Shown here one piece after another: positions 1 through 63,394 of a DNA stretch of 63,394 nucleotides. The notes under the pieces were generated by a model, which was not told the DNA's origin, did no database searches, and was given only the letters and a program-made list of their open reading frames with translations. Position numbers and translations under genes: made by a program. Within the stretch, counting starts at the first letter, position 1, and each line of letters opens with the position of its first letter. Source of the DNA: Rhodothermales bacterium (lineage in GTDB: Bacteria; Bacteroidota; Rhodothermia; Rhodothermales; VXPQ01); contig JAJECT010000020.1 in assembly GCA_022821845.1 (NCBI GenBank), positions 1 through 63,394 of the forward strand, written 5' to 3'.

Positions 1-175
1 TATGCGCATGGCCGAGGAAGCTGGTTTCACCGTATGCGATCTTATTATCAAGATTCGCCGCGGTCCCATGATTTCTGATCGATGGAAAAACGCCCACCAT
101 GCACGCAAGCGACACTGTTTCTGGATTATTTGCCGAAACAGTGATCGGTGCGAACGCCTTCCGAACCGTGACTGA
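1..175 (+). CDS. DNA methyltransferase, C-terminal end (partial)
   Basis: An open frame enters from the left edge and ends at TGA 173-175, giving 57 residues from position 2. The tail contains R-G-P...W..AHHARKRHCFWIICR. This 'HHARRRH.YW' style ending is typical of amino-group (N4/N6) DNA methyltransferases, which modify restriction sites in the cytoplasm. The adjoining GIY-YIG restriction gene supports the call: the two would form a Type II restriction-modification pair. No catalytic motif is inside the window, so the base modified and the specificity cannot be read. It does not look like the end of a C5-cytosine methylase, although I cannot exclude that. The frame has no visible start because the gene begins before base 1. 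Confidence 0.55.
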   Translation, partial: MRMAEEAGFTVCDLIIKIRRGPMISDRWKNAHHARKRHCFWIICRNSDRCERLPNRD

Positions 176-773
176 TATCCGCGAATATAACCCCCTGTCC
201 ATTGACGAGCTTGGCAAAAACGCTGTGCGCACGCTGCTGGATTATCCATCTGTCGATCTGCCTCCAGAACGATCATTCAATGGCATAGGCGTCTATACGA
301 TTCACTACCACGGCGCATTTCTTGCGTACGAAGGAATAGACGCATCGAAACCGATTTATGTAGGCAAGGCCGAAAATCCCGGAAAACGACAAGGCAGACA
401 ACCCTCAAGAAGATCATCCCCCGTCCTTTACCGCCGCTTGTCGGAACATGCCCAATCAATCACGAGCGTCGAAAATCTTGACCTGCGAGATTTTAGCTGT
501 CGCTGGCTGGTTCTTGATCCGATTTGGATCGGACTGACCGAACAAGTTCTCATTGCCGCATACCGGCCAATCTGGAATGCCGTTGTAGACGGATTCGGAA
601 ATCACGATCCAGGAAGCGGAAGACGCAACCAGAGACGGTCGTCATGGGATACGCTACATCCAGGCCGCAAATGGGCTGCACGTCTTCGCGAAAGCACATA
701 CGATATTCCCGCGATTTGCGACAAGATCGAATCCCACCGGCAAAAGGGCGGCGTCTCCCGCCCGCCTCTATAA
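168..773 (+). CDS. Eco29kI-like GIY-YIG Type II restriction endonuclease
   Basis: A protein of about 201 residues that would cut DNA as the nuclease of a Type II restriction-modification system. Counting from GTG 168, the GIY-YIG core is G-V-Y (41-43) and Y-V-G-K (64-67), then R90 and H94, E125 and N137. The R-x3-H and E-x11-N spacings match what I recall of the Eco29kI active site (R104/H108, E142/N154), and the length is close to Eco29kI (214). An ATG at 99 would add 23 residues lying inside the methylase frame. GTG 168 overlaps the methylase stop by a few bases and starts the protein just before the conserved YNPLS...LG segment, so I prefer it. Eco29kI itself cuts CCGCGG, but specificity here is untested. 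Confidence 0.8.
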   Translation: MTDIREYNPLSIDELGKNAVRTLLDYPSVDLPPERSFNGIGVYTIHYHGAFLAYEGIDASKPIYVGKAENPGKRQGRQPSRRSSPVLYRRLSEHAQSITSVENLDLRDFSCRWLVLDPIWIGLTEQVLIAAYRPIWNAVVDGFGNHDPGSGRRNQRRSSWDTLHPGRKWAARLRESTYDIPAICDKIESHRQKGGVSRPPL

Positions 774-1162
774 AATCGCCGTTTGGAAAAACCGGAGCCC
801 GAACGGGTTTCCCTCGATAAAAAGGCCTTTTTCAGGCTTCGTTTCGACCGAATCCAGTCGTCTTCTCCCGCGACAAATACCGGAAAACCGGGTCCTAAGG
901 CGCTGTACACCGCGAGAATCGCATTAAAATCTGTTTCCTCTGTAAGGCGCTTTCCGTGTACCCGCCTTACGCCGCTTTAGTGCGCTCTGATACCCTGTTC
1001 GCGCCATATACCGTCGGCATCGCTTCACTGGCACTCAATTCGCGGCTGTCGCAACGAGCATAACAGGGGGCACGGGCCTCCACCACCGGCCTCCCCCGGC
1101 TTTCTGCTAAAACCCGCGCCCGCCGGGACTTCTCCACACCGCCCACCCCCTCTTTCCAGAGG
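774..1162. other. Gene-poor interval between the restriction gene and the operator array
   Basis: I see no convincing gene in these 389 bases. Open frames on both strands lack family features and codon patterns like their neighbours. A perfect 14-bp palindrome A5GGCCT5 lies at 819-832, soon after the restriction gene. It could act as a weak transcription end but has no proper loop or following T-run. Confidence 0.5.
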
Positions 1163-1316
1163 GGTATACCGCCCGGTCTACCTGCCTGCAACCTTATGTA
1201 TACCGATCAGTATACCTTTAATCCGCGCAAGTAGACTGATTAGTATACCGCAGCAGTCGTAAGGTAGACTGTCAAGTATACTACAGGGCGCATGGGCGTA
1301 TACCGAGCGGTCTACT
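1163..1316. promoter_or_regulatory. Array of five 20-bp TetR-type operator palindromes
   Basis: Five palindromes of 8-4-8 bases lie at 1163-1182, 1197-1216, 1230-1249, 1263-1282 and 1297-1316. The half-site consensus is RGTA(T/G)AC(C/T), for example GGTATACC-GCCC-GGTCTACC in the first and AGTAGACT-GATT-AGTATACC in the third. Start-to-start spacing is 34, 33, 33 and 34 bases, and the 13-14-base spacers are unrelated to each other. The symmetry and GTAGACY-N4-RGTCTAC core resemble operators of TetR-family repressors. A TetR gene begins 111 bases downstream on the same strand, so autoregulation is the simplest reading. The promoter itself is not obvious. Confidence 0.75.
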
Positions 1317-1426
1317 TGGCGTGTCCGCCTCGGAAATCGAAGCACGCCAGAGGCAAAACAAGGGAATCCGGCAAAAGCCAGCGGGAGTTAAGGAGAAACA
1401 GGGGGCCAATAAGCGAAAACAAGCAA

Positions 1427-2344
1427 ATGGATGCAAACAAGCCAATAGAGACGCCGAGCCAGGAACGGGGCGAAATGCGCGAAGAAACGCAGGACCAGGA
1501 AACCCCGTCGCGGGCGATACAGAAAGCAAGTCCAGACCAGGCGCCCAAACAAAACACAGACTCGCAGCCCGAAGCGCAAGGCGAGCAGTTGCGTACGGAT
1601 ATTCTGAACGCCGCCTCGGCGCTGTTTGGAAACAAGGGGTATCAGGCCGTCTCCGTGGACGCCATTTCCCGGGAAGCGAAGGTGGCGAAACGTACGCTAT
1701 ACCGCTATTTCAAATCCAAGGACGAACTCGTACTCGAATACCTCGGCATAGAGGCGGCCCATATCCTGCACTGGCTGCGCATAAGCACGGAAAGCGGCCG
1801 GACGCCGCTGGAAAAGATCAAAGCGTTTTTTTCGGCCCTTGCCGAACGCACGGCTTCCCCTCGCTGCCGGGGCTGTCCCTTCCAGATGGCCTTGAGCGAA
1901 TATCCCGATGCGGATCATGCAGCGAACCGGCTTGCCCGGCGACACAAGGAGGCCATCCGGGCCGAATTGCAGAAATGGAGCGCCGACGCCGGGTTTCGGG
2001 ACATTGCGGGGACCGTCCACCGCCTGTATATGCTGATGGAAGGGGCCTGGGCCTGCGCTCGCCTGCGGGGAACGTCGCTCGAACAGGTTCCGGCGCAGCA
2101 TCGGGTCGCGTCGCTGAACCATGCTGTCGTGTTGCTAACGAGCGGCGGGCTCTATGCAGAGACCCTGACTGCCGCTTCTTCGCGAACGCGCTGGCGCCGA
2201 TCCGGGCGATCTTCTGGCGGTTCGGATCAGGCGGACGGACCAGATCGTCCCGAAGGCGAAGAAGAAGCGCCTATCGATACCGGAACGCTTTCCCTTTTCG
2301 AGGACCCCTGGTTTTCAAGCCCGGAACGGCGCACACGGGATTAA
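1427..2344 (+). CDS. TetR/AcrR family transcriptional regulator
   Basis: A repressor-type DNA-binding protein of 305 residues counted from ATG 1427. Residues about 53-105 form a TetR N-terminal helix-turn-helix (LRTDILNAASALFGNKGY...SVDAISREAKVAKRTLYRYFKSKDEL). The rest is the helical ligand-binding and dimer domain, with a CRGCPF segment also seen in AcrR-like members, and then an acidic tail of about 45 residues. The open frame extends up to an ATG at 1292, but that start lies inside the fifth operator palindrome and gives a long basic leader with no family match. Even from 1427 the first 50 residues are low-complexity and rich in Q, E and K. No target operon is adjacent: the upstream gene is a restriction enzyme and the downstream gene converges. 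Ligand unknown. Confidence 0.85.
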   Translation: MDANKPIETPSQERGEMREETQDQETPSRAIQKASPDQAPKQNTDSQPEAQGEQLRTDILNAASALFGNKGYQAVSVDAISREAKVAKRTLYRYFKSKDELVLEYLGIEAAHILHWLRISTESGRTPLEKIKAFFSALAERTASPRCRGCPFQMALSEYPDADHAANRLARRHKEAIRAELQKWSADAGFRDIAGTVHRLYMLMEGAWACARLRGTSLEQVPAQHRVASLNHAVVLLTSGGLYAETLTAASSRTRWRRSGRSSGGSDQADGPDRPEGEEEAPIDTGTLSLFEDPWFSSPERRTRD

Positions 2345-2443
2345 CCTTCCTCGCTCCGCCAAGCGGCACGCCCGTTCTTTAGCGACGGACAGGAGACCGG
2401 GTACCTGAAAAGTCAAAGAGGCCGTGCGATACTATTCAAAAAA

Positions 2444-4378
2444 TCAAGAGGCGTTTTCTTCAGCCCCCTCCATCTCCACCACGAAAAGCGATTGCCTGTC
2501 CACGCACCGCCGCGTCTGTTCTTCGCGCGCCACCCGGAGGCCCGCCTCGCGAAAAGAGTGCAGCCAATCTTCGTGGGTCCGAAAACGCAGGGGTCCCTCC
2601 TGCCTGGGCGCAGGCTCCCCTATCGACCGAAGGCGATTCGCCAGGCGATCCAGCCTGCAGAGCAACGCCAGTTCCCATTTCCACGCATACGTCGATTCAA
2701 GGATCGCCACGCGGCGGCTGACCCGCAGCGTTTCGCGGAGCAACGCTTCCGGGCGCTCGGCGTGATGCAGGACAAAAACCAGGAGGGCCGCGTCGAAGGT
2801 TCCGGGAGCGTAGGGCAAATGCCGCCCGTCGTACGCATCCAGCGGAAGCGACGTCCTGTTCCGGTCGAGGATATCCGCCAGGCGCGCCTGCGCCCCAAGG
2901 CGTTTCGCCACCTGCGCCCCCACATATCCTTCGGCGGCGCCTACGTCGAGCACAGATCGGGATCCCTCCAGGAAACGCGCGAGGCGGGCGGCTTTGCGGG
3001 CGGCCCGAAGCCGCAGCAAGAGGTCCGTAAGCCCGCGACGATACCGCCAGGCAGCCAGCGCGGTCCAGCCTCCCCATCCCGCCCAGATCCATAGCCAATA
3101 GGGGCCCCCCGTATAGAGCAAGTACGTCCCCAGCGAACAGACGGACAATCCGTACCAATGCCATGCAGGACGTTCCGCAGGCGCGGCAAGCGCGAGAACG
3201 CCCAGCAAATACCACGGATGCACGGTGGTGGCGCATACGAGAAAGCCGCCCGCCGCCCAAACGAACACGGGCCGCAGCGGGCCGTCCTCGCGCAAAATAT
3301 CTTGCGGACCCGCCCAGGCTTTCCAGCCGGTTCCTGCAGGTTTGCGTCGTTGCATATAGAGCATGCCCAGCCCCGTCAGGTACAGCGCGGCAAGCACAGG
3401 GCCAAGCCATTTGCTCAGGTCCAGTCCGGTCAAAAGCATCAAAAAATACTTCAAGTTATAGTATAATCCTGCATTAAATTCAAAAAGGCGCACATAGAGA
3501 TCAAGCGATGAACCCATGTTTTGCATTATGTCCGTTATCCCAATATTCAGGAACGGCAACGCAGGCGCGAGCGCCATGCCAAGGCTTGCCGCCACGCTCT
3601 TCCAGCCAAAGCGGCGCCAGACAAAAGGAAGCAGCAGGAACGGGTACAGTTTGACCCCGCCCGCGCAGGCCAGCCAGACGGAAGCCCAAATCCCCCGATC
3701 CCTCCTGAGCGCAAGCAACGCCAGCGCCAGAAACAAAACCATCGCCGCTTCGCCATGCCCCTGCCCGGCCCCCGCAAGCACGACCGCCGGATTCCATGCG
3801 TACATCAGCAGTTGTCTCGGAGCCAGCATGCGCCCCAGCGTCAGCACCGCCCCGAATTCGAAGAGCGCCAGAATCCCCTTGACAACGAACCAGGAAACGT
3901 CCCAGCCCTGGTCGTAGAAGGCAGCCCCGATCCGAAAAATCAGCTGGGAGACTGGCGGGTATACCGTGTGCAAGCCGGGCGAATTGAGTTCGTCGTACAG
4001 GGGTTCTTCGCGCAGGGCTTCCAGTTCCGGGCTGTCGGGCGCGTGGAGATAGGGATTGTGCCCTTCGGCTTGCACAAGACCGTCCCATACGTACCGATAG
4101 GCGTCGTCGGAAAGGGTTGGGGGAAGCCAGAATACGGCCAGCCGGAAGACCAGGGCCAACGCCACGACGACAGGCATGGAGACGTCTCCCCGTTTCCAGA
4201 CGAGGACGCACAGGGCGCCGGCAGCCAGCGCCGCTGCGACGAAGGCCCCGCGGGTTTCCGGCCCAGCCGCCCAGTAGGCCATGCCGCCCATGGCAAGCGT
4301 CAACAGCCCCAGCAGGATCAGGGTGCGGCCCGAGGGCCTGACCGAAGCGGTTTTGGTCAGATTATCCTTACCCGGCAT
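2444..4378 (-). CDS. Membrane GT-C glycosyltransferase fused to a SAM methyltransferase
   Basis: A 644-residue two-domain protein. Residues about 18-445 hold roughly ten to eleven hydrophobic segments with DDAYRYVWDG (91-100) and an H-T-V-YPP (137-142) segment, as in polyprenol-phosphate-mannose-dependent mannosyltransferases and related GT-C enzymes, whose acidic loop residues are catalytic. Residues about 460-644 are a class I methyltransferase: motif I is DVGAAEG (478-484), followed by a DAALLVFVLHH motif and a C-terminal strand. The fusion suggests transfer of a sugar on a lipid carrier and methylation of the same glycan or lipid, with the methyltransferase on the cytoplasmic side; this is inference. 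It overlaps the RsbW-like gene by 11 bases and sits in a minus-strand run with a GT4 enzyme. Acceptor and sugar unknown. Confidence 0.75.
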   Translation of the reverse strand: MPGKDNLTKTASVRPSGRTLILLGLLTLAMGGMAYWAAGPETRGAFVAAALAAGALCVLVWKRGDVSMPVVVALALVFRLAVFWLPPTLSDDAYRYVWDGLVQAEGHNPYLHAPDSPELEALREEPLYDELNSPGLHTVYPPVSQLIFRIGAAFYDQGWDVSWFVVKGILALFEFGAVLTLGRMLAPRQLLMYAWNPAVVLAGAGQGHGEAAMVLFLALALLALRRDRGIWASVWLACAGGVKLYPFLLLPFVWRRFGWKSVAASLGMALAPALPFLNIGITDIMQNMGSSLDLYVRLFEFNAGLYYNLKYFLMLLTGLDLSKWLGPVLAALYLTGLGMLYMQRRKPAGTGWKAWAGPQDILREDGPLRPVFVWAAGGFLVCATTVHPWYLLGVLALAAPAERPAWHWYGLSVCSLGTYLLYTGGPYWLWIWAGWGGWTALAAWRYRRGLTDLLLRLRAARKAARLARFLEGSRSVLDVGAAEGYVGAQVAKRLGAQARLADILDRNRTSLPLDAYDGRHLPYAPGTFDAALLVFVLHHAERPEALLRETLRVSRRVAILESTYAWKWELALLCRLDRLANRLRSIGEPAPRQEGPLRFRTHEDWLHSFREAGLRVAREEQTRRCVDRQSLFVVEMEGAEENAS

Positions 4379-4790
4379 GGAAGACGAGGCGCACCCTCCT
4401 GCCGCGGCGGTCGAACACGACCTGGTCCGCCATGGATTGCATGAAAAGCAGCCCCCGCCCCCCTTCTTGCAGCAGATTTTCGCAAGCCCGCGGGTCGGCA
4501 GACGTCTCCGGGTCGAATCCTTCCCCCTCGTCCTCCACCATCACCTCGATCCGTCCGCCTGCGGCTTGCATCCGAAAATGCACCTTTTTCTCCGGATCGA
4601 ACCGGTTCCCGTGCTCGATGGCGTTCGTAACGGCTTCCACGGTCAACAGAACAATGTTGTAGGCAAGTTCTTCGTCGCCCACGCGGCCTTCGAGAAAGGC
4701 TTCCGTTTCGGAAACAATCCGTTCGATGCTTGCGCGTTCGCTGGCAAGCGTCCGTTCCATGATGTCCGGGGCGGGAGGGGTGTCGTGCAT
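4368..4790 (-). CDS. RsbW/SpoIIAB-like anti-sigma serine kinase (HATPase)
   Basis: A cytoplasmic ATP-binding protein of 140 residues of the histidine-kinase-like ATPase fold, the family that includes anti-sigma-factor serine kinases. The N-box is TVEAVTNAIEHGNRF, the G1 box is VEDEGEGFDP, and the GGRGLLFMQSMAD segment is the G2 box. These are the ATP-binding parts. The open frame extends 13 codons further to a TTG (4829), but that would overlap the upstream GT4 gene, so ATG 4790 is chosen. No sigma factor or anti-anti-sigma (STAS) partner is next to it. It could regulate surface polysaccharide genes nearby, but that is only inferred from position. Confidence 0.85.
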   Translation of the reverse strand: MHDTPPAPDIMERTLASERASIERIVSETEAFLEGRVGDEELAYNIVLLTVEAVTNAIEHGNRFDPEKKVHFRMQAAGGRIEVMVEDEGEGFDPETSADPRACENLLQEGGRGLLFMQSMADQVVFDRRGRRVRLVFHAG

Positions 4791-4809
4791 GGCGTTACGG
4801 GCTATTCGC

Positions 4810-6165
4810 TCATCCTCTTTCGGACACAATATCGTTAAAAATATCGGTCAGCGCACCGGTTAGGCGCCGGCGGTCGAATGGGGCCGCGCAGGCCGGATCC
4901 GGCTGCGGCAGGCGCCCCGCGCGCCACGCCTCGTAGCATTGTTCGAGGGCGGCGGCGACGACTTCCGGCGCCGCGTCCGGCTCCACGATGCGCGCCGCGC
5001 CGTACGCCCGAAGCGCCTCGCGCTCGACGCCTTCCGGCACAAGGCCCAGTATCGGCTTCCGGGCGCCAAAATATTCGTATATCTTGCCGGTCGATATCCG
5101 GTCGCAGCCCGGCGCGCGCCCGATGGTCATCCACAGCATGTCCGCCGCAAGGAGCGCCTTCGTCGCGTCCCGGTGCGGCAGGTAGCCCACATAATGCACC
5201 AGGTCGCCGATGCGCAGGCGCTCGACGAGACGCCGGGCCGACGCGGGCAACAAGCCTGCGAAAACAGCGCGCAGCCGGTTGCGCAACGCCGGCTTGCTTT
5301 CCGCCAGAGCCGCCAGACCCCGCAGGAATGGCTCCGGCGATTGCGCATGGTAGAATACGCCGCTATACAGAAGAGTAAATCTGTTTGGATCCGCATCGAG
5401 GCCCGGAATGCGCGGCGCGCCCGCGAAATCCTCGGGATCGTAGCCGTGCGGCACGATGCGTATGTCCCGGGCGGCGGGGATACCCGGATGCCGCCCCGCA
5501 AGACCGTCCCGCTTCGCATCATCGATGACGACGATCCGGTCCGCCGCGCGCAGGGCGCGGCCTTCCAGCCGGGTCGATAGCGCCCGGTGCCACGGGGTCG
5601 GGTAGACATGGCGCGGATTTCCAACCCAGTCGTCCCGAAAATCCAGGACCAGCGGCAAGCCGGTTTTGCGGGCAAGGCGGGCGGCGGCCAGATGCGACGC
5701 GTACGGCGGAGCGGAAGAATAAATCAAATCGCACGGAGTTTCCCGCAGCGCGGCGAGCGCCTGCCGGAGCGCGGGGCGAATCCACCCGATCTTGTTGTCC
5801 GGGACGAAGACCCATTGGCTGAGCGCAGACAACCCCTGCCGCACGGATTCGCGGGGCATGCGCACCGTGGCGCGCTGGCCGAAAAGACGGGTGGGATCCC
5901 ACGAAGCGGCGCGGCGAATCGCCACGCCCGCCTCCTCGACCTCCCGAAGCAAACTGTCGTCGTAGGCGAAATAGCCATGCGGACGACAGGTAACGACCGT
6001 CGATTCCCAGCCGTATCGGGGCAGGTATTTCAGGAATTTGGCGGTCCGCTGGACCCCGCTCAGGCCCATGGGCGGAAAATAATACGCAAAGACAAGCGCC
6101 CGCCGCGCTGGCCGTGGAGCCAGGGAAGGTTCGGAAGAAAATGTCGGAACGGCAGATCGGTTCAT
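4810..6165 (-). CDS. Glycosyltransferase family 4 protein
   Basis: A 451-residue protein expected to transfer a sugar from a nucleotide-sugar donor in the cytoplasm. Near the N-terminus it has the YYFPPMGLSGVQRTAKF motif seen in GT4 enzymes of capsule and O-antigen clusters. The C-terminal half has GT-B signatures: RFTLLYSGVF, then VHYVGYLPH...LLAADMLW and a KIYEYFGARKPILGLVPEG nucleotide-binding segment. It starts the minus-strand run with the RsbW-like kinase and the fused glycosyltransferase/methyltransferase, so a role in cell-surface glycan assembly fits. Donor and acceptor cannot be read from the sequence. Confidence 0.85.
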   Translation of the reverse strand: MNRSAVPTFSSEPSLAPRPARRALVFAYYFPPMGLSGVQRTAKFLKYLPRYGWESTVVTCRPHGYFAYDDSLLREVEEAGVAIRRAASWDPTRLFGQRATVRMPRESVRQGLSALSQWVFVPDNKIGWIRPALRQALAALRETPCDLIYSSAPPYASHLAAARLARKTGLPLVLDFRDDWVGNPRHVYPTPWHRALSTRLEGRALRAADRIVVIDDAKRDGLAGRHPGIPAARDIRIVPHGYDPEDFAGAPRIPGLDADPNRFTLLYSGVFYHAQSPEPFLRGLAALAESKPALRNRLRAVFAGLLPASARRLVERLRIGDLVHYVGYLPHRDATKALLAADMLWMTIGRAPGCDRISTGKIYEYFGARKPILGLVPEGVEREALRAYGAARIVEPDAAPEVVAAALEQCYEAWRAGRLPQPDPACAAPFDRRRLTGALTDIFNDIVSERG

Positions 6166-6226
6166 GCCATGCGTTGCGCCTGCGGGTCCTGTGAACGCCT
6201 CAGGGACTTTTCGGGTTCGGAGGCGT

Positions 6227-6260
6227 TAAGGATACGCCGATCAAGTCCGCTTTTGCGCCG
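6227..6260 (+). repeat. Solo end of the MITE-like element (degenerate)
   Basis: The segment TAAGGATACGCCGATCAAG and the following CCGCTT match the left end of the full elements at 17854 and 29422, with about 70% identity by eye over 34 bases. It lies in the 125-base divergent interval between the GT4 gene and glnS. No matching right end is visible nearby, so this is at most a remnant. Confidence 0.4.
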
Positions 6261-6290
6261 TAACGATACCGGCGGCAGGCCCTGCGCATT

Positions 6291-8681
6291 ATGACGAAAA
6301 CCGAACCGTCCCCCAGTCCCCCGTCCGCCGCCGACGCGCCCGAATCGGGTTCGCATTTCATTCGGGAGATTATTGAAAACGACCTGCGCGACGATACGTA
6401 CGGCGGACGGGTCGCGACGCGGTTTCCTCCCGAGCCGAACGGGTACCTGCATATCGGGCACGCCAAAGCCATCTGTCTGAATTTTGGACTCGCGGAAGAT
6501 TTCGGGGGCGCGTGCAACCTCCGGTTCGACGACACCAACCCCGCAACGGAAGACGTCGAATACGTCGAATCCATCAAGGAAGACGTCCGCTGGCTGGGTT
6601 TCGACTGGGGCGACAGGGCCTACTACGCTTCGGATTATTTCGACAAGCTGTACGCCTTTGCGGAGCGTCTCATCCAGGCGGGCCACGCCTATGTGGACAG
6701 TCAGGACGAGGCAGCGATTCGGGCGACGCGGGGGACGGTCACGGAGCCGGGACAAGAAAGCCCCTTCCGCAACCGGTCTCCAGAAGAAAATCTGGACCTT
6801 TTCCGCCGCATGAAACGCGGCGAATACGCGGACGGGGAGCATGTCCTGCGCGCCCGGGGCAATATGGCGTCGCCCAATATGAAGATGCGCGACCCCCTCC
6901 TCTACCGGATTCGCCACGCGCATCATTATCGTTCCGGGGATGCGTGGCGCATTTATCCAATGTACGACTTTGCGCACCCCCTTTCGGATGCGCTGGAAGG
7001 AGTAACGCACTCCTTGTGCACGCTCGAATTCGACAACAATCGGGAACTGTACGACTGGCTCGTGGAGCGGTGCGCGGAGCCGCCGCGCCCCCGCCAGTAC
7101 GAATTTGCGCGCCTCAACCTCGATTATACGGTGATGAGCAAGCGCAAACTGCGGCGGCTGGTCGAGGAAAAGCATGTTACGGGCTGGAACGACCCCCGGA
7201 TGCCGACGCTGGCCGGGCTGCGTCGGCGGGGCGTTCCGCCGGAAGCGATACGCGCCTTTTGCGCGGAAATCGGGGTGGCCAAAGCGGATAACCGCATTGG
7301 CCCGGACCTGCTGGATTACGCCATTCGGAACGACCTGAATTTCAAGGCGCCGCGCGTCCTGTGCGTACTGCGACCCCTGAAAGTGACGCTCGTGAACTAT
7401 CCCCCCGACCGCGAGGAAGCACTGGATGCGCCTTTCTGGCCACACGACGTGCCGCGCGAAGGGTCGCGGAAAGTCCCTTTCGGGCGGGAACTCTACATCG
7501 ACCGGAACGATTTTCGGGAGGACCCGCCAAAGAACTACTACCGACTGGCGCCGGGACGGGAAGTTCGCCTGCGGTACGCCTGCGTAATCCGGTGCGAAGA
7601 GGTGGTGCGCAACGAGGCGGGCGAGGCGGTCGAATTGCGTTGCGCGTACGATCCGGAAACGCGCGGCGGCAAGGCGCCCGTCGGGCGCAAGGTGCGCGGC
7701 GTCATCCACTGGGTGTCGGCAAGGCGGGCGATTCCCGTCGAGGCGCGGCTGTACGACCGGCTTTTTCGCGCGCCGGACCCGGAACGGGGCGAAGAAGATT
7801 TGGCGGACGCGCTGAACCCGGATTCGCTGATCGCGCTGCGGAACGCCCTCATTGAGCCAAGCGTGGCGAACGACCCCGCTGCGCAGCGCTATCAGTTCGA
7901 ACGGGAAGGATATTTCTGGAGAGACCCGGAAGATTCGACGCCCGAACGCATGGTTTTCAATCGGATCGCGCCGCTGCGGGACACCTGGGCGAAAATAGAA
8001 GGCAGGGCGAAAGGCGCAGGCAGGGAAACAGCCGCCGGAGCCAAGGCAATCCGGAAAGTAGCCGGAAAAAAACCTTCTCCTCCCGCCTCCCCCACGCTTG
8101 CCGAACGGATCGAAAATCTTTCGGGACGGGAACGCGCGCATTTTGCGGCCAACGTCGAAATTGGCGTGTCCAGCGACATGGCGATCGGGCTGGCGCAGAA
8201 ACCGGAGGCCCACGACTATTTCCATGAAGCGCTGGCCAACTATGCGGAAGCGCCGGACGCCGCTGCGCGCGCGAATGCGCTGGCCAACTGGATACTCAAC
8301 GAATTGCCGTGGGAAAAAATAGCGCGGGAAAAGGGCGATTTCTCGTTGTCTCCCAAGGCGTTGTCCTCCCTCGTGAAATTAGTGGACGAGGACATTATTT
8401 CCGCCCGCACGGGCAAGGACGTGCTGGCCGAGATGCTGGCTACCGGCAAAAGCCCCGAAGCCATCGTGGACGAAAAGGGATGGAAACAGATGGCGGACCC
8501 GGAAGCGCTGCGCGCCGCCATAGACGAAGCGCTGGCGGCCTTTCCAGACAAGGCGGCTGCCTGCCGGTCGGGCAAAAAGGGCCTCGTCGGCTTCTTTATG
8601 GGACAGGTAATGCAGCGCACCGGCGGCGCGGCCAAGCCGGAACTGGTTCGGAAAATGCTGGAAGAGCAGCTCGGGGCATAG
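6291..8681 (+). CDS. glnS: Glutaminyl-tRNA synthetase with GatB/YqeY-type C-terminal extension
   Basis: A 796-residue class I synthetase that charges tRNA-Gln with glutamine. The Rossmann HIGH motif lies in PPEPNGYLHIGHAKA (about 42-56) and the KMSKS-type loop is VMSKRKL (about 280). The NNRELYDWLVE and FARLNLDYTVMSKR segments are GlnRS rather than GluRS features. The bacterial core ends near residue 560. A Lys/Pro-rich linker then leads into about 185 residues (from about 612) with the AHFAANVEIGVSSDMA...N.ILNEL pattern of GatB C-terminal/YqeY domains, which bind tRNA. Such tails are known in Deinococcus GlnRS. ATG 6291 opens the conserved HFIREIIENDL region after a short Pro-rich leader. 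Next to it on the minus strand is an asparaginase-family gene. Confidence 0.95.
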   Translation: MTKTEPSPSPPSAADAPESGSHFIREIIENDLRDDTYGGRVATRFPPEPNGYLHIGHAKAICLNFGLAEDFGGACNLRFDDTNPATEDVEYVESIKEDVRWLGFDWGDRAYYASDYFDKLYAFAERLIQAGHAYVDSQDEAAIRATRGTVTEPGQESPFRNRSPEENLDLFRRMKRGEYADGEHVLRARGNMASPNMKMRDPLLYRIRHAHHYRSGDAWRIYPMYDFAHPLSDALEGVTHSLCTLEFDNNRELYDWLVERCAEPPRPRQYEFARLNLDYTVMSKRKLRRLVEEKHVTGWNDPRMPTLAGLRRRGVPPEAIRAFCAEIGVAKADNRIGPDLLDYAIRNDLNFKAPRVLCVLRPLKVTLVNYPPDREEALDAPFWPHDVPREGSRKVPFGRELYIDRNDFREDPPKNYYRLAPGREVRLRYACVIRCEEVVRNEAGEAVELRCAYDPETRGGKAPVGRKVRGVIHWVSARRAIPVEARLYDRLFRAPDPERGEEDLADALNPDSLIALRNALIEPSVANDPAAQRYQFEREGYFWRDPEDSTPERMVFNRIAPLRDTWAKIEGRAKGAGRETAAGAKAIRKVAGKKPSPPASPTLAERIENLSGRERAHFAANVEIGVSSDMAIGLAQKPEAHDYFHEALANYAEAPDAAARANALANWILNELPWEKIAREKGDFSLSPKALSSLVKLVDEDIISARTGKDVLAEMLATGKSPEAIVDEKGWKQMADPEALRAAIDEALAAFPDKAAACRSGKKGLVGFFMGQVMQRTGGAAKPELVRKMLEEQLGA

Positions 8682-8713
8682 CGATCAGGGGCTGTCTCCC
8701 AAAAACGGACAAC

Positions 8714-9736
8714 TCAGTCATTGGGATACAGGAAGGCCATGGGTTCGAGGCGGGCGCCTTCCGACGAGGCGACGGCGAACTGCGGCCCTTCGTACATCGT
8801 GGCGGCTCCGTATCGTCCGTCCTTGTGGACGGCGTAAAAACTGAGGCCGAACTGCGGGCGGCCCTGTGCGTCAAGGAGGCGATCCTCCGTCATGGCTACG
8901 ACGCGGCGCAGCGTTTCCAGGCAGGCGTCTTCGGGATCATAGCCCTGGCGCATAAATTCTACGGCCAAAAACGATCCGCAGGACTGAATAGCCGCTTCGC
9001 CGCGCCCGGTCGCGCCGGCGGCGCCTGTGGCGTTGTCGCAGTATTGCCCCGCGCCGACAATGGGACTGTCCCCTATGCGCCCGGGAATTTTCCACGCCAG
9101 TCCGCTGGTGGTCGTCACGGAGGATACGTCTCCGGCGGCGGCGACGGCGCTCATGTGAATGGTGCCGTCCGTATGTTTGGCCGCTGCGTCCGGCCATTCC
9201 AGCCAGTTGTCGCGGGCGTTCAAGCTGGTTTTCCAAGCCAGCCAATCCCTCCGACTCTGCTCTGTAAGCAGGTTTTGGGGCTTGAATCCCATGCGAATGG
9301 CGAAATCTCGCGCTCCTTTCCCCACCAGGATCACATGGTCGGTGTAGTCCATGACCGCCTTGGCTACGAGGGAAGGCGTTGCAATATCCTCCAGCGCGGC
9401 GACCGCCCCGGCGCGGCGGGTAGGGCCATGCATGAGCGAAGCGTCCAGCGTAACGACGCCCCGCTCGTCCGGCAAGCCGCCAAGGCCCACGCTCTGGTCC
9501 GCAGGGTCCAGTTCCTGAATGTTGACGCCTGCGATGGCGGCGTCCAGCGGGTCCGCGCCCTCCTCCGTCATCATCCGATAGGCCTTTTCGACGCCGCGAA
9601 GGCCATTGCCGGAAGCCACGACGACCGGCGGGGTCCGGCGCGGCCGAGCGCGCAGCGGGTGAGGCAAGCCCGCCGTCGAAGCGGCAGCGACCGCGCCGGA
9701 CAAATGCAAAAACGTTCTTCTCGATATTTCCGGCAT
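8714..9736 (-). CDS. Exported N-terminal-nucleophile asparaginase-family hydrolase (glycosylasparaginase-like)
   Basis: A 340-residue protein of the asparaginase 2 / N4-(beta-N-acetylglucosaminyl)-L-asparaginase family. These are made as one chain and cut themselves to expose a Thr nucleophile that hydrolyses the amide of (glyco)asparagine. The likely self-cleavage point is D-G-T-I in HTDGTIHMSAV (about residues 188-198), followed by the conserved SVTTTSGLAWKIPGRIGDSP...GAGQYCDN region that forms the substrate pocket. The N-terminus SRRTFLHLSGAVAAAS carries a twin-arginine (Tat) signal, so the enzyme should act in the periplasm or outside. It converges with glnS, with about 30 bases between stops. 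The DinB-like gene lies 32 bases upstream on the same strand. Substrate could be asparagine or glycoasparagine. Confidence 0.85.
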   Translation of the reverse strand: MPEISRRTFLHLSGAVAAASTAGLPHPLRARPRRTPPVVVASGNGLRGVEKAYRMMTEEGADPLDAAIAGVNIQELDPADQSVGLGGLPDERGVVTLDASLMHGPTRRAGAVAALEDIATPSLVAKAVMDYTDHVILVGKGARDFAIRMGFKPQNLLTEQSRRDWLAWKTSLNARDNWLEWPDAAAKHTDGTIHMSAVAAAGDVSSVTTTSGLAWKIPGRIGDSPIVGAGQYCDNATGAAGATGRGEAAIQSCGSFLAVEFMRQGYDPEDACLETLRRVVAMTEDRLLDAQGRPQFGLSFYAVHKDGRYGAATMYEGPQFAVASSEGARLEPMAFLYPND

Positions 9737-9768
9737 ACCGTATGTACTTTCGCGCTATGCGCTACGCC

Positions 9769-10305
9769 TTATTCGCTCCACGGGGGCACGATGTCCTGCA
9801 TGCGCGCATACGAAATCAATTGGCCCAGATGCTCGGAATTATGCCGCAGATAAATAAGCAGGGCCGCGCGGACGGTTCGCGCCTCGTCGGTAAAGTACAA
9901 ATCCACCATGGACTCCATCTCTTCGTCCGAAAGCCCGCGAATGCCGGAAACCGCAAACGCGTGCGCGTCCTTAAGGAACGCAACCACGTCTTCCTTTTCC
10001 GTCAGGTTGTCCAGCGCTCCCTGCACATCGACGTCCTCAGGCGTTTCGATCCCCACGAACCCGGCAAAGCCATACGACGCTTGCGCAACGTGCACAAGGT
10101 GTCGCCGGAACGAAAACACGATTTCGGTGGGCGCCCAATCGTACTGATCGGCGGGAAATACTTCGGCAAGGGCCACCACATTGTTCAGCACGGCGTCCAC
10201 TTCGGAGGCGATCTCGTCCTGGCTTGACTGGGCCTGGGAAGTCATGGGCAGCCAGGCGGCGGCAAGCAAGGCAAGGGCTAAAAGACCAGAAAATTTCCTG
10301 AACAT
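9769..10305 (-). CDS. Exported DinB/YfiT-like protein
   Basis: A 178-residue protein. Residues 1-24 (MFRKFSGLLALALLAAAW...SQA) are a clear signal peptide. The rest is a four-helix DinB-like fold with a W-A-P-T...RRHLVHVA segment and a late NSEHLGQLISYARMQGIVPP-type ending (here MQDIVPPW). Histidines in these places bind a divalent metal in DinB/YfiT proteins, many of which are thiol-dependent S-transferases. An exported version is unusual and its reaction is unknown. The open frame reaches further upstream, but ATG 10305 begins the signal peptide directly, so I use it. It lies just upstream of the asparaginase-family gene on the same strand and may be cotranscribed. Confidence 0.75.
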   Translation of the reverse strand: MFRKFSGLLALALLAAAWLPMTSQAQSSQDEIASEVDAVLNNVVALAEVFPADQYDWAPTEIVFSFRRHLVHVAQASYGFAGFVGIETPEDVDVQGALDNLTEKEDVVAFLKDAHAFAVSGIRGLSDEEMESMVDLYFTDEARTVRAALLIYLRHNSEHLGQLISYARMQDIVPPWSE

Positions 10306-10504
10306 GGTTTTACGAGGGATGGTTATGAAATGGCTATGGGTATCGCGATGAAAAACGCAAGGAAGCGGGAAGATAGGGTTTGCGGCGATCAATTGCAGGA
10401 AAAAATGAACAGGACGGGCGCGGGACGCCAAACTGGCCGCAAGCCGGATGCGTGTTTTTTGCGCCTCGCCGTTCCCGCCCCGCAGCGAAAAGGCCGCGGA
10501 CGCT

Positions 10505-11623
10505 CTATGCGGGATGCAGGCGCGCTCCCGTGCGGCGGTCGAAGAAATACAAGGCGTTCAGATCCAGCGCCAGCCGTACCGTATGGTTCGCGCGGGGCAG
10601 CGCCTGCGCGGCAATGCGGACGCGCACGTCCTGCGCTCCCGTTCGGACGCGCAACAAGGCTTCGCGCCCCATATATTCCACCGCATCCAGCAGAAAGTCG
10701 GCCTCGCATACGGGGAATTTCGGGGGCGTATCCGTCGCCGGGCGAATATCTTCGGGACGGATGCCCAGCGTTACGGCCTGCCCGACCCGCGAAGCCGCTG
10801 GCGCATGGCCGGGTTCCGCGAGGGGAATGCGCAGCGTGCCGCCTTCCGCTTCGAACGCAGGCCCTCCCCCGTTACCCCCAAGGAGGCGCCCTTCTATAAA
10901 ATTCATGGGCGGGTTCCCTATGAATCCGGCGACGAACCGGTTGGCGGGCCGACGATAGAGCGCGCGCGGCGTATCGATTTGCTGGATGCGCCCCTTGTCG
11001 AGCACGACAATCCGGTCTCCCATGGTCATGGCTTCGACCTGATCGTGCGTAACGTAGATCATGGTCGTTCCCAGCCGGGCGTGCAGTTTCGACAGTTCCG
11101 CCCGCATTTTTCCCCGAAGTCCGGCGTCGAGGCTGGCGAGCGGTTCGTCGAAAAGGAAGATGCGCGGCTTGCGAACAATGGCCCTGCCTACGGCAACCCG
11201 CTGACGCTGGCCGCCGGACAATTGCTCCGGTTTCCGGTCCAGGATGGCTTCGACGCCGAGGAGCTGTGCGGCTTCCCGTACCCGCCGCTGCATGGCTTCC
11301 TTGCCGTATCCGCGCAATTTGAGTCCGAAGGCCATGTTGTCGAGCACGGACATGTGCGGATACAGGACCTGGCTCTGAAAAACCATCGCCACGTCCCGGT
11401 CTCTTGGAGGTACGCGCTCCATCGCCCGCCCGTCTATGTACAGGGCGCCCTCCGTAATCGATTCAAGCCCCGCAATGATACGCAGCACGGTGCTTTTACC
11501 GCATCCCGACGGCCCCACCAGCACGACGAATTCTCCCCGCTCGACCTCGAAGGCGATATCCCGGACAGCCTCGACCTGTCTGTCGTATACCTTGCGGATG
11601 TTTTCGAGTCGGATATGCGCCAT
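10505..11623 (-). CDS. Carbohydrate-type ABC transporter ATP-binding protein (UgpC/MsmK-like)
   Basis: A 372-residue ATPase that powers uptake of a sugar or glycerol phosphate through an ABC importer at the inner membrane. Walker A is GPSGCGKST (about 37-45), the Q-loop is in MVFQSQVLYPHMSV, the signature is LSGGQRQRVAVGRA, Walker B is IFLFDEPLASLD and the switch His follows in YVTHDQVEAM. The C-terminal 130 residues form the TOBE/regulatory domain of MalK/UgpC-type subunits (LGIRPEDIRPA). It stands alone: no permease or binding protein is in the window, which is common for shared MsmK-type ATPases. gltX lies about 40 bases upstream on the same strand. Confidence 0.9.
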   Translation of the reverse strand: MAHIRLENIRKVYDRQVEAVRDIAFEVERGEFVVLVGPSGCGKSTVLRIIAGLESITEGALYIDGRAMERVPPRDRDVAMVFQSQVLYPHMSVLDNMAFGLKLRGYGKEAMQRRVREAAQLLGVEAILDRKPEQLSGGQRQRVAVGRAIVRKPRIFLFDEPLASLDAGLRGKMRAELSKLHARLGTTMIYVTHDQVEAMTMGDRIVVLDKGRIQQIDTPRALYRRPANRFVAGFIGNPPMNFIEGRLLGGNGGGPAFEAEGGTLRIPLAEPGHAPAASRVGQAVTLGIRPEDIRPATDTPPKFPVCEADFLLDAVEYMGREALLRVRTGAQDVRVRIAAQALPRANHTVRLALDLNALYFFDRRTGARLHPA

Positions 11624-11665
11624 GCGGACAGCGGAAAGACGGCAGAAGCGCTATTGGCGCGCGAA

Positions 11666-13201
11666 TTATTCAGGAAAGTCAGGAGTAAGTAGCCTTAATC
11701 CCAAGGCGTCCACCGCCTTGCGGATGCGGCGCGCGCAGGCTTCCCGGCCCAGCACACCCATCATTGCAAACAGGCTCGGTCCGCCGGAAACGCCGCTCAG
11801 GGCAAGTCGAACCGGATGAATGATCCGGGCTGCGCCCACGCCCCTGTCCTCGGCCAGCGCGCGCAACGTCGTTTCCGTCTGCTCCGCGTCGAAATCCTGC
11901 AATTCCCCGAGGCGATCCGCATACGCGCTCAGGAGGTCCGCGGAATCCGACGCCCATCTCTTTTTGACAGACTGTTCGTCGTACGTATCCGGGTCGAACT
12001 CCGGGTCCGGGAAAAGATACGTGCACGTTTCGGGCAGGTCTCTGGCGAACGCAACGCGAGACTGCATGAGCGCAATGATCCGCTCCCAATGTTCCTTTCT
12101 CGTGTAAAAATCCGTACCGCCCCACTTGGCGGCCCGGCCCAGCAATCCGCCGACGGAAAGCGTACGCAGGAACTGCTGATTGAACCAGCCCAGCTTGTCC
12201 ACGTCGAATTGCACGCCGCCGCCGCCAACCCGATCGAGCGAAAACCGCTCCGCCATGTCGTCAAGCGACAACAACGCCTCGTCGTCGCCGGGATTCCAGC
12301 CGAGCCGCGCCAGAAAATTGACGACGGCTTCGGGTTCGTACCCGGCGGCGCGGCATTGCTCCACCGTTACAGGCAACCCGTTTGCCTGGGCATGGCGCTT
12401 GGAAAGCTTGCCCTTGCCGCCCGGATTCATAATGAGCGGCATATGCGCCATTTCCGGCGCCTCCCAACCAAGGTAGCGATACAAGAGCAAGTGCTTGGGC
12501 GTCGAAGAAAGCCATTCCTCCCCGCGAATGACATGCGTGATCCACATGGTGCGGTCGTCCACGACATGGGCCAGATGGTAGGTTGGCATCCCGTCGGACT
12601 TGATCAGAACCTGGTCGTCTATGTCCTCGGACGCAAAGGAAACCGGCCCCCGGATGCAGTCCTCGAACGCGATGCGTTCGCCGGGTTCCACCTTCATCCG
12701 GATCACATGCTCGTCTCCCCGGTCGAGGCGGCGGCAAACCTCTGCCGAGGGCAGCGCCAGCGAGTTGGCCATCTCCCCGCGCGTGGACGCGTCGTATTTG
12801 GGCGAAGGATTCTCCTTTGTGGCGAACCGCTTCCGCATGGCTTCTATTTCTTCGGGCGTATCGAATGCGTAGTACGCATGTCCCTGGTCTACCAGCCGCT
12901 GCGCGTACACGGCGTAGAGCAGCAGCCGTTCGGACTGGCGATAGGGCTTGTAGCGCCCGCCTTGCTCCGGCCCTTCGTCCGGCTCGACGCCGGCCCACAA
13001 AAGGCCGGACAGGATATTTTCTTCGGCTTCCGGCGTAAAACGCGCCTGATCGGTATCCTCGATGCGAAGCACGAAAACACCCTCGTGCTTGCGGGCGAAG
13101 AAGTAATTGAAGAGCGCCGTTCGAAGTCCGCCCAGGTGCAAGGCTCCGGTGGGACTGGGCGCAAAACGAACCCGGACTCGGGGTGCATGATAGTCCATCA
13201 T
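11666..13201 (-). CDS. gltX: Glutamyl-tRNA synthetase
   Basis: A class I synthetase of 511 residues that attaches glutamate to tRNA-Glu. The HIGH-type motif is in RFAPSPTGALHLGGLRTALFNYFF (about 8-31) and the KMSKS-type loop is GKLSKRHAQ (about 240). The helical anticodon-binding domain fills the C-terminal third. The open frame runs 39 codons further upstream with no family match. The double ATG at 13199-13201/13196-13198, just before the conserved VRVRFAPSPTG, is the sensible start. GlnRS is also encoded in this window, so this enzyme need not mischarge tRNA-Gln. The 217-base gap to the parvulin gene at 13419 is a divergent promoter region with no motif I can name. Confidence 0.95.
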   Translation of the reverse strand: MMDYHAPRVRVRFAPSPTGALHLGGLRTALFNYFFARKHEGVFVLRIEDTDQARFTPEAEENILSGLLWAGVEPDEGPEQGGRYKPYRQSERLLLYAVYAQRLVDQGHAYYAFDTPEEIEAMRKRFATKENPSPKYDASTRGEMANSLALPSAEVCRRLDRGDEHVIRMKVEPGERIAFEDCIRGPVSFASEDIDDQVLIKSDGMPTYHLAHVVDDRTMWITHVIRGEEWLSSTPKHLLLYRYLGWEAPEMAHMPLIMNPGGKGKLSKRHAQANGLPVTVEQCRAAGYEPEAVVNFLARLGWNPGDDEALLSLDDMAERFSLDRVGGGGVQFDVDKLGWFNQQFLRTLSVGGLLGRAAKWGGTDFYTRKEHWERIIALMQSRVAFARDLPETCTYLFPDPEFDPDTYDEQSVKKRWASDSADLLSAYADRLGELQDFDAEQTETTLRALAEDRGVGAARIIHPVRLALSGVSGGPSLFAMMGVLGREACARRIRKAVDALGLRLLTPDFPE

Positions 13202-13418
13202 AGTCGTACGTCTGCGCAGCGTGCGCCGCGACTTTTTTGGGATGGGGAAAAGAAAAAACGACGGGTTGCGAGGAAGAGAACGCGATAACGCCCGAGCAAC
13301 GCCTTTGATCCAGCGCAACGGAGCAAATATAGCGGAACCGCACCCGCCTTATGCGCGTCAATGCGGGTCTGTTTTCGAGACAAGCCGCAAACACGTCAAA
13401 ACCTACGCATAACCAGGC

Positions 13419-15500
13419 ATGATGAGCCGTACAAAACTGTTTTTTTTCAGTTCTCGAACCGCTTTAGCCGCATTATTCATCATTCTTTCGTACACCGCAG
13501 CGTGCGGATCGTTATCCCGGACGGCCCCGATCCCCGGCGCCGAGGACCCGGAGGTCGTCGCCTCTTTTGGCGGCGAAGTGCTTACGCTGGACGAATTCGA
13601 GGCGAACTACGCCCCGCAGGCAGGCGACAGCAACGAATCCGCCGCCGATTCGCTGGCCTCGCACCGGGATTTCCTGGAAAGATACGTCGATTTTCGGCTG
13701 AAGGTGCTGGCGGCGGAAGACGCCGGTCTGAATGATCGTCCCGACATTCTTGACGAGATATCCGCCTACCGCGTACGCCTCGCCCGCCCGTTCCTGATGG
13801 AAAAGGAGGTCGTCGATCCCCTCGTTCGCACCCTGTACGAACGGCGGATGGAAATGTCGGACGTAAGCCATATTCTCCTTATCGTCGCCGAGGACGCCCC
13901 CGCGGAAGACACCCTTGCAGTCTATCGCGAGATGCAGGCCCTGCGGGATTCGGCGCTCGCGGGCGCGGATTTCGGAGACCTTGCCGTACGCCACTCCGAA
14001 GACCCTTCCGCCAAAGCGCCTGCGGGGAACCGGGGATCGCGGGGACGGCTCGGATTTTTCAGGGGCGGAGACCTCGTCGAACCCTTCGAATCGTTCACGT
14101 ACGACATACCCGTCGGCGGACTGTCTCCGGTATTCCGTACGCGATTCGGATACCATATGCTGAGGGTCCACGAACGCAAGCCCACCCCGGCGGATATCCG
14201 CGTAGCGCACCTTATGATTCGTCCTGCAGGACCGCCGGGCGATTCCACGAATGCCCTGGCCCGCGCAGAGGCGCTTAAACAACAACTGGACGAAGGCGCC
14301 GAATTTGCGGAACTGGCGCGCGCGCATTCCGAAGACCTCGCATCCGCCGGGCGCGGAGGAGACATCGGGCTCATAGCCTATACGGGACCGATTCCCGAAG
14401 CCTTCAAGGAAGCCGCCTTTGCGCTTGCGGAGCCGGGCGACGTCAGCGATCCGGTCGAAACGCAGTTTGGCGTACACCTTATCCAGCTGATCGAGCGCGG
14501 CGCGCTGCCTTCCTACGAAGAAGCCTACGAGGACCTCAAAACCCTGGCCGGGCAATTGCCGCGCATGGCGCGGGCCGAGGAAGCGCTGGCCCGCGACATT
14601 ATCCGAAACAGACAGGGCCGGGTAGACACCGCGCTTGCCCTGAACGCCTTCGCGGGCGTCTCGCCCGACTCGATCCTCGCCCTGCCGAACGGCGGCCTCG
14701 CCATGGCGGCGCTTGCGGATACGTTCTTCGCGCTGGGCGATTCGACCTGGACGCTGGGCGATCTTGCAAGCGCGGCGGGCAACCTGGGCAGCCGCGGCGG
14801 TCGCGATACCGAAAGCACGGTGCGCGCCCTCGTTGCGTCGTTCGTCAAGGAAGCCGCCCTGAATGCGGAGGCCGCCCGACTGGAGGAACGCGACGGCGAA
14901 TTCGCGAAAATCATGCAGGAGTTTCGCGACGGCCTCATGTTGTTCGCGCTGATGGAAGATTCCGTATGGACCGCCGCCGACCAGGATTCGGCAGCCCTCC
15001 GCGCCCGCTACGACAGGCAGCCGGAAGCGTATCAATGGCCTGACCGCATCCGGGCCATCTCCCTGCAAAGCACGTCGGATTCCCTGATGCAGGACGCCGC
15101 GGCGCGTTTCGACGCAGGCGCCTCGATAGCGGATATCCATGCGCTTTACGCCTCGGATTCGCTGTATGCGATGCATGCGGACACCACGCTCATAGCGGAT
15201 TCGTCCGGCTCCGTCTACGACTACATACTCGACCTCAGCGAAGGCGAGCGCACGGAAGTCCTGCCGCTTCGGAACCGGCGCATCCTGCTGGCGCATGGCG
15301 GGGTCGAAGCGGCGCGCGGGAAAACCTTCGAGGAAGCCCGCACCCAAATCGTAAGCGAGCATCAGCAGGTGCTGGAGGAACGCCTGCTGGACCGCCTCAG
15401 AAAACGATACGCCGCGCATACCTTCCCGGACCGGCTGGCCCACGCCTTTCGCGAGAAACCGCCCGCCATGCAACCTGCCGAGGCGCCCGCCGCCCCGTAA
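13419..15500 (+). CDS. Parvulin-type peptidyl-prolyl isomerase lipoprotein (two PpiC domains)
   Basis: A 693-residue envelope protein that should help outer-membrane or secreted proteins fold. The N-terminus is a lipoprotein signal ending in the lipobox YTAAC-G, so the mature protein is lipid-anchored. After a SurA-N-like helical region come two PpiC-like parvulin domains: the first around VSHILLIV...FGDLAVRHSEDPSA...FGYHMLRVHERK, the second around VAHLMIRPAG...FAELARAHSEDLAS...FGVHLIQLIER. The C-terminal 270 residues have no family I recognise. It starts a three-gene plus-strand operon: the next lipoprotein begins 3 bases after its stop, and a SurA-like protein follows. Targets are probably beta-barrel proteins, by analogy with SurA. 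Confidence 0.9.
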   Translation: MMSRTKLFFFSSRTALAALFIILSYTAACGSLSRTAPIPGAEDPEVVASFGGEVLTLDEFEANYAPQAGDSNESAADSLASHRDFLERYVDFRLKVLAAEDAGLNDRPDILDEISAYRVRLARPFLMEKEVVDPLVRTLYERRMEMSDVSHILLIVAEDAPAEDTLAVYREMQALRDSALAGADFGDLAVRHSEDPSAKAPAGNRGSRGRLGFFRGGDLVEPFESFTYDIPVGGLSPVFRTRFGYHMLRVHERKPTPADIRVAHLMIRPAGPPGDSTNALARAEALKQQLDEGAEFAELARAHSEDLASAGRGGDIGLIAYTGPIPEAFKEAAFALAEPGDVSDPVETQFGVHLIQLIERGALPSYEEAYEDLKTLAGQLPRMARAEEALARDIIRNRQGRVDTALALNAFAGVSPDSILALPNGGLAMAALADTFFALGDSTWTLGDLASAAGNLGSRGGRDTESTVRALVASFVKEAALNAEAARLEERDGEFAKIMQEFRDGLMLFALMEDSVWTAADQDSAALRARYDRQPEAYQWPDRIRAISLQSTSDSLMQDAAARFDAGASIADIHALYASDSLYAMHADTTLIADSSGSVYDYILDLSEGERTEVLPLRNRRILLAHGGVEAARGKTFEEARTQIVSEHQQVLEERLLDRLRKRYAAHTFPDRLAHAFREKPPAMQPAEAPAAP

Positions 15501-15503
15501 GCC

Positions 15504-16400
15504 ATGGGAACGCGCTCCCTGTCTGGATGCTGGCGGTTTCTGCGCCTGTGCGGCGCGGGAATCGGCCTGCTGCTCTTTGCCGGCTGCATGGAAGAAAGGC
15601 CGCTGCCGGACTACGTAGCGCGCGTGGAGGACCGGTATCTCCTGGAGGAAGACCTTGAGCGCACCATGGCGAACCTGCCCGCAACCGGGGACCCGGCGGA
15701 AATACGGCAGCAAATCGTGAATCAGTGGCTCGCCACGGAACTCCTGTATGGAGAGGCGCTGCGGCGGGGGCTTGCGGAAGACCCCGAAGTGCAGCGGCGC
15801 CTGGACGAAAGCGAACGATCCGTGCTGGCGAATGCGCTCGTCGAATCGTTTTACCGGGACAATACGGCGGCGCCCGCCGCGGAAGAAATGCGGGCCTATT
15901 TCGAACAACACAAGGAGCAACTCCGGCTGCGCGAGCCTTTCGTGCGGATTCGCTACCTGCGCGCGCCGACGGCGGCGGAAGCCCGGCGGGCGCAGCAGGC
16001 CCTGCGCAATGCGCCCGTGGCGGAACGGGATTCCATATGGGCCGCCTGGACCGCCGCGCTCGCAAGAAGCCCGTCCGCCCCGGACACACTGTCCGCCCCG
16101 CCCATTTCCGCATACGACCATTACCCGGAAAGCCGCCTCTTCGGAAACCAGCCCCTCATTCGGCAAGCGCTGGCCAACCTGGGCGACGAACGGACCGCCG
16201 CGATCATAGAAAGCGATTCCGCCTACCATGTGCTGCAAATGGCGCAGCGCATCCCGACGGGCAGCATCCCGGAGCAGGAATGGATCCAACCCGAACTGGC
16301 GCGCCAGATCATGCTCCAGAACCGGAAACAGTTGTATGCCCGTCTGGTTCAACGCTTGACCAATGAGGCCCTCGCACGCGAAGCGCTCGATAGTCCATAA
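15504..16400 (+). CDS. SurA/PpiD-like envelope lipoprotein without a clear parvulin domain
   Basis: A 298-residue protein with a lipoprotein signal (GAGIGLLLFAG-C, Cys about 29). The following region resembles the chaperone N-domain of SurA/PpiD: YVARVEDRYLLEEDLE...R.QIVNQWLATELLYGEALRRGL. In the middle, the stretch FVRIRYLRAPT...A looks like the first strand of a parvulin domain, but the catalytic pattern of a complete PpiC domain is not evident. This may be a chaperone-only member. It lies between two parvulin genes with 3 bases to the gene before and about 70 to the ATG of the one after, so all three are probably made together and handle outer-membrane protein folding. Exact role is inferred from context. 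Confidence 0.75.
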   Translation: MGTRSLSGCWRFLRLCGAGIGLLLFAGCMEERPLPDYVARVEDRYLLEEDLERTMANLPATGDPAEIRQQIVNQWLATELLYGEALRRGLAEDPEVQRRLDESERSVLANALVESFYRDNTAAPAAEEMRAYFEQHKEQLRLREPFVRIRYLRAPTAAEARRAQQALRNAPVAERDSIWAAWTAALARSPSAPDTLSAPPISAYDHYPESRLFGNQPLIRQALANLGDERTAAIIESDSAYHVLQMAQRIPTGSIPEQEWIQPELARQIMLQNRKQLYARLVQRLTNEALAREALDSP

Positions 16401-16469
16401 TATCTCGTACGGCGCGGCGTTTCTTTGTCGTTCCCGATTCTCCCGCGCATTCACGGCTTTGTACGCTTC

Positions 16470-17831
16470 ATGTCTTTGCTTCCGATAAAACCCGCCGCGC
16501 TTGTTCTTGTCTGGGCGGCGCTCGCCGCCTGGACCCTCCCGGCGGCCCATGCGCAAGACGACGTGATCGACGAGATTGTCGCCGTCGTCAGCGACCAGAT
16601 CGTGCTCAAGTCCGAAGTGGACGCCATCGTGGCGAATTATCTGCAACAACAGCGCGTCCCCTATTCCGAAGTCCTGTGGATGGACGCCCTGAACGAGTTA
16701 ATCGGACAGGAAATCCTGAAAGTGGCCGCCCGCCGCGACACCAACATCACGGTACAGGAAGAGCAGGTCGATCAGGCGCTGGACCAGCGCATCGAGTTCA
16801 TGGCGTCCCAGGTGGGCAGCGAGGAAAGGCTGGAAGAGTTGTACGGGCGAAGCATCGTACGCATCCGGGCGGACCTGCGAGACGAACTGCGCGATCAGTT
16901 GCTCGCGGATCAATTGCGGCAATCCAAGATCCAGAACATTCGCATCACGCCCACGGAATCCGAGGAATGGTTTCGTCGGTTCGCCGCGGATTCGTTGCCG
17001 GTCATTCCGCATGTGGTGCGGCTGAACCACATCGTGCGCTTTCCCGAACTGACGGAAGAAGCCCGCGAGGAAGCCCGCGAAATCATTACGGCCATTCGCG
17101 ACTCCGTCGTAACGGGCGCGAGCGCGTTCGAGGACATGGCGCGGCGATTCTCCGAAGACCCGGGGTCGGCCAGCGTGGGCGGACGCATAGACAATACGAA
17201 CCTGAGCGACCTCGTCCCGGAATTCGGCGCCGTAGCTTCGCGCAGCCCGATCGGGGAAACGTCGCAAGTATTCGAATCCCCGTTCGGCTACCACATTGTC
17301 CGCGTAAATGACCGGCGGGGCGAAATCGTCGATTTCAACCACATCCTGATTCGCATCGACGACAGCGAAATAGACCCCTCGGAAACCATTGCTTTCCTGA
17401 CCGCCGTACGGGATTCGGCGCAGCATCTGGACATTCCCTTCGAACGCCTCGCCAAGCAGCATTCCCAGGAAGAATCCACGGCGCAGCTGGGCGGACGGGT
17501 CGTCGATCCGCGCAGCGGAGAACGCGACCTGGTCCGGGAAAATCTCGGCCCGCTCTGGCTGAACACCCTGGACACCATGCGCGTTGGGGAAATCAGCCTG
17601 CCCACGCCCGTGCAACTGGAAACCCCCCGGCAAGCCTACCACATCGTGCAACTGGTTTTTTCCCAGGAAGAGCATACGGTAAGCCTTGAAACGGACTACG
17701 AACGCATCGAGGAGTTCGCGCTTCAGGAAAAACGCGCGCAATGGATGCAGGACTACATCGATACGCTCCGGGAGGAAATCTACATAGACCTGCGCGGCAA
17801 GGCCCGAACGGTCCAGATGGCCGAACGGTAA
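16470..17831 (+). CDS. surA: Periplasmic peptidyl-prolyl isomerase SurA
   Basis: A 453-residue periplasmic folding factor for outer-membrane proteins. ATG 16470 starts a signal peptide that ends at PAAHAQ; the earlier in-frame TTG (16425) would bury it behind 15 more residues. The SurA N-domain follows, with DEIVAVVSDQIVLKSEVDA and MDALNELIGQEILKVAARRD. The first parvulin domain has LNHIVRFPEL...FEDMARRFSEDPGSASVGGRI...FGYHIVRVNDRRG. A second, more degenerate one has FNHILIRIDDSEI...FERLAKQHSQEEST...AYHIVQLVF. It is the last gene of the triple parvulin cluster, and a MITE-like element begins 23 bases after its stop. SurA normally hands barrel proteins to the BAM complex; this is family knowledge, not seen here. 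Confidence 0.9.
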   Translation: MSLLPIKPAALVLVWAALAAWTLPAAHAQDDVIDEIVAVVSDQIVLKSEVDAIVANYLQQQRVPYSEVLWMDALNELIGQEILKVAARRDTNITVQEEQVDQALDQRIEFMASQVGSEERLEELYGRSIVRIRADLRDELRDQLLADQLRQSKIQNIRITPTESEEWFRRFAADSLPVIPHVVRLNHIVRFPELTEEAREEAREIITAIRDSVVTGASAFEDMARRFSEDPGSASVGGRIDNTNLSDLVPEFGAVASRSPIGETSQVFESPFGYHIVRVNDRRGEIVDFNHILIRIDDSEIDPSETIAFLTAVRDSAQHLDIPFERLAKQHSQEESTAQLGGRVVDPRSGERDLVRENLGPLWLNTLDTMRVGEISLPTPVQLETPRQAYHIVQLVFSQEEHTVSLETDYERIEEFALQEKRAQWMQDYIDTLREEIYIDLRGKARTVQMAER

Positions 17832-17853
17832 CGCGACGTTCCCGGCGTTCCCC

Positions 17854-18116
17854 TAAAGGATACTCTGATCAAAGCCGCTTCGCTCAGCGCGTCCCTATTG
17901 CCCGCAAAGACCGTCATGCCCGGATCATTGAAATCAGCAGAAAATACAGTAGATTCGGTACGTTGCGTCCGTGACGCGCCCTTCGGGAGGCTGCGAGGGG
18001 CACGCTGGCTGTGTCATTCCTCATTATGTGGGGCCTGCCACATCGCTTCGTCATTCCTTGCCAGCGCACCCCTCGCATGCCTCTGAGCTTTGCGGATTTA
18101 ATCAGAGTATCCTAAA
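17854..18116 (+). mobile_element. MITE-like element, copy A (263 bp)
   Basis: A non-coding element with inverted ends AGGATACTCTGAT / ATCAGAGTATCCT; the match continues loosely for about 35 bases on each side. It is flanked on both sides by TAAA, which may include the target duplication. A second copy lies at 29422-29687: the first 66 bases are identical, the last 100 nearly so, and overall identity is about 90% by eye. Inside, GCGAGGGGCACGCTGG and CCAGCGCACCCCTCGC form a second inverted pair, so its RNA would fold strongly. It has no transposase and would depend on one elsewhere. Confidence 0.8.
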
Positions 18117-18268
18117 ATTCGCGAACGCCTCGGCATGTTATGAATTTTCGCCGTATCCTTGGAAGAACCGTCGCCTTGCTTCTGTCCTGCGCGCCTCGCT
18201 GCGAAAAGCGATGGCCCCCGTATGGACGCAGGCGTTTACCCCACCTTATTCATCTACGGTATCCGAAC

Positions 18269-19051
18269 ATGATTCGTTCAAACGTTTTATCGCCGATATG
18301 CGTCGCGCTCGTTTTTGCGTTCGCCGCTTCGACGAGCGCTTTCGCCCAGGTCGGCGTGGGCGCCGAAGCCCCCGAGAGCGCCGACGTCCTTTTTGACGGG
18401 ACGCGCGCCTCGCTTGACGCAAACTGGGAATATTGGGAAGGCCCCTGCTTCGCCTCGTCCATGCCTATCAAGTGGAATGTCGTGCCGAACCATTTCGACG
18501 ACGGCGAAGGCACGGCCATGTCCAGCAAAGAGCCCTATTCGAGCACCTACGGTCAGGCAGACATCGTCACGAAGAAGAAGCCCCGCGATTTTCGGCTGCA
18601 TGTCGAATTTCTGATTCCGCGCAGCCGGGGAAATAGCGGCGTCTACCTCGACAACCGGTACGAAATCCAGGTGGTAGAGGGCGAGGACGGCCTGCATGGC
18701 ATGGCTTCTGTGATCAACGAGCAGGAAGCGCCCTACGAGTTGTTCAACGGTTTGCAAAAATGGAATTCGTATGATATCCAGTATCGCGGCGCCCGTTTCG
18801 ACGAGCACGGCGAACGCAGCGAGAAGGCGATGGTCACCCTGTATTTCAATGGGGAGAAGGTGCATGAGAATGTGCCCATCAACAAGGTTTGGGGCGGTCC
18901 CTGCTCGGCGCTTGACGGGGGCAACGAGGGCGGCGAGCGCATCACCGACGCGCCGGGCGGCGTCAAGCTCCAGGCCGAAGGGCACGACGTGCGCTATCGC
19001 AACATCTGGATGCAGGAGATGAGCTTCGACGACCCGGATACGGATTTTTAA
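18269..19051 (+). CDS. Secreted DUF1080 (3-keto-disaccharide hydrolase-like) protein
   Basis: A 260-residue exported protein. ATG 18269 begins a signal peptide (MIRSNVLSPICVALVFAFAAS...AFA); the open frame upstream of it has no family match. The mature part is a DUF1080 lectin-like jelly-roll: FDGTRASLDANWEYW, then DIVTKKKPRDFRLHVEFLIP, then the signature SRGNSGVYLDNRYEIQVVEG and a VTLYFNGEKVHENV strand. DUF1080 members are linked to sugar breakdown, including 3-keto-glucoside hydrolysis, often in secreted or lipoprotein form. The gene stands alone between the MITE copy and folK. Substrate is unknown. Confidence 0.85.
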   Translation: MIRSNVLSPICVALVFAFAASTSAFAQVGVGAEAPESADVLFDGTRASLDANWEYWEGPCFASSMPIKWNVVPNHFDDGEGTAMSSKEPYSSTYGQADIVTKKKPRDFRLHVEFLIPRSRGNSGVYLDNRYEIQVVEGEDGLHGMASVINEQEAPYELFNGLQKWNSYDIQYRGARFDEHGERSEKAMVTLYFNGEKVHENVPINKVWGGPCSALDGGNEGGERITDAPGGVKLQAEGHDVRYRNIWMQEMSFDDPDTDF

Positions 19052-19059
19052 CCGATTGA

Positions 19060-19623
19060 TTGGCGCGGAAGGCGTTGCAGGAGCATCGGGCGTTTCTTGG
19101 CTTGGGTTCGAACCTCGGCGAGCGGGTCGAGCATCTTCGTTTTGGCGTCGCGCGACTGCACGCTGCGCGGGATGTGCGCGTGATGGCCGTGTCGCCCGTC
19201 TACGAATCGAAGGCCCACCTGCGGCCTGGCGCCGCGCCGCAGTCGCCCTATCTGAATATGGCGGCAGCGGTGCGGACGCGCCTGGACGCGCGGACCTTGC
19301 TTGCGCTTGCGCTGCGGATCGAACGGTCGAGAGGCCGCCGCCGCGCTTTTGGCTCGCCTCAGTGGGCGCCCCGGACGCTGGATATAGACGTGCTCGTTTT
19401 CGACCGGCTGTGTTTTTCGGGAACCGGGCTTTCCGTGCCGCATCCGAGACTTGCTTCCCGGCGATTCGTTTTGCGTCCCTTGTGCGACGTGGCCCCGGAC
19501 CTGTACGTGCCTGCGCCGTTCGACGAGCAGGTCGGCGCGTTGCTTGCAAAATGCCCGGACCCGGGACCGGTTATTCGAACGTCCTTTGAGGTTTCAAACG
19601 CATTCTCTGTGTCATGCTCCTGA
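19060..19623 (+). CDS. folK: 2-amino-4-hydroxy-6-hydroxymethyldihydropteridine pyrophosphokinase
   Basis: A 187-residue folate enzyme. It transfers pyrophosphate from ATP to the pterin alcohol, the step before dihydropteroate synthase. Conserved blocks are FLGLGSNLGERVEHL (12-26), the VYESKAH and YLNMAAAV segments, W.PRTLDIDVLVFD with the two metal-binding Asp residues, and VPHPRLASRRFVLRPLCDVAP. It starts at TTG 19060, nine bases after the DUF1080 stop; a second in-frame TTG at 19075 is an alternative and no ATG is available. The last 10 bases overlap the start of the next small membrane-protein gene. Confidence 0.92.
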   Translation: MARKALQEHRAFLGLGSNLGERVEHLRFGVARLHAARDVRVMAVSPVYESKAHLRPGAAPQSPYLNMAAAVRTRLDARTLLALALRIERSRGRRRAFGSPQWAPRTLDIDVLVFDRLCFSGTGLSVPHPRLASRRFVLRPLCDVAPDLYVPAPFDEQVGALLAKCPDPGPVIRTSFEVSNAFSVSCS

Positions 19624-19826
19624 AAATCTTCGCTTTTTGCGTACTGGTGTATACGGTCTTCAGGATGGCGCGGACGCTTTTGCGGACGCTGGCGCGTCTT
19701 GCGGCGGGCCAGCAGCCGCGCCAACCCCGCTCCCCACGCAAGGATGGGCAATGGGCGGGACCCCGGCCCCGAAAAAGCGCGCGCGGAGGCGAGCAGGCGG
19801 AAGATGCGGACTACGTAGACGTGTAG
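19614..19826 (+). CDS. Small single-pass membrane protein (DUF4834-like)
   Basis: A 70-residue protein with one hydrophobic N-terminal segment (LLKIFAFCVLVYTVFRMARTLL) and a basic, then acidic tail ending DADYVDV. Small proteins of this shape directly after folK, with a membrane helix and a closing '...YVDFE/YVDV' tail, are common in Bacteroidota (DUF4834-type). The ATG overlaps the end of folK by 10 bases, so it is translationally coupled. Function unknown. Confidence 0.65.
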   Translation: MLLKIFAFCVLVYTVFRMARTLLRTLARLAAGQQPRQPRSPRKDGQWAGPRPRKSARGGEQAEDADYVDV

Positions 19827-19884
19827 CGGCGCGTCCCGCCGTTTCCGGTCGCCGGATGGAAAATGATGGAAAAGGTTTGCGCAG

Positions 19885-20562
19885 TCACTGCTCGACGCCC
19901 AGCGTAAACGTGATGGTGGCCCGGCTTGCTATCGCCTGGCCGTTCTTGCGGGCGGGGCGGTACATGTACTGGCTGGCCGCCGCGATGGCGGCTTCCTCCA
20001 GGCCGTGTCCCAGTGCATCGACGGCTTCCTTGATTTCGCCGTTTTCGTCGAGCAGGAATCGTTCGGTTACGGTGGCTTTCTCTACGCGGCCCCGGGCGTT
20101 CACCCGCGCCTCTACCACCAGTTTGGCCCGCACGCGTTTCCGCCGGGCTTCTTCTGTGTATTCGGGCGTGGCGACCCGCACGATTCGCGGTCCTCTCGTG
20201 GCGCCTGCGGCTGCTTCGGCCTGCTCGCCAGCGCGGGTTAGGGGCGCTTCGGCGGGTTCGAGCGAAAGCGCGCTGTCGGAAAAATCCAGTTCGTCTTCGG
20301 CAAGGTATTCGTCGTCCGGAACCAGTACGGGCACCAGCGGCGCGGGCGGCGCCGGGGCCGCCGCAGCGTGTCGCGTGGGCTGGATTTCCTCGATCGCAAT
20401 GCGTTCGGCGTCGTTCGTCCGCCAGGTTGCGGGCAGTTCGGGGACGGTTTCGCGAAGGGGCCAGAAGCGGACGGCGCCAATGACGAGGGCCAGCGCCGCG
20501 GCGAGGCACGCCAGGAAGCGGGTGCGATGGGTCGCGATATGGTGCGGGTCGGAACGCGGCAT
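19885..20562 (-). CDS. TonB-family energy transducer-like protein
   Basis: A 225-residue envelope protein. A cytoplasmic head is followed by one membrane helix (FLACLAAALALVIGAVRFW, about 16-34), then a periplasmic linker rich in Pro, Ala and Glu, and a C-terminal TonB domain (about 130-225). The TonB domain shows the pattern PEYTEEARRKRVRAKLVVEARVNARGRVEKATV...AAIAAASQYMYRPARKNGQ. TonB domains contact outer-membrane transporters and pass on energy from ExbBD. ATG 20562 is used instead of the upstream TTG because it places a normal short head before the helix. No exbB, exbD or receptor gene is beside it. It converges with the folK cluster. Confidence 0.85.
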   Translation of the reverse strand: MPRSDPHHIATHRTRFLACLAAALALVIGAVRFWPLRETVPELPATWRTNDAERIAIEEIQPTRHAAAAPAPPAPLVPVLVPDDEYLAEDELDFSDSALSLEPAEAPLTRAGEQAEAAAGATRGPRIVRVATPEYTEEARRKRVRAKLVVEARVNARGRVEKATVTERFLLDENGEIKEAVDALGHGLEEAAIAAASQYMYRPARKNGQAIASRATITFTLGVEQ

Positions 20563-20693
20563 CGACGGGCGCCTGCACAGGTTTTTTGTTTGAACCCGCC
20601 TTGCGGGCAAGGGTTCGCCGGGCGGCGGCCTGGAATTATGCGGCGGGCGCCTTTTAACTTCAAGCCTTTTACTTCAAAAAGACTGTGAAGATA

Positions 20694-20722
20694 TTGAGAC
20701 CGGGCGCAAAAATGCCTAATTT
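20694..20722 (+). promoter_or_regulatory. Probable carA promoter
   Basis: TTGAGA (20694-20699) and TAATTT (20717-20722) are spaced by 17 bases in a locally AT-rich stretch 50 bases before the carA ATG. This is a fair sigma-70-like match, read only by eye. A GGAG at 20758-20762 just before ATG 20772 could serve as ribosome-binding site. Confidence 0.4.
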
Positions 20723-20771
20723 GTCCTAATTTAACAAGAATGCGCTTACGATTCGATTGGAGATAACTCCT

Positions 20772-21914
20772 ATGCAACAAACATCGACGAATGGTTCTCC
20801 GTGCAAGCTGGCCCTGGCGGACGGAATCGTCGTGAAGGGATACGCCATTGGCCATCCGGGCGAAACGGGCGGCGAACTCTGCTTTAACACCAGCATGACG
20901 GGGTATCAGGAGATCATGACGGATCCGTCCTATCACGGGCAGATCATGATGATGACCTACCCGCACATCGGGAACTACGGGGCCATGGATATCGATATGG
21001 AGGCGGTCGCGCCCATGGTGGCGGGCTTCGTAGTGCGTCAGTTCGCCGCGGAATACTCCAACTTGCAGGCGGACGAATCGCTGGACCGTTTTATGAAGCG
21101 GCACGAGTTGGTGGGCATTAGCGGCGTGGATACCCGCCGCCTGGTGCGCCATATTCGTACGCAGGGCGTTATGAACGCCGTGATTTCGTCGGTGGACCTG
21201 GACGACGACCGGCTGATCGAAAAAGCGCGCAACTGGCCCTCCATGGATGGGCTGGAACTGGCTTCCCGGGTGACGGTGGACGCGGCGGAGGATTGGCATG
21301 CGGGAGACGGCCCGCGCATTGCGGTGTTCGACTACGGCGTGAAGCGCAATATCCTTCGGTCGTTCGAGGCGCAGGGCTGCGCCGTGCGCCTTTTCCCCGC
21401 TTCGGCGTCGCTCGAAGAGGTGCTTGCCTGGGAGCCGGACGGACTCTTTTTTTCGAACGGCCCAGGCGATCCGCGCGTCATGCCCCAGGCGATAGAAACG
21501 GTTCGGGAAGCGTTCCGAACGAATATTCCGCTGTTCGGAATCTGTTTGGGGCATCAGCTCATGGCGCTGGCTTCCGGGTGCAAGGTGTACAAAATGTTCG
21601 TCGGACATCGGGGGGCCAACCAGCCGGTGCAAAACCTGGGCACCGGCCATGTGGAGGTCACGACGCAAAACCACGGCTTCGCGGTCCGGGAAGCGTCCAT
21701 CGGGGCGAAAATCGCCGAGGTGACGCATCGGAATTTGAACGATCAGACGGTGGAAGGGCTGCGTTTCAGGGATCGCGCGGCCTTTTCCGTGCAGTATCAT
21801 CCGGAAGCGTCGCCGGGACCGCACGACAGCCATTACCTGTTCGATCAGTTTTTCAAGGAAGTGGAAGCGTATCGTCGCGCAACGGCGCGGAACAAGAAAA
21901 AAGTCACGGCCTGA
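20772..21914 (+). CDS. carA: Carbamoyl-phosphate synthase small (glutaminase) subunit
   Basis: A 380-residue subunit that frees ammonia from glutamine for carbamoyl phosphate, the entry to pyrimidine and arginine synthesis. The N-terminal half has the CarA pattern ETGGELCFNTSMTGYQEIMTDPSY. The class I amidotransferase half holds the nucleophile Cys in FGICLGHQLMALA and the catalytic His-Pro-Glu in VQYHPEASPGPHD. ATG 20772 is preceded by GGAG, so it is preferred over the in-frame TTG at 20757. carB follows 45 bases downstream. The pair leads a five-gene run with psd, pssA and purS. Confidence 0.96.
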   Translation: MQQTSTNGSPCKLALADGIVVKGYAIGHPGETGGELCFNTSMTGYQEIMTDPSYHGQIMMMTYPHIGNYGAMDIDMEAVAPMVAGFVVRQFAAEYSNLQADESLDRFMKRHELVGISGVDTRRLVRHIRTQGVMNAVISSVDLDDDRLIEKARNWPSMDGLELASRVTVDAAEDWHAGDGPRIAVFDYGVKRNILRSFEAQGCAVRLFPASASLEEVLAWEPDGLFFSNGPGDPRVMPQAIETVREAFRTNIPLFGICLGHQLMALASGCKVYKMFVGHRGANQPVQNLGTGHVEVTTQNHGFAVREASIGAKIAEVTHRNLNDQTVEGLRFRDRAAFSVQYHPEASPGPHDSHYLFDQFFKEVEAYRRATARNKKKVTA

Positions 21915-21959
21915 GCGCGCCGCGCAGTATCCTCAAAAAATCGTTTCACAGGGGACGCC

Positions 21960-24788
21960 ATGCCCAAACGCGAAGACATTCACCGGATTTTGCTGATCGG
22001 AAGCGGGCCTATCGTCATCGGTCAGGCGTGCGAATTCGACTATTCCGGCACGCAGGCGGCGCGCGCGCTCCGCAAGGAGGGGTACGAGGTGGTCCTGATC
22101 AATTCGAATCCGGCCACCATCATGACGGACCGGTTGACGGCCGACAAGATTTACCTGAAGGATTTGACGCCCGCCTCCATTCGGGAAATCGTCGATATAG
22201 AGAAGCCGGACGCGGTGTTGCCCACGATGGGCGGGCAAACGGCGCTGAACCTTGCCGGCGCGCTTCAGGACGAGGGATTCTGGGAAGCGCAGGGCGTAGA
22301 GGTGATCGGGGTGGATATCGACGCCATACAAATTACGGAAGACCGGCAGGCGTTTCGCGACCTGATGGAGCGCATCGGGATTGATCAGGCGCGCAGCCGC
22401 GTGGCGAAAAGTTTGCTCGAAGCCAAGGAAATCGCGCAGGAAATCGGGGAGCTGCCCGTCGTGATTCGTCCGTCGTACACGTTGGGCGGGTCTGGAGGAG
22501 GCATTGTATGGACCCATGAGGAATTCGACCGCAAAGTTACGCGCGGGCTGGAGATGTCTCCGGTGCACGAGGTGCTTATCGAGGAGTGCCTGTTCGGCTG
22601 GAAAGAATACGAACTGGAACTGCTCCGGGACGCCAACGACAACGTCATTATCGTGTGCCCCATTGAGAATGTGGATCCCATGGGCGTGCATACCGGCGAT
22701 TCCGTTACGGTGGCGCCTGCGCAGACCCTTACCGACAAGCAATATCAGGGGATGCGGGACGCGGCGATTCGCGCCATGCGTTCGATAGGCACCTTTGCCG
22801 GGGGGTGCAATATCCAGTTCGCCTTCGACCCGTCCGGCAGCCGGATGATCGTCATAGAAATCAATCCGCGCGTATCCCGGTCGTCCGCGCTGGCCTCGAA
22901 AGCGACGGGATACCCCATTGCGAAGGTGGCGGCGCGGCTGGCGGCAGGGTACACGCTGGACGAATTGCCGAACGAGATCACGGGCGACACGAGCGCTTGT
23001 TTCGAGCCGGCCATAGATTACGTAGTGACCAAGATTCCGCGCTTCAACTTTGACAAGTTCGAAGGAGTGGACGAGGAACTTACGACCCAGATGAAGGCGG
23101 TGGGCGAAGTCATGGCCATCGGGCGGACCTTTGCGGAGAGTTTGCAAAAAGCCTGGCAAAGCCTGGAAATCGGCTACAACGGCTTGGGCGGCGACCGGGA
23201 GGACGCGCCCCCTGCGGAAGTGCGCGAGCGTTTGGCCAGGCCGCTGTGGGACCGGACGCTCCAGATTCGCAACGCCTTCAAACTGGGCGCGTCCGTCGAG
23301 GAGATTGCGGACGTGTCCAAGGTCGATCCGTGGTTTTTGTATCAGATTCGGGATATCGTGCGGCTGGAAGGGGAGATTGGGGAGCGGACCTTGCAGGAGA
23401 TGGACGCCGAATTCATGAAGCGGGCGAAGCAGTACGGCTTTTCCGACGTACAAATTGCATACTTGCTGAACGAAGACGCGACCGAGGCGCAGGTTCGGGC
23501 GCGCCGCAAGGAGTTGGGCGTGATCCCTTCCTATCAGGTGGTCGATACCTGCGCGGGCGAATTTCCTGCCCAGACGCCCTATTTCTATTCTTCGTACGAA
23601 GAGGGCAACGAAAGCGAGGCGTCCGATCGCAAGAAGGTGATCATTTTGGGGAGCGGGCCGAATCGCATCGGGCAGGGCATCGAATTCGATTACTCATGCG
23701 TACATGGCGTGAACGCGGTGCGGGACAGCGGCTACGAAGCCATTATGATCAACTGCAACCCGGAGACCGTTTCCACGGATTTCGATATTGCGGACAAGTT
23801 GTATTTCGAGCCGGTGTACTGGGAACGGGTCCTCGATATCGTCGAGCACGAACGCCCGGAGGGGGTTATCGTGCAGTTGGGGGGGCAGACGGCGCTGAAA
23901 ATCGCGGAAAAAATACACGAGCACGGCATTCGGATTTTCGGCACGTCGTACGAAATGATGGACCTGGCGGAGAGCCGGGGCAAATTCTCGCATGTGCTCC
24001 GGGAACTGGAGATACCGTTTCCGCCCTATGGCATGGCGGTGACGGTGCAGGAGGCGGTGGCTACCGCCGAGCGCATCGGGTATCCTATTCTGATCCGCCC
24101 GAGTTACGTGCTGGGCGGGCAGGGGATGCGCATCGCGATCAACAAGGAAGAAGTCCAGCATTACACCAAGAAAATATGGACCCTTTTCCCGGAAAATCAT
24201 GTACTGCTCGACCTGTTTCTGGAGAACGCCATCGAAATGGACGTGGACGTCGTGCGAGACGGGGACGAGACGTGGATAGCGGGAATTATGCAGCATATCG
24301 AGCCGGCGGGGGTGCATAGCGGCGATTCGACGGCGGTGCTGCCTCCATTCTCTCTTCCAGAGGAAATTTTGCAGACGGTGCGTACGTATGCGCGGGATAT
24401 CGCCGACCGGCTGGACATTATCGGGTTGATGAACGTGCAGTTCGCCGTCAAGGACGGGATCGTGTATTGCATCGAGGCCAATCCGAGGGCGTCGCGGACC
24501 GTGCCGTTCGTGGCGAAGGCGACGGGGATCCCCGTGTCCGATATCGCCACCAAAGTGATGCTGGGCCAGAAACTGGCCGATTTTCGGAAGGCGGGGCGGC
24601 TTGCGTCGAGCCTGGAGGGGTTTGCGATCAAGGAGCCCGTGTTTTCCTGGGACAAATTCCCCGAAGTGCCGAAAGAACTGGGTCCCGAAATGAAATCTAC
24701 CGGCGAAGCGATCGCCTTCGTGGATGCGCTCACCGACGAGCATTTTCAGCGCCCGTACGAAATGCGCAATCTGTACCTGAGTCGATAG
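21960..24788 (+). CDS. carB: Carbamoyl-phosphate synthase large subunit, lacking the C-terminal MGS domain
   Basis: A 942-residue ATP-dependent subunit that makes carbamoyl phosphate from bicarbonate, ammonia and two ATP. Both ATP-grasp halves are visible: the first opens with [21 protein letters not shown] and has [14 protein letters not shown]; the second opens with [19 protein letters not shown] and has [13 protein letters not shown]. The chain stops at about residue 942, right after the second synthetase half. The usual 1,070-residue enzyme continues with a methylglyoxal-synthase-like domain that binds UMP and ornithine. That domain is absent, with no frame continuing it downstream, because psd starts 10 bases later. 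Allosteric control by those effectors should therefore be lost or different. Confidence 0.95.
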
Positions 24789-24798
24789 GGAGGCTTGC

Positions 24799-25470
24799 GT
24801 GATTGCCCGCGAAGGATACGCTATCGCAGGCGTTGCGCTTGCGCTGTCGGCGGGGCTTGGAGGCGTCGGGCTGTTCTTCCCGTGGCCCTGGAGCGCGCTC
24901 TTTTTCGCGGCGGCGGCAGGCCTTGGGGGCGGCGTGTTGCTGTTCTTTCGCGATCCGGTTCGTACGCCGCCGCCGGACGCCGACCGGATGGTGCTGGCGC
25001 CTGCGGACGGCAAGGTGGTGCTTGTGGAGCGCGAGGCGCCCGGGCCGCCGTACGTGGGGAGCGAAGCGCAAAAGGTTTCTATCTTTCTTTCCCTGTTCGA
25101 CGTGCACGTGAATCGCATTCCGGCGTCCGGCGTAGTGGAGCATGTAGCGTATATTCCGGGGGCCTGGCTTGCTGCGTGGCGCCCGGAGGCGAGCGAACGA
25201 AACGAGCGTTCGGAGATCGGTCTGCGGCATCCGTCCGGCCGGCGCGTGCTTTTTCGGCAGATCGCAGGCGCCGTGGCCCGCCGCATTGCGTATCATGTAA
25301 AGAAGGGAGACCGGGTGGCGGCGGGACAGCGTTTCGGCATCATAAAATTCGGGTCGAGGATGGATGTATTCGTGCCGCGGGACGTCGTGCTGGACGTATC
25401 CGTCGGGGACCGGGTGCGCGCGGGAGAAACGGTTCTTGGACATTTTCCGGTTGCGGACCGCAAGCCATGA
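24799..25470 (+). CDS. psd: Phosphatidylserine decarboxylase (short form)
   Basis: A 223-residue membrane enzyme that turns phosphatidylserine into phosphatidylethanolamine. Two hydrophobic N-terminal stretches are followed by the RDPVRTPPPD...VLAPADGKVV block, and then SIFLSLFDVHVNRIP with conserved His residues. FGSRMDVF holds the Gly-Ser bond that is cut to make the pyruvoyl cofactor. The length fits the short bacterial/archaeal-type (PSD-A) family. The start is GTG 24799, with AGGGAGG just 6 bases before it. Its stop overlaps the ATG of pssA (ATGA), so the two consecutive steps of phosphatidylethanolamine synthesis are coupled. Confidence 0.95.
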   Translation: MIAREGYAIAGVALALSAGLGGVGLFFPWPWSALFFAAAAGLGGGVLLFFRDPVRTPPPDADRMVLAPADGKVVLVEREAPGPPYVGSEAQKVSIFLSLFDVHVNRIPASGVVEHVAYIPGAWLAAWRPEASERNERSEIGLRHPSGRRVLFRQIAGAVARRIAYHVKKGDRVAAGQRFGIIKFGSRMDVFVPRDVVLDVSVGDRVRAGETVLGHFPVADRKP

Positions 25471-26237
25471 CGAACGGCGATTCCGACGAAAGACGAAAGG
25501 GGCTGCCCCGCGCCGTCGTGCCCTCGTTTTTTACCCTGATGAACCTGTTGTCGGGGTATCTGGCCATCGTGCAGACGATCGAGGGACGGTTCGATTACGC
25601 CTGCTGGCTGATCGTGCTGGCCGGACTGTTCGATGCGTTCGACGGCATGATGGCCCGCCTTACGGACAGCATGACCCTGTTTGGCGTCGAACTGGATTCG
25701 CTTTCCGACATGGTGTCGTTCGGCGTGGCGCCTTCCGCCCTGATCTATGTATTCGGCTTGCAGGAATATGGCGTCGTGGGTCTGATGGTTTCGGCCTTGC
25801 CAACCATCTGCGGGGCCGTCCGCCTCGCCCGGTTCAATGTCCGGTTCGACGGGGAGAAGCGGGATTATTTCAGGGGGTTGCCTACGCCCGCCATGGCGGC
25901 GGTTATCGTGGCCTTCATTCTCAATTTCGACGAGGCGGGCTGGTTTCGTCAGTTTAGCCCGGGCGGACTACCGGTTTTCATTCCCTTGTCTATCGGTTTG
26001 TCGATGCTGATGATCTCCACGATCAAATTCGACGCGCTGCCCCGGCCTTCCCATGCGTACATTCGGAATCATCCGCGCAAGGCGACGTTGTATGGAATCG
26101 GCCTGCTGCTGATTATTTTCTTGCAGCAGATCGGCTTGCTTGCGGCGCTTGCCAGCTACGTCGCGATCAACGTATGCTACGCGGTGTATTCGCTTTTCAA
26201 CGGATTGCCCGCGGAGCGGGACAAAAGAGGGGCGTGA
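25467..26237 (+). CDS. pssA: CDP-diacylglycerol-serine O-phosphatidyltransferase
   Basis: A 256-residue integral membrane enzyme that joins CDP-diacylglycerol and serine to give phosphatidylserine, the substrate of psd just upstream. The CDP-alcohol phosphotransferase motif D-x2-D-G-x2-A-R-x8-G-x3-D-x3-D appears as DAFDGMMAR...GVELDSLSD. About six to seven hydrophobic segments surround it. ATG 25467 overlaps the psd stop. The open frame extends much further upstream but only as an out-of-family reading through psd. Confidence 0.95.
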   Translation: MTNGDSDERRKGLPRAVVPSFFTLMNLLSGYLAIVQTIEGRFDYACWLIVLAGLFDAFDGMMARLTDSMTLFGVELDSLSDMVSFGVAPSALIYVFGLQEYGVVGLMVSALPTICGAVRLARFNVRFDGEKRDYFRGLPTPAMAAVIVAFILNFDEAGWFRQFSPGGLPVFIPLSIGLSMLMISTIKFDALPRPSHAYIRNHPRKATLYGIGLLLIIFLQQIGLLAALASYVAINVCYAVYSLFNGLPAERDKRGA

Positions 26238-26314
26238 CAGCGGCGTATGGCGTATCTTGGGGCTTGCCCGCCGCCGGGAATGTATGCCTTTTGTTTTTAT
26301 CGTTTCGCAATGCC

Positions 26315-26563
26315 ATGTATAAAGCCAGCGTCCGCGTTACCTTGCGCCCCTCCATTCTGGACCCTCAGGGAAAAACGACCCATCATGCGCTTGAAAACCT
26401 TGGTTTCGACAGGGTGGAGCGCGTGCGTATCGGGAAGTTCGTGGAGATGTGGATCGACGAACGTACGGAGGAAGAAGCCGAACGCGCGGCGCGCGCCGCC
26501 TGCGAACGGCTCCTGGCCAACCCCGTGATGGAGAATTTTGAAATTTCCGTGAAAAAAATATAA
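26315..26563 (+). CDS. purS: Phosphoribosylformylglycinamidine synthase subunit PurS
   Basis: An 82-residue protein matching PurS, the small partner that joins PurL and PurQ in the FGAM synthase complex of purine synthesis. It shows VTLRPSILDPQGKTTHHALENLGF, then VRIGKFVEMWID and a closing ANPVMENFEISV, all typical. ATG 26315 is the natural start; the longer open frame upstream overlaps pssA. purL and purQ are not in the window. It follows pssA by 77 bases and may share its transcript. Confidence 0.92.
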   Translation: MYKASVRVTLRPSILDPQGKTTHHALENLGFDRVERVRIGKFVEMWIDERTEEEAERAARAACERLLANPVMENFEISVKKI

Positions 26564-26650
26564 CGCAAAGAAGCGGCGCCAGGCGGGGCTGCTTGCTTCG
26601 CTTTGGCGCAAGGCGCGCGGGGCGGCCTGGCGTTGGCGCGCGGCGGCGGA

Positions 26651-27115
26651 TCAGGCTTCGCTATCTTGCGGGCGTTTGTATTCCTGCATGGCGGCTACCG
26701 CCGCGGCGTCGGCCAGGTTATTGAATTCGTTGTCCGCATGCCCCTTGACCTTGATCCACGTTATGCGATGCCGGGCGCTTTCTGCAAGCAACGCCTCCCA
26801 CAAATCCCGATTTTCCACGGGTTTTTTGCCCGCCGTTTTCCATCCGTTGCGTTGCCAGCCGCGGAGCCAGCGCTGGTTGAAGGCATTCGCCAGATAGGCG
26901 CTGTCCGTGTGGAGCCGCACCTTGCAGGGCGTGCGAAGATGTCGAAGCGCCTCGAGCGCCGCCGTCAGTTCCATGCGGTTGTTGGTGGTGTGCGACGCCC
27001 CGCCGCTTAGTTGCTTGCGGCGCGATTCGTGCATAAGCAACGCGGCCCAGCCGCCGGGGCCGGGGTTCCCGCTGCATGCGCCGTCCGTATAGATGGTTAT
27101 GTTTTGCAAAATCAA
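26651..27115 (-). CDS. rnhA: Ribonuclease HI
   Basis: A 154-residue enzyme that cuts the RNA strand of RNA-DNA hybrids. The active-site acidic residues are in TIYTDGACSGNPGPGGWA (first Asp), NNRMELTAALEAL (Glu), LHTDSAYLANAF (Asp) and IKVKGHADNEFNNLAD (last Asp), in family order and spacing. No ATG exists near the conserved start: TTG 27115 or TTG 27109 must be used, giving LILQNITIYTDG. The open frame continues upstream into unrelated sequence, including a MITE end at 27125. The gene is transcribed away from obg. Confidence 0.93.
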   Translation of the reverse strand: MILQNITIYTDGACSGNPGPGGWAALLMHESRRKQLSGGASHTTNNRMELTAALEALRHLRTPCKVRLHTDSAYLANAFNQRWLRGWQRNGWKTAGKKPVENRDLWEALLAESARHRITWIKVKGHADNEFNNLADAAAVAAMQEYKRPQDSEA

Positions 27116-27124
27116 GTGTCTATA

Positions 27125-27174
27125 GGGGATACTCTGAATAAGTCTGCAAAGCGCAGCGGCCTGCGAGGATGCGG
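27125..27174 (-). repeat. Solo MITE end next to rnhA
   Basis: About 50 bases (GGGGATACTCTGAAT onward) align with the right end of the full elements read on the opposite strand, including CAAAGC, CAG and CTGCGAGG blocks, about 80% by eye. No partner end is seen before obg at 27248 or within rnhA, so it looks like a truncated copy in the divergent rnhA-obg interval. Confidence 0.55.
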
Positions 27175-27247
27175 AGACAGAACCGTCGCCGCATGAATCC
27201 GGTACGAAAGCGCTGGCAGCGAAGTATACGCATACGCGCACACAAGT

Positions 27248-28261
27248 ATGGACTTTGTCGATTACGTAACGATCACCGTCCGGAGCGGACGCGGGGGGGC
27301 GGGAGCCGTCGCCTTCCGTAGAGAAAAATACGAACCGAACGGCGGTCCCGCAGGCGGAGACGGCGGGCGCGGAGGTTCCGTATTGCTCGAAGGGGACAGC
27401 AATCTGTATACCTTGCTCGATTTGCGCTACAATCGGCACCATTTCGCCGAAAACGGGGAGGCAGGCGCCGGAAACAACCGAACCGGGCGCTCCGGTCAGG
27501 ATATTGTGCTGCGCGTACCGCTTGGCACCATCGTCAAACAGCGCGATTCCGGGGAAATACTGGGCGAGGTGTGCGAAGCGGGCGAGCGGCTGGCCTTGGC
27601 GACGGGGGGGCGAGGCGGCAGGGGCAATGCGTTTTTCCGGTCGCCGACGAACCAGGCGCCCCGGCACGCCCAGCCGGGAGAAGAGGGAGTAGAGCGAAAC
27701 CTTGCGCTCGAACTCCGCTTGCTGGCCGACGTGGGCGTCGTGGGCTTTCCGAATGCGGGCAAGAGCATGCTGGTTTCCGTGTTGTCGGCGGCGAAGCCGA
27801 AAGTGGCGGATTACCCTTTCACGACGCTCGAACCTTCGCTGGGCGTCGTGCGGGTCGGGGAGTATCAGTCGTTCGTGATCGCAGATATTCCGGGCATTAT
27901 CGAGGGCGCGCACGAAGGCAAAGGACTGGGTATCCGGTTTTTGCGCCATATTGCGCGCAATGCGGCGCTCCTTTTGCTCATTCCCATCGATTCGAAGGAC
28001 CTGAGGGGGGAGTACGAGGTCTTGCTACGGGAACTTGCCGCCTACGACCCCGCCTTGCTCGCCAAACCCCGCGTCGTCGCGTTCTCGAAAACCGATTTGT
28101 TGCCTCCCGAGGAGCGGGATATCGCATCGGATATCGTCGCAGAGGCTTTTCCCGAAGGCGTAGCGCCGTTGCCGGTCAGTTCGGTGGCGGGTTTTGGTTT
28201 GCCTGCGCTGAAACGGCGGCTTTGGGAGGCGGTTCGGCAGAGCAGAGGGGGCGCGCTATGA
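27248..28261 (+). CDS. obgE: Obg family GTPase
   Basis: A 337-residue GTPase tied to ribosome assembly and stress control. The N-terminal Gly-rich Obg fold covers residues about 1-157 (GGPAGGDGGRGGSV, GGRGGRGNAFF). The G domain follows: G1 GFPNAGKSM, G2 in YPFTTLEPSLG, G3 DIPGIIEGAHEGKGLG. In place of the usual NKxD the G4 motif reads SKTD, a change I recall in other Bacteroidota Obg proteins. There is no C-terminal OCT domain. The TGA overlaps the ATG of dprA, so the pair is coupled. The intervening upstream region carries a MITE end. Confidence 0.95.
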   Translation: MDFVDYVTITVRSGRGGAGAVAFRREKYEPNGGPAGGDGGRGGSVLLEGDSNLYTLLDLRYNRHHFAENGEAGAGNNRTGRSGQDIVLRVPLGTIVKQRDSGEILGEVCEAGERLALATGGRGGRGNAFFRSPTNQAPRHAQPGEEGVERNLALELRLLADVGVVGFPNAGKSMLVSVLSAAKPKVADYPFTTLEPSLGVVRVGEYQSFVIADIPGIIEGAHEGKGLGIRFLRHIARNAALLLLIPIDSKDLRGEYEVLLRELAAYDPALLAKPRVVAFSKTDLLPPEERDIASDIVAEAFPEGVAPLPVSSVAGFGLPALKRRLWEAVRQSRGGAL

Positions 28262-29424
28262 TGGAAAATAAGGCAAAAAAAGGCGGCAGGGCGGCGCCGG
28301 ACACGCTGGATGGCGCGGAACGGCGGGCGATGGTGGCGCTTGCGCTGGTTCCGGGCGTGGGTTCGGGGCGCCTGCGGGCCCTGATGTCGCGGATGGGGTC
28401 GGCCCAGGCTGCGCTGGGGGCTTCCGCGGCGGCGATTGCGTCCGTTCCGGGCGTCGGACGGGATTTGGCGACGCAGATTGCCGCCGCCGACTGCGGAGAA
28501 TCGGTCGAGAAGCAGTTTGCCCGCGCCGAAGAGATTGGCGCGGAGATGGTGGCCCTTGGGGATGCAAACTACCCTTTTTTGCTGCGCCAGATAGACGATC
28601 CGCCCGCGTTTTTGTGGATGCGGGGGCGTTTGCCGGTCGCAGAGGAGCCCGCGCGCGCACTGGCCGTGGTGGGAACGCGGCGCATGTCGCCGTACGGCTT
28701 GCGCGTGACGGGCGAATTGACCGAGGCGCTGGTTCGGGAGGGTTTTTCTATTGTGAGTGGTTTGGCCTACGGCGTGGATGCGGCGGCGCATCAGGCGGCG
28801 CTGGATGCGGGCGGGCGTACGATCGCCGTCCTCGGTTCGGGCATCGACCGGGTGTATCCGGCGCGGCATCGGCGCCTTGCCGAAGACCTGATCGCCACAG
28901 GCGCCTTGTTGTCCGAATATCCCATGGGCGCGCCGCCGGACGGGCCGCATTTTCCGCGCCGAAACCGGATCGTGAGCGGGCTTGCCCTGGGGGCGCTGAT
29001 CGTGGAGGCCCATGAAGAGGGCGGCGCCTTGATTACGGCCCGCCTTGCGTTGGAGCAGAACCGGGAAGTGTTCGCCGTCCCGGGCAGCGTGCACAACCCC
29101 TCAAGCGCAGGCGTACACAGGCTGATCCAGAAGGGCGAGGCCAAACTGGTTCAGCGAGTGGAGGATATTCTGGAAGAACTGGAGATTGCGCCGGGGGCGG
29201 CGTCTGCGCCCGCGAAGCCGGCGCCTGCGCTGGACCCGGAGGAGAAGGTTTTGTGCCGGGCCCTTGCTGCCTCGGCGGGACCGTTGCATATCAATACGTT
29301 GTGCCTGACTGCGAAGATGGACCCCGCCGCGGCCCTTGCGCATTTGCTCGACCTTGAGCTGAAAGGCGTGGTCAAGCAAATGGCGGGCAAGAAATTTTTC
29401 CTGATCGCCTCGGTGGATAGCTAA
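28258..29424 (+). CDS. dprA: DNA-processing protein DprA
   Basis: A 388-residue protein that loads RecA on incoming single-stranded DNA during natural transformation. After an N-terminal helical (SAM/HhH-like) part with VPGVGSGRLRAL and VPGVGRDLA, the Rossmann core has AVVGTRRMSPYG, the signature FSIVSGLAYGVDAAAHQAAL, AVLGSGID.VYPARH, and FPRRNRIVSGLALGALIVEAHEEGGALITA. The C-terminal 70 residues form the winged-helix DML1-like domain. It starts with two consecutive ATGs overlapping the obg stop. Its TAA stop codon is also the first three bases of MITE copy B, so the element landed exactly at the end of the gene and may have altered the original last residues. Confidence 0.95.
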   Translation: MMENKAKKGGRAAPDTLDGAERRAMVALALVPGVGSGRLRALMSRMGSAQAALGASAAAIASVPGVGRDLATQIAAADCGESVEKQFARAEEIGAEMVALGDANYPFLLRQIDDPPAFLWMRGRLPVAEEPARALAVVGTRRMSPYGLRVTGELTEALVREGFSIVSGLAYGVDAAAHQAALDAGGRTIAVLGSGIDRVYPARHRRLAEDLIATGALLSEYPMGAPPDGPHFPRRNRIVSGLALGALIVEAHEEGGALITARLALEQNREVFAVPGSVHNPSSAGVHRLIQKGEAKLVQRVEDILEELEIAPGAASAPAKPAPALDPEEKVLCRALAASAGPLHINTLCLTAKMDPAAALAHLLDLELKGVVKQMAGKKFFLIASVDS

Positions 29425-29687
29425 AGGATACTCTGATCAAAGCCGCTTCGCTCAGCGCGTCCCTATTGCCCGCAAAGACCGTCATGCTTGTATCGATGCA
29501 ATCAGCAGAAAACACCGTAGATTCGGGTCGTAGGGGACGTGACGCGCCCTTCGGGAGGCTGCGAGGGGCACGCTGGCTGTGTCATTCCTCATTACGCGGG
29601 GCCGCCACACTAGCTGCTTCGTCATTCCTTGCCAGCGCACCCCTCGCATGCCTCTGAGCTTCGCGGATTTAATCAGAGTATCCTAAA
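29422..29687 (+). mobile_element. MITE-like element, copy B (266 bp)
   Basis: Same structure and orientation as copy A at 17854: inverted ends AGGATACTCTGAT / ATCAGAGTATCCT, TAAA on both sides, 66 identical starting bases, and the same internal GCGAGGGGCACGCTGG / CCAGCGCACCCCTCGC pair. It fills most of the 307-base gap between dprA and rluD. The TAA of dprA is inside its left boundary. No coding frame of note is inside. Confidence 0.8.
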
Positions 29688-29731
29688 GCCGAAAACAGAA
29701 GGGCGCTGGTTATTGTCGCCGCACATTTGCT

Positions 29732-30832
29732 ATGTCCGAAGAACGGGTCGAACAAATCGTGACGCTTGAGGCGCCTGCGGGGTACGCGGAAGGTCTCCGC
29801 ATCGACCGGTACCTTGCCCGGTTCCTGCCGAACGTATCCCGCACCAAAGTGCGCCAGGGCATCGAAGAAGGCCGGGTGGCGGTGAATGGCGTTGCGATCA
29901 CGAAGCCGTCCCATGTGGTGCAGGCGGGCGACGTCATCGTATGCACGCTCATGCGCCCGCCGCCAATCGAAGCTCGCCCGGAGCCGATCCCCCTGGACAT
30001 TGCGTACGAAGACGACGCCGTGATCGTGGTGAACAAACCCGCGGGCATGGTGACGCATCCTGCGTACGGGCATCGCGCGGGCACGCTGGTGAATGCGTTG
30101 CTGCACCATGTCGGCGCCGGTCCGATCAGCATGGACGCCGGCCCGGATAGCGAATCCTTTGCTCCCGACGACAGCGAGGGCCTCGGGCTTTCCGTCCTGC
30201 ACGCGCTTCCGGCCCGCCCGGACAACCCGGCGATTCGTCCGGGCGTCGTGCACCGTCTTGACAAAAATACGTCCGGCCTGCTGGTGGTCGCCAAAGACGA
30301 CGTATCCCATCGCCGCCTGGCGGCGCAATTCGCGGACCATACCATTCTTCGGCGGTATCTTGCGGTGTTATGGGGCGTTCCGGACCCGCCCGCCGGACGG
30401 ATCGAAGGCGCTATCGGGCGCGACGCTCGCGACCGAAAACGGATGGCTATCGTCGCGGCGGACAAGGGCAAGCGCGCCGTCACGCAGTACGAAACGCTGG
30501 AGCGCCTGGACCATGCCGTACTGGCCGCCTTTCGACTGGAAACGGGGCGGACGCATCAGATTCGCGTGCATGCGCAACACCTGGGGCATCCTGTGTTCGG
30601 GGACGAGACGTATGGCGGGCGGGCCGTGCGGTTCGGTCCGGTTTCGGGCAGCCGCAAGGCGTTCGTCCAGAATCTTTTCGCGCGCCTCGGCAGGCAGGCG
30701 CTTCATGCGGAAACGCTGGGGTTCGTACACCCCCGAACCGGGGAAAACGTATCATTTCGGGCCGACATGCCGGCGGACATGGCGTATGTCGTCGAGCGTT
30801 TGCGCCGCGCAGGCCGCGCGAACGGGGGATGA
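29732..30832 (+). CDS. rluD: RluA-family 23S rRNA pseudouridine synthase (RluD-like)
   Basis: A 366-residue enzyme that changes uridines to pseudouridine in 23S rRNA (helix 69 in the RluD prototype). Residues about 20-75 are an S4 RNA-binding domain (RIDRYLARFLPNVSRTKVRQGIEEG.V.VNG). The catalytic domain has IVVNKPAGMVTHPAYG and HRLDKNTSGLLVVAKDD with the active-site Asp, and LETGRTHQIRVHAQHLGHPVFGD near the end. An insert of about 35 residues (Gly/Ser/Asp-rich) follows the first catalytic block. It is 44 bases downstream of MITE copy B and just before hisS. Confidence 0.92.
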   Translation: MSEERVEQIVTLEAPAGYAEGLRIDRYLARFLPNVSRTKVRQGIEEGRVAVNGVAITKPSHVVQAGDVIVCTLMRPPPIEARPEPIPLDIAYEDDAVIVVNKPAGMVTHPAYGHRAGTLVNALLHHVGAGPISMDAGPDSESFAPDDSEGLGLSVLHALPARPDNPAIRPGVVHRLDKNTSGLLVVAKDDVSHRRLAAQFADHTILRRYLAVLWGVPDPPAGRIEGAIGRDARDRKRMAIVAADKGKRAVTQYETLERLDHAVLAAFRLETGRTHQIRVHAQHLGHPVFGDETYGGRAVRFGPVSGSRKAFVQNLFARLGRQALHAETLGFVHPRTGENVSFRADMPADMAYVVERLRRAGRANGG

Positions 30833-30936
30833 GCATTGCCTGCGCAGCGAACAAGGCGCCATGCAGGACGTTAACGGGTTCGTTTGTTTGTCTGTCCTGG
30901 CGTTTTCTGATTCCTTCCTGTTTCTGCGCATTTTCT

Positions 30937-32277
30937 GTGACGAAGACCTGGCGGAACATACGCGGCGCGTTCGATATTCTGCCCTGGCCGTCGGTGGCGG
31001 ACGGGGCCGCCGTACCCGGCAGCGCGGCCTGGCGGTATGCGGAGGACGCGATTCGCCAGACGATGGCCCGGTTCCGTTTCGAGGAGATTCGTACGCCGAT
31101 TCTGGAAGAAGAGGGCTTGATTGCCCGGGGAGTCGGCGAAGGGACGGATATTGTCGCCAAGGAAATGTTCGTGGTGGATCGCGGGCGCGACCGGTATGTG
31201 CTGCGTCCCGAAGTGACGGCGCCCGTCATGCGCGCCTGGCTTCAGCATCGCCTCGAACAGCGCGGCGGCGTCCAGCGGCTCTACTACATTGGTCCGTGTT
31301 TTCGCGCGGAGCGTCCCCAGAAAGGAAGGTATCGGCAATTTCACCAGTTCGGGTGCGAAATCGTCGGGTCGGACGATCCGCGGGCCGATGCCGAAGCCAT
31401 TGCGCTCATGCTGGCCGTATACGATGCGTTCGGCGTGACGGGGAGCCGCCTCCGCATCAATACCCTGGGCCTCCCGGAAGAACGTCGCCGGTATGCAGCC
31501 GCGCTGCGGGACTGGCTGGAGCCGCACCGGAACGCGCTTTCGGAAACTGGTCGGCGGCGGCTCGACAAGAACCCGCTTCGCCTGCTCGACACGAAAGACG
31601 AGCGCGAGCAGGCACTCCTTCGGGACGCGCCCCGACTCGTCGATTTTACGGGCGAGCAAACGCGCAACCGGTACGAAAGCGTAAAGCAATGCCTGGACGA
31701 CGCGGGGATTGATTTCGAGGAGGACGCCATGCTGGTCCGCGGGCTGGATTATTACATGCACACGGCGTTCGAACTGGACAGTCCGGACCTCGGCGCCCAA
31801 AGCGCGCTGGCGGGCGGCGGCAGATACGACTTGCTGGGCGCGGCCCTCGGATCGGATCGGCCAGCGCCGGGCACCGGTTTCGCCGCAGGCATGGAGCGAT
31901 TGTTTCTGGCCCTGAGCGCGCAAGGTTTGTCCGTTCCGGAAACGGCCGCCCTTGACGTATTTCTGGTGGCGCTTGGGAGCGACGCGCAGCAGTGGGCGTT
32001 TCGGGAGGCGCAGCGTTTGCGGCGGGAGGGCGCGTCGGCGAGTTTCGACCTGAAAGGCCGCTCCATGAAGGCGCAAATGCGCGAAGCCCACCGGCAGCAG
32101 GCGCGTTTTGCCTTGATTGCGGGAGAATCCGAACTGGCGGCGGGCGTGGTTCAGCTGAAAAACATGGATTCCGGCGAGCAAACGCAGCTCCCTGCGGACG
32201 CGGCCCCCGCGCATATTCTCCAATGCCTTGCGGGCGCCCGCGCTGGCGCGGCCCCCGCCCCGATTCCTTCTCGATAA
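30937..32277 (+). CDS. hisS: Histidyl-tRNA synthetase
   Basis: A 446-residue class II synthetase that charges tRNA-His. It shows IRGAFDILP at the start, motif 1 in FRFEEIRTPILEEEGLIARGVGEGTDIV, motif 2 in YYIGPCFRAERPQKGRYRQFHQFGCEIVG, the His-binding LVRGLDYYMHTAFEL block, and motif 3 in GTGFAAGMERL. The C-terminal 95 residues are the HGTP anticodon-binding domain. The start is uncertain. The frame opens at ATG 30829, overlapping the rluD stop, but that leader (CAANKAPCRTLTGSFVC...) is unlike any HisRS. GTG 30937 gives MTKTWRNIRGAFDILP, the normal HisRS opening, so I use it. Confidence 0.93.
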   Translation: MTKTWRNIRGAFDILPWPSVADGAAVPGSAAWRYAEDAIRQTMARFRFEEIRTPILEEEGLIARGVGEGTDIVAKEMFVVDRGRDRYVLRPEVTAPVMRAWLQHRLEQRGGVQRLYYIGPCFRAERPQKGRYRQFHQFGCEIVGSDDPRADAEAIALMLAVYDAFGVTGSRLRINTLGLPEERRRYAAALRDWLEPHRNALSETGRRRLDKNPLRLLDTKDEREQALLRDAPRLVDFTGEQTRNRYESVKQCLDDAGIDFEEDAMLVRGLDYYMHTAFELDSPDLGAQSALAGGGRYDLLGAALGSDRPAPGTGFAAGMERLFLALSAQGLSVPETAALDVFLVALGSDAQQWAFREAQRLRREGASASFDLKGRSMKAQMREAHRQQARFALIAGESELAAGVVQLKNMDSGEQTQLPADAAPAHILQCLAGARAGAAPAPIPSR

Positions 32278-32298
32278 CCGCACGCAACGCCCTGCGCC

Positions 32299-33255
32299 AT
32301 GTATCCGCGATTGAGCGACCTCTTTCAGGACCTTTTCGGTTTCAGTTTGCCGTTTCCTATTTATTCGTTCGGGGCGATGGTGGCGCTGGGAGTGATCGTG
32401 GGCATGTGGGTGGCGCAGCGCGAACTGAACCGCATGCACGGGGCCGGTCGCATCGGCAGCATACGCTTGGTCGGGAAGCGCGGCGGCAAAAAAGGGCGTT
32501 CCGCTATGCAGACCGCCTCCCCCGCCGCGCTGATGGGTACGGTCACTGTGCTGGCCGTGGTGTGCGGAGTAGGTGGCGCCAAAGTTTTCCACATTTTGGA
32601 AAATCTGGAAACGTTCGTTGCCGATCCTGCCGGGATGATTTTTGCGTCGGGCGGCTTGACGTTCTACGGCGGCCTGATCGCCGCGGGCGTCGCCATTACG
32701 CTGTATGTGCGCAAAAAGGGGGTGTCGGGGGCTGCTTTTGCGGATGCGCTGGGGCCGTCGCTCATGCTGGCCTATGGCGTCGGGCGGATCGGTTGCCACC
32801 TTGCCGGGGACGGAGACTGGGGAATTCCTGCGGATATCCTGGCCAAGCCCGGCTGGATTCCCATGTGGTTATGGGCGGAAACCTACCCGAACAATATCCT
32901 GGGCGTACAGTTGCCGGAATCGGGGGTGTACCCTACGTCCATCTACGAATTCCTGATGGCGATGGCGCTGTTCGGGGCGTTATGGGCGCTTCGCAAGCAT
33001 CCGTATCGCAATGGGTGGCTTTTTTCCTGGTATCTGGTTTTCAATGGAGGCGAACGGTTTCTCATCGAGCAGATACGGGTGAATAACAAGTTCGACCTGT
33101 TTGGCCTCGCCGTTACGCAAGCCGAAGTCATTTCTCTTGCCGCGTTGCTGATTGGATTGGCCGGGCTGGCGTATACGTGGAAGCGACGGGAGGAGGCGGC
33201 GCCGCCTGATCTGGCTTCGGCGATGCCGGACGTTCGGGCGACGCCGGGGGCCTGA
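32299..33255 (+). CDS. lgt: Prolipoprotein diacylglyceryl transferase
   Basis: A 318-residue inner-membrane enzyme that adds diacylglycerol to the lipobox cysteine, the first step of lipoprotein maturation. It has about seven membrane segments, GGLTFYGGLIAAG, and the Lgt signature in its Bacteroidota form, GRIGCHLAGDGDWG, followed by YPTSIYEFLMA and FLIEQIRVNN. A loop of about 40 residues rich in Lys and Gly follows the first helices and is longer than in E. coli Lgt. It lies 21 bases after hisS. Lipoproteins for it to process are encoded in this window (13419, 15504, 50807, 59084). Confidence 0.93.
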   Translation: MYPRLSDLFQDLFGFSLPFPIYSFGAMVALGVIVGMWVAQRELNRMHGAGRIGSIRLVGKRGGKKGRSAMQTASPAALMGTVTVLAVVCGVGGAKVFHILENLETFVADPAGMIFASGGLTFYGGLIAAGVAITLYVRKKGVSGAAFADALGPSLMLAYGVGRIGCHLAGDGDWGIPADILAKPGWIPMWLWAETYPNNILGVQLPESGVYPTSIYEFLMAMALFGALWALRKHPYRNGWLFSWYLVFNGGERFLIEQIRVNNKFDLFGLAVTQAEVISLAALLIGLAGLAYTWKRREEAAPPDLASAMPDVRATPGA

Positions 33256-33287
33256 GGCCGTTTTTGAGACTGTCCACCAAGGCAATC

Positions 33288-34046
33288 ATGCCTTCCGATC
33301 AGAATGAAGACGCTCTGCTTGTTTTAGGCCGTCGTCCGGTCCGCGAGGCGCTGGAGCGTACGCCGGGCCGCGTTGAGAAGGTGTTGCTTCAGCGTCCGGG
33401 AGGAGGCGAGTTGGCTGAGATTCGCCGCCTGGCGGCCCGGGCGGGCGTACAGGCGCAGTTCGTTCCCGCGGGACGGCTCCGGCAATTGGCGCGCGGCGTG
33501 GCGCATCAGGGCGCGGCGGCGATCATGGCCCCTGTAACGTATCTGTCGCTGGACGACCTGCTGGCCTCTGTGGCCCCTATGCTTGAGGACGTGAAGGCGC
33601 GCAAGCCCCGGCTGCTCGTCCTGGACGGGATGCAAGACCCGTTCAATTTCGGGGCGGTGCTGCGTAGCGCGGTGGCTTCGGGCGTGGCCGGGGTTGTGGC
33701 GCCGCGGACGGGCATGGCCCCGCTGAACGCCGCCGCCATGAAAGCCAGCGCGGGGGCTGCGGGCCGCATTCCCATTGCCCGCGCGAGCCGCCTGCCGGAC
33801 GCCATGCATCAGCTCAAGGAGCGGGGATATTGGGTGGCCGGGGCCGACGCCGGGGGCGACGTCAGCGTTTGGGACCTGGACTGGGACCGTCCCATGGTGA
33901 TCGTTATCGGCAACGAAGCGAGAGGGATTCGCCCCGCCGTGCTCGAAGCGTGCGATTATCGCGTCCGCATTCCCATGCCCGGCCCGATGGAATCATTGAA
34001 TGCCTCTGTGGCGGCGGGCATCCTTCTTTTCGCCGCCGCAAGATAA
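33288..34046 (+). CDS. rlmB: SpoU-family 23S rRNA (guanosine-2'-O-)-methyltransferase RlmB
   Basis: A 252-residue enzyme expected to methylate the ribose of a guanosine in 23S rRNA (G2251 in the prototype). Residues about 10-85 are the SpoU substrate-binding domain (LVLGRRPVREALE). The knotted SPOUT domain shows LLVLDGMQDPFNFGAVLRSAVASG, MVIVIGNEARGI and IPMPGPMESLNASVAAGILLF, the three SpoU motifs. ATG 33288 is used; the in-frame TTG at 33264 adds eight residues without match. It converges with the HEAT-repeat gene, with only six bases between stop codons. Confidence 0.92.
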   Translation: MPSDQNEDALLVLGRRPVREALERTPGRVEKVLLQRPGGGELAEIRRLAARAGVQAQFVPAGRLRQLARGVAHQGAAAIMAPVTYLSLDDLLASVAPMLEDVKARKPRLLVLDGMQDPFNFGAVLRSAVASGVAGVVAPRTGMAPLNAAAMKASAGAAGRIPIARASRLPDAMHQLKERGYWVAGADAGGDVSVWDLDWDRPMVIVIGNEARGIRPAVLEACDYRVRIPMPGPMESLNASVAAGILLFAAAR

Positions 34047-34052
34047 CGTTCT

Positions 34053-35324
34053 TCATGGACAAGGCCGGAGCGCATGCAGCGAGGCCGGGGCGCCGTAGGT
34101 TGCCGTCGGTTCGTATTGCCGGATGCGCAGGAAAAGGCGCCGCGCCGCGTTTCTGAGGGGCAGCGGCCAGTCTGGCGCCCAGAATTGCAGCCCTTCTGTC
34201 AGCGCTTCGGCAGGAATTTCCAGCGGCTCCCCGGATGCTGTCTCCCCGGATGCTGTTTCCGCCGCGTCGTTCACGGGGGCCTGCGCGTAGGCGTGGAGCG
34301 TACCCAGCGCATCAAGTCCTGCGATCCGAATGATTTCGCCACGAGACGGCGTAATCAGGGCGGAGCGGGCCACCAGCAAGGCTTCCTCCGCGCCCATGTT
34401 GGCGAGCGCCCGCACCGCTTCCGCCTGCACGGCCTGGTCCGGATCGGACTGCGCGGCGCGCAAGGCGAGGGCAATCAATGCGGCGCTGGATCCTGCCTGG
34501 TCGAGCGAGGCGAACACGGCTTTCCGCGCGGCGGGCGCCGGGTCTTCGTAGGCGGCGGCAAGCGCCCGGTCGGCGGCTCCGCCGGAGGCGAGGCGGGCTA
34601 TGGACTGCACGATGGCGGCCCGCGCGCGGGGATCCGGCTCTTCGCCCAGGGCGGTCCGCAGGCCGATGACGAGGGCCGGATCGGGCGGGAACGCTCGCAG
34701 CGCTTCTGCGGCGGCAAGCCGCGCCGCCGCAGAAGAGGCATGGCGCAACTGGGCAATCCAGCCCGCCGCCGTCTGCTCGACGCGGAATTCCATCGGCAGG
34801 GGTTTTTCGGGGCGGACCGCTACGAAACGCGCCCGGTGCGGGAAGGGCAGATCGAAGGCTTCGGAAGGTCCGCGCAACGGTACGTCGAAGCGTTCGGTTA
34901 CGCCCAGCGCGCCCGCCTCAAGGACAAGCGGGATGGGATAGGCCGCCGGTTCGCGCAGGGCATCCGGGATTTCTTCGATCGCTACGCGCAGCGTGCCGGC
35001 AAGGCTTTCGTGCCGAACGGAAAACACGGGACGGCGCAGCCAGGCATTGGCGACGCCGAGCGCATCGACGCCTGTTATGGCAAGGACGGTTTGTCGCTGC
35101 TGCTCCCATGCTTGCCGCATCGCGTCCGGCTCGGCGGGCGATACGACGATGCATTCGGGAGCGGATTGCTCCTGCATGGCGCGCGCGGCTTCCGGGACGG
35201 TTCCCTGCATCGTCAACAAGACCGCCGCCAGCATGATGCACCGCAGGAGGGAGGCGGGCCTGTGTTGTCCCTTGCCTTGCCGCGCGCCAGGTTGCCTCCT
35301 GTGCGATTCACGAGTCTCTTGCAT
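34053..35324 (-). CDS. Exported HEAT-repeat protein resembling the C-terminal part of M1 aminopeptidases
   Basis: A 423-residue protein. A basic leader is followed by a hydrophobic signal-like segment (CIMLAAVLLTMQG, about 31-43), so it is probably exported. The middle resembles the region after the catalytic domain of M1 aminopeptidases: a W.RRPVFSVRHE... strand followed by an Ig-like domain. The second half is a run of HEAT-like helical repeats (ARLAAAEALRAFPPDPALV, RARAAIVQSIARLASGG, AVQAEAVRALANMGAEEAL). No HExxH zinc site is present, so it is not itself a peptidase as it stands. It overlaps the upstream flippase-like gene by 17 bases. Function unknown; it could be a scaffold or the remnant of a larger enzyme. 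Confidence 0.6.
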   Translation of the reverse strand: MQETRESHRRQPGARQGKGQHRPASLLRCIMLAAVLLTMQGTVPEAARAMQEQSAPECIVVSPAEPDAMRQAWEQQRQTVLAITGVDALGVANAWLRRPVFSVRHESLAGTLRVAIEEIPDALREPAAYPIPLVLEAGALGVTERFDVPLRGPSEAFDLPFPHRARFVAVRPEKPLPMEFRVEQTAAGWIAQLRHASSAAARLAAAEALRAFPPDPALVIGLRTALGEEPDPRARAAIVQSIARLASGGAADRALAAAYEDPAPAARKAVFASLDQAGSSAALIALALRAAQSDPDQAVQAEAVRALANMGAEEALLVARSALITPSRGEIIRIAGLDALGTLHAYAQAPVNDAAETASGETASGEPLEIPAEALTEGLQFWAPDWPLPLRNAARRLFLRIRQYEPTATYGAPASLHALRPCP

Positions 35325-36429
35325 GGCGTTGCGTTTCCTGCTCTGCTGGCGTGGCCGCCCCGGGCGCGCGCAACCGGGGCCATTGAGCGCCCTGAAGGAC
35401 GAGGCATACGCCGCCCGCGGCCACATGCAGTAGCAGTTGGGCGGCATGGCAGAGTACGGCGTAGGCGGCAGCGGCTTCATGGTGGACGGCGAAAAGGTAA
35501 ACGAGCGCCTGAATCGTAATATAATGATACGAACCGGTCCCTCCCGGGAGCGGAACGAGTACGCCCAGCGCGCCAAAGATCATGACGATCCATCCGTCGG
35601 CCAGCGACAGGGCGTAGGCGCCCGTCATATTCAGCATCAGGAAGGGAATGTAGGCCATCAGCAAGTACAGCAGCCACATGGCCGCTGTGCTCCATGCGAT
35701 GCGCTGCTTTCCTGGGACGCGCAGGATGGTCGCCATCCCGTCCCGAAAAGCCGCAAGGGCCCCTGCGACGCGGGTTTTCAGGGGATTTTTTCTGCCCGCC
35801 GCCTCGTTTTTCCCCGCTTTTCGCGCCAAAAATACGTAGCCCAGCAGTACGGCGAGCGCAAGCCCGGCCACAACCGAAATCGTTACGTACCAGGAAACGA
35901 TATTCAGTCGTTCGATAGCCGGATCGATCAGAATATCCCTCAGGATGGCCGCGCGTCCCGCCAAAAGCAGAAAGGCGCTGCCCAGGCCCATGCCCAGCAC
36001 GGCGGCGTCAAGCAGGCGCTCTGTAACCACGGTCCCCAGCAGGCCGCTGAAGCGCAGGCGGCTTTGCGCAGAGAGATTGGCCGTGCGCGCCACCTCGCCC
36101 AGCCTGGGGGCGGCGAAGTTGACCATATAGCCGATCATAACCGAGTAAAAAACGGGTTTTATTCCCGGAAGTCCGGGCTTGCCCGGCCCTGTTTCCGCAG
36201 GGGACGAACGCCTGTCGGCCACTTCGGGAAGCGCTTCCATGAGCAACCGCCATCGCCAGGCCCGCGCCAGGGAGGCAAGCAACGTGACCGCCGCAAGCGC
36301 CGGAATCCAGGCGTAGTTCGCCGTGCGGAGCGCGTCCGCTATGGCGTCCGTATCCATTCCGCGCAACGCCAGGTACAACAGCAGCGCGGCAAGCGCAAGG
36401 CTTCCTGCGTAGGCAAGGCGGTTGCGCAT
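35308..36429 (-). CDS. Lysylphosphatidylglycerol synthetase/AglD-type (UPF0104) membrane protein
   Basis: A 373-residue inner-membrane protein with about eight hydrophobic helices, of the LPG_synthase_TM/UPF0104 family. It has the family blocks ARAWRWRLLMEAL, SVMIGYMVNFAAPRLGEVARTANLS, GTVVTERLLDA, and near the end GALGVLVPLPGGTGSYHYI. Members move or make lipids or lipid-linked sugars in membranes. The amino-acid transferase half of MprF is absent. It lies 43 bases after the aminotransferase and overlaps the HEAT-repeat gene, so the three form a minus-strand unit behind the his genes. Substrate unknown. Confidence 0.85.
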   Translation of the reverse strand: MRNRLAYAGSLALAALLLYLALRGMDTDAIADALRTANYAWIPALAAVTLLASLARAWRWRLLMEALPEVADRRSSPAETGPGKPGLPGIKPVFYSVMIGYMVNFAAPRLGEVARTANLSAQSRLRFSGLLGTVVTERLLDAAVLGMGLGSAFLLLAGRAAILRDILIDPAIERLNIVSWYVTISVVAGLALAVLLGYVFLARKAGKNEAAGRKNPLKTRVAGALAAFRDGMATILRVPGKQRIAWSTAAMWLLYLLMAYIPFLMLNMTGAYALSLADGWIVMIFGALGVLVPLPGGTGSYHYITIQALVYLFAVHHEAAAAYAVLCHAAQLLLHVAAGGVCLVLQGAQWPRLRAPGAATPAEQETQRHARDS

Positions 36430-36472
36430 GGCGGGAGGGGAGGATGCTGGCTATGGTTTCGAATGCAATCTG

Positions 36473-37642
36473 TCAGCCGCCCGTCCGCCTCGCCGCCCGC
36501 AACGCTTCGACGAGGGCCTCGATGTCCCGTTCGTCGTTATACGCATGGGGGGAGATGCGGATGGCGTTTCCGCGGACGGACACCGTAATGCCGCGCTGCC
36601 CGAGGCTGTCCCGCAGACGGTCGGGGGCCATGTCGCCGGGGTCTTTGCTTCTCAGTCCGAACAAGTGATGGGCGCGCGTTTCGGGAGGTTCGATCAGGAA
36701 CCCGAGTTCGTCCGCGCTCTGCGCCAGCGGTCGGGTCAGGTTGCGGCAATAGGCCTGAATAGCCGCCGGCGTAAGGTCCAGCACAATCTTCAGGGCCGCC
36801 GCCAGCATGGGGACCAGCACGAAATTGCTGCGCTCGCCCATGTCGAAGCGGATGGCTCCCGGATGATACCGGTCCCGGTAATCGACGATCGCGCTGAGTT
36901 GCTCGCTGTTTTCCCGGGTAATCCAGTTTTCTTCGAGGGGCCGCCCGCCATGCCAGCGTTCGTCGTAATAGGCCAGCCCCAGCGAATACGGCCCGAGCAG
37001 CCATTTGTATCCGGCGCAGATGACCGCGTCGGGGCGGACGCGCTCCACGTCGAAGGGCAGGGCGCCTACGGATTGCGTTCCGTCTACGACCAGCGCGGCT
37101 CCTGCCTCGCGGGCCCGCCGCGCAATGGCTTCGAGATCGAAAAGCGTGCCGTCGGTCCAGTGTATGTGGGGCACGGCCACCACGGCGGTCCGCTTGTCGA
37201 TGGCTTCGAGGATGCGTTCGTTCCATCGGGTGGCCCGGTCGCGGGTTCCCTCTCCAGGTCCCACGGTTATTAGCTTTGCGCCTGCCTCCGCTGCCTTGCG
37301 CCGCCAGGCGTATACGTTGCTGGGAAATTGTTCGTCCAGCACCAGAATTCGGTCGCCCTGCCCGACAGGGATGTTGGCGGCCATGGTAGCGATTCCGTAC
37401 GAAGCGGAGGGAATGATGGCTATGGAATCGGCGGGCGCGTGGATCAATTGCCCGAACAAGGCCCGCAGCTGCCCGCTGGCTTCGAAAAAGTCCTCGATCT
37501 GTATGCTGGAGGGGTCCCGGCGCTGCCGGACGCCGGCCACGCCCGCCTCCTCGACGCTCCGCGCCATGGGCGCCATGAAGGCGCAATTCAGGTAGTAGAG
37601 GCGGTCCGGTAGCGAAAAAAGATTTTTTTGACAGGTCAACAT
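36473..37642 (-). CDS. Class V aminotransferase-fold PLP enzyme
   Basis: A 389-residue pyridoxal-phosphate enzyme of the class V family (IscS, kynureninase and isopenicillin-N epimerase-like). The N-terminal YYLNCAFMAPMA block is typical, followed by a PSASYGIATMA cofactor loop. The H-W-T-DG block precedes the Asp of ALVVDGTQSVGALPFDV, and the cofactor Lys is in ICAGYKWLLGPYSLGLAYY. No Fe-S cysteine loop is present, so a cysteine desulfurase role is unlikely. The reaction cannot be named from sequence. It follows hisF by 90 bases on the same strand, but histidine synthesis normally uses a class I/II-type HisC, so it is probably not part of that pathway. Confidence 0.85.
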   Translation of the reverse strand: MLTCQKNLFSLPDRLYYLNCAFMAPMARSVEEAGVAGVRQRRDPSSIQIEDFFEASGQLRALFGQLIHAPADSIAIIPSASYGIATMAANIPVGQGDRILVLDEQFPSNVYAWRRKAAEAGAKLITVGPGEGTRDRATRWNERILEAIDKRTAVVAVPHIHWTDGTLFDLEAIARRAREAGAALVVDGTQSVGALPFDVERVRPDAVICAGYKWLLGPYSLGLAYYDERWHGGRPLEENWITRENSEQLSAIVDYRDRYHPGAIRFDMGERSNFVLVPMLAAALKIVLDLTPAAIQAYCRNLTRPLAQSADELGFLIEPPETRAHHLFGLRSKDPGDMAPDRLRDSLGQRGITVSVRGNAIRISPHAYNDERDIEALVEALRAARRTGG

Positions 37643-37732
37643 CGGTCGTTTCGCAAACGCGACAGGTTATATCGATATGCAGGGGCGGTTGCGGGGGCGT
37701 CCTGGGTTATGGATTCTTGCTCGGCGTATTCT

Positions 37733-38506
37733 TTATGTCCCTTCTTTCAGACGCGCGACGACGCCCCGGTCATGCAGGAAACGCTTGGCTTCCGAAATGG
37801 AATATTCCCTGAAATGAAAAATGGAAGCGGCGAGCACGGCGTCGGCGGCGCCTTTCGCCAGCGCGTCGTACAGATGCTCCAGCGTACCGGCGCCCCCCGA
37901 AGCAATGACGGGGATCGATACGCTTTCGGCGATGGCCCGGAGGAGCTGCGTATCGTAGCCGTTTTTCGTGCCGTCGCAATCCATGGACGTGACGAGCAAT
38001 TCGCCCGCCCCGCGTCGTTCGGCTTCGACGGCCCACGCGATGGCGTCCAGATCGACCGGATTGCGTCCGCCGTGCGTATATACGCCCCACTGTTCCTTGC
38101 CTGTGCGCTTTGCGTCTATCGCCACGACGACGCATTGCGTCCCGAACGCGCTCGCGCCCATCGAAATCAGGTTCGGGTTGCGGATGGCGGCGGAATTGAC
38201 GGATATTTTGTCGGCGCCTGCGTGCAGCATGGCGCGCATGTCTTCGACGGTTCGGAGGCCGCCGCCGACGGTCAGGGGGATGAATACCTGATCGGCGGTG
38301 CGCCGCACCACGTCGCGCATGATGCCGCGGTTTTCGTGCGTGGCCGTAATATCCAGAAAAACGAGTTCGTCTGCGCCTTCGGCGTCGTAAAATCGGGCCT
38401 GTTCGACGGGGTCGCCCGCGTCCACGATGTCCACGAAGCGCACGCCTTTGACCACGCGGCCTTCGTCCACGTCCAGACAGGGAATGATGCGTCGGGCAAG
38501 CGCCAT
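37733..38506 (-). CDS. hisF: Imidazole glycerol phosphate synthase cyclase subunit
   Basis: A 257-residue TIM barrel that uses ammonia from HisH to close the imidazole ring. It has [18 protein letters not shown] with the first catalytic Asp, [44 protein letters not shown], and [29 protein letters not shown] with the second Asp region. It begins at ATG 38506, one base into the hisA stop (TGATG), so the two are translationally coupled. It closes the hisB-proC-hisH-hisA-hisF run. Confidence 0.96.
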
Positions 38507-39306
38507 CAGGAAGCAGGTTGCGTGTCGGGCCGGGAAGTCGTTTTCGCCGTGGAGAAACAATCGAGATCGACCTCCTGCTTGTAATTCCAGCACCAGAACT
38601 GCTGGCACGGGAAGCGATTTTCGTAGAGCGCGCGGCCTATGATAATGGAGTCCACCCGGTGCGAAACGAGGTCTGCGAGACGGACGAGGTCTGCATGTCC
38701 GCCGACGCCGCCGGACGCCGTGAGGCGGGCGTGGCGCAGCGTGGCGCCAAGCGTACGGTAGGCGTCGAGGTTGGGCCCTTCCATGGTTCCGTCGCGCCCG
38801 ATATCCGTATACACGATGCGCCGGACGCCCCTGTTTTCCATGTCTTGCGCCATGGCGACGGCGTCGAGGCCGCTTCCTTCCAGCCAGCCTTCGATCTGGA
38901 CTTCCCCGTCGCGGGCGTCGATGCCCACGGCTACCCGGCTGCACGAATGGCGCGCCACGGCTTCGGAAACGAAGTCCGGCTCGCGCGCCGCCGCCGTGCC
39001 GAGAATGACCCGATACACCCCCAGTTCGAGCGCTTCGCCGATATCCTCCATGTTGCGAACGCCGCCGCCAAGCTGCACCGGAATATCCAGCGCCCGGCAT
39101 ATCGCGCGAATGACGTCGCGGTTCGGCGAACGATCCCCGCGCGCGGCGTCCAGATCGACCACATGGAGCGTCCGCGCATTTTGTACGCGCCATAACTTGG
39201 CCATCTTGACGGGGTCCTCGAAATACACCGTCTCTTTATCGTAGGCGCCCTGATAGAGCCGTACGCAGCGTCCGCCGCGAAGGTCTATGGCCGGAATGAC
39301 AAGCAT
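38506..39306 (-). CDS. hisA: Phosphoribosylformimino-AICAR-P isomerase
   Basis: A 266-residue TIM barrel that opens the ribose ring of ProFAR in histidine synthesis. It has [15 protein letters not shown] with the catalytic Asp, [39 protein letters not shown] with the second Asp, and [13 protein letters not shown]. The barrel ends near [11 protein letters not shown] further 30 or so residues follow with three cysteines ([15 protein letters not shown]...C), longer than the usual 245-residue HisA. ATG 39306 is chosen because the open frame before it is unlike HisA. The hisH gene is 122 bases upstream. Confidence 0.95.
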
Positions 39307-39428
39307 GGCGAAAGCGTTTGGGACGTTCGGGCGAAAAACGAAGGGCGAAAGCCGCCCGCTTCCGCCCTGCGCCCGGGACTGCGTCGCGCAGGTTCGTACG
39401 AAGGGATTCGCGTCGTTGCGCCGGGATG

Positions 39429-40082
39429 TTACGTCAGGCGCGGCGCCGATTCTGCAAAATTTCGCAGAATACGCAGGCCGTTCGCCTGGCTCTTTTCCGG
39501 GTGAAACTGGACCCCGTATACATTGTTTCGCCGCACGATGGCGGGGAACGCTACGCCGTGCCGGCAATGCGCCAGCGTATCGGAGGCCGCGGCGGGCGCC
39601 GCCGCGTAGGAATGCACGAAATAAAAATACGGTTCGGGCGGCAGTCCGCGCAAAAGCGGGTCTTTGCGTTGCGGGGTTAGGGTGTTCCAGCCCATGTGCG
39701 GGACTTTCAGGGTATTTTCGGGAGATTCCCGATATTGCGCCGCCGCGCAGGCGTCCCGGAAATGCCGCACGGAGCCCGGCAATACGCCCAATCCCTCGTG
39801 CCGCCCCAGTTCCTCGCTGGATTCAAAGAGGAGTTGCATGCCCACGCAGACGCCAAGGAAGGGTTTGCCTTCCCGGATTGCGTCCAGAATGGGCGTTTCC
39901 AGCCCCCTGCGGCGTATTTCGTCGATGCAGGCCCCGAAAGCGCCTACGCCCGGCAGCGCCACCTTGTCGGCGGCGCGAATATCCTCCGGGCGATCCGACC
40001 GGACGACGGGGGCTCCCACGGCCTCGAACGCCTTTTCGATGGAGCGCAGGTTGCCGATGCCGTAATCGACAATGGCGATCAT
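39429..40082 (-). CDS. hisH: Imidazole glycerol phosphate synthase glutaminase subunit
   Basis: A 217-residue class I glutamine amidotransferase that supplies ammonia to HisF. It has IVDYGIGNLRSIEKAFE, KVALPGVGAFGACID, the nucleophile Cys in FLGVCVGMQLLFESSEE, and the catalytic His/Glu in YGVQFHPEKSQANGLRILRNF. Its ATG is one base after the proC stop, so both are likely translated together. An insert of about ten residues near ACAAAQYRESPE is the only unusual part. Confidence 0.96.
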   Translation of the reverse strand: MIAIVDYGIGNLRSIEKAFEAVGAPVVRSDRPEDIRAADKVALPGVGAFGACIDEIRRRGLETPILDAIREGKPFLGVCVGMQLLFESSEELGRHEGLGVLPGSVRHFRDACAAAQYRESPENTLKVPHMGWNTLTPQRKDPLLRGLPPEPYFYFVHSYAAAPAAASDTLAHCRHGVAFPAIVRRNNVYGVQFHPEKSQANGLRILRNFAESAPRLT

Positions 40083-40083
40083 G

Positions 40084-40902
40084 TTATTGTTTGCTCAATT
40101 CCTCGGAACGCCTGGTGGCCGTTGCGACGGCGTTGATGAGCATGGTGCGTATGCCGTGCGCTTCCAGCTCCGCGACGGCTGCGATGGCTGTGCCGCCCGG
40201 CGTAGTGACCTCGTCGCGCAGAATAGCCGGGTGCTTGCCCGTGTCCCGAACCAGTTTGGCCGCCCCGTACACGGTCTGCGACGCCAGCCGAAACGCCGTG
40301 GGGCGGGGCAGCCCCTGTTTTACGCCGGCGTCGGTGAGGGATTCGATGAACATGTATACGTAGGCGGGTCCGCTGCCGGACAATCCCGTGATCGCGTCCA
40401 TCATGTGTTCGGGAACGACCTCCACCGTGCCGATCGTTTCGAAAATATGCCGCGCAAGGCCGAGGTGTTTCGCTGTCGCGAAGCGCCCGCCCGTAATGGC
40501 CGAGGCCCCTTCGTCCACCATGGCCGGGGTGTTCGGCATGGCGCGCACCACCGGAATTTCCAGTCCGAACGCTTCCTCCAGCGCCTGGGCGGTAACGCCC
40601 GCCAGCACGGAGATCACCAGCGTTTGCGGATGCACATGCTCCCTGATTTCCTCGATGACCCCGGTCGCGTTGTACGGTTTCACCGCCAGCACGACGATCG
40701 TGGCTCCCTGCACGGCGGCGGGGTTGTCGCTGGTCGTGGAGATGCCCGGAAAGTCCTGTTGCAGCGGCGGCAACGCGGATTCGGCGCGCCGCGTGGCGCG
40801 CAATTGCGCCGGTTCGAATTCGTGGCCTGTGATGAGGCCGCCGATGAGCGCGCGCCCGATGTTTCCTGCGCCGATGATGGTGACGGTTTCGTTCTGAAGC
40901 AT
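40084..40902 (-). CDS. proC: Pyrroline-5-carboxylate reductase
   Basis: A 272-residue enzyme that makes the last reduction to proline with NAD(P)H. The N-terminal Rossmann motif is IIGAGNIGRALIGGL (9-23). The middle has VVRAMPNTPAMVDEGASAIT, and the C-terminal signature is DAITGLSGSGPAYVYMFIESLTDAGV...RDEVTTPGGTA. It lies inside the his run, 85 bases after hisB and one base before hisH. That is an unusual place for a proline gene. Confidence 0.96.
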   Translation of the reverse strand: MLQNETVTIIGAGNIGRALIGGLITGHEFEPAQLRATRRAESALPPLQQDFPGISTTSDNPAAVQGATIVVLAVKPYNATGVIEEIREHVHPQTLVISVLAGVTAQALEEAFGLEIPVVRAMPNTPAMVDEGASAITGGRFATAKHLGLARHIFETIGTVEVVPEHMMDAITGLSGSGPAYVYMFIESLTDAGVKQGLPRPTAFRLASQTVYGAAKLVRDTGKHPAILRDEVTTPGGTAIAAVAELEAHGIRTMLINAVATATRRSEELSKQ

Positions 40903-40987
40903 GGGGCAAGCGTCGAAAAGGGGCGTGAATAGCGCGTCGCCGAACGAGGCGACGGGAGGGCGTGGTGGTCGGGACGGCGCGCCGGAA

Positions 40988-41596
40988 TCAGAGGGCGCCC
41001 TTGGTGGAGGGCATCCTGGCGAAAGACGGATCCCTTTGCGCCGCGCGCCGCAGTGCGCGGGCCGCAGCCTTGAACATCGCTTCTATCGTATGGTGCGCGT
41101 TTTTTCCGTACAGCGCTTCGATGTGGAGGTTGCACCGGGCGTGTTCGGCGAAAGCGTGCCAGAAATGTTCGACCATTTCGACGGAAAGGTCTCCCACGCG
41201 CTCGCGCTCGAAACGGGCCCGGTACTCCAGATAAAATCTCCCGGACAAGTCCACGACGGCGCGGGCCAGGGCCTCGTCCATCGGCACGTAGGCGTGTCCG
41301 AAGCGTCGGATATACGCCTTGTCGCCGAGGGCTTCCCGAAAAGCGTCCCCCAGCGAGATGCCCACGTCCTCGACGGTATGGTGTTCGTCCACATGCAGGT
41401 CGCCCTTGCAGAAGACCTGGAGTCCGAACCCGCCGTGCTTGGCGAACAGGTCCAGCATGTGATCCAGAAACCCGATGCCGGTTTCGTTGGCGTACGTTTC
41501 CGGTCCATCGAGCTGGAGCGCGATGCGGACGCTGGTTTCCGAAGTTTCCCGTACGACGGAAGCACTGCGCGTATCGAATTCGCCGGAAGCGGACAT
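40988..41596 (-). CDS. hisB: Imidazoleglycerol-phosphate dehydratase
   Basis: A 202-residue manganese enzyme of histidine synthesis. The metal-binding blocks are GFLDHMLDLFAKHGGF, HVDEHHTVEDVGISLGDAF, and the later EMVEHFWHAFAEHARCNLHIEALYGKNAHHTIEAMFKAAARALR. It is the single-domain form without the histidinol-phosphatase part of the E. coli fusion. ATG 41596 starts a normal-length protein; the open frame upstream reaches 41743 without match. As first gene of the minus-strand his run it faces the spondin gene, and the 136-base interval should hold the operon promoter. hisG, hisD, hisC and hisI are not in the window. Confidence 0.95.
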   Translation of the reverse strand: MSASGEFDTRSASVVRETSETSVRIALQLDGPETYANETGIGFLDHMLDLFAKHGGFGLQVFCKGDLHVDEHHTVEDVGISLGDAFREALGDKAYIRRFGHAYVPMDEALARAVVDLSGRFYLEYRARFERERVGDLSVEMVEHFWHAFAEHARCNLHIEALYGKNAHHTIEAMFKAAARALRRAAQRDPSFARMPSTKGAL

Positions 41597-41732
41597 GGCA
41601 CTGGGCGCGAATAAGGAGGGCGCGAACGAACGCGCGAATGAACATTGGGTAAAGGTCGGCGTACTGTATGCCATACCCGCGAAATTGTTCGCTTTCGCTC
41701 CGTTTTCCCTGTCGTTTCTCGTTCGAATATCG

Positions 41733-42674
41733 ATGATGACCATAGCTCGACGCGCTTGTTTCGCCTGGGCGCTGGCGACGGCGCTTGTTGCGTTCGCCCC
41801 GCTGGCCGAGGCGCAAACAGCAACCTACAAAGTGACCTTTCAGGGCAACTGGACCACCGCCAGCGTTCCCGGCGGCGTGGTGGGCAGCGCGCATTTCACC
41901 ACGCTGGTGGGCGCCGTGCACAACGACAACGTAACCTTCTGGGAATCCGGCGGCATGGCCACGGCCGGGGTCGAGGGGGTAGCCGAACTGGGCTCCACGG
42001 GGACGTTCGTGTCCGAAGTGAACGCCGCTGGTTCGGACGCCCTGCTTGTGCAGCAAAACATTGGACGCAGTCCTACGGTTACCGCGGCGTTCGACGTCGA
42101 TTTTTCGAAAGACCGCCCGCTGTTCACCCTTTTGTCCATGATCGGCCCCAGCCCGGACTGGTTCGTCGGCGTTTCCGGTTTATCCCTGGTCGACGATGAG
42201 GGTAAATGGATCCCGGAGCTTTCCGTGGATTTATTCCCCTACGACGCCGGAACGAAGAACGGAACAAGGTTTGCGTTAGGAGGGGTCGACACTTCGCCTC
42301 GGGGAACGATCCGGCGTATCAGGGGCGAGGACCCGTTCTCGGACGAACCCATGGCGATGCTTTCCTTCGAACTTCAGCATTCGGTCAGCATGGAGGGCGA
42401 GGAACTGCCGACTGCAACCACGCTCTCGGCCAATTATCCGAATCCGTTCAATCCCGCAACGACGATACGCTACGGATTGTCCGCGGCGGGTCCGGTGCGT
42501 CTTGCGGTGTACGACGTGGCGGGCCATGAGGTGGCGGTGCTGGTCGATGGGCCGCAGGCCGCGGGTCGATATTCGGTCCATTTTGCGGCGGGCGACTTGT
42601 CAAGCGGCGCGTATGTGTATCGCTTGCAGGCGGGAGAGGAGACGATTGCGCGTACGATGCTGCTCGTGAAATAG
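41733..42674 (+). CDS. Secreted spondin-domain protein with T9SS sorting tail
   Basis: A 313-residue surface or secreted protein. A signal peptide ends near LAEAQ (residue 28). A spondin N-terminal (Spond_N) domain follows, residues about 32-215: FQGNWT, AHFTTLVGAVHNDNVTFWESGG, GVEGVAELG, PSPDWFVGVSGLSLVDD and the DLFPYDAGTKNGTRF block, which closely follows the animal F-spondin pattern. Residues about 230-313 are the T9SS type A sorting domain (YPNPFNPATTIRYGL...VYDVAGHEVAVL...MLLVK), removed on export in that system. The downstream gene is a larger paralogue whose first 200 residues are closely similar, showing tandem duplication. Ligand or function unknown. Confidence 0.85.
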   Translation: MMTIARRACFAWALATALVAFAPLAEAQTATYKVTFQGNWTTASVPGGVVGSAHFTTLVGAVHNDNVTFWESGGMATAGVEGVAELGSTGTFVSEVNAAGSDALLVQQNIGRSPTVTAAFDVDFSKDRPLFTLLSMIGPSPDWFVGVSGLSLVDDEGKWIPELSVDLFPYDAGTKNGTRFALGGVDTSPRGTIRRIRGEDPFSDEPMAMLSFELQHSVSMEGEELPTATTLSANYPNPFNPATTIRYGLSAAGPVRLAVYDVAGHEVAVLVDGPQAAGRYSVHFAAGDLSSGAYVYRLQAGEETIARTMLLVK

Positions 42675-42757
42675 TCCTGGCTCTGAACATCGCAAAGCGG
42701 CGCCGCGCCGGTAGACCGCCTGTTCTATATCAGGCGCTTGCGCGCCGTTTGATCTGG

Positions 42758-42780
42758 TTAAGGATACTCTTACTGATCCC
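42758..42780 (+). repeat. Short MITE-end-like motif before the second spondin gene
   Basis: TTAAGGATACTCTTACTGATC ends right at the ATG at 42781 and shares TAAGGATACTCT plus TGATC with the MITE left end, with a three-base insertion. It may be a remnant of the element or a chance match; no other end is visible. Confidence 0.3.
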
Positions 42781-45700
42781 ATGACGACCGTATCCCGACG
42801 CACTTTCTTCGCCTGGGCGCTGGCGGCGGCGCTTGCTGCGTTCGCGCCGCCAGGCCAGGCGCAGGTTACCTACGAGGTTACTTTCCAGGGCAACTGGACC
42901 AACCAAAGCGTCCCCACCGGCGTGATATCCAGCGCGCATTTCACTACCCTGGTGGGCGCCGTGCACAACGACAATGTGACCTTCTGGGAATCCGGCGGCA
43001 CGGCCACGAGCGGGGTCGAAGGGGTCGCCGAACTGGGCGCTACGGGGACGTTCGTAATCGAAGTAAACGCTGCCGGTTCGAATGCGTCGCTTGTAAGGAA
43101 AACCATCGGAGGAAGCCCGACCGTAACCAGTACCTTCGACGTGAATTTCACGGCGGCGCGTCCGCTCTTCACCCTTTTGTCCATGATTGGCCCCAGCCCG
43201 GACTGGTTCGTCGGCGTTTCCGGTTTGTCTCTGCTCGACGATCAGGACCAATGGCTCTCGTCGCTTTCGGTTGATTTGTTCGCCTACGACGCCGGTACGG
43301 AGGACGGAACCGAATTTACATTGAGTAATTCCGCCACGGTGCCTCAGGGAACGATCACGAGCCTCAAGGGGATGGGCAAATTTTCCGACGAGCATCCTAT
43401 GGCGCGGCTCTCCTTCGCGCGCAAGATCGCGAACGCCCCGCCTGCGTTCGGCGGCTCGACGAGTTTTTCCGTGCAGGAAAATGGCCTGGCGGTGGGCACA
43501 GTGCAGGCGACGGACAGCGACGCTGAGGACAGCGTGACGGGGTATGCGATCGCGTCCGGCTCGGACGGCGCGCTTTTTTCGATTACGGCGGGGGGCGCGC
43601 TCTCTTTCCGGGTTGCGCCGAATTACGAAGACCCGCAGGATGCGAACGCAGACAATGCGCATGAGGTCGTCGTGCGCGCGACGAGCGGCGCGGGGGACCG
43701 GGCGCTGTCTGCGACCGCCACGATTTCGGTGACCGTGACGGACGAGGACGGGGAAGCGCCGTCTGCTCCGGCGGCGCCGACCGTCACGGCGCTTTCGACG
43801 TCTACGATACAGGCGGCCTGGACGGCTCCGTCTAATGCGGGCCCGGACATAAACGACTACGACTACCGGTACCGGGAGCAGAATGGTTCGACCTGGACCG
43901 AAGTAACGAACACGACGATTTCCGGGCTGTCCGCCACGATTTCCGGGCTTTCCAACAATACGGCCTACGAGGTTCAGGTACGCGCGCGCAATGCCGAGGG
44001 CGCCAGCGCCTGGTCGGCTTCGGGGACGGGCTCCACCGGGGCCCTGACGCTTGGGCAGGTTACCGGCGTGTCCGTTACGGCGCAAGTCCTGCAGCTTGCC
44101 GTGTCGTGGAATGCCTTGGCGGACGCGACGGGCTACAAGGTGCAATGGAAATCGGGCGCACAGGAGTACGACGAGAACCTCAGGCAAGGCGTGGTTGGCG
44201 CCGCGACCGCGCATACGATAGCCAGCCTCGCGGCGGGCGTCGAGTATACGGTGCGCGTCACAGGGACCCGGGAGAATACGCCGGACGGTCCGCCCTCGGC
44301 AGAAGCGACGGGCATCCCGCTGGCGTTGCCCGAAGTGTCTTTTGCGGCGTCTTCGCAGCGCGCAGGCGAGGCGGCGGGCATGCGCAACGTCATGGTGAAC
44401 ATCAATCCTGCTCCTTCCGAAGACCTTACGATTCGCTACGCGCTCTCGGGCGCGGCGACCCTGGGCGCGGACTACGCCATTCGCGGCGCGACGGGCGCCT
44501 CCGGGACGCTGGACGTATCCTCCGGGGCCTCCCGGGCGATGATTGCGGTGGCCATTACGGAAGACAATGTGACGGAGGCGGACGAAGCGGTGGTGCTGAC
44601 CCTGTCGAGCGGCGCGGGATACAGGACGGGCAGCCCGGATGCGCACGCCCTTACGATTACGGACAACGACCCGCCGGGCCTTGTCGTCAGTACGATGGCG
44701 CTTACCGTGAACGAGGGCGGCGCCGCAGCAATGTATACGATTGCGCTCGCGACGAATCCGGGGGGCGCGGTTATGGTTACGCCGTCTTCGAGCGATGCGG
44801 GCGCGGCGACGGTCTCGGATGCGCTCGCCTTCGACCCTGCGAACTGGCAGACGCCGCAAACAGTCGAGATTACTCCGCAGGATGATATCGACGCGGAGGA
44901 CGAGACGGTGGTTATTTCCCATGCGGTGACGGGCTATGGCGCGCTAACCATGGGGCCTGAAGTCATGGTGGCGGTGGACGACGACGAGGTCCCGACGACG
45001 GCGGGCGTAGACGCAAGCGCCCTGACGCTGTCGCTTGTGGAAGGCGGCGCGGACGGAACGTACACGGTTGCGCTCCGCACGAATCCGGGGGCGACGGTTA
45101 CGGTTACGCCTTCTTCGAGCGACGCAGGCGCGGCAAGCGTTTCCGGGGCGCTCCGTTTCGACGCCGCAAACTGGGGAACGCCGCAAACCATTACGGTTAC
45201 GCCCGAGCGCGATGCGGATACGGACAACGAGACGGTAACGATTTCCCATTCCGTAACCGGGTACGCAGGCGTGTCGAGCGGCCCGGTCGTGATGGTTACC
45301 GTAACGGACAACGACGAACCGACGGCGGCGACGTCTTTTGCGTCTGCTTCGTCCAGCGCGGGCGAAGCGGCGGGCGTCGTCCAGGCGATGATCAATCTTG
45401 GCCCGGCGCCTCGTTCGGACCTTACGATCCGCTATGCGCTTTCCGGTACGGCCACGCTCGGCGAGGACTATACGCTTGCCGGCGCGACGGGTGCTTCGGG
45501 GACGCTGGCGGTTGCGTCCGGCTCCAGTTCGGCCATGATTTCGATTATGATCGCGGACGACGCGGCGGACGAAGAAGACGAGACGGTCATATTGACCATT
45601 CAAAGCGGAACGGGGTATACGGTGGGCGGGACCAGCGTCCACACTCTTACGATTACGGATGACGACGATTCGGTGACCGCCATCGAATCCGCGGACGGGG

Positions 45701-45972
45701 AACGCCCTGCGGCCTTCGCGCTCGAACAGAATTACCCGAACCCCTTCAACCCCGAAACGACGATCCGATACGCATTGCCCCGGGCAGAGGCCGTGCGCCT
45801 TGCGGTATACGATGTGGCGGGCCAGGAAGTCGCCGTGCTGGTCGATCAGGCGCAGCCCGCGGGCCGGCACGAAGTCCGCTTTGAGGCGAGCCACTTGCCA
45901 AGCGGCCTGTACCTGTACCGTTTGCAAGCGGGCAGCGAGACGCGGACGCGCGCGATGTTGCTTGTGAAGTGA
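42781..45972 (+). CDS. Large multidomain spondin/cadherin/FN3/Calx-beta surface protein with T9SS tail
   Basis: A 1,063-residue exported protein. It has a signal peptide (ends about 28), then a Spond_N domain (about 30-220) closely similar to the gene before. A cadherin-like repeat follows (about 222-325: PPAFGGSTSFSVQENG...DSDAEDSVTGYAI...). Next are two fibronectin type III domains (about 325-515; PSAPAAPTVTALSTSTIQAAWTAPSN). A Calx-beta-like domain (about 518-630) and two related extracellular repeats (about 635-860) come next, then a second Calx-beta-like domain (about 862-970). The end is a T9SS type A domain (YPNPFNPETTIRYAL...MLLVK). These modules bind sugars, calcium or proteins. The layout suits an adhesin or matrix protein carried to the surface by T9SS; the target is unknown. 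Confidence 0.88.
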   Translation: MTTVSRRTFFAWALAAALAAFAPPGQAQVTYEVTFQGNWTNQSVPTGVISSAHFTTLVGAVHNDNVTFWESGGTATSGVEGVAELGATGTFVIEVNAAGSNASLVRKTIGGSPTVTSTFDVNFTAARPLFTLLSMIGPSPDWFVGVSGLSLLDDQDQWLSSLSVDLFAYDAGTEDGTEFTLSNSATVPQGTITSLKGMGKFSDEHPMARLSFARKIANAPPAFGGSTSFSVQENGLAVGTVQATDSDAEDSVTGYAIASGSDGALFSITAGGALSFRVAPNYEDPQDANADNAHEVVVRATSGAGDRALSATATISVTVTDEDGEAPSAPAAPTVTALSTSTIQAAWTAPSNAGPDINDYDYRYREQNGSTWTEVTNTTISGLSATISGLSNNTAYEVQVRARNAEGASAWSASGTGSTGALTLGQVTGVSVTAQVLQLAVSWNALADATGYKVQWKSGAQEYDENLRQGVVGAATAHTIASLAAGVEYTVRVTGTRENTPDGPPSAEATGIPLALPEVSFAASSQRAGEAAGMRNVMVNINPAPSEDLTIRYALSGAATLGADYAIRGATGASGTLDVSSGASRAMIAVAITEDNVTEADEAVVLTLSSGAGYRTGSPDAHALTITDNDPPGLVVSTMALTVNEGGAAAMYTIALATNPGGAVMVTPSSSDAGAATVSDALAFDPANWQTPQTVEITPQDDIDAEDETVVISHAVTGYGALTMGPEVMVAVDDDEVPTTAGVDASALTLSLVEGGADGTYTVALRTNPGATVTVTPSSSDAGAASVSGALRFDAANWGTPQTITVTPERDADTDNETVTISHSVTGYAGVSSGPVVMVTVTDNDEPTAATSFASASSSAGEAAGVVQAMINLGPAPRSDLTIRYALSGTATLGEDYTLAGATGASGTLAVASGSSSAMISIMIADDAADEEDETVILTIQSGTGYTVGGTSVHTLTITDDDDSVTAIESADGERPAAFALEQNYPNPFNPETTIRYALPRAEAVRLAVYDVAGQEVAVLVDQAQPAGRHEVRFEASHLPSGLYLYRLQAGSETRTRAMLLVK

Positions 45973-46050
45973 TCCGGCGGCTTTCCGAACATCGGACGGG
46001 GGGCGTCGTACTGTAGCCCGTTCGTTCATCCTGTTCCGCATGCGTTTTCC

Positions 46051-47802
46051 ATGTCTGCGCGCGATTTCGACCGTATTCTTGTTACGTCTGCGCTTCCGTA
46101 CGCCAACGGCCCGCTGCACCTCGGGCATCTCGCGGGGGCCTATCTGCCCGCCGATCTCTATGTGCGCTACCAGCGCATGAAGGGGCGGGACGTGCTGTAC
46201 GTATGCGGGTCCGACGAATTCGGGGTGGCCATCATGATGCGGGCGCACCGGGAAGGCATTGCTCCGCAGGAGATCGTGGACGAGTATCACCCGATGATTC
46301 GCGACAGTTTCGAGCGTTTCGGGATGAGTTTCGATTACTACGGGCGCACCTCCTCCGAAACGCACCGGAAAACCAGTCAGGATTTTTTTCGCCGCCTGGC
46401 GGAAAAAGGGCTTTTCCGCCTGAAAACCGAAAAGCAACTCTACGACCCCGAAGCAAAGATTTTCCTGGCCGACCGTTTTGTTACGGGGACCTGTCCGGCG
46501 TGCGGATACGAAAGGGCGTACGGCGACCAGTGCGAGCGATGCGGAATTTCCCTTAGCCCGACGGAACTTGGGAATCCCCGGAGCACATTGACCGACGCCA
46601 CGCCGGAGCTCCGCGAAACCACCCATTGGCACCTGCCTCTCGGCGATTTGCAGCCGAAACTGGAAGCATGGATCGCCACGCACCCGGAATGGAAACCCAA
46701 CGTGCTGGGGCAGATTCGGAGCTGGTTCCAGGATGGCTTGCGGGACCGGGCCATTACCCGCGACGTGCCCTGGGGCGTACCGGTCCCGGAGGACGTGGCG
46801 GAAGCCGCAGGCGTGGACGCGCGCGGCAAGGTCATTTACGTATGGTTCGACGCGCCTATCGGGTATATTTCGGCCACCCGGGAGTGGGCGGCGACGACCG
46901 GGAATCCCGACGCCTGGAAGACATACTGGCAGGACGAGGGGACCAAACTGGTGCACTTCATAGGCAAGGATAACATCGTGTTCCATTGCCTCATGTTTCC
47001 GGCCATGCTTATGGAGCATGGGGAATTCGTGCTCGAGGACAATGTCCCGGCCAATGAATTTCTGAACCTCGAAGGGGAAAAATTATCCACCAGCCGGGGC
47101 TGGGCCGTGTGGCTGCACGAATACCTGGAGGAATTTCCAGCGGATACGCTTCGCTACGCCATGGCCTCGACGCTGCCGGAAACGAAAGACGCCGATTTCA
47201 GCTGGAGCGATTTTCAGGCGCGCGCCAACGGGGAACTGGCCGACGTGCTGGGCAATTTTTTCCATCGGGCGCTGACCTTCGCTGCAAGGCATACGGACGG
47301 GAAAGTACCGCCCCTGGAGGAAGCCGCGCCGGAAGATCGGCGAACGCTGGACGCCCTGGCCGAATTTCCGGCCCGGATAGGCCAATGCTACGAGACGTTT
47401 CGCAACCGGGAGGCCGTGTTCGAAACGATGCAGCTGGCCCGCCTCGGAAACAAGTATTTCAACGACAAGGAACCCTGGCGCGCCGCCAAAACCGATTTTC
47501 GCGCTTGCGCCAACACGGTGCACGTATCGTTGCAGTTGTGCGCCGCGCTGGCGGTGTTGCTGGAGCCTGCGCTTCCGCACAGCGCCGCACGGCTGCGGTC
47601 CATGCTGCGGCTGGAGGGGGTGCGTTCGAGCGAGGCGGGCGGCGGCGCGGGTTCGATCGGGTGGGACGAGGCGGGCGCGCCCTTGCTGGAGGCCGGGCAC
47701 GAACTGGGGACCTCCGAAATTCTTTTTCGGAAGATAGAGGACGCGCAGATTGCTGCGCAGCTGGAGAAACTGCGCCAGCGGGCGGCCCAGGCGCAGGGGT
47801 AA
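46051..47802 (+). CDS. metG: Methionyl-tRNA synthetase, without C-terminal tRNA-binding domain
   Basis: A 583-residue class I synthetase that charges tRNA-Met, including the initiator. It has PYANGPLHLGHLAGAYLPADLYVR, a zinc knuckle with C148-P-A-C151 and C161-E-R-C164, VWFDAPIGYISATREW, HFIGKDNIVFHCLMFPAML, and the KMSKS loop KLSTS at 334-338. The helical anticodon domain follows. The EMAP/Trbp111-like tRNA-binding domain that many MetG proteins carry is missing: the chain ends after a short Gln/Ala-rich helix. It is transcribed after the spondin pair and converges with lpdA. Confidence 0.95.
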   Translation: MSARDFDRILVTSALPYANGPLHLGHLAGAYLPADLYVRYQRMKGRDVLYVCGSDEFGVAIMMRAHREGIAPQEIVDEYHPMIRDSFERFGMSFDYYGRTSSETHRKTSQDFFRRLAEKGLFRLKTEKQLYDPEAKIFLADRFVTGTCPACGYERAYGDQCERCGISLSPTELGNPRSTLTDATPELRETTHWHLPLGDLQPKLEAWIATHPEWKPNVLGQIRSWFQDGLRDRAITRDVPWGVPVPEDVAEAAGVDARGKVIYVWFDAPIGYISATREWAATTGNPDAWKTYWQDEGTKLVHFIGKDNIVFHCLMFPAMLMEHGEFVLEDNVPANEFLNLEGEKLSTSRGWAVWLHEYLEEFPADTLRYAMASTLPETKDADFSWSDFQARANGELADVLGNFFHRALTFAARHTDGKVPPLEEAAPEDRRTLDALAEFPARIGQCYETFRNREAVFETMQLARLGNKYFNDKEPWRAAKTDFRACANTVHVSLQLCAALAVLLEPALPHSAARLRSMLRLEGVRSSEAGGGAGSIGWDEAGAPLLEAGHELGTSEILFRKIEDAQIAAQLEKLRQRAAQAQG

Positions 47803-47879
47803 AGGGGGGACGGCGGTTCGGGTTGGCCGGGCGGTTTTTTGGGTTTTATGGGGTTGGGTTTTGGCCTTGTTTTGATCCG

Positions 47880-47928
47880 AACCTTAAAAACTTAGGCGCG
47901 GAAATTTGGGGGTTAAATAATTAAGGTT
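47880..47928. repeat. Short palindromic repeat between convergent metG and lpdA, copy 1
   Basis: AACCTTAA (47880-47887) and TTAAGGTT (47921-47928) face each other around the stretch AAACTTAGGCGCGGAAATTT and GGTTAA. The inner 43 bases match about 80% by eye with 55440-55484. It sits between converging genes, so a role as a two-way transcription end is possible. The preceding 47834-47875 is T- and G-rich with no gene. Confidence 0.5.
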
Positions 47929-47996
47929 GGGGTTCGCGAGGCGGGCGTACGCTCCGCCCGAATCCGCTGCTTCAACGCGGAACCCGCCTACCCGTT

Positions 47997-49409
47997 TTAT
48001 ATATTGATCGCCCTGCCCAGGGCGTCGCGGGTGGCTTCCATGATCGCTTCGGAAAGCGTGGGGTGCGGGTGCATGGCCTCGGCGACTTCGTGCGCCGTCG
48101 TTTCGAGGGCCCGCGCCGTAACGGCTTCCGCAATCAATTCGGTGGCCTCGCGTCCTATGATATGGCATCCCAGCCATTCTCCGTATTTGGCGTCGTAGAC
48201 GACTTTTACGAAGCCTTCCGTATCCCCCAGCGCGGCGGCCTTGCCCGACGCCGCGAAGGGAAACTTGCCCACCAGCGTCTCGTAGCCCGCCTCCTTCGCT
48301 TTTTCCTCGGTGTAGCCTACCGAAGCGACTTGCGGCTGACAGTAGGTGCATCCCGGAACGTTGCTGTAATCGAGCGGATGGACGGCCTCTCCTGCAATCC
48401 GCTCTACGCACAGGACGCCTTCGTGGCTGGCCTTGTGCGCCAGCCAGGGCGGCCCGGCCACGTCGCCGATCGCATAGATGCCCGGCACATTGGTCCGGTA
48501 GTACTCGTCCGCGACAATGCGTCCCGGTTCGGTCTTTACGCCCAGCGCCTCCAGCCCCAGGTCCTCTATGTTGCCCCGCACCCCTACGGCGGAAAGCACC
48601 TGGTCGCATGCGATCGTTTCGGTTCCCTTGCCGGTTTTGACCGCGACGGAGACCGAGGAGCCGCTCGCGTCCACGCCCTGCACTTCCGTGGAGACCAGGC
48701 ATCGGATGCCCTGTTTGCCAAAGGCCCGCTGGAGCGCTTTGGAAATTTCGACGTCTTCCACGGGCACGAGGCGGTCCAGCAGTTCGACGATGGTCACCTC
48801 CGTCCCCATCTGATTGTAAAAATAGGCGAATTCCACGCCAATAGCTCCCGCGCCGCAGACCACCAGCCGTTTCGGGGGCGTCTTTTGCAGCATGGCCTCC
48901 CGGTACGTAACGACTTTTTCGCCATCGACGGGAAGCGGGGGGATTTCTCGCGCCCGCGCGCCCGTAGCGATAATGATATGGTCCGCCTCGACGGTTCCTT
49001 CCTGCCCGACGCGCTCCCCGTCCATGTTGACGGAAGGCTCGATGGACAGTTTGCCGCGTCCGGCGAGCCGAGCCCGTCCGTAGAGCACGTCGATCTTGTT
49101 CTTTTTCATCAGAAAGCCGACGCCCTTGTTCATCTTGCCCGCCACGCCCCGGCTTCGCGCCACGATTTTGGCGAAATCCGGCGTAATTTCGCCGTCCAGG
49201 CGCAGTCCGTACCGGGACAGATGGCGCGCCTCCTCCATGATTTCCGCGCTTTTGAGCAGGGCTTTCGTGGGAATGCAGCCTACGTTCAGGCACACGCCGC
49301 CCAGTTTGTCTTTTTCGACGATGGCTACCTTGAGCCCGAGTTGGGATCCGCGGATGGCGGTTTCATAGCCGCCCGGTCCCGATCCGATGATTACGACATC
49401 GTATTTCAC
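47997..49409 (-). CDS. lpdA: Dihydrolipoyl dehydrogenase
   Basis: A 470-residue flavoenzyme (E3) that re-oxidises lipoamide with NAD+ in pyruvate and 2-oxoglutarate dehydrogenase complexes. It has FAD-binding VVIIGSGPGGYETAIR, the redox disulfide in GGVCLNVGCIPTKALL, NAD-binding VVCGAGAIGVEFAYFY, the FAD-binding YAIGDVAGPPWLAHKASHEG, and the C-terminal dimer motif with HPHPTLSEA. The start is GTG 49409. No E1 or E2 gene is near it. It converges with metG. Confidence 0.95.
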   Translation of the reverse strand: MKYDVVIIGSGPGGYETAIRGSQLGLKVAIVEKDKLGGVCLNVGCIPTKALLKSAEIMEEARHLSRYGLRLDGEITPDFAKIVARSRGVAGKMNKGVGFLMKKNKIDVLYGRARLAGRGKLSIEPSVNMDGERVGQEGTVEADHIIIATGARAREIPPLPVDGEKVVTYREAMLQKTPPKRLVVCGAGAIGVEFAYFYNQMGTEVTIVELLDRLVPVEDVEISKALQRAFGKQGIRCLVSTEVQGVDASGSSVSVAVKTGKGTETIACDQVLSAVGVRGNIEDLGLEALGVKTEPGRIVADEYYRTNVPGIYAIGDVAGPPWLAHKASHEGVLCVERIAGEAVHPLDYSNVPGCTYCQPQVASVGYTEEKAKEAGYETLVGKFPFAASGKAAALGDTEGFVKVVYDAKYGEWLGCHIIGREATELIAEAVTARALETTAHEVAEAMHPHPTLSEAIMEATRDALGRAINI

Positions 49410-49546
49410 GGCAGATACAGGGTATTCGGTTGAAAGAAAAAAGGGGCAGTATAAATGAATATCGAGGCGAAAAGGTTCGCCGTTTGCGCGCTATTCGCAT
49501 GGCGCCCGCCGCCCGGCTTCCGTTTCGCCCGTCGCCCCGCCCTGCC

Positions 49547-50794
49547 TCAGCGCGCGGCGAGCCAGGGCGCGGGATCGATCGGAACGCCTTCCCGGAAGAG
49601 CGCGAAAAAGAGCGCCGTGCCCTTGGGTTCGTCCGGCGTACCGGCCCGCCCGATGATTTGCCCGGTTTCCACGGGGTCGCCCTCCGCGATGAAGGTGTTC
49701 GAAAAATTGGAATACACGCTCTTGTACGCGCCATGCTCGATCACGACATAGCGCCCGTATTCCGGGAGCACCGAAATATCTATAATGCGCCCGTCGAAGA
49801 TGGCCCGTACGTCCGCGGCGGACGGCGTTTCGATAATAATGCCCGGATTGCGCGTCGTCGTTCCGTAGACGGGGTTTACGTTGTCTCCGAAGGGTTCGCG
49901 CAGTACGCCTTGCGCCGGCCAGGGCAGTTGCCCCTCGTTTTCAAGGAAGGAGCCGGATAGCGACGCGTATTCTTCGGCTGTAACCCGGTCCGCCTCGGCG
50001 CGCAGGCGATTGCGGTCCGCGGCGGCGATGAGTTCCCGGATATGTTCTTCCAGTTCTTTTGCCGCCGCTTGTTTTTGCTCCAGCGCTTGCGCAATGGTCG
50101 AGCGCTCGGATTGCAGTTCGGCGATGACCCGCCGCCGGTTTGCGCGCAGCCGTTCCAGATTTTGCTGTTCGCTTTGTTCTTCGCTCAGCAGCCGCTTGTT
50201 TTCGGCCTGGGTTTGCCTTAGTTGTTCGTTGCGCTCTTCCGCTTCTTGTTGCTTGTCGCCGATTTGTTCGAGCCGTTCGCGCCGTTGCTGCGTAAACCGG
50301 TGCAGGTAGCGCGCCCGCACCAGCATTTGATTGATGGATTTGGAAGAGGCGAGGAGGGCCAGGTCGTGCATGCGTCCATGTTTGTAGGCGTGCACGGCCC
50401 GGCGTCGGTATTGGTTTTTCAGTAGTTCCTGTTCGTGGGACAGATGCACGATGGTGGTTTCCTCGGCGGCGATCTCGCTGGTAATCTGGCCTATGCGCCG
50501 TCCGTAGTTCCGCACGAGTTCCTGGTGCAGGGCGATCTGCCGGTCCAGTTGCTCCAGCGTTTCGAGGGTTGCCTGCTCTTCTTCGGTCGTTTCGGACAGG
50601 CGTTGCTTGTCTTCGGCGATCTGCGCTTTCAGTTCGGCGAGGCGCTGCCGGGTGGCTTGCCGCTCGCGGTCCGCCGCGCCCTCCTCCGGTTTGGAGGCAA
50701 TCAGGATGTCCCGGGAACCCGTTTGCTGCGCCGACGCGGGCAGCGCGGCGCAGGCGGCAGCGGCGACAAGGAGAAGGAAAACAAGGCGGCGCAT
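49547..50794 (-). CDS. EnvC-like murein hydrolase activator (degenerate M23)
   Basis: A 415-residue periplasmic protein with a signal peptide (ends about ASAQQ, residue 24), a long coiled coil (about 40-265, rich in E, Q, R), and a LytM/M23 domain at the C-terminus (about 290-412). The zinc ligands of active M23 peptidases are replaced: the usual H-x-G-I-D is NPGIIIE, and the late HxH is lost, as in EnvC. This fits an activator of amidases that splits daughter cells rather than a cutting enzyme. It follows the TPR gene by 12 bases on the minus strand. Confidence 0.85.
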   Translation of the reverse strand: MRRLVFLLLVAAAACAALPASAQQTGSRDILIASKPEEGAADRERQATRQRLAELKAQIAEDKQRLSETTEEEQATLETLEQLDRQIALHQELVRNYGRRIGQITSEIAAEETTIVHLSHEQELLKNQYRRRAVHAYKHGRMHDLALLASSKSINQMLVRARYLHRFTQQRRERLEQIGDKQQEAEERNEQLRQTQAENKRLLSEEQSEQQNLERLRANRRRVIAELQSERSTIAQALEQKQAAAKELEEHIRELIAAADRNRLRAEADRVTAEEYASLSGSFLENEGQLPWPAQGVLREPFGDNVNPVYGTTTRNPGIIIETPSAADVRAIFDGRIIDISVLPEYGRYVVIEHGAYKSVYSNFSNTFIAEGDPVETGQIIGRAGTPDEPKGTALFFALFREGVPIDPAPWLAAR

Positions 50795-50806
50795 GGCGGG
50801 CAGGGA

Positions 50807-52084
50807 TTATTTCCGGTCCAGTTTTTTACGCGCTTCCGGGCGGTTCGGATCGATTTCCAGCGCCCGTCGCCATGCTTCGGCGGCCGCTTCGCTACGTCCC
50901 AGCGCTTCGTACGCGTCGCCAAGGCGTTCGAGCGTCTCCGCAGACGCATTCGGCTGTTTCGCCGCCTCGCGCAGGTGCCGTAGCGCGGCTTCGTATGCCT
51001 GCCGGGCGGCCTGCTCGTTGCCCATGCGCGCATGCAGGGCGCCAAGCGTCAAACGAAGGGATCCGCGTTCCGCCTCGTTTTCGTAGGCGTCCTCCGCAGC
51101 GATTCGCGCGGCCTCTTCAAAGTGCCGAACGGCTTCGGCGTTGCGGGCGCCCGCCATCGCGGCGTCTCCAGCGATCTTGCGAAGCGCCAGCGCGTTCGGG
51201 AACGCGGCAAGCCCTTTTTCCGCCACCCTCCCCGCCGCCGCCAGGCCGCCGCCGTCTCGCAACGTCCGGGCCGCGTAAATCCACCATTGCGCGTCTTGCG
51301 TATTTTGCTCCAGAATGCCGAGGAATTCGTCCGCGGCTTCGTCGTAGCGCCCCTGTTTCAGGCGAATTTCGGCCATCGTACGGCGCAGGTCGGGGTTTTG
51401 CGGCTCGTCTTTCAGCATGTCCGCAAGGATGCGTTCCGCGCCCGGCCAGTCGCCCAGTCGTTCGTAGAGGTTCAGGAGCTGCCGCCGCGCGGCCCGGTCC
51501 CCGGCGTTTTCCTGCAGGATGCGTTCGTACGCGGCGGCGGCTTTCGCCGTCTCGCCCTCCATGGCGTACAGGCGGGCCAGATCGTAGCGCGCGTCAAGGC
51601 GCTCCGGCGCCTTTTCCAGTATGGCGGCGTACAACGAAGCGGCCTCGGCCCGTTCGCCCAGTTCCGCGTGGACGCCGGCCAGTTGCAGGGCGTAATAGAT
51701 ATTCTCCGGGGCAAGGTCATGCGCCCTCGTCAGGTGGTAGCGGGCCGCCTGGTAGTCTCCGCTTGCCTCGTAGCGTTCGGCCAGGGCAGCCAGAATGGCG
51801 GGCGTATCCGGGGCCAGCCGAAGGGCCTGGGCGTACAGGTCGAGCGCGGCGCCCTCGTCGCCCGTTTGCGCCTGCGTCATGCCGCGCACGAAAAGTTGTT
51901 GCGCCCGCAGGGATCGCATTTCTTCCTCCATGGCGTCCGGCGCGAAGGACACGGCGTCGGGGGCGATTTCTTCCATTGCGAGGGGCGCCGCCGCCGGGGC
52001 GCATCCGCTTGCGGCCATGCCCATCGGGATCGCCGCGAGCGCGACGGTCAGCAAGGAAGCAACGAGAGCCCGGACGCGGCGCAT
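50807..52084 (-). CDS. TPR-repeat lipoprotein
   Basis: A 425-residue protein. ATG 52084 starts a lipoprotein signal ending at GMAASG-C (cysteine about 28); the upstream part of the open frame is ignored. The rest is a solenoid of about ten tetratricopeptide repeats (AALDLYAQALRLAPDTPAILAALAERYEASGDYQAARYHLTRAHDLAPEN and similar), ending with a repeat at GRSEAAAEAWRRALEIDPNRPEARKKL. TPR lipoproteins commonly act as envelope scaffolds. It is coupled with the EnvC-like gene, so it may take part in cell-wall work. Exact function unknown. Confidence 0.8.
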   Translation of the reverse strand: MRRVRALVASLLTVALAAIPMGMAASGCAPAAAPLAMEEIAPDAVSFAPDAMEEEMRSLRAQQLFVRGMTQAQTGDEGAALDLYAQALRLAPDTPAILAALAERYEASGDYQAARYHLTRAHDLAPENIYYALQLAGVHAELGERAEAASLYAAILEKAPERLDARYDLARLYAMEGETAKAAAAYERILQENAGDRAARRQLLNLYERLGDWPGAERILADMLKDEPQNPDLRRTMAEIRLKQGRYDEAADEFLGILEQNTQDAQWWIYAARTLRDGGGLAAAGRVAEKGLAAFPNALALRKIAGDAAMAGARNAEAVRHFEEAARIAAEDAYENEAERGSLRLTLGALHARMGNEQAARQAYEAALRHLREAAKQPNASAETLERLGDAYEALGRSEAAAEAWRRALEIDPNRPEARKKLDRK

Positions 52085-52361
52085 CGAGCAGTACGGGGGA
52101 AAGGAATGGTTTGGCGAAGGACGGTGAAAAAACGGAAATATCGGCCGCATGTTTCTGGATGCCCGCGACCTGCGCGCCGCGCGCGCCGCTTCCCGCGAAA
52201 TCCGCCCGCATTTCCGGCGAACCGCGGCAAGAAACCATATGTACCTGAACGAATTTCATCGTAATCTGCGTTTTCGAGGCGCTTACGCCGCGACCAGGCT
52301 GCGCAAAGCCTTCGCCGCGCGGCGCGCTCGGTCGTGTTTCGAAGCCAACCCCCGCTTTTCG

Positions 52362-54326
52362 ATGGGAGAACTGAACCTGACGCCCGAAATGGACGAGGCC
52401 TCTTTGCGCCGGTTTACGTATCGGCTCATCGAGGACGTCCGTGCGCTGGAATATTTACTGGAAGAGAACCGGTTCGAGTCGGGCGTGCGCCGGATTGGGG
52501 TGGAGCAGGAGATGTTTCTCGTGGACGACCGGTGGCGCCCGGCTCCGGTCGCCGAAAAGGTCCTGGAGCGGACGGCGGGGGAAAGCCGGGTCGTGTCGGA
52601 GCTGATGAAGTTCAATCTCGAACTGAACCTGGACCCGGTCGTGTTTCGTGGGGATTGCCTGCGGCGCATGGAGCGTTCCGTCGAGGAGGCGCTACGCGGC
52701 GTACGCAAGGCGGTCGAGGAGGTCGGGGCGCATGTGGTCCTTGCAGGCATTCTGCCCACGATCACCTTGTCCGACCTGGACCTGACGCATATGATGCCGG
52801 CCCCTCGGTACCATGCGCTCAACGAGGCCATTGCCCGCCTTCGCGGCGGCCCCGCCGAATTGCAGATCCGGGGCGCGGACGAACTCTACGTCAAGCACGA
52901 CAGCATCACGCTGGAAGGCTGCAACACCAGTTTCCAGACGCATTTGCAAGCGCACCCCGACGAATTCGCGGGGATGTACAACATTGCGCAAGCCATCGCC
53001 GGTCCCGTGCTGGCCGCCGCCGCCAACTCCCCGACCCTGTTCGGCAAGCGCCTCTGGAAGGAAACGCGCATTGCCCTGTTCCAGCAGGCCGTGGATACGC
53101 GCAGTTCGAACCTGTACATCCGGGAGATGAGTCCGCGCGTGCATTTCGGCACGAAATGGCTCGACCGGTCCGTGCTCGAAATTTTTCAGGAAGATATTTC
53201 CCGCTTCCGCATTCTCCTTTCGCAAGCCGAAATCGAGGACCCGAAAGCGGCGCTGGAGGCCGGACGCGCCCCGAAGCTGCAGGCGCTTCAGCTGTACAAC
53301 GGCACCGTATACCGCTGGAACCGGGCCTGCTACGGCGTGACGGACGGAAAGCCCACGCTACGCATCGAAAACCGCATTCTGCCGTCCGGCCCGACCGTGA
53401 TCGACGAGATGGCGAACGCCGCGTTCTGGTTCGGCCTGACCATGGGGCTATCCCATGCGTGTCCGGACATTCGGCGCGTTATGGATTTCGACGACGCCAT
53501 GGGGAATTTCATGGCGGCGGCCCGCCTGGGCCTGGCCGCGCAGTTCGCCTGGTTCGACGGGCGGCGCGTGGGGGCGGCCGAATTGCTCTGCGACGAACTG
53601 CTGCCGCTGGCCCGGGAAGGCTTGCGGAACGCCGGCATTGTCCCCGAAGACGTCGCCCGGTACCTCGACGTGGTCGAGGAGCGGGTGCGGTCCCGCCGTA
53701 CGGGGTCGCAGTGGCAACTGCGTTCGCTGCTTGCGATGCGCCCCAAGGCGTCCCGCGCCGAGCGGCTGAGCGCCGTGGTGGCGGCCACCGCCGAATTGCA
53801 GAAAGAGGGCGCGCCCGTGCATACCTGGCCGGACGCCGAGCCGCAGGAAGGCGTTCCGGAGCGCCGCTTCGACCGGGCGCGCGTGGAGGAATACATGAGC
53901 ACCGACCTGGTCACGGTCAACGAGGGGGAACTGGTCGAACTGGTGGCGTGCCTGATGGACTGGAAGCACATCCGGCATGTGCTGGTCGAGGACAACGAAC
54001 ACCGCCTGGTGGGGCTTGTGAGCCACCGGAACTTGCTTCGCCTGATGGCGGAGCAGCGCGGGGGCGGACAGAACCTGGCGGTGAAGGATGTCATGACCCG
54101 GGACCTTGTTACGGTTTCTGCGGATACGCCGACCATCGAGGCCATACGGAAGATGCGCGAACTGAAGATCGGTTCGCTGCCGGTGCTTCGGGACGGGCGC
54201 CTTATCGGGATCATTACGGAGAAAGATTTTATAGAAATCGCGGGCCGCATCCTGGATCATGGCGTAGCCTCCCTGGCGGAAAGCGATCCTGCCTCGAACG
54301 ACGAGGACGCGCCCCAAACCGCATAA
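52362..54326 (+). CDS. Glutamate-cysteine ligase (GCS2-like) fused to a CBS-domain pair
   Basis: A 654-residue protein from ATG 52362. Residues about 30-490 match the GCS2/YbdK-type carboxylate-amine ligase family, with RIGVEQEMFLVDD, LNLDPVVFRGDCL, ILPTITLSDLDLTHMMP, and IENRILPSGPTVIDEMANAAFWFGL. These enzymes join glutamate and cysteine (or a related amine) using ATP. After a linker come two CBS domains (about 525-640: VEEYMSTDLVTVNEGELVELVACLM..., VKDVMTRDLVTVSADTPTIEAIRKM). CBS pairs often sense adenylates, so the ligase may be energy-regulated. Earlier in-frame starts (52149, 52239) give a basic leader without match. The MscS gene follows 25 bases later. Confidence 0.85.
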   Translation: MGELNLTPEMDEASLRRFTYRLIEDVRALEYLLEENRFESGVRRIGVEQEMFLVDDRWRPAPVAEKVLERTAGESRVVSELMKFNLELNLDPVVFRGDCLRRMERSVEEALRGVRKAVEEVGAHVVLAGILPTITLSDLDLTHMMPAPRYHALNEAIARLRGGPAELQIRGADELYVKHDSITLEGCNTSFQTHLQAHPDEFAGMYNIAQAIAGPVLAAAANSPTLFGKRLWKETRIALFQQAVDTRSSNLYIREMSPRVHFGTKWLDRSVLEIFQEDISRFRILLSQAEIEDPKAALEAGRAPKLQALQLYNGTVYRWNRACYGVTDGKPTLRIENRILPSGPTVIDEMANAAFWFGLTMGLSHACPDIRRVMDFDDAMGNFMAAARLGLAAQFAWFDGRRVGAAELLCDELLPLAREGLRNAGIVPEDVARYLDVVEERVRSRRTGSQWQLRSLLAMRPKASRAERLSAVVAATAELQKEGAPVHTWPDAEPQEGVPERRFDRARVEEYMSTDLVTVNEGELVELVACLMDWKHIRHVLVEDNEHRLVGLVSHRNLLRLMAEQRGGGQNLAVKDVMTRDLVTVSADTPTIEAIRKMRELKIGSLPVLRDGRLIGIITEKDFIEIAGRILDHGVASLAESDPASNDEDAPQTA

Positions 54327-54351
54327 ACGCAAAGCATGCAATCCGATCGAC

Positions 54352-55443
54352 ATGGGTAATTTTCTGAACGATTTGGCGGCCGTCGAATGGCTGGGGTCGT
54401 CGCTGGACGCGTGGTTCATGCTGCTCGTCGCCTGGGCGGTCGCGGCGCTCGTCCTCATCTTTGCCCACCGCATCCTGCTGCGGCGTTTTCGTCGCCTCGC
54501 TACGCGCACGGAGACCATCATAGACGATATTCTGGTCACGCTGCTGGAGCGCACGAAACTGTATTTCCTCGTTGCGCTCTCCCTGTACGTCGCGGTGGGC
54601 GCCGTCCCGTTGTCCGAGCAGGTCACCAGCTACATATCGCGGATCGCCTTTCTGTTTTTGCTGGTGCAGGTCGTATTCTGGGGAAATGCCGCCATTACGG
54701 ACTGGGTCCGGCTGTACAAGGAGCAAAAACTGGAGGAAGACCCAAGCGCCGTTACGTCCATGCAGGCGGTCGGGTTCATTGCCCGCCTCTTGCTCTATAC
54801 GGCGATTGTCCTCGTCGCGCTGGACAACTTCGGCATCGACGTAACGACGCTGATCGCCGGGCTCGGGATAGGCGGCATCGCCGTGGCGCTCGCCATGCAG
54901 AATATTCTGGGGGATTTGTTCGCCTCGCTCACGATCGTGCTGGACAAGCCCTTCGAGGTAGGCGATTTTCTTATCGTGGGGGACACGGTGGGCACGGTGG
55001 AGAAAATCGGTTTGAAAACAACGCGCCTGCGCAGTTTGTCCGGGGAGCAAACCGTGGTCGCCAACGGCGACTTGCTGGGCAGCCGGATACGCAACTACAA
55101 GCGGATGGAGGAGCGCCGCATCGTGTTTTCGCTGGGGGTGTCGTACGATACGCCCGCCGCGAAACTCGAACGCATCCCGGCCATGGCGCAGCAAATTATC
55201 GAAGCGCAGGAACATACCCGGTTCGACCGGGCGCATTTCGCCCGCTTCGGGGATTCCACGCTGGATTTCGAGGTGGTGTATTACATGCAGGTTCCCGAAT
55301 ACCTGACGTATATGAACGTGCAGCAGGCGATCAATCTTGCGCTGGTGCGTCGCTTCGCAGAAGAGGGGATTGCGTTCGCCTTCCCCACGCGCACGGTGCA
55401 CGTAAAGCAGGAGCCGAACAGAGGCCCGGAAACCCCCGGTTAA
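54352..55443 (+). CDS. Small-conductance mechanosensitive channel (MscS family)
   Basis: A 363-residue inner-membrane channel that opens under membrane tension to release solutes. It has about four membrane segments, then the pore helix/beta-domain signature VTTLIAGLGIGGIAVALAMQNILGDLFASLTIVLDKPFEVGDFLIVGDTVG and the cytoplasmic alpha/beta end (FARFGDSTLDFEVVYYMQVPE). It follows the glutamate-cysteine ligase fusion by 25 bases, so the two may share a transcript. Its stop codon is at the left edge of a short dispersed repeat. Confidence 0.93.
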   Translation: MGNFLNDLAAVEWLGSSLDAWFMLLVAWAVAALVLIFAHRILLRRFRRLATRTETIIDDILVTLLERTKLYFLVALSLYVAVGAVPLSEQVTSYISRIAFLFLLVQVVFWGNAAITDWVRLYKEQKLEEDPSAVTSMQAVGFIARLLLYTAIVLVALDNFGIDVTTLIAGLGIGGIAVALAMQNILGDLFASLTIVLDKPFEVGDFLIVGDTVGTVEKIGLKTTRLRSLSGEQTVVANGDLLGSRIRNYKRMEERRIVFSLGVSYDTPAAKLERIPAMAQQIIEAQEHTRFDRAHFARFGDSTLDFEVVYYMQVPEYLTYMNVQQAINLALVRRFAEEGIAFAFPTRTVHVKQEPNRGPETPG

Positions 55444-55484
55444 AAAAGTAAGGCGCCGAAATTTTGCGGTTAAGTTTTTTAGGT
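55440..55484. repeat. Short palindromic repeat, copy 2
   Basis: TTAAAAAAGTAAGGCGCCG and the following AAATTTTGCGGTTAAG..AGGTT match the inner 43 bases of 47886-47928 at about 80% by eye. It starts with the MscS stop codon and is A/T-rich at both ends (AAAAAA ... TTTTTT), so it could fold and end transcription. Confidence 0.45.
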
Positions 55485-55554
55485 TTCCTCTGGAAATACG
55501 CTGTTTTCCAGGCAAATACGACGGTCCGGGGACAGGAAAATCATATCAATTTGG

Positions 55555-55671
55555 ATGTTGTCGCCGGATAAAAATGCGATTCGAAGGGAACTTTTGCAGG
55601 CGAAGCGGCTAAACGAGGATACGCAGGCATTTCCGATGGTTTCACCGCAGCGCAAGCAAAAAAAACGGTAG
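55555..55671 (+). CDS. Possible small protein (38 residues)
   Basis: A short plus-strand frame opens at ATG 55555 and ends at TAG 55669-55671. The product, with MLSPDKNAIRRELLQAKRLN and then a Lys/Arg-rich end, is charged and helix-like. It lies 84 bases before the next small gene on the same strand. The larger minus-strand frame here has odd composition and no family match. No ribosome-binding site or homology can be claimed, so this is a tentative call. Confidence 0.3.
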   Translation: MLSPDKNAIRRELLQAKRLNEDTQAFPMVSPQRKQKKR

Positions 55672-55754
55672 CGACCTGGCGCGAGAGATGCTTGCAGGGA
55701 TGGCCACGTTGGCGCTTTAGACCCTCTATATCCGGCAAGCCGAAGGTGAACCTC

Positions 55755-56003
55755 ATGACCAGGGACGATATGGAACAATTTATGCGGGCGGCTGAACTGT
55801 ATGAACGAGCGGGGGCTATGCACGAGAAAGGCTTGCGGGCGGTGCAGGCCAAAAACGAACTTGCTACGCAACATTACGCCAGGGCGGCGGCTATCTACGA
55901 ATCGCTGGCAAAGGCGATTGATCCAGTGGCGACAGGAGCAAAAGGCCAGTTAACCGCCGGTTCGGGTGCTTCGCGCGCCGCAGAAACGAAACAGGACGCC
56001 TGA
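55755..56003 (+). CDS. Small helical hypothetical protein (82 residues)
   Basis: An 82-residue product from ATG 55755; the frame starts earlier at 55692, but MTRDDMEQFMRAAELYERAG is the likely N-terminus. It is rich in Ala, Glu and Arg with a helical hairpin look (MHEKGLRAVQAKNELATQHYARAAAIYESLAK), similar in feel to a single TPR-like pair. No family recognised. It is followed after 46 bases by a small membrane gene on the same strand. Confidence 0.6.
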   Translation: MTRDDMEQFMRAAELYERAGAMHEKGLRAVQAKNELATQHYARAAAIYESLAKAIDPVATGAKGQLTAGSGASRAAETKQDA

Positions 56004-56049
56004 TTCGTCAGGACATGGAATTCGAAACGCCCCGAGGGGGAGGATGCGT

Positions 56050-56346
56050 ATGATTGAGAACATCGAAGTCGTTGCGTTGATCGCGGGCTTTCTGGTAACC
56101 AATGCGGTGATTGTTGTGGCGATCGCTCGTTTCTGGAGCCTTCCGGACCGCGTTGACGAGTTGGAAAAAAATATGGCGAAAGCAAGCGAACGTCTTGCGA
56201 ACATGGAAGGAAGCATGACGGTACTGATTGACCGCCTTCCTTCGACGGAAGAAAGGGCGGTGGCGGCCTGGAACAAGGCCGTGCAGGTGGCGGCCTGGAA
56301 TGAGGCTGCGCAGGTGGCGTCTTGGGAAGACGCTCCGCAGGCGTAG
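56050..56346 (+). CDS. Small membrane protein with a coiled coil and three nonapeptide repeats
   Basis: A 98-residue protein from ATG 56050, with GGGGGAGG spaced 6 bases before it; ATG 56044 is too close to that site. One membrane helix (IEVVALIAGFLVTNAVIVVAIARFW) is followed by a charged coiled-coil stretch (RVDELEKNMAKASERLANMEG). The C-terminus is three 9-residue repeats of the form VA(A/S)W(N/E)xAxQ. No family recognised. It may be a small membrane-anchored protein whose tail binds something, but nothing more can be said. Confidence 0.6.
   Translation: MIENIEVVALIAGFLVTNAVIVVAIARFWSLPDRVDELEKNMAKASERLANMEGSMTVLIDRLPSTEERAVAAWNKAVQVAAWNEAAQVASWEDAPQA
56260..56340 (+). repeat. Three tandem 27-bp coding repeats
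   Basis: Units at 56260-56286, 56287-56313 and 56314-56340 each encode VA(A/S)W(N/E)xAxQ; the first two are nearly identical and the third has drifted. They form the whole C-terminal end of the small membrane protein, just before its TAG stop at 56344. Confidence 0.75.
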
Positions 56347-56359
56347 GGCGCGATACCCC

Positions 56360-56797
56360 TCACGCCGTTTCTGGAAATACGCCCCTTTTTTCCCATTCCC
56401 GGAAGGCTTTCAGGTCTTCGTGGAGGGAGCGCGCGACGGCGTGGACCACGGCGGCGTCGTCCACGAATCCGATGCCGACGAGGATGTCCGGCACCAGGTC
56501 CAGCGGGTTGACGAAGTAGAGCATCGCCGCCGCGACGTAGGTGATCGTGCGCCAGGGCACGTGCCTATATTGCTTCAGCGCCCACGCCCGGGCAAGCCGC
56601 GCCAGCGTACGCACGTCCCGGGCGGCCCGCGAAGGGATGCTCCTGTGCCGCTCCAGCTTTTCGTAAGCGCTTTTCGAAAGGCGCAGTACGCGCGTTTTGC
56701 GTCGTACGATCCGGCGGGCGGCGAGGCGGGCCAGTTCCAGCGCACGCTGCGGGAGGGCAGGCAAGGCGGGTTTGGGAGCGGGACCTGACGGGGGCAT
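56360..56797 (-). CDS. DUF1232 (YkvA-like) membrane-associated protein
   Basis: A 145-residue protein with the DUF1232 core ITYVAAAMLYFVNPLDLVPDILVGIGFVDDAAVVHAV at about residues 85-120, preceded by a basic helical region. DUF1232 proteins are small membrane-linked proteins of unknown function. ATG 56797 is used. A GTG at 56818 overlaps the stop of the M23 gene (GTGA) and would add seven residues; it could be used instead through coupling. It is downstream of the M23 gene on the minus strand. Confidence 0.75.
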   Translation of the reverse strand: MPPSGPAPKPALPALPQRALELARLAARRIVRRKTRVLRLSKSAYEKLERHRSIPSRAARDVRTLARLARAWALKQYRHVPWRTITYVAAAMLYFVNPLDLVPDILVGIGFVDDAAVVHAVARSLHEDLKAFREWEKRGVFPETA

Positions 56798-56814
56798 GCG
56801 CACGGGCGGTTGCG

Positions 56815-58167
56815 TCACAGCGCCCTGTTCGACGAACGCTCGCCTTCCTGCGCGTCGCTTTCGGCGATATACGGCGGCGAGACCGCCGCGATTTGCGGCA
56901 GGAAGCCGTCGCGGATGCGGGCGAAACGCTCCATAAGGTCGGCGGGCACCTCGCCGGCGGGAGGCAGGGTGTCGGTGTACGGATCGATCTGGACCCCGTT
57001 TTTCCAGTAGCGGTAGCATAAGTGCGGGCCGGTCGCCAGGCCCGTGCTGCCCACGTAGCCGATGACTTCTCCCTGCCGCACCCGCGTCCCCGGGCGGATG
57101 CCGGAAGCGATGCGCGACATGTGCAGATAGCCGGTCGCGTATACCGAATTGTGCCGAATCTTGACGTAGTTCCCGTTATAGCGCTTGAATTGCGCTTCGA
57201 GCACCGTGCCGTCGCCCGCCGAATAAATCGGGGTGCCGGGCGCGGCGGCGTAATCCGTGCCGAGATGCGCCTTGTGCCGTTTCTGGACCGGGTGAAACCG
57301 CCGCTTCGAATAGCGCGAACTGATGCGGTCGAACTTCAACGGGGCCTTGAGCAGTTGCTTGCGAAGGCTTTTTCCATGTTCGTCGTAATAGTCCGGGCGT
57401 TCTCCTTCTTCGAACAGGAATCCGAAATAGTCCGTATTCCGGTGTCCGAACCGGGCCGCCACGATTTTCTCGACGCGGATGGGTTCGTCGTCCAGGTAGA
57501 GCGCGTCGTAGACTACGTTGAAATCGTCTCCCGGGCGGACGCGAAAGAAGTCCACCTGCCACGCGAAAACCTCCGAAAGCGCAAGCGCAAGCGGCGGTAC
57601 GATATTCGCAGGCGCGTCGCCGTTTTCAAGGGTTCGGTACAGGGAACCCGCGATGCGTCCGGATACGCGCAGGCGTTTTATGTCGCCGCGGCGTTTCCCG
57701 GCGTAGACGGGGCTGGACGCGGAATCGGCGGCGAGGTCGAATACGACATAGTTGAGCCGGTCCTGCTCGTACACCACGTACCGCGCCCGGTGCGCCCCGC
57801 CACTTGAATCGCTGTATACGCGCAGGGGCTTGCCTGCCTGCATGCGCCGCACGTCGAAAATATCCTTGCCCGAGTCGCTGATGGAAAGAACCTGGGCGTA
57901 CGGGATGTTGTGCTCGGTCAGTATTTCTCCGAACGTCTCGTTCCGCCCCACCTTGCGGTCGATTACGTCGTAGCGTTCGGCGACGAACCCGTATTTGTCT
58001 TCCGCCGGTTTCGGCGGGGCCGCTTCCCTAACGGCGGATGCCTGGGGGGCGGACGCTTCCTCCGGCCCGGCGGACGTGGGGTTGTCGCTCCTGCCAAAGA
58101 ACAACACGGCGGCAAAGAGAAGGACGCCAAGGATTGCTGCGGTTCCGAAATACGTTTTGCTGCGCAT
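56815..58167 (-). CDS. M23-family peptidoglycan metalloendopeptidase (MepM-like)
   Basis: A 450-residue enzyme, anchored by one N-terminal membrane helix (YFGTAAILGVLLFAAVLFF), that cuts cross-links in peptidoglycan. The middle holds a domain like the OapA/LysM-like region of MepM (VDRKVGRNETFGEILTEHNI here in slightly altered form). The M23 domain has the zinc residues in RFHPVQKRHKAHLGTDYAA, later TGYLHMSRI, and TGLATGPHLCYRYW. All ligands are in place, so it should be active. ATG 58167 is preferred over upstream starts because it puts the helix at the N-terminus. The DUF1232 gene lies directly downstream. Confidence 0.88.
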   Translation of the reverse strand: MRSKTYFGTAAILGVLLFAAVLFFGRSDNPTSAGPEEASAPQASAVREAAPPKPAEDKYGFVAERYDVIDRKVGRNETFGEILTEHNIPYAQVLSISDSGKDIFDVRRMQAGKPLRVYSDSSGGAHRARYVVYEQDRLNYVVFDLAADSASSPVYAGKRRGDIKRLRVSGRIAGSLYRTLENGDAPANIVPPLALALSEVFAWQVDFFRVRPGDDFNVVYDALYLDDEPIRVEKIVAARFGHRNTDYFGFLFEEGERPDYYDEHGKSLRKQLLKAPLKFDRISSRYSKRRFHPVQKRHKAHLGTDYAAAPGTPIYSAGDGTVLEAQFKRYNGNYVKIRHNSVYATGYLHMSRIASGIRPGTRVRQGEVIGYVGSTGLATGPHLCYRYWKNGVQIDPYTDTLPPAGEVPADLMERFARIRDGFLPQIAAVSPPYIAESDAQEGERSSNRAL

Positions 58168-58389
58168 GGCGCGAAGGTCGATAATTATGCCGAATCCGGC
58201 GTCGGGACGCGCGTCTCGCGGGGCTACCAGGCGGGTGGGGGCAGCCAAAGTGCGGAGCGATGGGGCTCGCTATTTCGCAACATTGCGTGGACGCGCCGCC
58301 CGGAACGGTTGGATATCGACGAAATTCCGAAAGGCAGCGGATTTTGACAAGATACGGTATTTATTCCACTTATGCAACCGTCGCCGCGA

Positions 58390-58944
58390 TTATTCCGGTT
58401 TCCAGGGATGTTCCGCGCCGCCTGCCGCGTTGTTTGCCCAGCGGGCCATCACGAACAGGTAGTCGGAGAGCCGATTCAGGTAGGGCCCGACCGATTCGTT
58501 CAGGGATTCGCTCGCCGCTGCCGCCACGACCCGCCGCTCGGCGCGCCGGCACGTGGTTCGGGCCGCATGGAGTATCGCGGCGAGCGGCGCGCCTCCGGGC
58601 AGAATGAAATGCCTCAGCGGCGGCAGGTCCGCTTCGAGGCGGTCTATTTCCTCCTCCAGGCGCGCGATATGCGCGGGCGCAAGGCGTGGCGGGGACGCCT
58701 TGCTTTCGAGGGGCGTAGCGAGGTCGCCGCCGGTTACGAAAAGGTCGTCCTGCAAGGCGGCGAGCAGGCCGTCGAGGCGTTCGGCCGCCGGATGCCCGGG
58801 AACGAACGCCCGCGCCATGCCCAGGAGGGCGTTGGTTTCGTCCACGGCGCCGAAGGCTTCGATGCGCGCATGCGTTTTGGGTACGCGGCCGCCTCCGAAA
58901 AGGCCGGTGTTTCCACAATCTCCCGTGCGGGTGTATATTTTCAT
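58390..58944 (-). CDS. pduO: Cob(I)alamin adenosyltransferase, PduO type
   Basis: A 184-residue enzyme that makes adenosylcobalamin from ATP and reduced corrinoid. It has KIYTRTGDCGNTGLFGGGRVPK (ATP site), VDETNALLGMARA, the TCRRAERRVVAAA block and SVGPYLNRLSDYLFVMARWAN with the Arg/Asp positions. The open frame runs upstream to 59301, but ATG 58944 matches the family start. No cobalamin riboswitch or other B12 gene is seen nearby. It is divergent from the lipoprotein at 59084. Confidence 0.93.
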   Translation of the reverse strand: MKIYTRTGDCGNTGLFGGGRVPKTHARIEAFGAVDETNALLGMARAFVPGHPAAERLDGLLAALQDDLFVTGGDLATPLESKASPPRLAPAHIARLEEEIDRLEADLPPLRHFILPGGAPLAAILHAARTTCRRAERRVVAAAASESLNESVGPYLNRLSDYLFVMARWANNAAGGAEHPWKPE

Positions 58945-59083
58945 GACAGAAGGCGTATCCTTAATTTGTCGAGGGAATTTGCAAGCAATCGGGACCCTTG
59001 CGCGCAGGTCGTCGTGCAATCGGTGGCCGAGCGGAAGCGCCGCTTGCGCCGCCGCAGCGATTCTGTACTTTTTCCCCGGGGTA

Positions 59084-59563
59084 ATGTTTACCCGAATAGG
59101 TCTATCTGGTTTTTTTCTGGCGACGCTCCTCGTCGCGGGGTGCGATACGCAGGAGGAACAGGACGACTTTGCAACCCAGGCAAGCCGTCCGCCACAGAAC
59201 ATTACCCGCGTCGATGCGTCTGGAAACGTTTTATCCGAAGACAAGGACGACTGGCGGACGGCGCCCGTGTACGCGGGAGAGGTTCGAATAGACCCGGCCA
59301 TGCCGAATCCGGTTTCGTCCGAAGGCTTCGTTACGATCCGGGTAACGGTTACCGTATTCGACGCTGTCTATTCGCCGCTTCGATTGAAAAACACGCGAGA
59401 CGATCGCTTGCAAACGCTTTCCGAAATAGCGCGGGCCAACAGTCCGGGGGCCTACCTGTTCCGCGCGCCGGTTTCCCTGATCGGTCCGGCGGGCATGCAT
59501 CGCCTGTTCGTTTTCGATGGGCTGGGCGAGATTGTTTCGTACGGGGACGTATTGGTTCAATGA
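59084..59563 (+). CDS. Hypothetical lipoprotein
   Basis: A 159-residue protein with a lipoprotein signal (GLSGFFLATLLVAG-C, cysteine about 19). The mature part is polar and then beta-rich: AEVRIDPAMPNPVSS-like segment (here GEVRIDPAMPNPVSSEGFVTIRV split over a strand pair), FVTIRVTVTVFDAVYSPL, and a closing MHRLFVFDGLGEIVSYGDVLV. The pattern resembles an Ig-like or FlgD-like beta fold, but no family can be named. HNH gene follows within five bases, so the two are likely cotranscribed. Confidence 0.65.
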   Translation: MFTRIGLSGFFLATLLVAGCDTQEEQDDFATQASRPPQNITRVDASGNVLSEDKDDWRTAPVYAGEVRIDPAMPNPVSSEGFVTIRVTVTVFDAVYSPLRLKNTRDDRLQTLSEIARANSPGAYLFRAPVSLIGPAGMHRLFVFDGLGEIVSYGDVLVQ

Positions 59564-59567
59564 CGCC

Positions 59568-60068
59568 ATGAAGGGGCACGTACTCGTACTGAACAACGAT
59601 TACCGCGCGCTGACCACATGCAGCGTCGAGCGCGCCATCGTGCTGGTTTTTCTGCAAAAAGCCGAATTGGTGGAGTCCATCCCGGATCGCTACTTCCGCT
59701 CCCCGACGACACAGTTTCCGTTTCCCAGCATCGTGCGTTTGCGGGCCTACGTGCATGTTCCGTACAAGCGGGTCATGATTTCCAGGAAAAACATTCTTCG
59801 GCGGGACCGATTCCGGTGTCAATATTGCGGACGGCGGGACCTGCTCACCGTGGACCATGTGCTTCCGAGGTCCCGGGGCGGACGGGATACCTGGGAAAAT
59901 CTTGCGACGGCCTGCACCCCTTGCAATAACCGGAAAGGGGATCGTACGCCCGAAGAGGCGAACATGCCGCTTGCCCGCGCGCCGTACCGGCCCAGCCATG
60001 TGATGTTCATTCGCGACTATATCGGGATATTGCACGAGGCGTGGAAGCCCTACCTTTTTCTCAAGTAA
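59568..60068 (+). CDS. HNH endonuclease family protein
   Basis: A 166-residue protein. The N-terminal half (VLVLNNDYRALTTCSVERAIVLVFLQKAELVE) is a conserved block of a common bacterial HNH group, and the C-terminal half is the nuclease core: R.RCQYCG, then LTVDHVLPRSRGGRDTWENLATACTPCNNRKGDRTPEEA. The two CxxC pairs bind zinc, and the D-H and N residues match the HNH site. ATG 59568 is preferred to the start at 59517, which overlaps the upstream gene. Biological role in this group is not known; it is not in an obvious mobile element. Confidence 0.9.
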   Translation: MKGHVLVLNNDYRALTTCSVERAIVLVFLQKAELVESIPDRYFRSPTTQFPFPSIVRLRAYVHVPYKRVMISRKNILRRDRFRCQYCGRRDLLTVDHVLPRSRGGRDTWENLATACTPCNNRKGDRTPEEANMPLARAPYRPSHVMFIRDYIGILHEAWKPYLFLK

Positions 60069-60130
60069 TCGGGAGTTGTCGTTATCGCAGCGGCTGCTTC
60101 CGGTTTTCCACCCTTTATCGCTGGTTTTTT

Positions 60131-60613
60131 ATGGCTTCTCGCGCTTCGTTTCTTGCGGCCCGCCTGTTATGGGCGTTTCCCGCGTTGCTTGCGTTGCTGG
60201 CGGCGAACCAGGCGGCGGTTACGATGGAACTTCGGGAAACCGTGCGTTCCGGCGTCCTCGCGAAAGCGGAAGTCCTTGCGCTGTCCACCACCGACCGGGC
60301 GGATATCACCATGGCGTCGGTTCGGCTCCGGGCGCCGCAAGCGGACGGCGCGCCCACCGAGCATACGTTGCCGCTCCCCATTACGTTCGCGCGGGCGCTT
60401 GAAGGGCGCGATTCGCTGGACGTATACCTGTCCCGCGGCGCCTCTCAGGAAGTGGTGATTGCAGAGATTGGCCGGGCGCAGTGGCGTCTTGCAGGCATAA
60501 ACGGCCTGGTCGCGCTCTTTGGGGCGCTGCTGCTTTCCTGGGGCGTGTACGCCTGGAATCGGTACCTGCGCAAGCAGGGCGACCCGGCGGACGCGGCGGC
60601 GTTACCGGGCTAA
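60131..60613 (+). CDS. Membrane protein of unknown function (two TM helices)
   Basis: A 160-residue protein with a membrane helix at each end (LLWAFPALLALLAANQAA and INGLVALFGALLLSWGVYAW). A mostly beta-like periplasmic segment lies between. This layout resembles DUF3592-type proteins, but the match is only by shape. ATG 60131 is used; the frame opens earlier at 60041, inside the HNH gene. It converges with msrP, with 12 bases of overlap at the stops. Confidence 0.55.
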   Translation: MASRASFLAARLLWAFPALLALLAANQAAVTMELRETVRSGVLAKAEVLALSTTDRADITMASVRLRAPQADGAPTEHTLPLPITFARALEGRDSLDVYLSRGASQEVVIAEIGRAQWRLAGINGLVALFGALLLSWGVYAWNRYLRKQGDPADAAALPG

Positions 60614-61612
60614 GGGGCCGCCCGGCTGCCGGGGTTCGTCCGGGTAGAGCGTGGAGACCCACTCCTCGTACCCGTTGAACAGTTGCGTGGGGACGCGCTC
60701 CTGCGTTTCCAGCAATTCTTCCGAGGCCTGGCTCCAGCGCAGGTGGGGAATGTTCGGATTGACATTCGACAGAAAGCCGTATTCCTTGGGCTGAAGGTCG
60801 TTCCAGAACGTGCCCGGCTGCTTATCGGTGAATTCGATCCGCACGATGGCCTTCGGTCCCTTGTAGCCGTATTTCCAGGGAAGGGCCAGCCGCAGCGGGG
60901 ACCCGTTCTGTTTCGGGAGGGGTTCGCCGTACATGCCGGTTACGACGAAGGCCAGTTCGTTCATGGCTTCGTCCATGCGCAGGCCTTCGTAATAGGGCCA
61001 GGGGTACCAGTGCTGCCGTTCGATGCCCACCATTTGCGACGGGCGGTTGACGGAAACGAAGCGTACGTGGGTCGCGCTCGAAAGCGGTTTGCACGCTTCG
61101 ATGAGTTTGCTAAGGGGAAAGCCGGTCCACGGTACGGTCATGGCCCAGGCCTCGACGCAGCGGAAGCGGTAGAGGCGTTCTTCGAGGTCCATGGAGCGGA
61201 TCAGCTTCGCCACGTCGAGCGTGCGCCGTTTTTCCACCAGTCCGCGCACCCGAATCGCCATGGGGAACGGTTCGTACGGATCGGTGAGTTGCCATATTTC
61301 CTTGGACCGTCCGTCGAATTCGTAGAAATTATTGTAGGACGAGGCGTAAAGGCGTCCGGTTACCGGGCGCTCCGGGACGGAGAACGTCGCGTTGCGCGCC
61401 GCGGGATACCCGTCGCGGGGCGCGTTTTGCGGGATGGTGTCCAGCGGTCCGCCGTACGGGGACGCGCAGCCGCCGGTTGCGCCAAAGACCCCCAGCCCGA
61501 TGGCGCCCAGTCCCAGCGCCTCGATGAATTGCCGGCGGTTCCTGTACGTATGCTCGGAGGTTGCCTCGCTTTCCCGGGCTTGCCAGCGCGGATGCAGAAC
61601 GATATGGGCCAT
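60602..61612 (-). CDS. msrP: Protein-methionine-sulfoxide reductase catalytic subunit MsrP (YedY-like)
   Basis: A 336-residue molybdopterin enzyme that repairs oxidised methionines in periplasmic proteins. NRRQFIEALGLGAIGLGVFG is a twin-arginine signal. The SUOX-type core has the Mo-binding Cys in YRFRCVEAWAMTVPWTGFPL, LPWKYGYKGPKAIVRIEFTDKQPGTFWN, and GFLSNVNPNIPHLRWSQASE near the end, all YedY features. MsrQ, its usual membrane partner, is not next to it: the preceding gene on that strand is out of the run and downstream is the unknown membrane gene. The 246 bases upstream, to 61858, are shared with the promoter of the next gene. Confidence 0.93.
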   Translation of the reverse strand: MAHIVLHPRWQARESEATSEHTYRNRRQFIEALGLGAIGLGVFGATGGCASPYGGPLDTIPQNAPRDGYPAARNATFSVPERPVTGRLYASSYNNFYEFDGRSKEIWQLTDPYEPFPMAIRVRGLVEKRRTLDVAKLIRSMDLEERLYRFRCVEAWAMTVPWTGFPLSKLIEACKPLSSATHVRFVSVNRPSQMVGIERQHWYPWPYYEGLRMDEAMNELAFVVTGMYGEPLPKQNGSPLRLALPWKYGYKGPKAIVRIEFTDKQPGTFWNDLQPKEYGFLSNVNPNIPHLRWSQASEELLETQERVPTQLFNGYEEWVSTLYPDEPRQPGGPLAR

Positions 61613-61797
61613 GGTGTTTTCGGGTCTGGGCGAATGCGGACGGGCGCTGGCGGCGGGTTCACGCCAGGTTCACGCCTATCCATACCACCAGAGCGGATGC
61701 GGCGTTCCCGGTCTTTGGCGAAAAGAGGGGGTTGGGGCTGGCTGGACAGGTTTTCGATTTTTTTGGAAAGGGTTTGCGGGGGGTGATTTTTAATATT

Positions 61798-61826
61798 TTG
61801 GTAATACGGAAAGATTACCTTATACT
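61798..61826 (+). promoter_or_regulatory. Promoter-like element with internal inverted repeat
   Basis: TTGGTA (61798-61803) and TATACT (61821-61826) are spaced by 17 bases. Between them GGTAAT (61800-61805) and ATTACC (61814-61819) form an inverted repeat that would overlap polymerase contacts. It precedes the 61900 gene by about 75 bases. Confidence 0.45.
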
Positions 61827-61899
61827 TTATACGGCGGTTGTTTGCGCAAGGCGGGCGATGTCCGTAGCGCGTTACCCTGAACATCATGCCCGGGGAAGC

Positions 61900-62316
61900 A
61901 TGAATCTTTTTTCGTCGTCGTCGCGGTACGCATGGGTCCTGGCGCTTGCGCTGGGGGCGTTCTACGTTTCGGCTTTGCCGGCGCGGGCGGAGATGTGCGG
62001 GGAGGCGCCTGTGCGGACGGCGGGGGAGTTGGCGTTGGGTTCCCCTCTTGGTCCTCCTGTAACGGTTGGGACGATACGGGACAGGGTGTTGACGCGGGGA
62101 GGAACGTCTCGTTACGGACTTGCAGAAGAAGGGCCTGTTCGCCTTCTGGTTTATGATCTTCTGGGGCGCGAGGTAGCTGTGTTAACAGACGGTCTTCAAA
62201 AATCCGGACATCATACCGTTCGATTCGAGGCATCCCACTTGTCCAGCGGGTTGTACTTCGTTGTGCTGGATGCAGCAGGGAAACGGTTTACGAAATCCGT
62301 GCTTCTGATGAAGTAG
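61900..62316 (+). CDS. Short protein with signal peptide and a T9SS sorting domain only
   Basis: A 138-residue product: signal peptide (YAWVLALALGAFYVSALPARA), then a short segment, then a T9SS type A tail (SRYGLAEEGPVRLLVYDLLG...LSSGLYFVVLD...VLLMK). The usual YPNPFNP opening is missing; the segment before SRYGL (LGPPVTVGTIRDRVLTRGG) looks scrambled, so it is either a shortened gene or a decayed one. An alternative ATG at 61858 adds 14 residues. Neither gives a cargo domain. It lies just before an AT-rich foreign-looking gene. Confidence 0.55.
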   Translation: MNLFSSSSRYAWVLALALGAFYVSALPARAEMCGEAPVRTAGELALGSPLGPPVTVGTIRDRVLTRGGTSRYGLAEEGPVRLLVYDLLGREVAVLTDGLQKSGHHTVRFEASHLSSGLYFVVLDAAGKRFTKSVLLMK

Positions 62317-62361
62317 TAATAAAGACGCAATTCCAAACCATACCCAAACCACGAGGATGAT

Positions 62362-63267
62362 ATGAAATATACAATACATTTTTCAGCGGTATTGCTGTTT
62401 GGCTTACTTTGCTTTATTCCTGTGGAAATACAGGGACAAAATTTCAATGTACATGACTCGTCTCCGTCATGGGTCCAACATGGATGGGAAGGAGAAAAAA
62501 ATATTATACCTTATGCTATTGATGTGAATAATAATGGTGAATTATATGCAACAAAAACAGTTCAAGATATTGATCTTCATAGAATTAATAATAATTTGCC
62601 TTTTGTTTATGTAAGAGATAATTTTATTGTTAAATATAATATTGATGGTTCATTGATTTGGAAACGTCAAGGAAATATTCCAAGTGAAAAAACAAAATTA
62701 TTCTTCAATGCTTTTGTTGGATATGACATTGTAATTCATAAGGATCGTCTTTTTATAAATACAGGAATTCCTGTTACTTCTCCTGAATATCATAATTTTT
62801 ACGGAGGTTTTATGATCAATATCTATTCCGATAGTGGAGATTCACTTAATAGTATTTTTATATCACCTGATGATCCAGAACATTATCAATATCAACCTGC
62901 TGTAATCAAAGGCATAGGCGTTGATCAACATGAAAATATTTATATTGCTGGAATATATGATTTTGTGCAAGTAAGTCGTTCACGTGATTCGCTTTTTTCG
63001 GATCCACACAAGCTTGGAGCTTTTTTGCCTACTTCTGGACATCATGACCATATAAGCGAATTAGGGTATCCCGATATTTTTATGGCCAGTTATACGCCTG
63101 AAGGAAATATTCGATGGACTCGTCGCATCGGAGGATTTGGAGATGATATTTTATTCGAAAATCTTTTTAGGGTTGATAATGTAGGGAATACGTATTTGAT
63201 GGGAAACTTTCGTGGTTTTGGAGAACAACACGTTATTATAGGCGAAGGTCAACCTAGGGCCTGTTAA
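62362..63267 (+). CDS. AT-rich exported repeat/propeller-like protein, interrupted by an IS
   Basis: 301 residues as read. It has a clear signal peptide (MKYTIHFSAVLLFGLLCF...EIQGQ) and then a sequence of SBBP/beta-propeller style: IIPYAIDVNNNGELYATK, IVKYNIDGSLIWKRQGN, IGVDQHENIYIAGIYD, SYTPEGNIRWTRRIGG, FRVDNVGNTYLMGNF. The segments alternate 'data label' and 'value' strands as in such repeats. Base composition is far more A/T-rich than the rest of the window, which suggests recent arrival. The frame ends only because IS DNA begins at about 63257: its last three residues (RAC) come from the IS. The true gene is longer and broken. Confidence 0.7.
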   Translation: MKYTIHFSAVLLFGLLCFIPVEIQGQNFNVHDSSPSWVQHGWEGEKNIIPYAIDVNNNGELYATKTVQDIDLHRINNNLPFVYVRDNFIVKYNIDGSLIWKRQGNIPSEKTKLFFNAFVGYDIVIHKDRLFINTGIPVTSPEYHNFYGGFMINIYSDSGDSLNSIFISPDDPEHYQYQPAVIKGIGVDQHENIYIAGIYDFVQVSRSRDSLFSDPHKLGAFLPTSGHHDHISELGYPDIFMASYTPEGNIRWTRRIGGFGDDILFENLFRVDNVGNTYLMGNFRGFGEQHVIIGEGQPRAC

Positions 63268-63394
63268 CACTATTTGGGAACATGATTTCCTTTGTTTCGT
63301 TGTCTATGAACGCTGCAATCTAAAGCAAATTTCAGAGACATGGAACTCACCGAGGCCCAATTTGAACGGATCGCACCGCTGCTTCCCAAACAGC
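63257..63394 (+). mobile_element. Left end of an IS5-like insertion sequence (partial)
   Basis: The GC and style change at CTAG-GGCCTGTTAACAC (63254 on). GGGCCTGTTAACACTATTT looks like an IS5-family left inverted repeat, and CTAG beside it fits the YTAR target preference of that family. The transposase start follows. The right end lies outside the window, so full length and duplication of the target cannot be checked. Confidence 0.65.
63340..63394 (+). CDS. IS5-like transposase, N-terminal start (partial)
   Basis: ATG 63340 opens MELTEAQFERIAPLLPKQ, a typical start of IS5-family (IS4/IS5, DUF4096-type) transposases. The frame is open to the window end. Only 18 residues are visible, so the group cannot be named further. 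Confidence 0.7.
   Translation, partial: MELTEAQFERIAPLLPKQ

What the first reader, a model, noticed from the sequence alone, without database searches (positions are those of the whole stretch)
1163..1316. Five evenly spaced TetR-type operator palindromes before a TetR gene
Five 20-bp palindromes (8-4-8, half-site RGTA(T/G)AC(C/T)) start at 1163, 1197, 1230, 1263 and 1297, i.e. every 33-34 bp, with unrelated spacers of 13-14 bp. One or two operators are normal for a TetR gene; a ruler-like array of five is not. It could allow cooperative or graded binding. It could instead be a centromere-like or recombination array that the TetR gene merely adjoins. The even period amid varied spacers suggests selection on distance, not simple tandem copying.
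Basis: partly seen in the sequence, partly recalled or inferred. Interest (0 to 1): 0.65.

Follow-up and report, generated by a model that had tools for sequence, protein, structure and literature searches.

The report
Conserved five-operator array of sole TetR
In one genus of Rhodothermales bacteria the only TetR-type repressor gene is preceded by exactly five copies of its presumed DNA-binding site, held at a fixed 32-34 base step while the DNA between them has changed almost completely, so number and spacing appear to be under selection; most TetR genes have one or two such sites.

Summary
Five imperfect palindromes, GTA[T/G]AC[C/T]-N4-[A/G]GT[A/C]TAC, start every 33-34 bp at 1163-1316, before a TetR gene. 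The motif occurs nowhere else in the window or in shuffles of it. All six held genomes of the genus (Rhodothermales) carry the TetR ortholog and exactly five stepped sites before it. Steps are 34,33,33,34, or 34,33,32,34, or 34,34,32,33; total span is 133-134 bp. Between the two clades the spacers are near random identity, while half-sites are 86-91% identical. None of 93 other genomes of the order has either; no other genome among 395 of the phylum has a comparable array. This is the only TetR_N gene found in each genome, and some distant TetR homologues have the same operator type, in one to a few copies. The motif also recurs in all six genomes at one promoter, between an octaheme cytochrome c/TPR gene and a sulfatase-recG pair. 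Best reading: an autoregulatory operator array of a small-regulon repressor. Binding is inferred; cooperativity, titration and ligand are untested. Centromere, hairpin and recombination readings are disfavoured. The operator type is known; a conserved five-site ruler array is a new variant.

The parts
1163..1182 (.). operator 1 (distal)
   Evidence: exact motif match; position conserved in six genomes (G002's copy has 2 mismatches, G003-G005's have 1)
1197..1216 (.). operator 2
   Evidence: exact motif match; conserved in six genomes (G002's copy has 1 mismatch)
1230..1249 (.). operator 3
   Evidence: exact motif match; conserved in six genomes
1263..1282 (.). operator 4
   Evidence: exact motif match; conserved in six genomes
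1297..1316 (.). operator 5 (gene-proximal)
   Evidence: exact motif match; conserved in six genomes
1427..2344 (+). TetR-family regulator, the only TetR_N gene found in this genome; start ATG 1427 likely (ATG 1473 possible; the open frame begins at ATG 1292 just before operator 5, but that stretch is not conserved)
   Evidence: Pfam TetR_N E=3.3e-18; sole PF00440 hit in each of six genomes; orthologs 70-94% identical

Best explanation
The array is the autoregulatory operator region of the TetR-family protein encoded at 1427-2344. One homodimer is expected to bind each 18-20 bp palindrome, so up to five dimers line up about 33.3 bp apart and block the tetR promoter, which must lie in or beside the array (inferred). 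The same protein is inferred to control a small regulon, whose only member conserved in all six genomes is the divergent promoter of an octaheme cytochrome c/TPR gene and a sulfatase-recG pair, with one or two sites, 22-23 bp apart. A small-molecule or redox signal read by the C-terminal domain (CRGCPF motif, invariant in the genus) would release it. Five fixed sites would make self-repression steep and would bind a reserve of repressor. Shown: array, conservation of number and spacing, co-inheritance, sole TetR, recurring target site. Inferred: binding, repression. Speculative: cooperativity, titration, signal.
For: Co-inheritance of TetR and array in 6/6 genus genomes and absence of both in 93 of the order; no comparable array in the other phylum genomes, the one extra hit being a 12-bp tandem repeat. 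Exactly five stepped sites in all six, span 133-134 bp, while flanking intervals vary: 40-321 bp on the miaA side in five genomes, 66-261 bp on the TetR side. Half-sites 86-91% identical between clades against spacers 21-36%. It is the only TetR_N gene in each genome. Distant homologues (26-37% identity) in Duganella, Pasteurella, Deefgea and Pleurocapsa carry the same or a related operator type upstream, one to a few copies. Upstream gene in G001-G005 is miaA, co-directional, so no divergent gene explains the array. The motif recurs at the orthologous cytochrome/sulfatase promoter in all six, about 30 bp before the cytochrome start in G000. TAGAC-N6-GTCTA is a known TetR-family operator type (McbR, PMC9210681; AcuR, PMC3017554).
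Against: No binding or expression data. No sigma-70-like promoter was found at 900-1620, so overlap with the promoter is inferred from position: in G002-G005 operator 5 ends about 50 bp before the likely start codon, in G000 110 bp or more. Six genomes of one genus are few and related. Spacing at 10.5 bp per turn would not put the dimers on one face; only about 11.1 bp per turn would. The regulon is small and functionally mixed.
Confidence: 0.8

Rival explanations
1. The array is mainly a repressor reservoir (titration sponge): five sites at the repressor's own gene hold protein so that targets are repressed only above a threshold. Spacing matters only to let five dimers fit.
For: Five sites at tetR against one or two at the conserved target and 2-4 exact sites elsewhere per genome. 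Competing sites change regulation in autorepressed circuits in a synthetic E. coli system (PMC7505660).
Against: A sponge needs no fixed step; the step is held to 32-34 bp in all six genomes. Five sites are few against typical repressor numbers (own knowledge).
Confidence: 0.25
2. A cooperative same-face assembly: dimers 3 helical turns apart at about 11.1 bp per turn touch and form a short filament or bend on underwound DNA. This is a version of the main reading, not exclusive of it.
For: Phase concentration of sites peaks at 11.1 bp per turn (R 0.96) and cumulative positions vary by at most 1 bp.
Against: At 10.5 bp per turn R is only 0.25; target promoter sites use a different 22-23 bp step; no structure or binding data.
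Confidence: 0.35
3. Chromosome-organising site (centromere, terminus or nucleoid-occlusion type), with the TetR protein acting as an architectural DNA-binding protein.
For: TetR-fold proteins with such roles exist (RefZ, SlmA; own knowledge). In the two one-contig genomes the array lies nearly opposite parS: G002 2.03 Mb against 0.64 of 2.69; G004 1.69 against 0.18 of 2.82.
Against: Canonical or near-canonical parS pairs are present elsewhere in all six genomes; RefZ model score 30 against cut-off 180; a promoter site is conserved in all six; only two genomes give position, and they share synteny.
Confidence: 0.06
4. Recombination or hairpin array (attC-like, CRISPR-like, RNA stem-loops).
For: Evenly spaced palindromes with diverse spacers look superficially similar.
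Against: Symmetric variable half-site positions do not covary: position 5/16 complementary in 16 of 30 sites against 13.7 expected by independence, position 8/13 in 16 against 13.0. No Rfam match. No other gene lies between miaA and TetR in G001-G005. Copy number is fixed at five.
Confidence: 0.02

Closest known systems
McbR (Corynebacterium glutamicum) and AcuR (Rhodobacter sphaeroides) operators
   Same: TetR-family repressors with operator TAGAC-N6-GTCTA (McbR as cited in PMC9210681; AcuR TAATAGAC-N6-GTCTATTA overlapping its own promoter, PMC3017554)
   Different: No five-site array is described in the passages read; here the fourth base of the half-site also takes T (GTATAC); the protein is not an AcuR by NCBIfam cut-off
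tetO1/tetO2 of TetR and IR1 of QacR
   Same: Palindromic operators in or beside the regulator's or target's promoter; tetO is two sites 11 bp apart and QacR binds IR1 as two dimers (PMC9210681)
   Different: Two sites or one composite site, not five at a fixed step
EthR octamer on its 55-bp operator
   Same: Several TetR-family dimers on one extended operator, cooperative (PMC9210681)
   Different: Repeats within 55 bp; here five separate palindromes across 154 bp with unconserved spacers
Autorepressors with many sites, such as Rco of pLS20 and lambda CI
   Same: Many sites, cooperative or looping control of the regulator's own gene (PMC4207663)
   Different: Not TetR-type regulators; sites grouped in two operators

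Membership tests
TetR family regulator | N-terminal TetR_N helix-turn-helix domain | tested here: met
   Pfam PF00440 E=3.3e-18, 65.6 bits, cut-off 24
TetR family regulator | Palindromic operator near its own gene | tested here: met
   five sites, conserved in six genomes
TetR family regulator | Protein binds the operator and is released by a ligand | not testable with these tools
   needs gel shift, footprinting and ligand screen
TetR family regulator | All-helical C-terminal ligand domain and dimerisation | not tested
McbR/AcuR operator type | Operator TAGAC-N6-GTCTA | tested here: met
   30-site matrix GTA[TG]AC-N6-GT[AC]TAC, which includes it; literature
AcuR (NCBIfam NF051457) | Score above curated cut-off | tested here: not met
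   31.8 bits against 247
RefZ (NCBIfam NF037937) | Score above curated cut-off | tested here: not met
   30.2 bits against 180
SlmA | Binds dispersed SBS sites and FtsZ | not tested
   no SlmA model among the 25 rows shown; SBS sites were not searched
ParB-parS centromere | parS-type sequence | tested here: not met
   array motif differs; TGTTTCACGTGAAACA pairs (exact or one mismatch) lie elsewhere in all six genomes

The most novel reading that the evidence does not exclude
The five sites form a fixed-length scaffold on which exactly five TetR dimers assemble cooperatively along one face of underwound DNA, making a steep counting switch for the genus's sole TetR and perhaps also an architectural site near the replication terminus.
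Probability: 0.12. Interest if true: 0.75.

Novelty: new variant of a known kind. Interest (0 to 1): 0.5.

Why it matters
It is a natural case in which number and spacing of repressor sites appear to be selected while the DNA between them is free to change. That allows a direct test of what multiple operators do for an autorepressor (steepness, noise, titration, cooperativity), and offers a natural counterpart of the multi-operator promoters built in synthetic biology.

Tried and rejected
Hairpin, attC or CRISPR reading: half-sites vary independently, no Rfam match. Centromere: parS elsewhere. Operator serving a divergent neighbour: upstream gene is co-directional miaA in G001-G005, and an Eco29kI-type nuclease gene, also co-directional, in G000. 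gpmI site (exact in four genomes, one mismatch in a fifth): lies in codons for GRPVGLP, so coding constraint may explain it; it uses rare codons AGA and CTA, but the motif search selects for these, left open. aroK-truA site: G003-G005 only, degenerate in G002. Site after a sulfatase gene in G002-G004: resembles a terminator hairpin. Two-mismatch hits are mostly noise: 57 against 58 in control at up to 2 mismatches. Sigma-70 promoter scan: none. Literature searches found no TetR gene with a five-site array, but only open-licence papers are held.

Full report
The observation. The five palindromes stand at the stated coordinates with steps of 34, 33, 33 and 34 bp. There are five exact matches in the window, none in 60 shuffles of it, and seven in the whole 2.8-Mb genome against none for the reversed control.

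Relatives. The window is a whole contig (C13) of a 45-contig genome. The TetR ortholog occurs in all six genomes of the genus and in none of 93 others of the order at E 1e-15. The paired-site pattern gives the same six and no other. In 395 genomes of the phylum the only further hit is a 12-bp tandem repeat.

Number and spacing. Counting sites with up to two mismatches, every genome has exactly five regularly stepped sites before the TetR gene: 34,33,33,34 in G000 and G001; 34,33,32,34 in G002; 34,34,32,33 in G003, G004 and G005. One further two-mismatch match in G001, overlapping operator 3, lies off the step and was not counted. Cumulative positions are 0, 34, 67-68, 99-100 and 133-134. Half-sites are 86-91% identical between the two clades (G000-G001 against G002-G005) and spacers 21-36%, close to random (only spacers of equal length could be compared, one to three per pair of genomes between the clades). 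By contrast the interval from miaA to the array runs from 40 to 321 bp in five genomes, and from operator 5 to the conserved QGEQL codons from 66 to 261 bp. Distance is therefore held while sequence is not. The simplest cause is selection on the step; the sample is six related genomes, and no neutral model of insertions and deletions was fitted.

Which protein. The TetR gene is the only TetR_N gene found in each of the six genomes. Distant homologues, 26-37% identical over the alignment, have the same or a related operator type upstream: Duganella GTATACCGATCAGTATAC, Pasteurella ATATACCGAACGGTATAC and GTATACTGTTCGGTGTAC, Deefgea GGATACTGATCGGTGTAC, and weaker GGAGAC...GTCTAC pairs in Pleurocapsa. 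Most other homologues show no such site. The operator type TAGAC-N6-GTCTA is documented for McbR (cited in PMC9210681) and AcuR (PMC3017554). Attribution to this TetR is thus strong by inference; binding was not measured.

Protein sites or hairpins. In the 30 sites the variable symmetric half-site positions pair about as often as independence predicts (16 against 13.7, 16 against 13.0). The central pair 10/11 pairs more often than expected (19 against 11.8), mostly as A-T. This fits half-sites read separately by a dimer rather than a folded strand.

Targets. Exact matches outside the array number two to four per genome, control zero. One place recurs in all six: the divergent intergenic region between a cytochrome c/TPR gene (eight CXXCH) and a sulfatase followed by recG. 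It has two matches with at most one mismatch, 22-23 bp apart, in five genomes and one in G004. In G000 one of the pair carries a mismatch where a repeated element begins. Other sites (gpmI coding, aroK-truA, sulfatase/PhoD, G000 C45 sulfatase, G001 C47) are in fewer genomes and uncertain.

Mechanism. Most likely the array is the self-control region: dimers on the sites block the tetR promoter, and the same protein represses the cytochrome/sulfatase promoter until a signal releases it. The CRGCPF motif, invariant in the genus, makes a thiol-reactive or small-molecule signal possible; this is a guess. Why five is not known. A steeper response, a reservoir, and same-face contacts at 11.1 bp per turn are candidates and can be combined.

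Chromosome role. All six genomes hold parS pairs, exact or with one mismatch, so the array is not the usual centromere. In the two one-contig genomes the array lies roughly opposite parS; this may be incidental and rests on two genomes.

Limits.

Noticed in passing
window 17853-18116 and 29421-29688; fragments 27127-27168 and 4338-4369; G000:C3 (L008 about 5940-6203): A repeated element of about 265 bp with about 31-bp inverted ends; the two window copies are 97% and 89% identical to the one on C3, and related pieces lie in loci of all six genus genomes. The C3 copy sits in the cytochrome/sulfatase intergenic region beside the operator pair.
   Followed up: partly
window 99-773: Eco29kI-type restriction nuclease gene (Pfam RE_Eco29kI E=4.9e-59) at the contig edge, upstream of the array; in G001-G005 the upstream neighbour is miaA instead.
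   Followed up: partly
G002:C1:2034389-2034540 and G004:C1:1690235-1690386: In the two one-contig genomes the array lies nearly opposite the parS pair on the chromosome.
   Followed up: partly
gpmI in G001, G002, G004, G005 (L065-L067, L069): An exact operator match inside the gpmI coding sequence at codons for GRPVGLP, using rare codons AGA and CTA; one mismatch in G003 (L068), gpmI not found in G000.
   Followed up: partly
L059 5467, L050 5374, L082 2479: A motif-like perfect or near-perfect palindrome at the 3' end of a sulfatase gene, before a PhoD-like phosphatase gene; in G004 the change keeps pairing as G-U, which suggests a terminator.
   Followed up: no
L094, L095, L104: Distant TetR homologues in Deefgea, Pasteurella testudinis and Duganella sit divergent to a small membrane protein gene that looks like an HPP-type protein (by eye), with the same operator type between them.
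   Followed up: no
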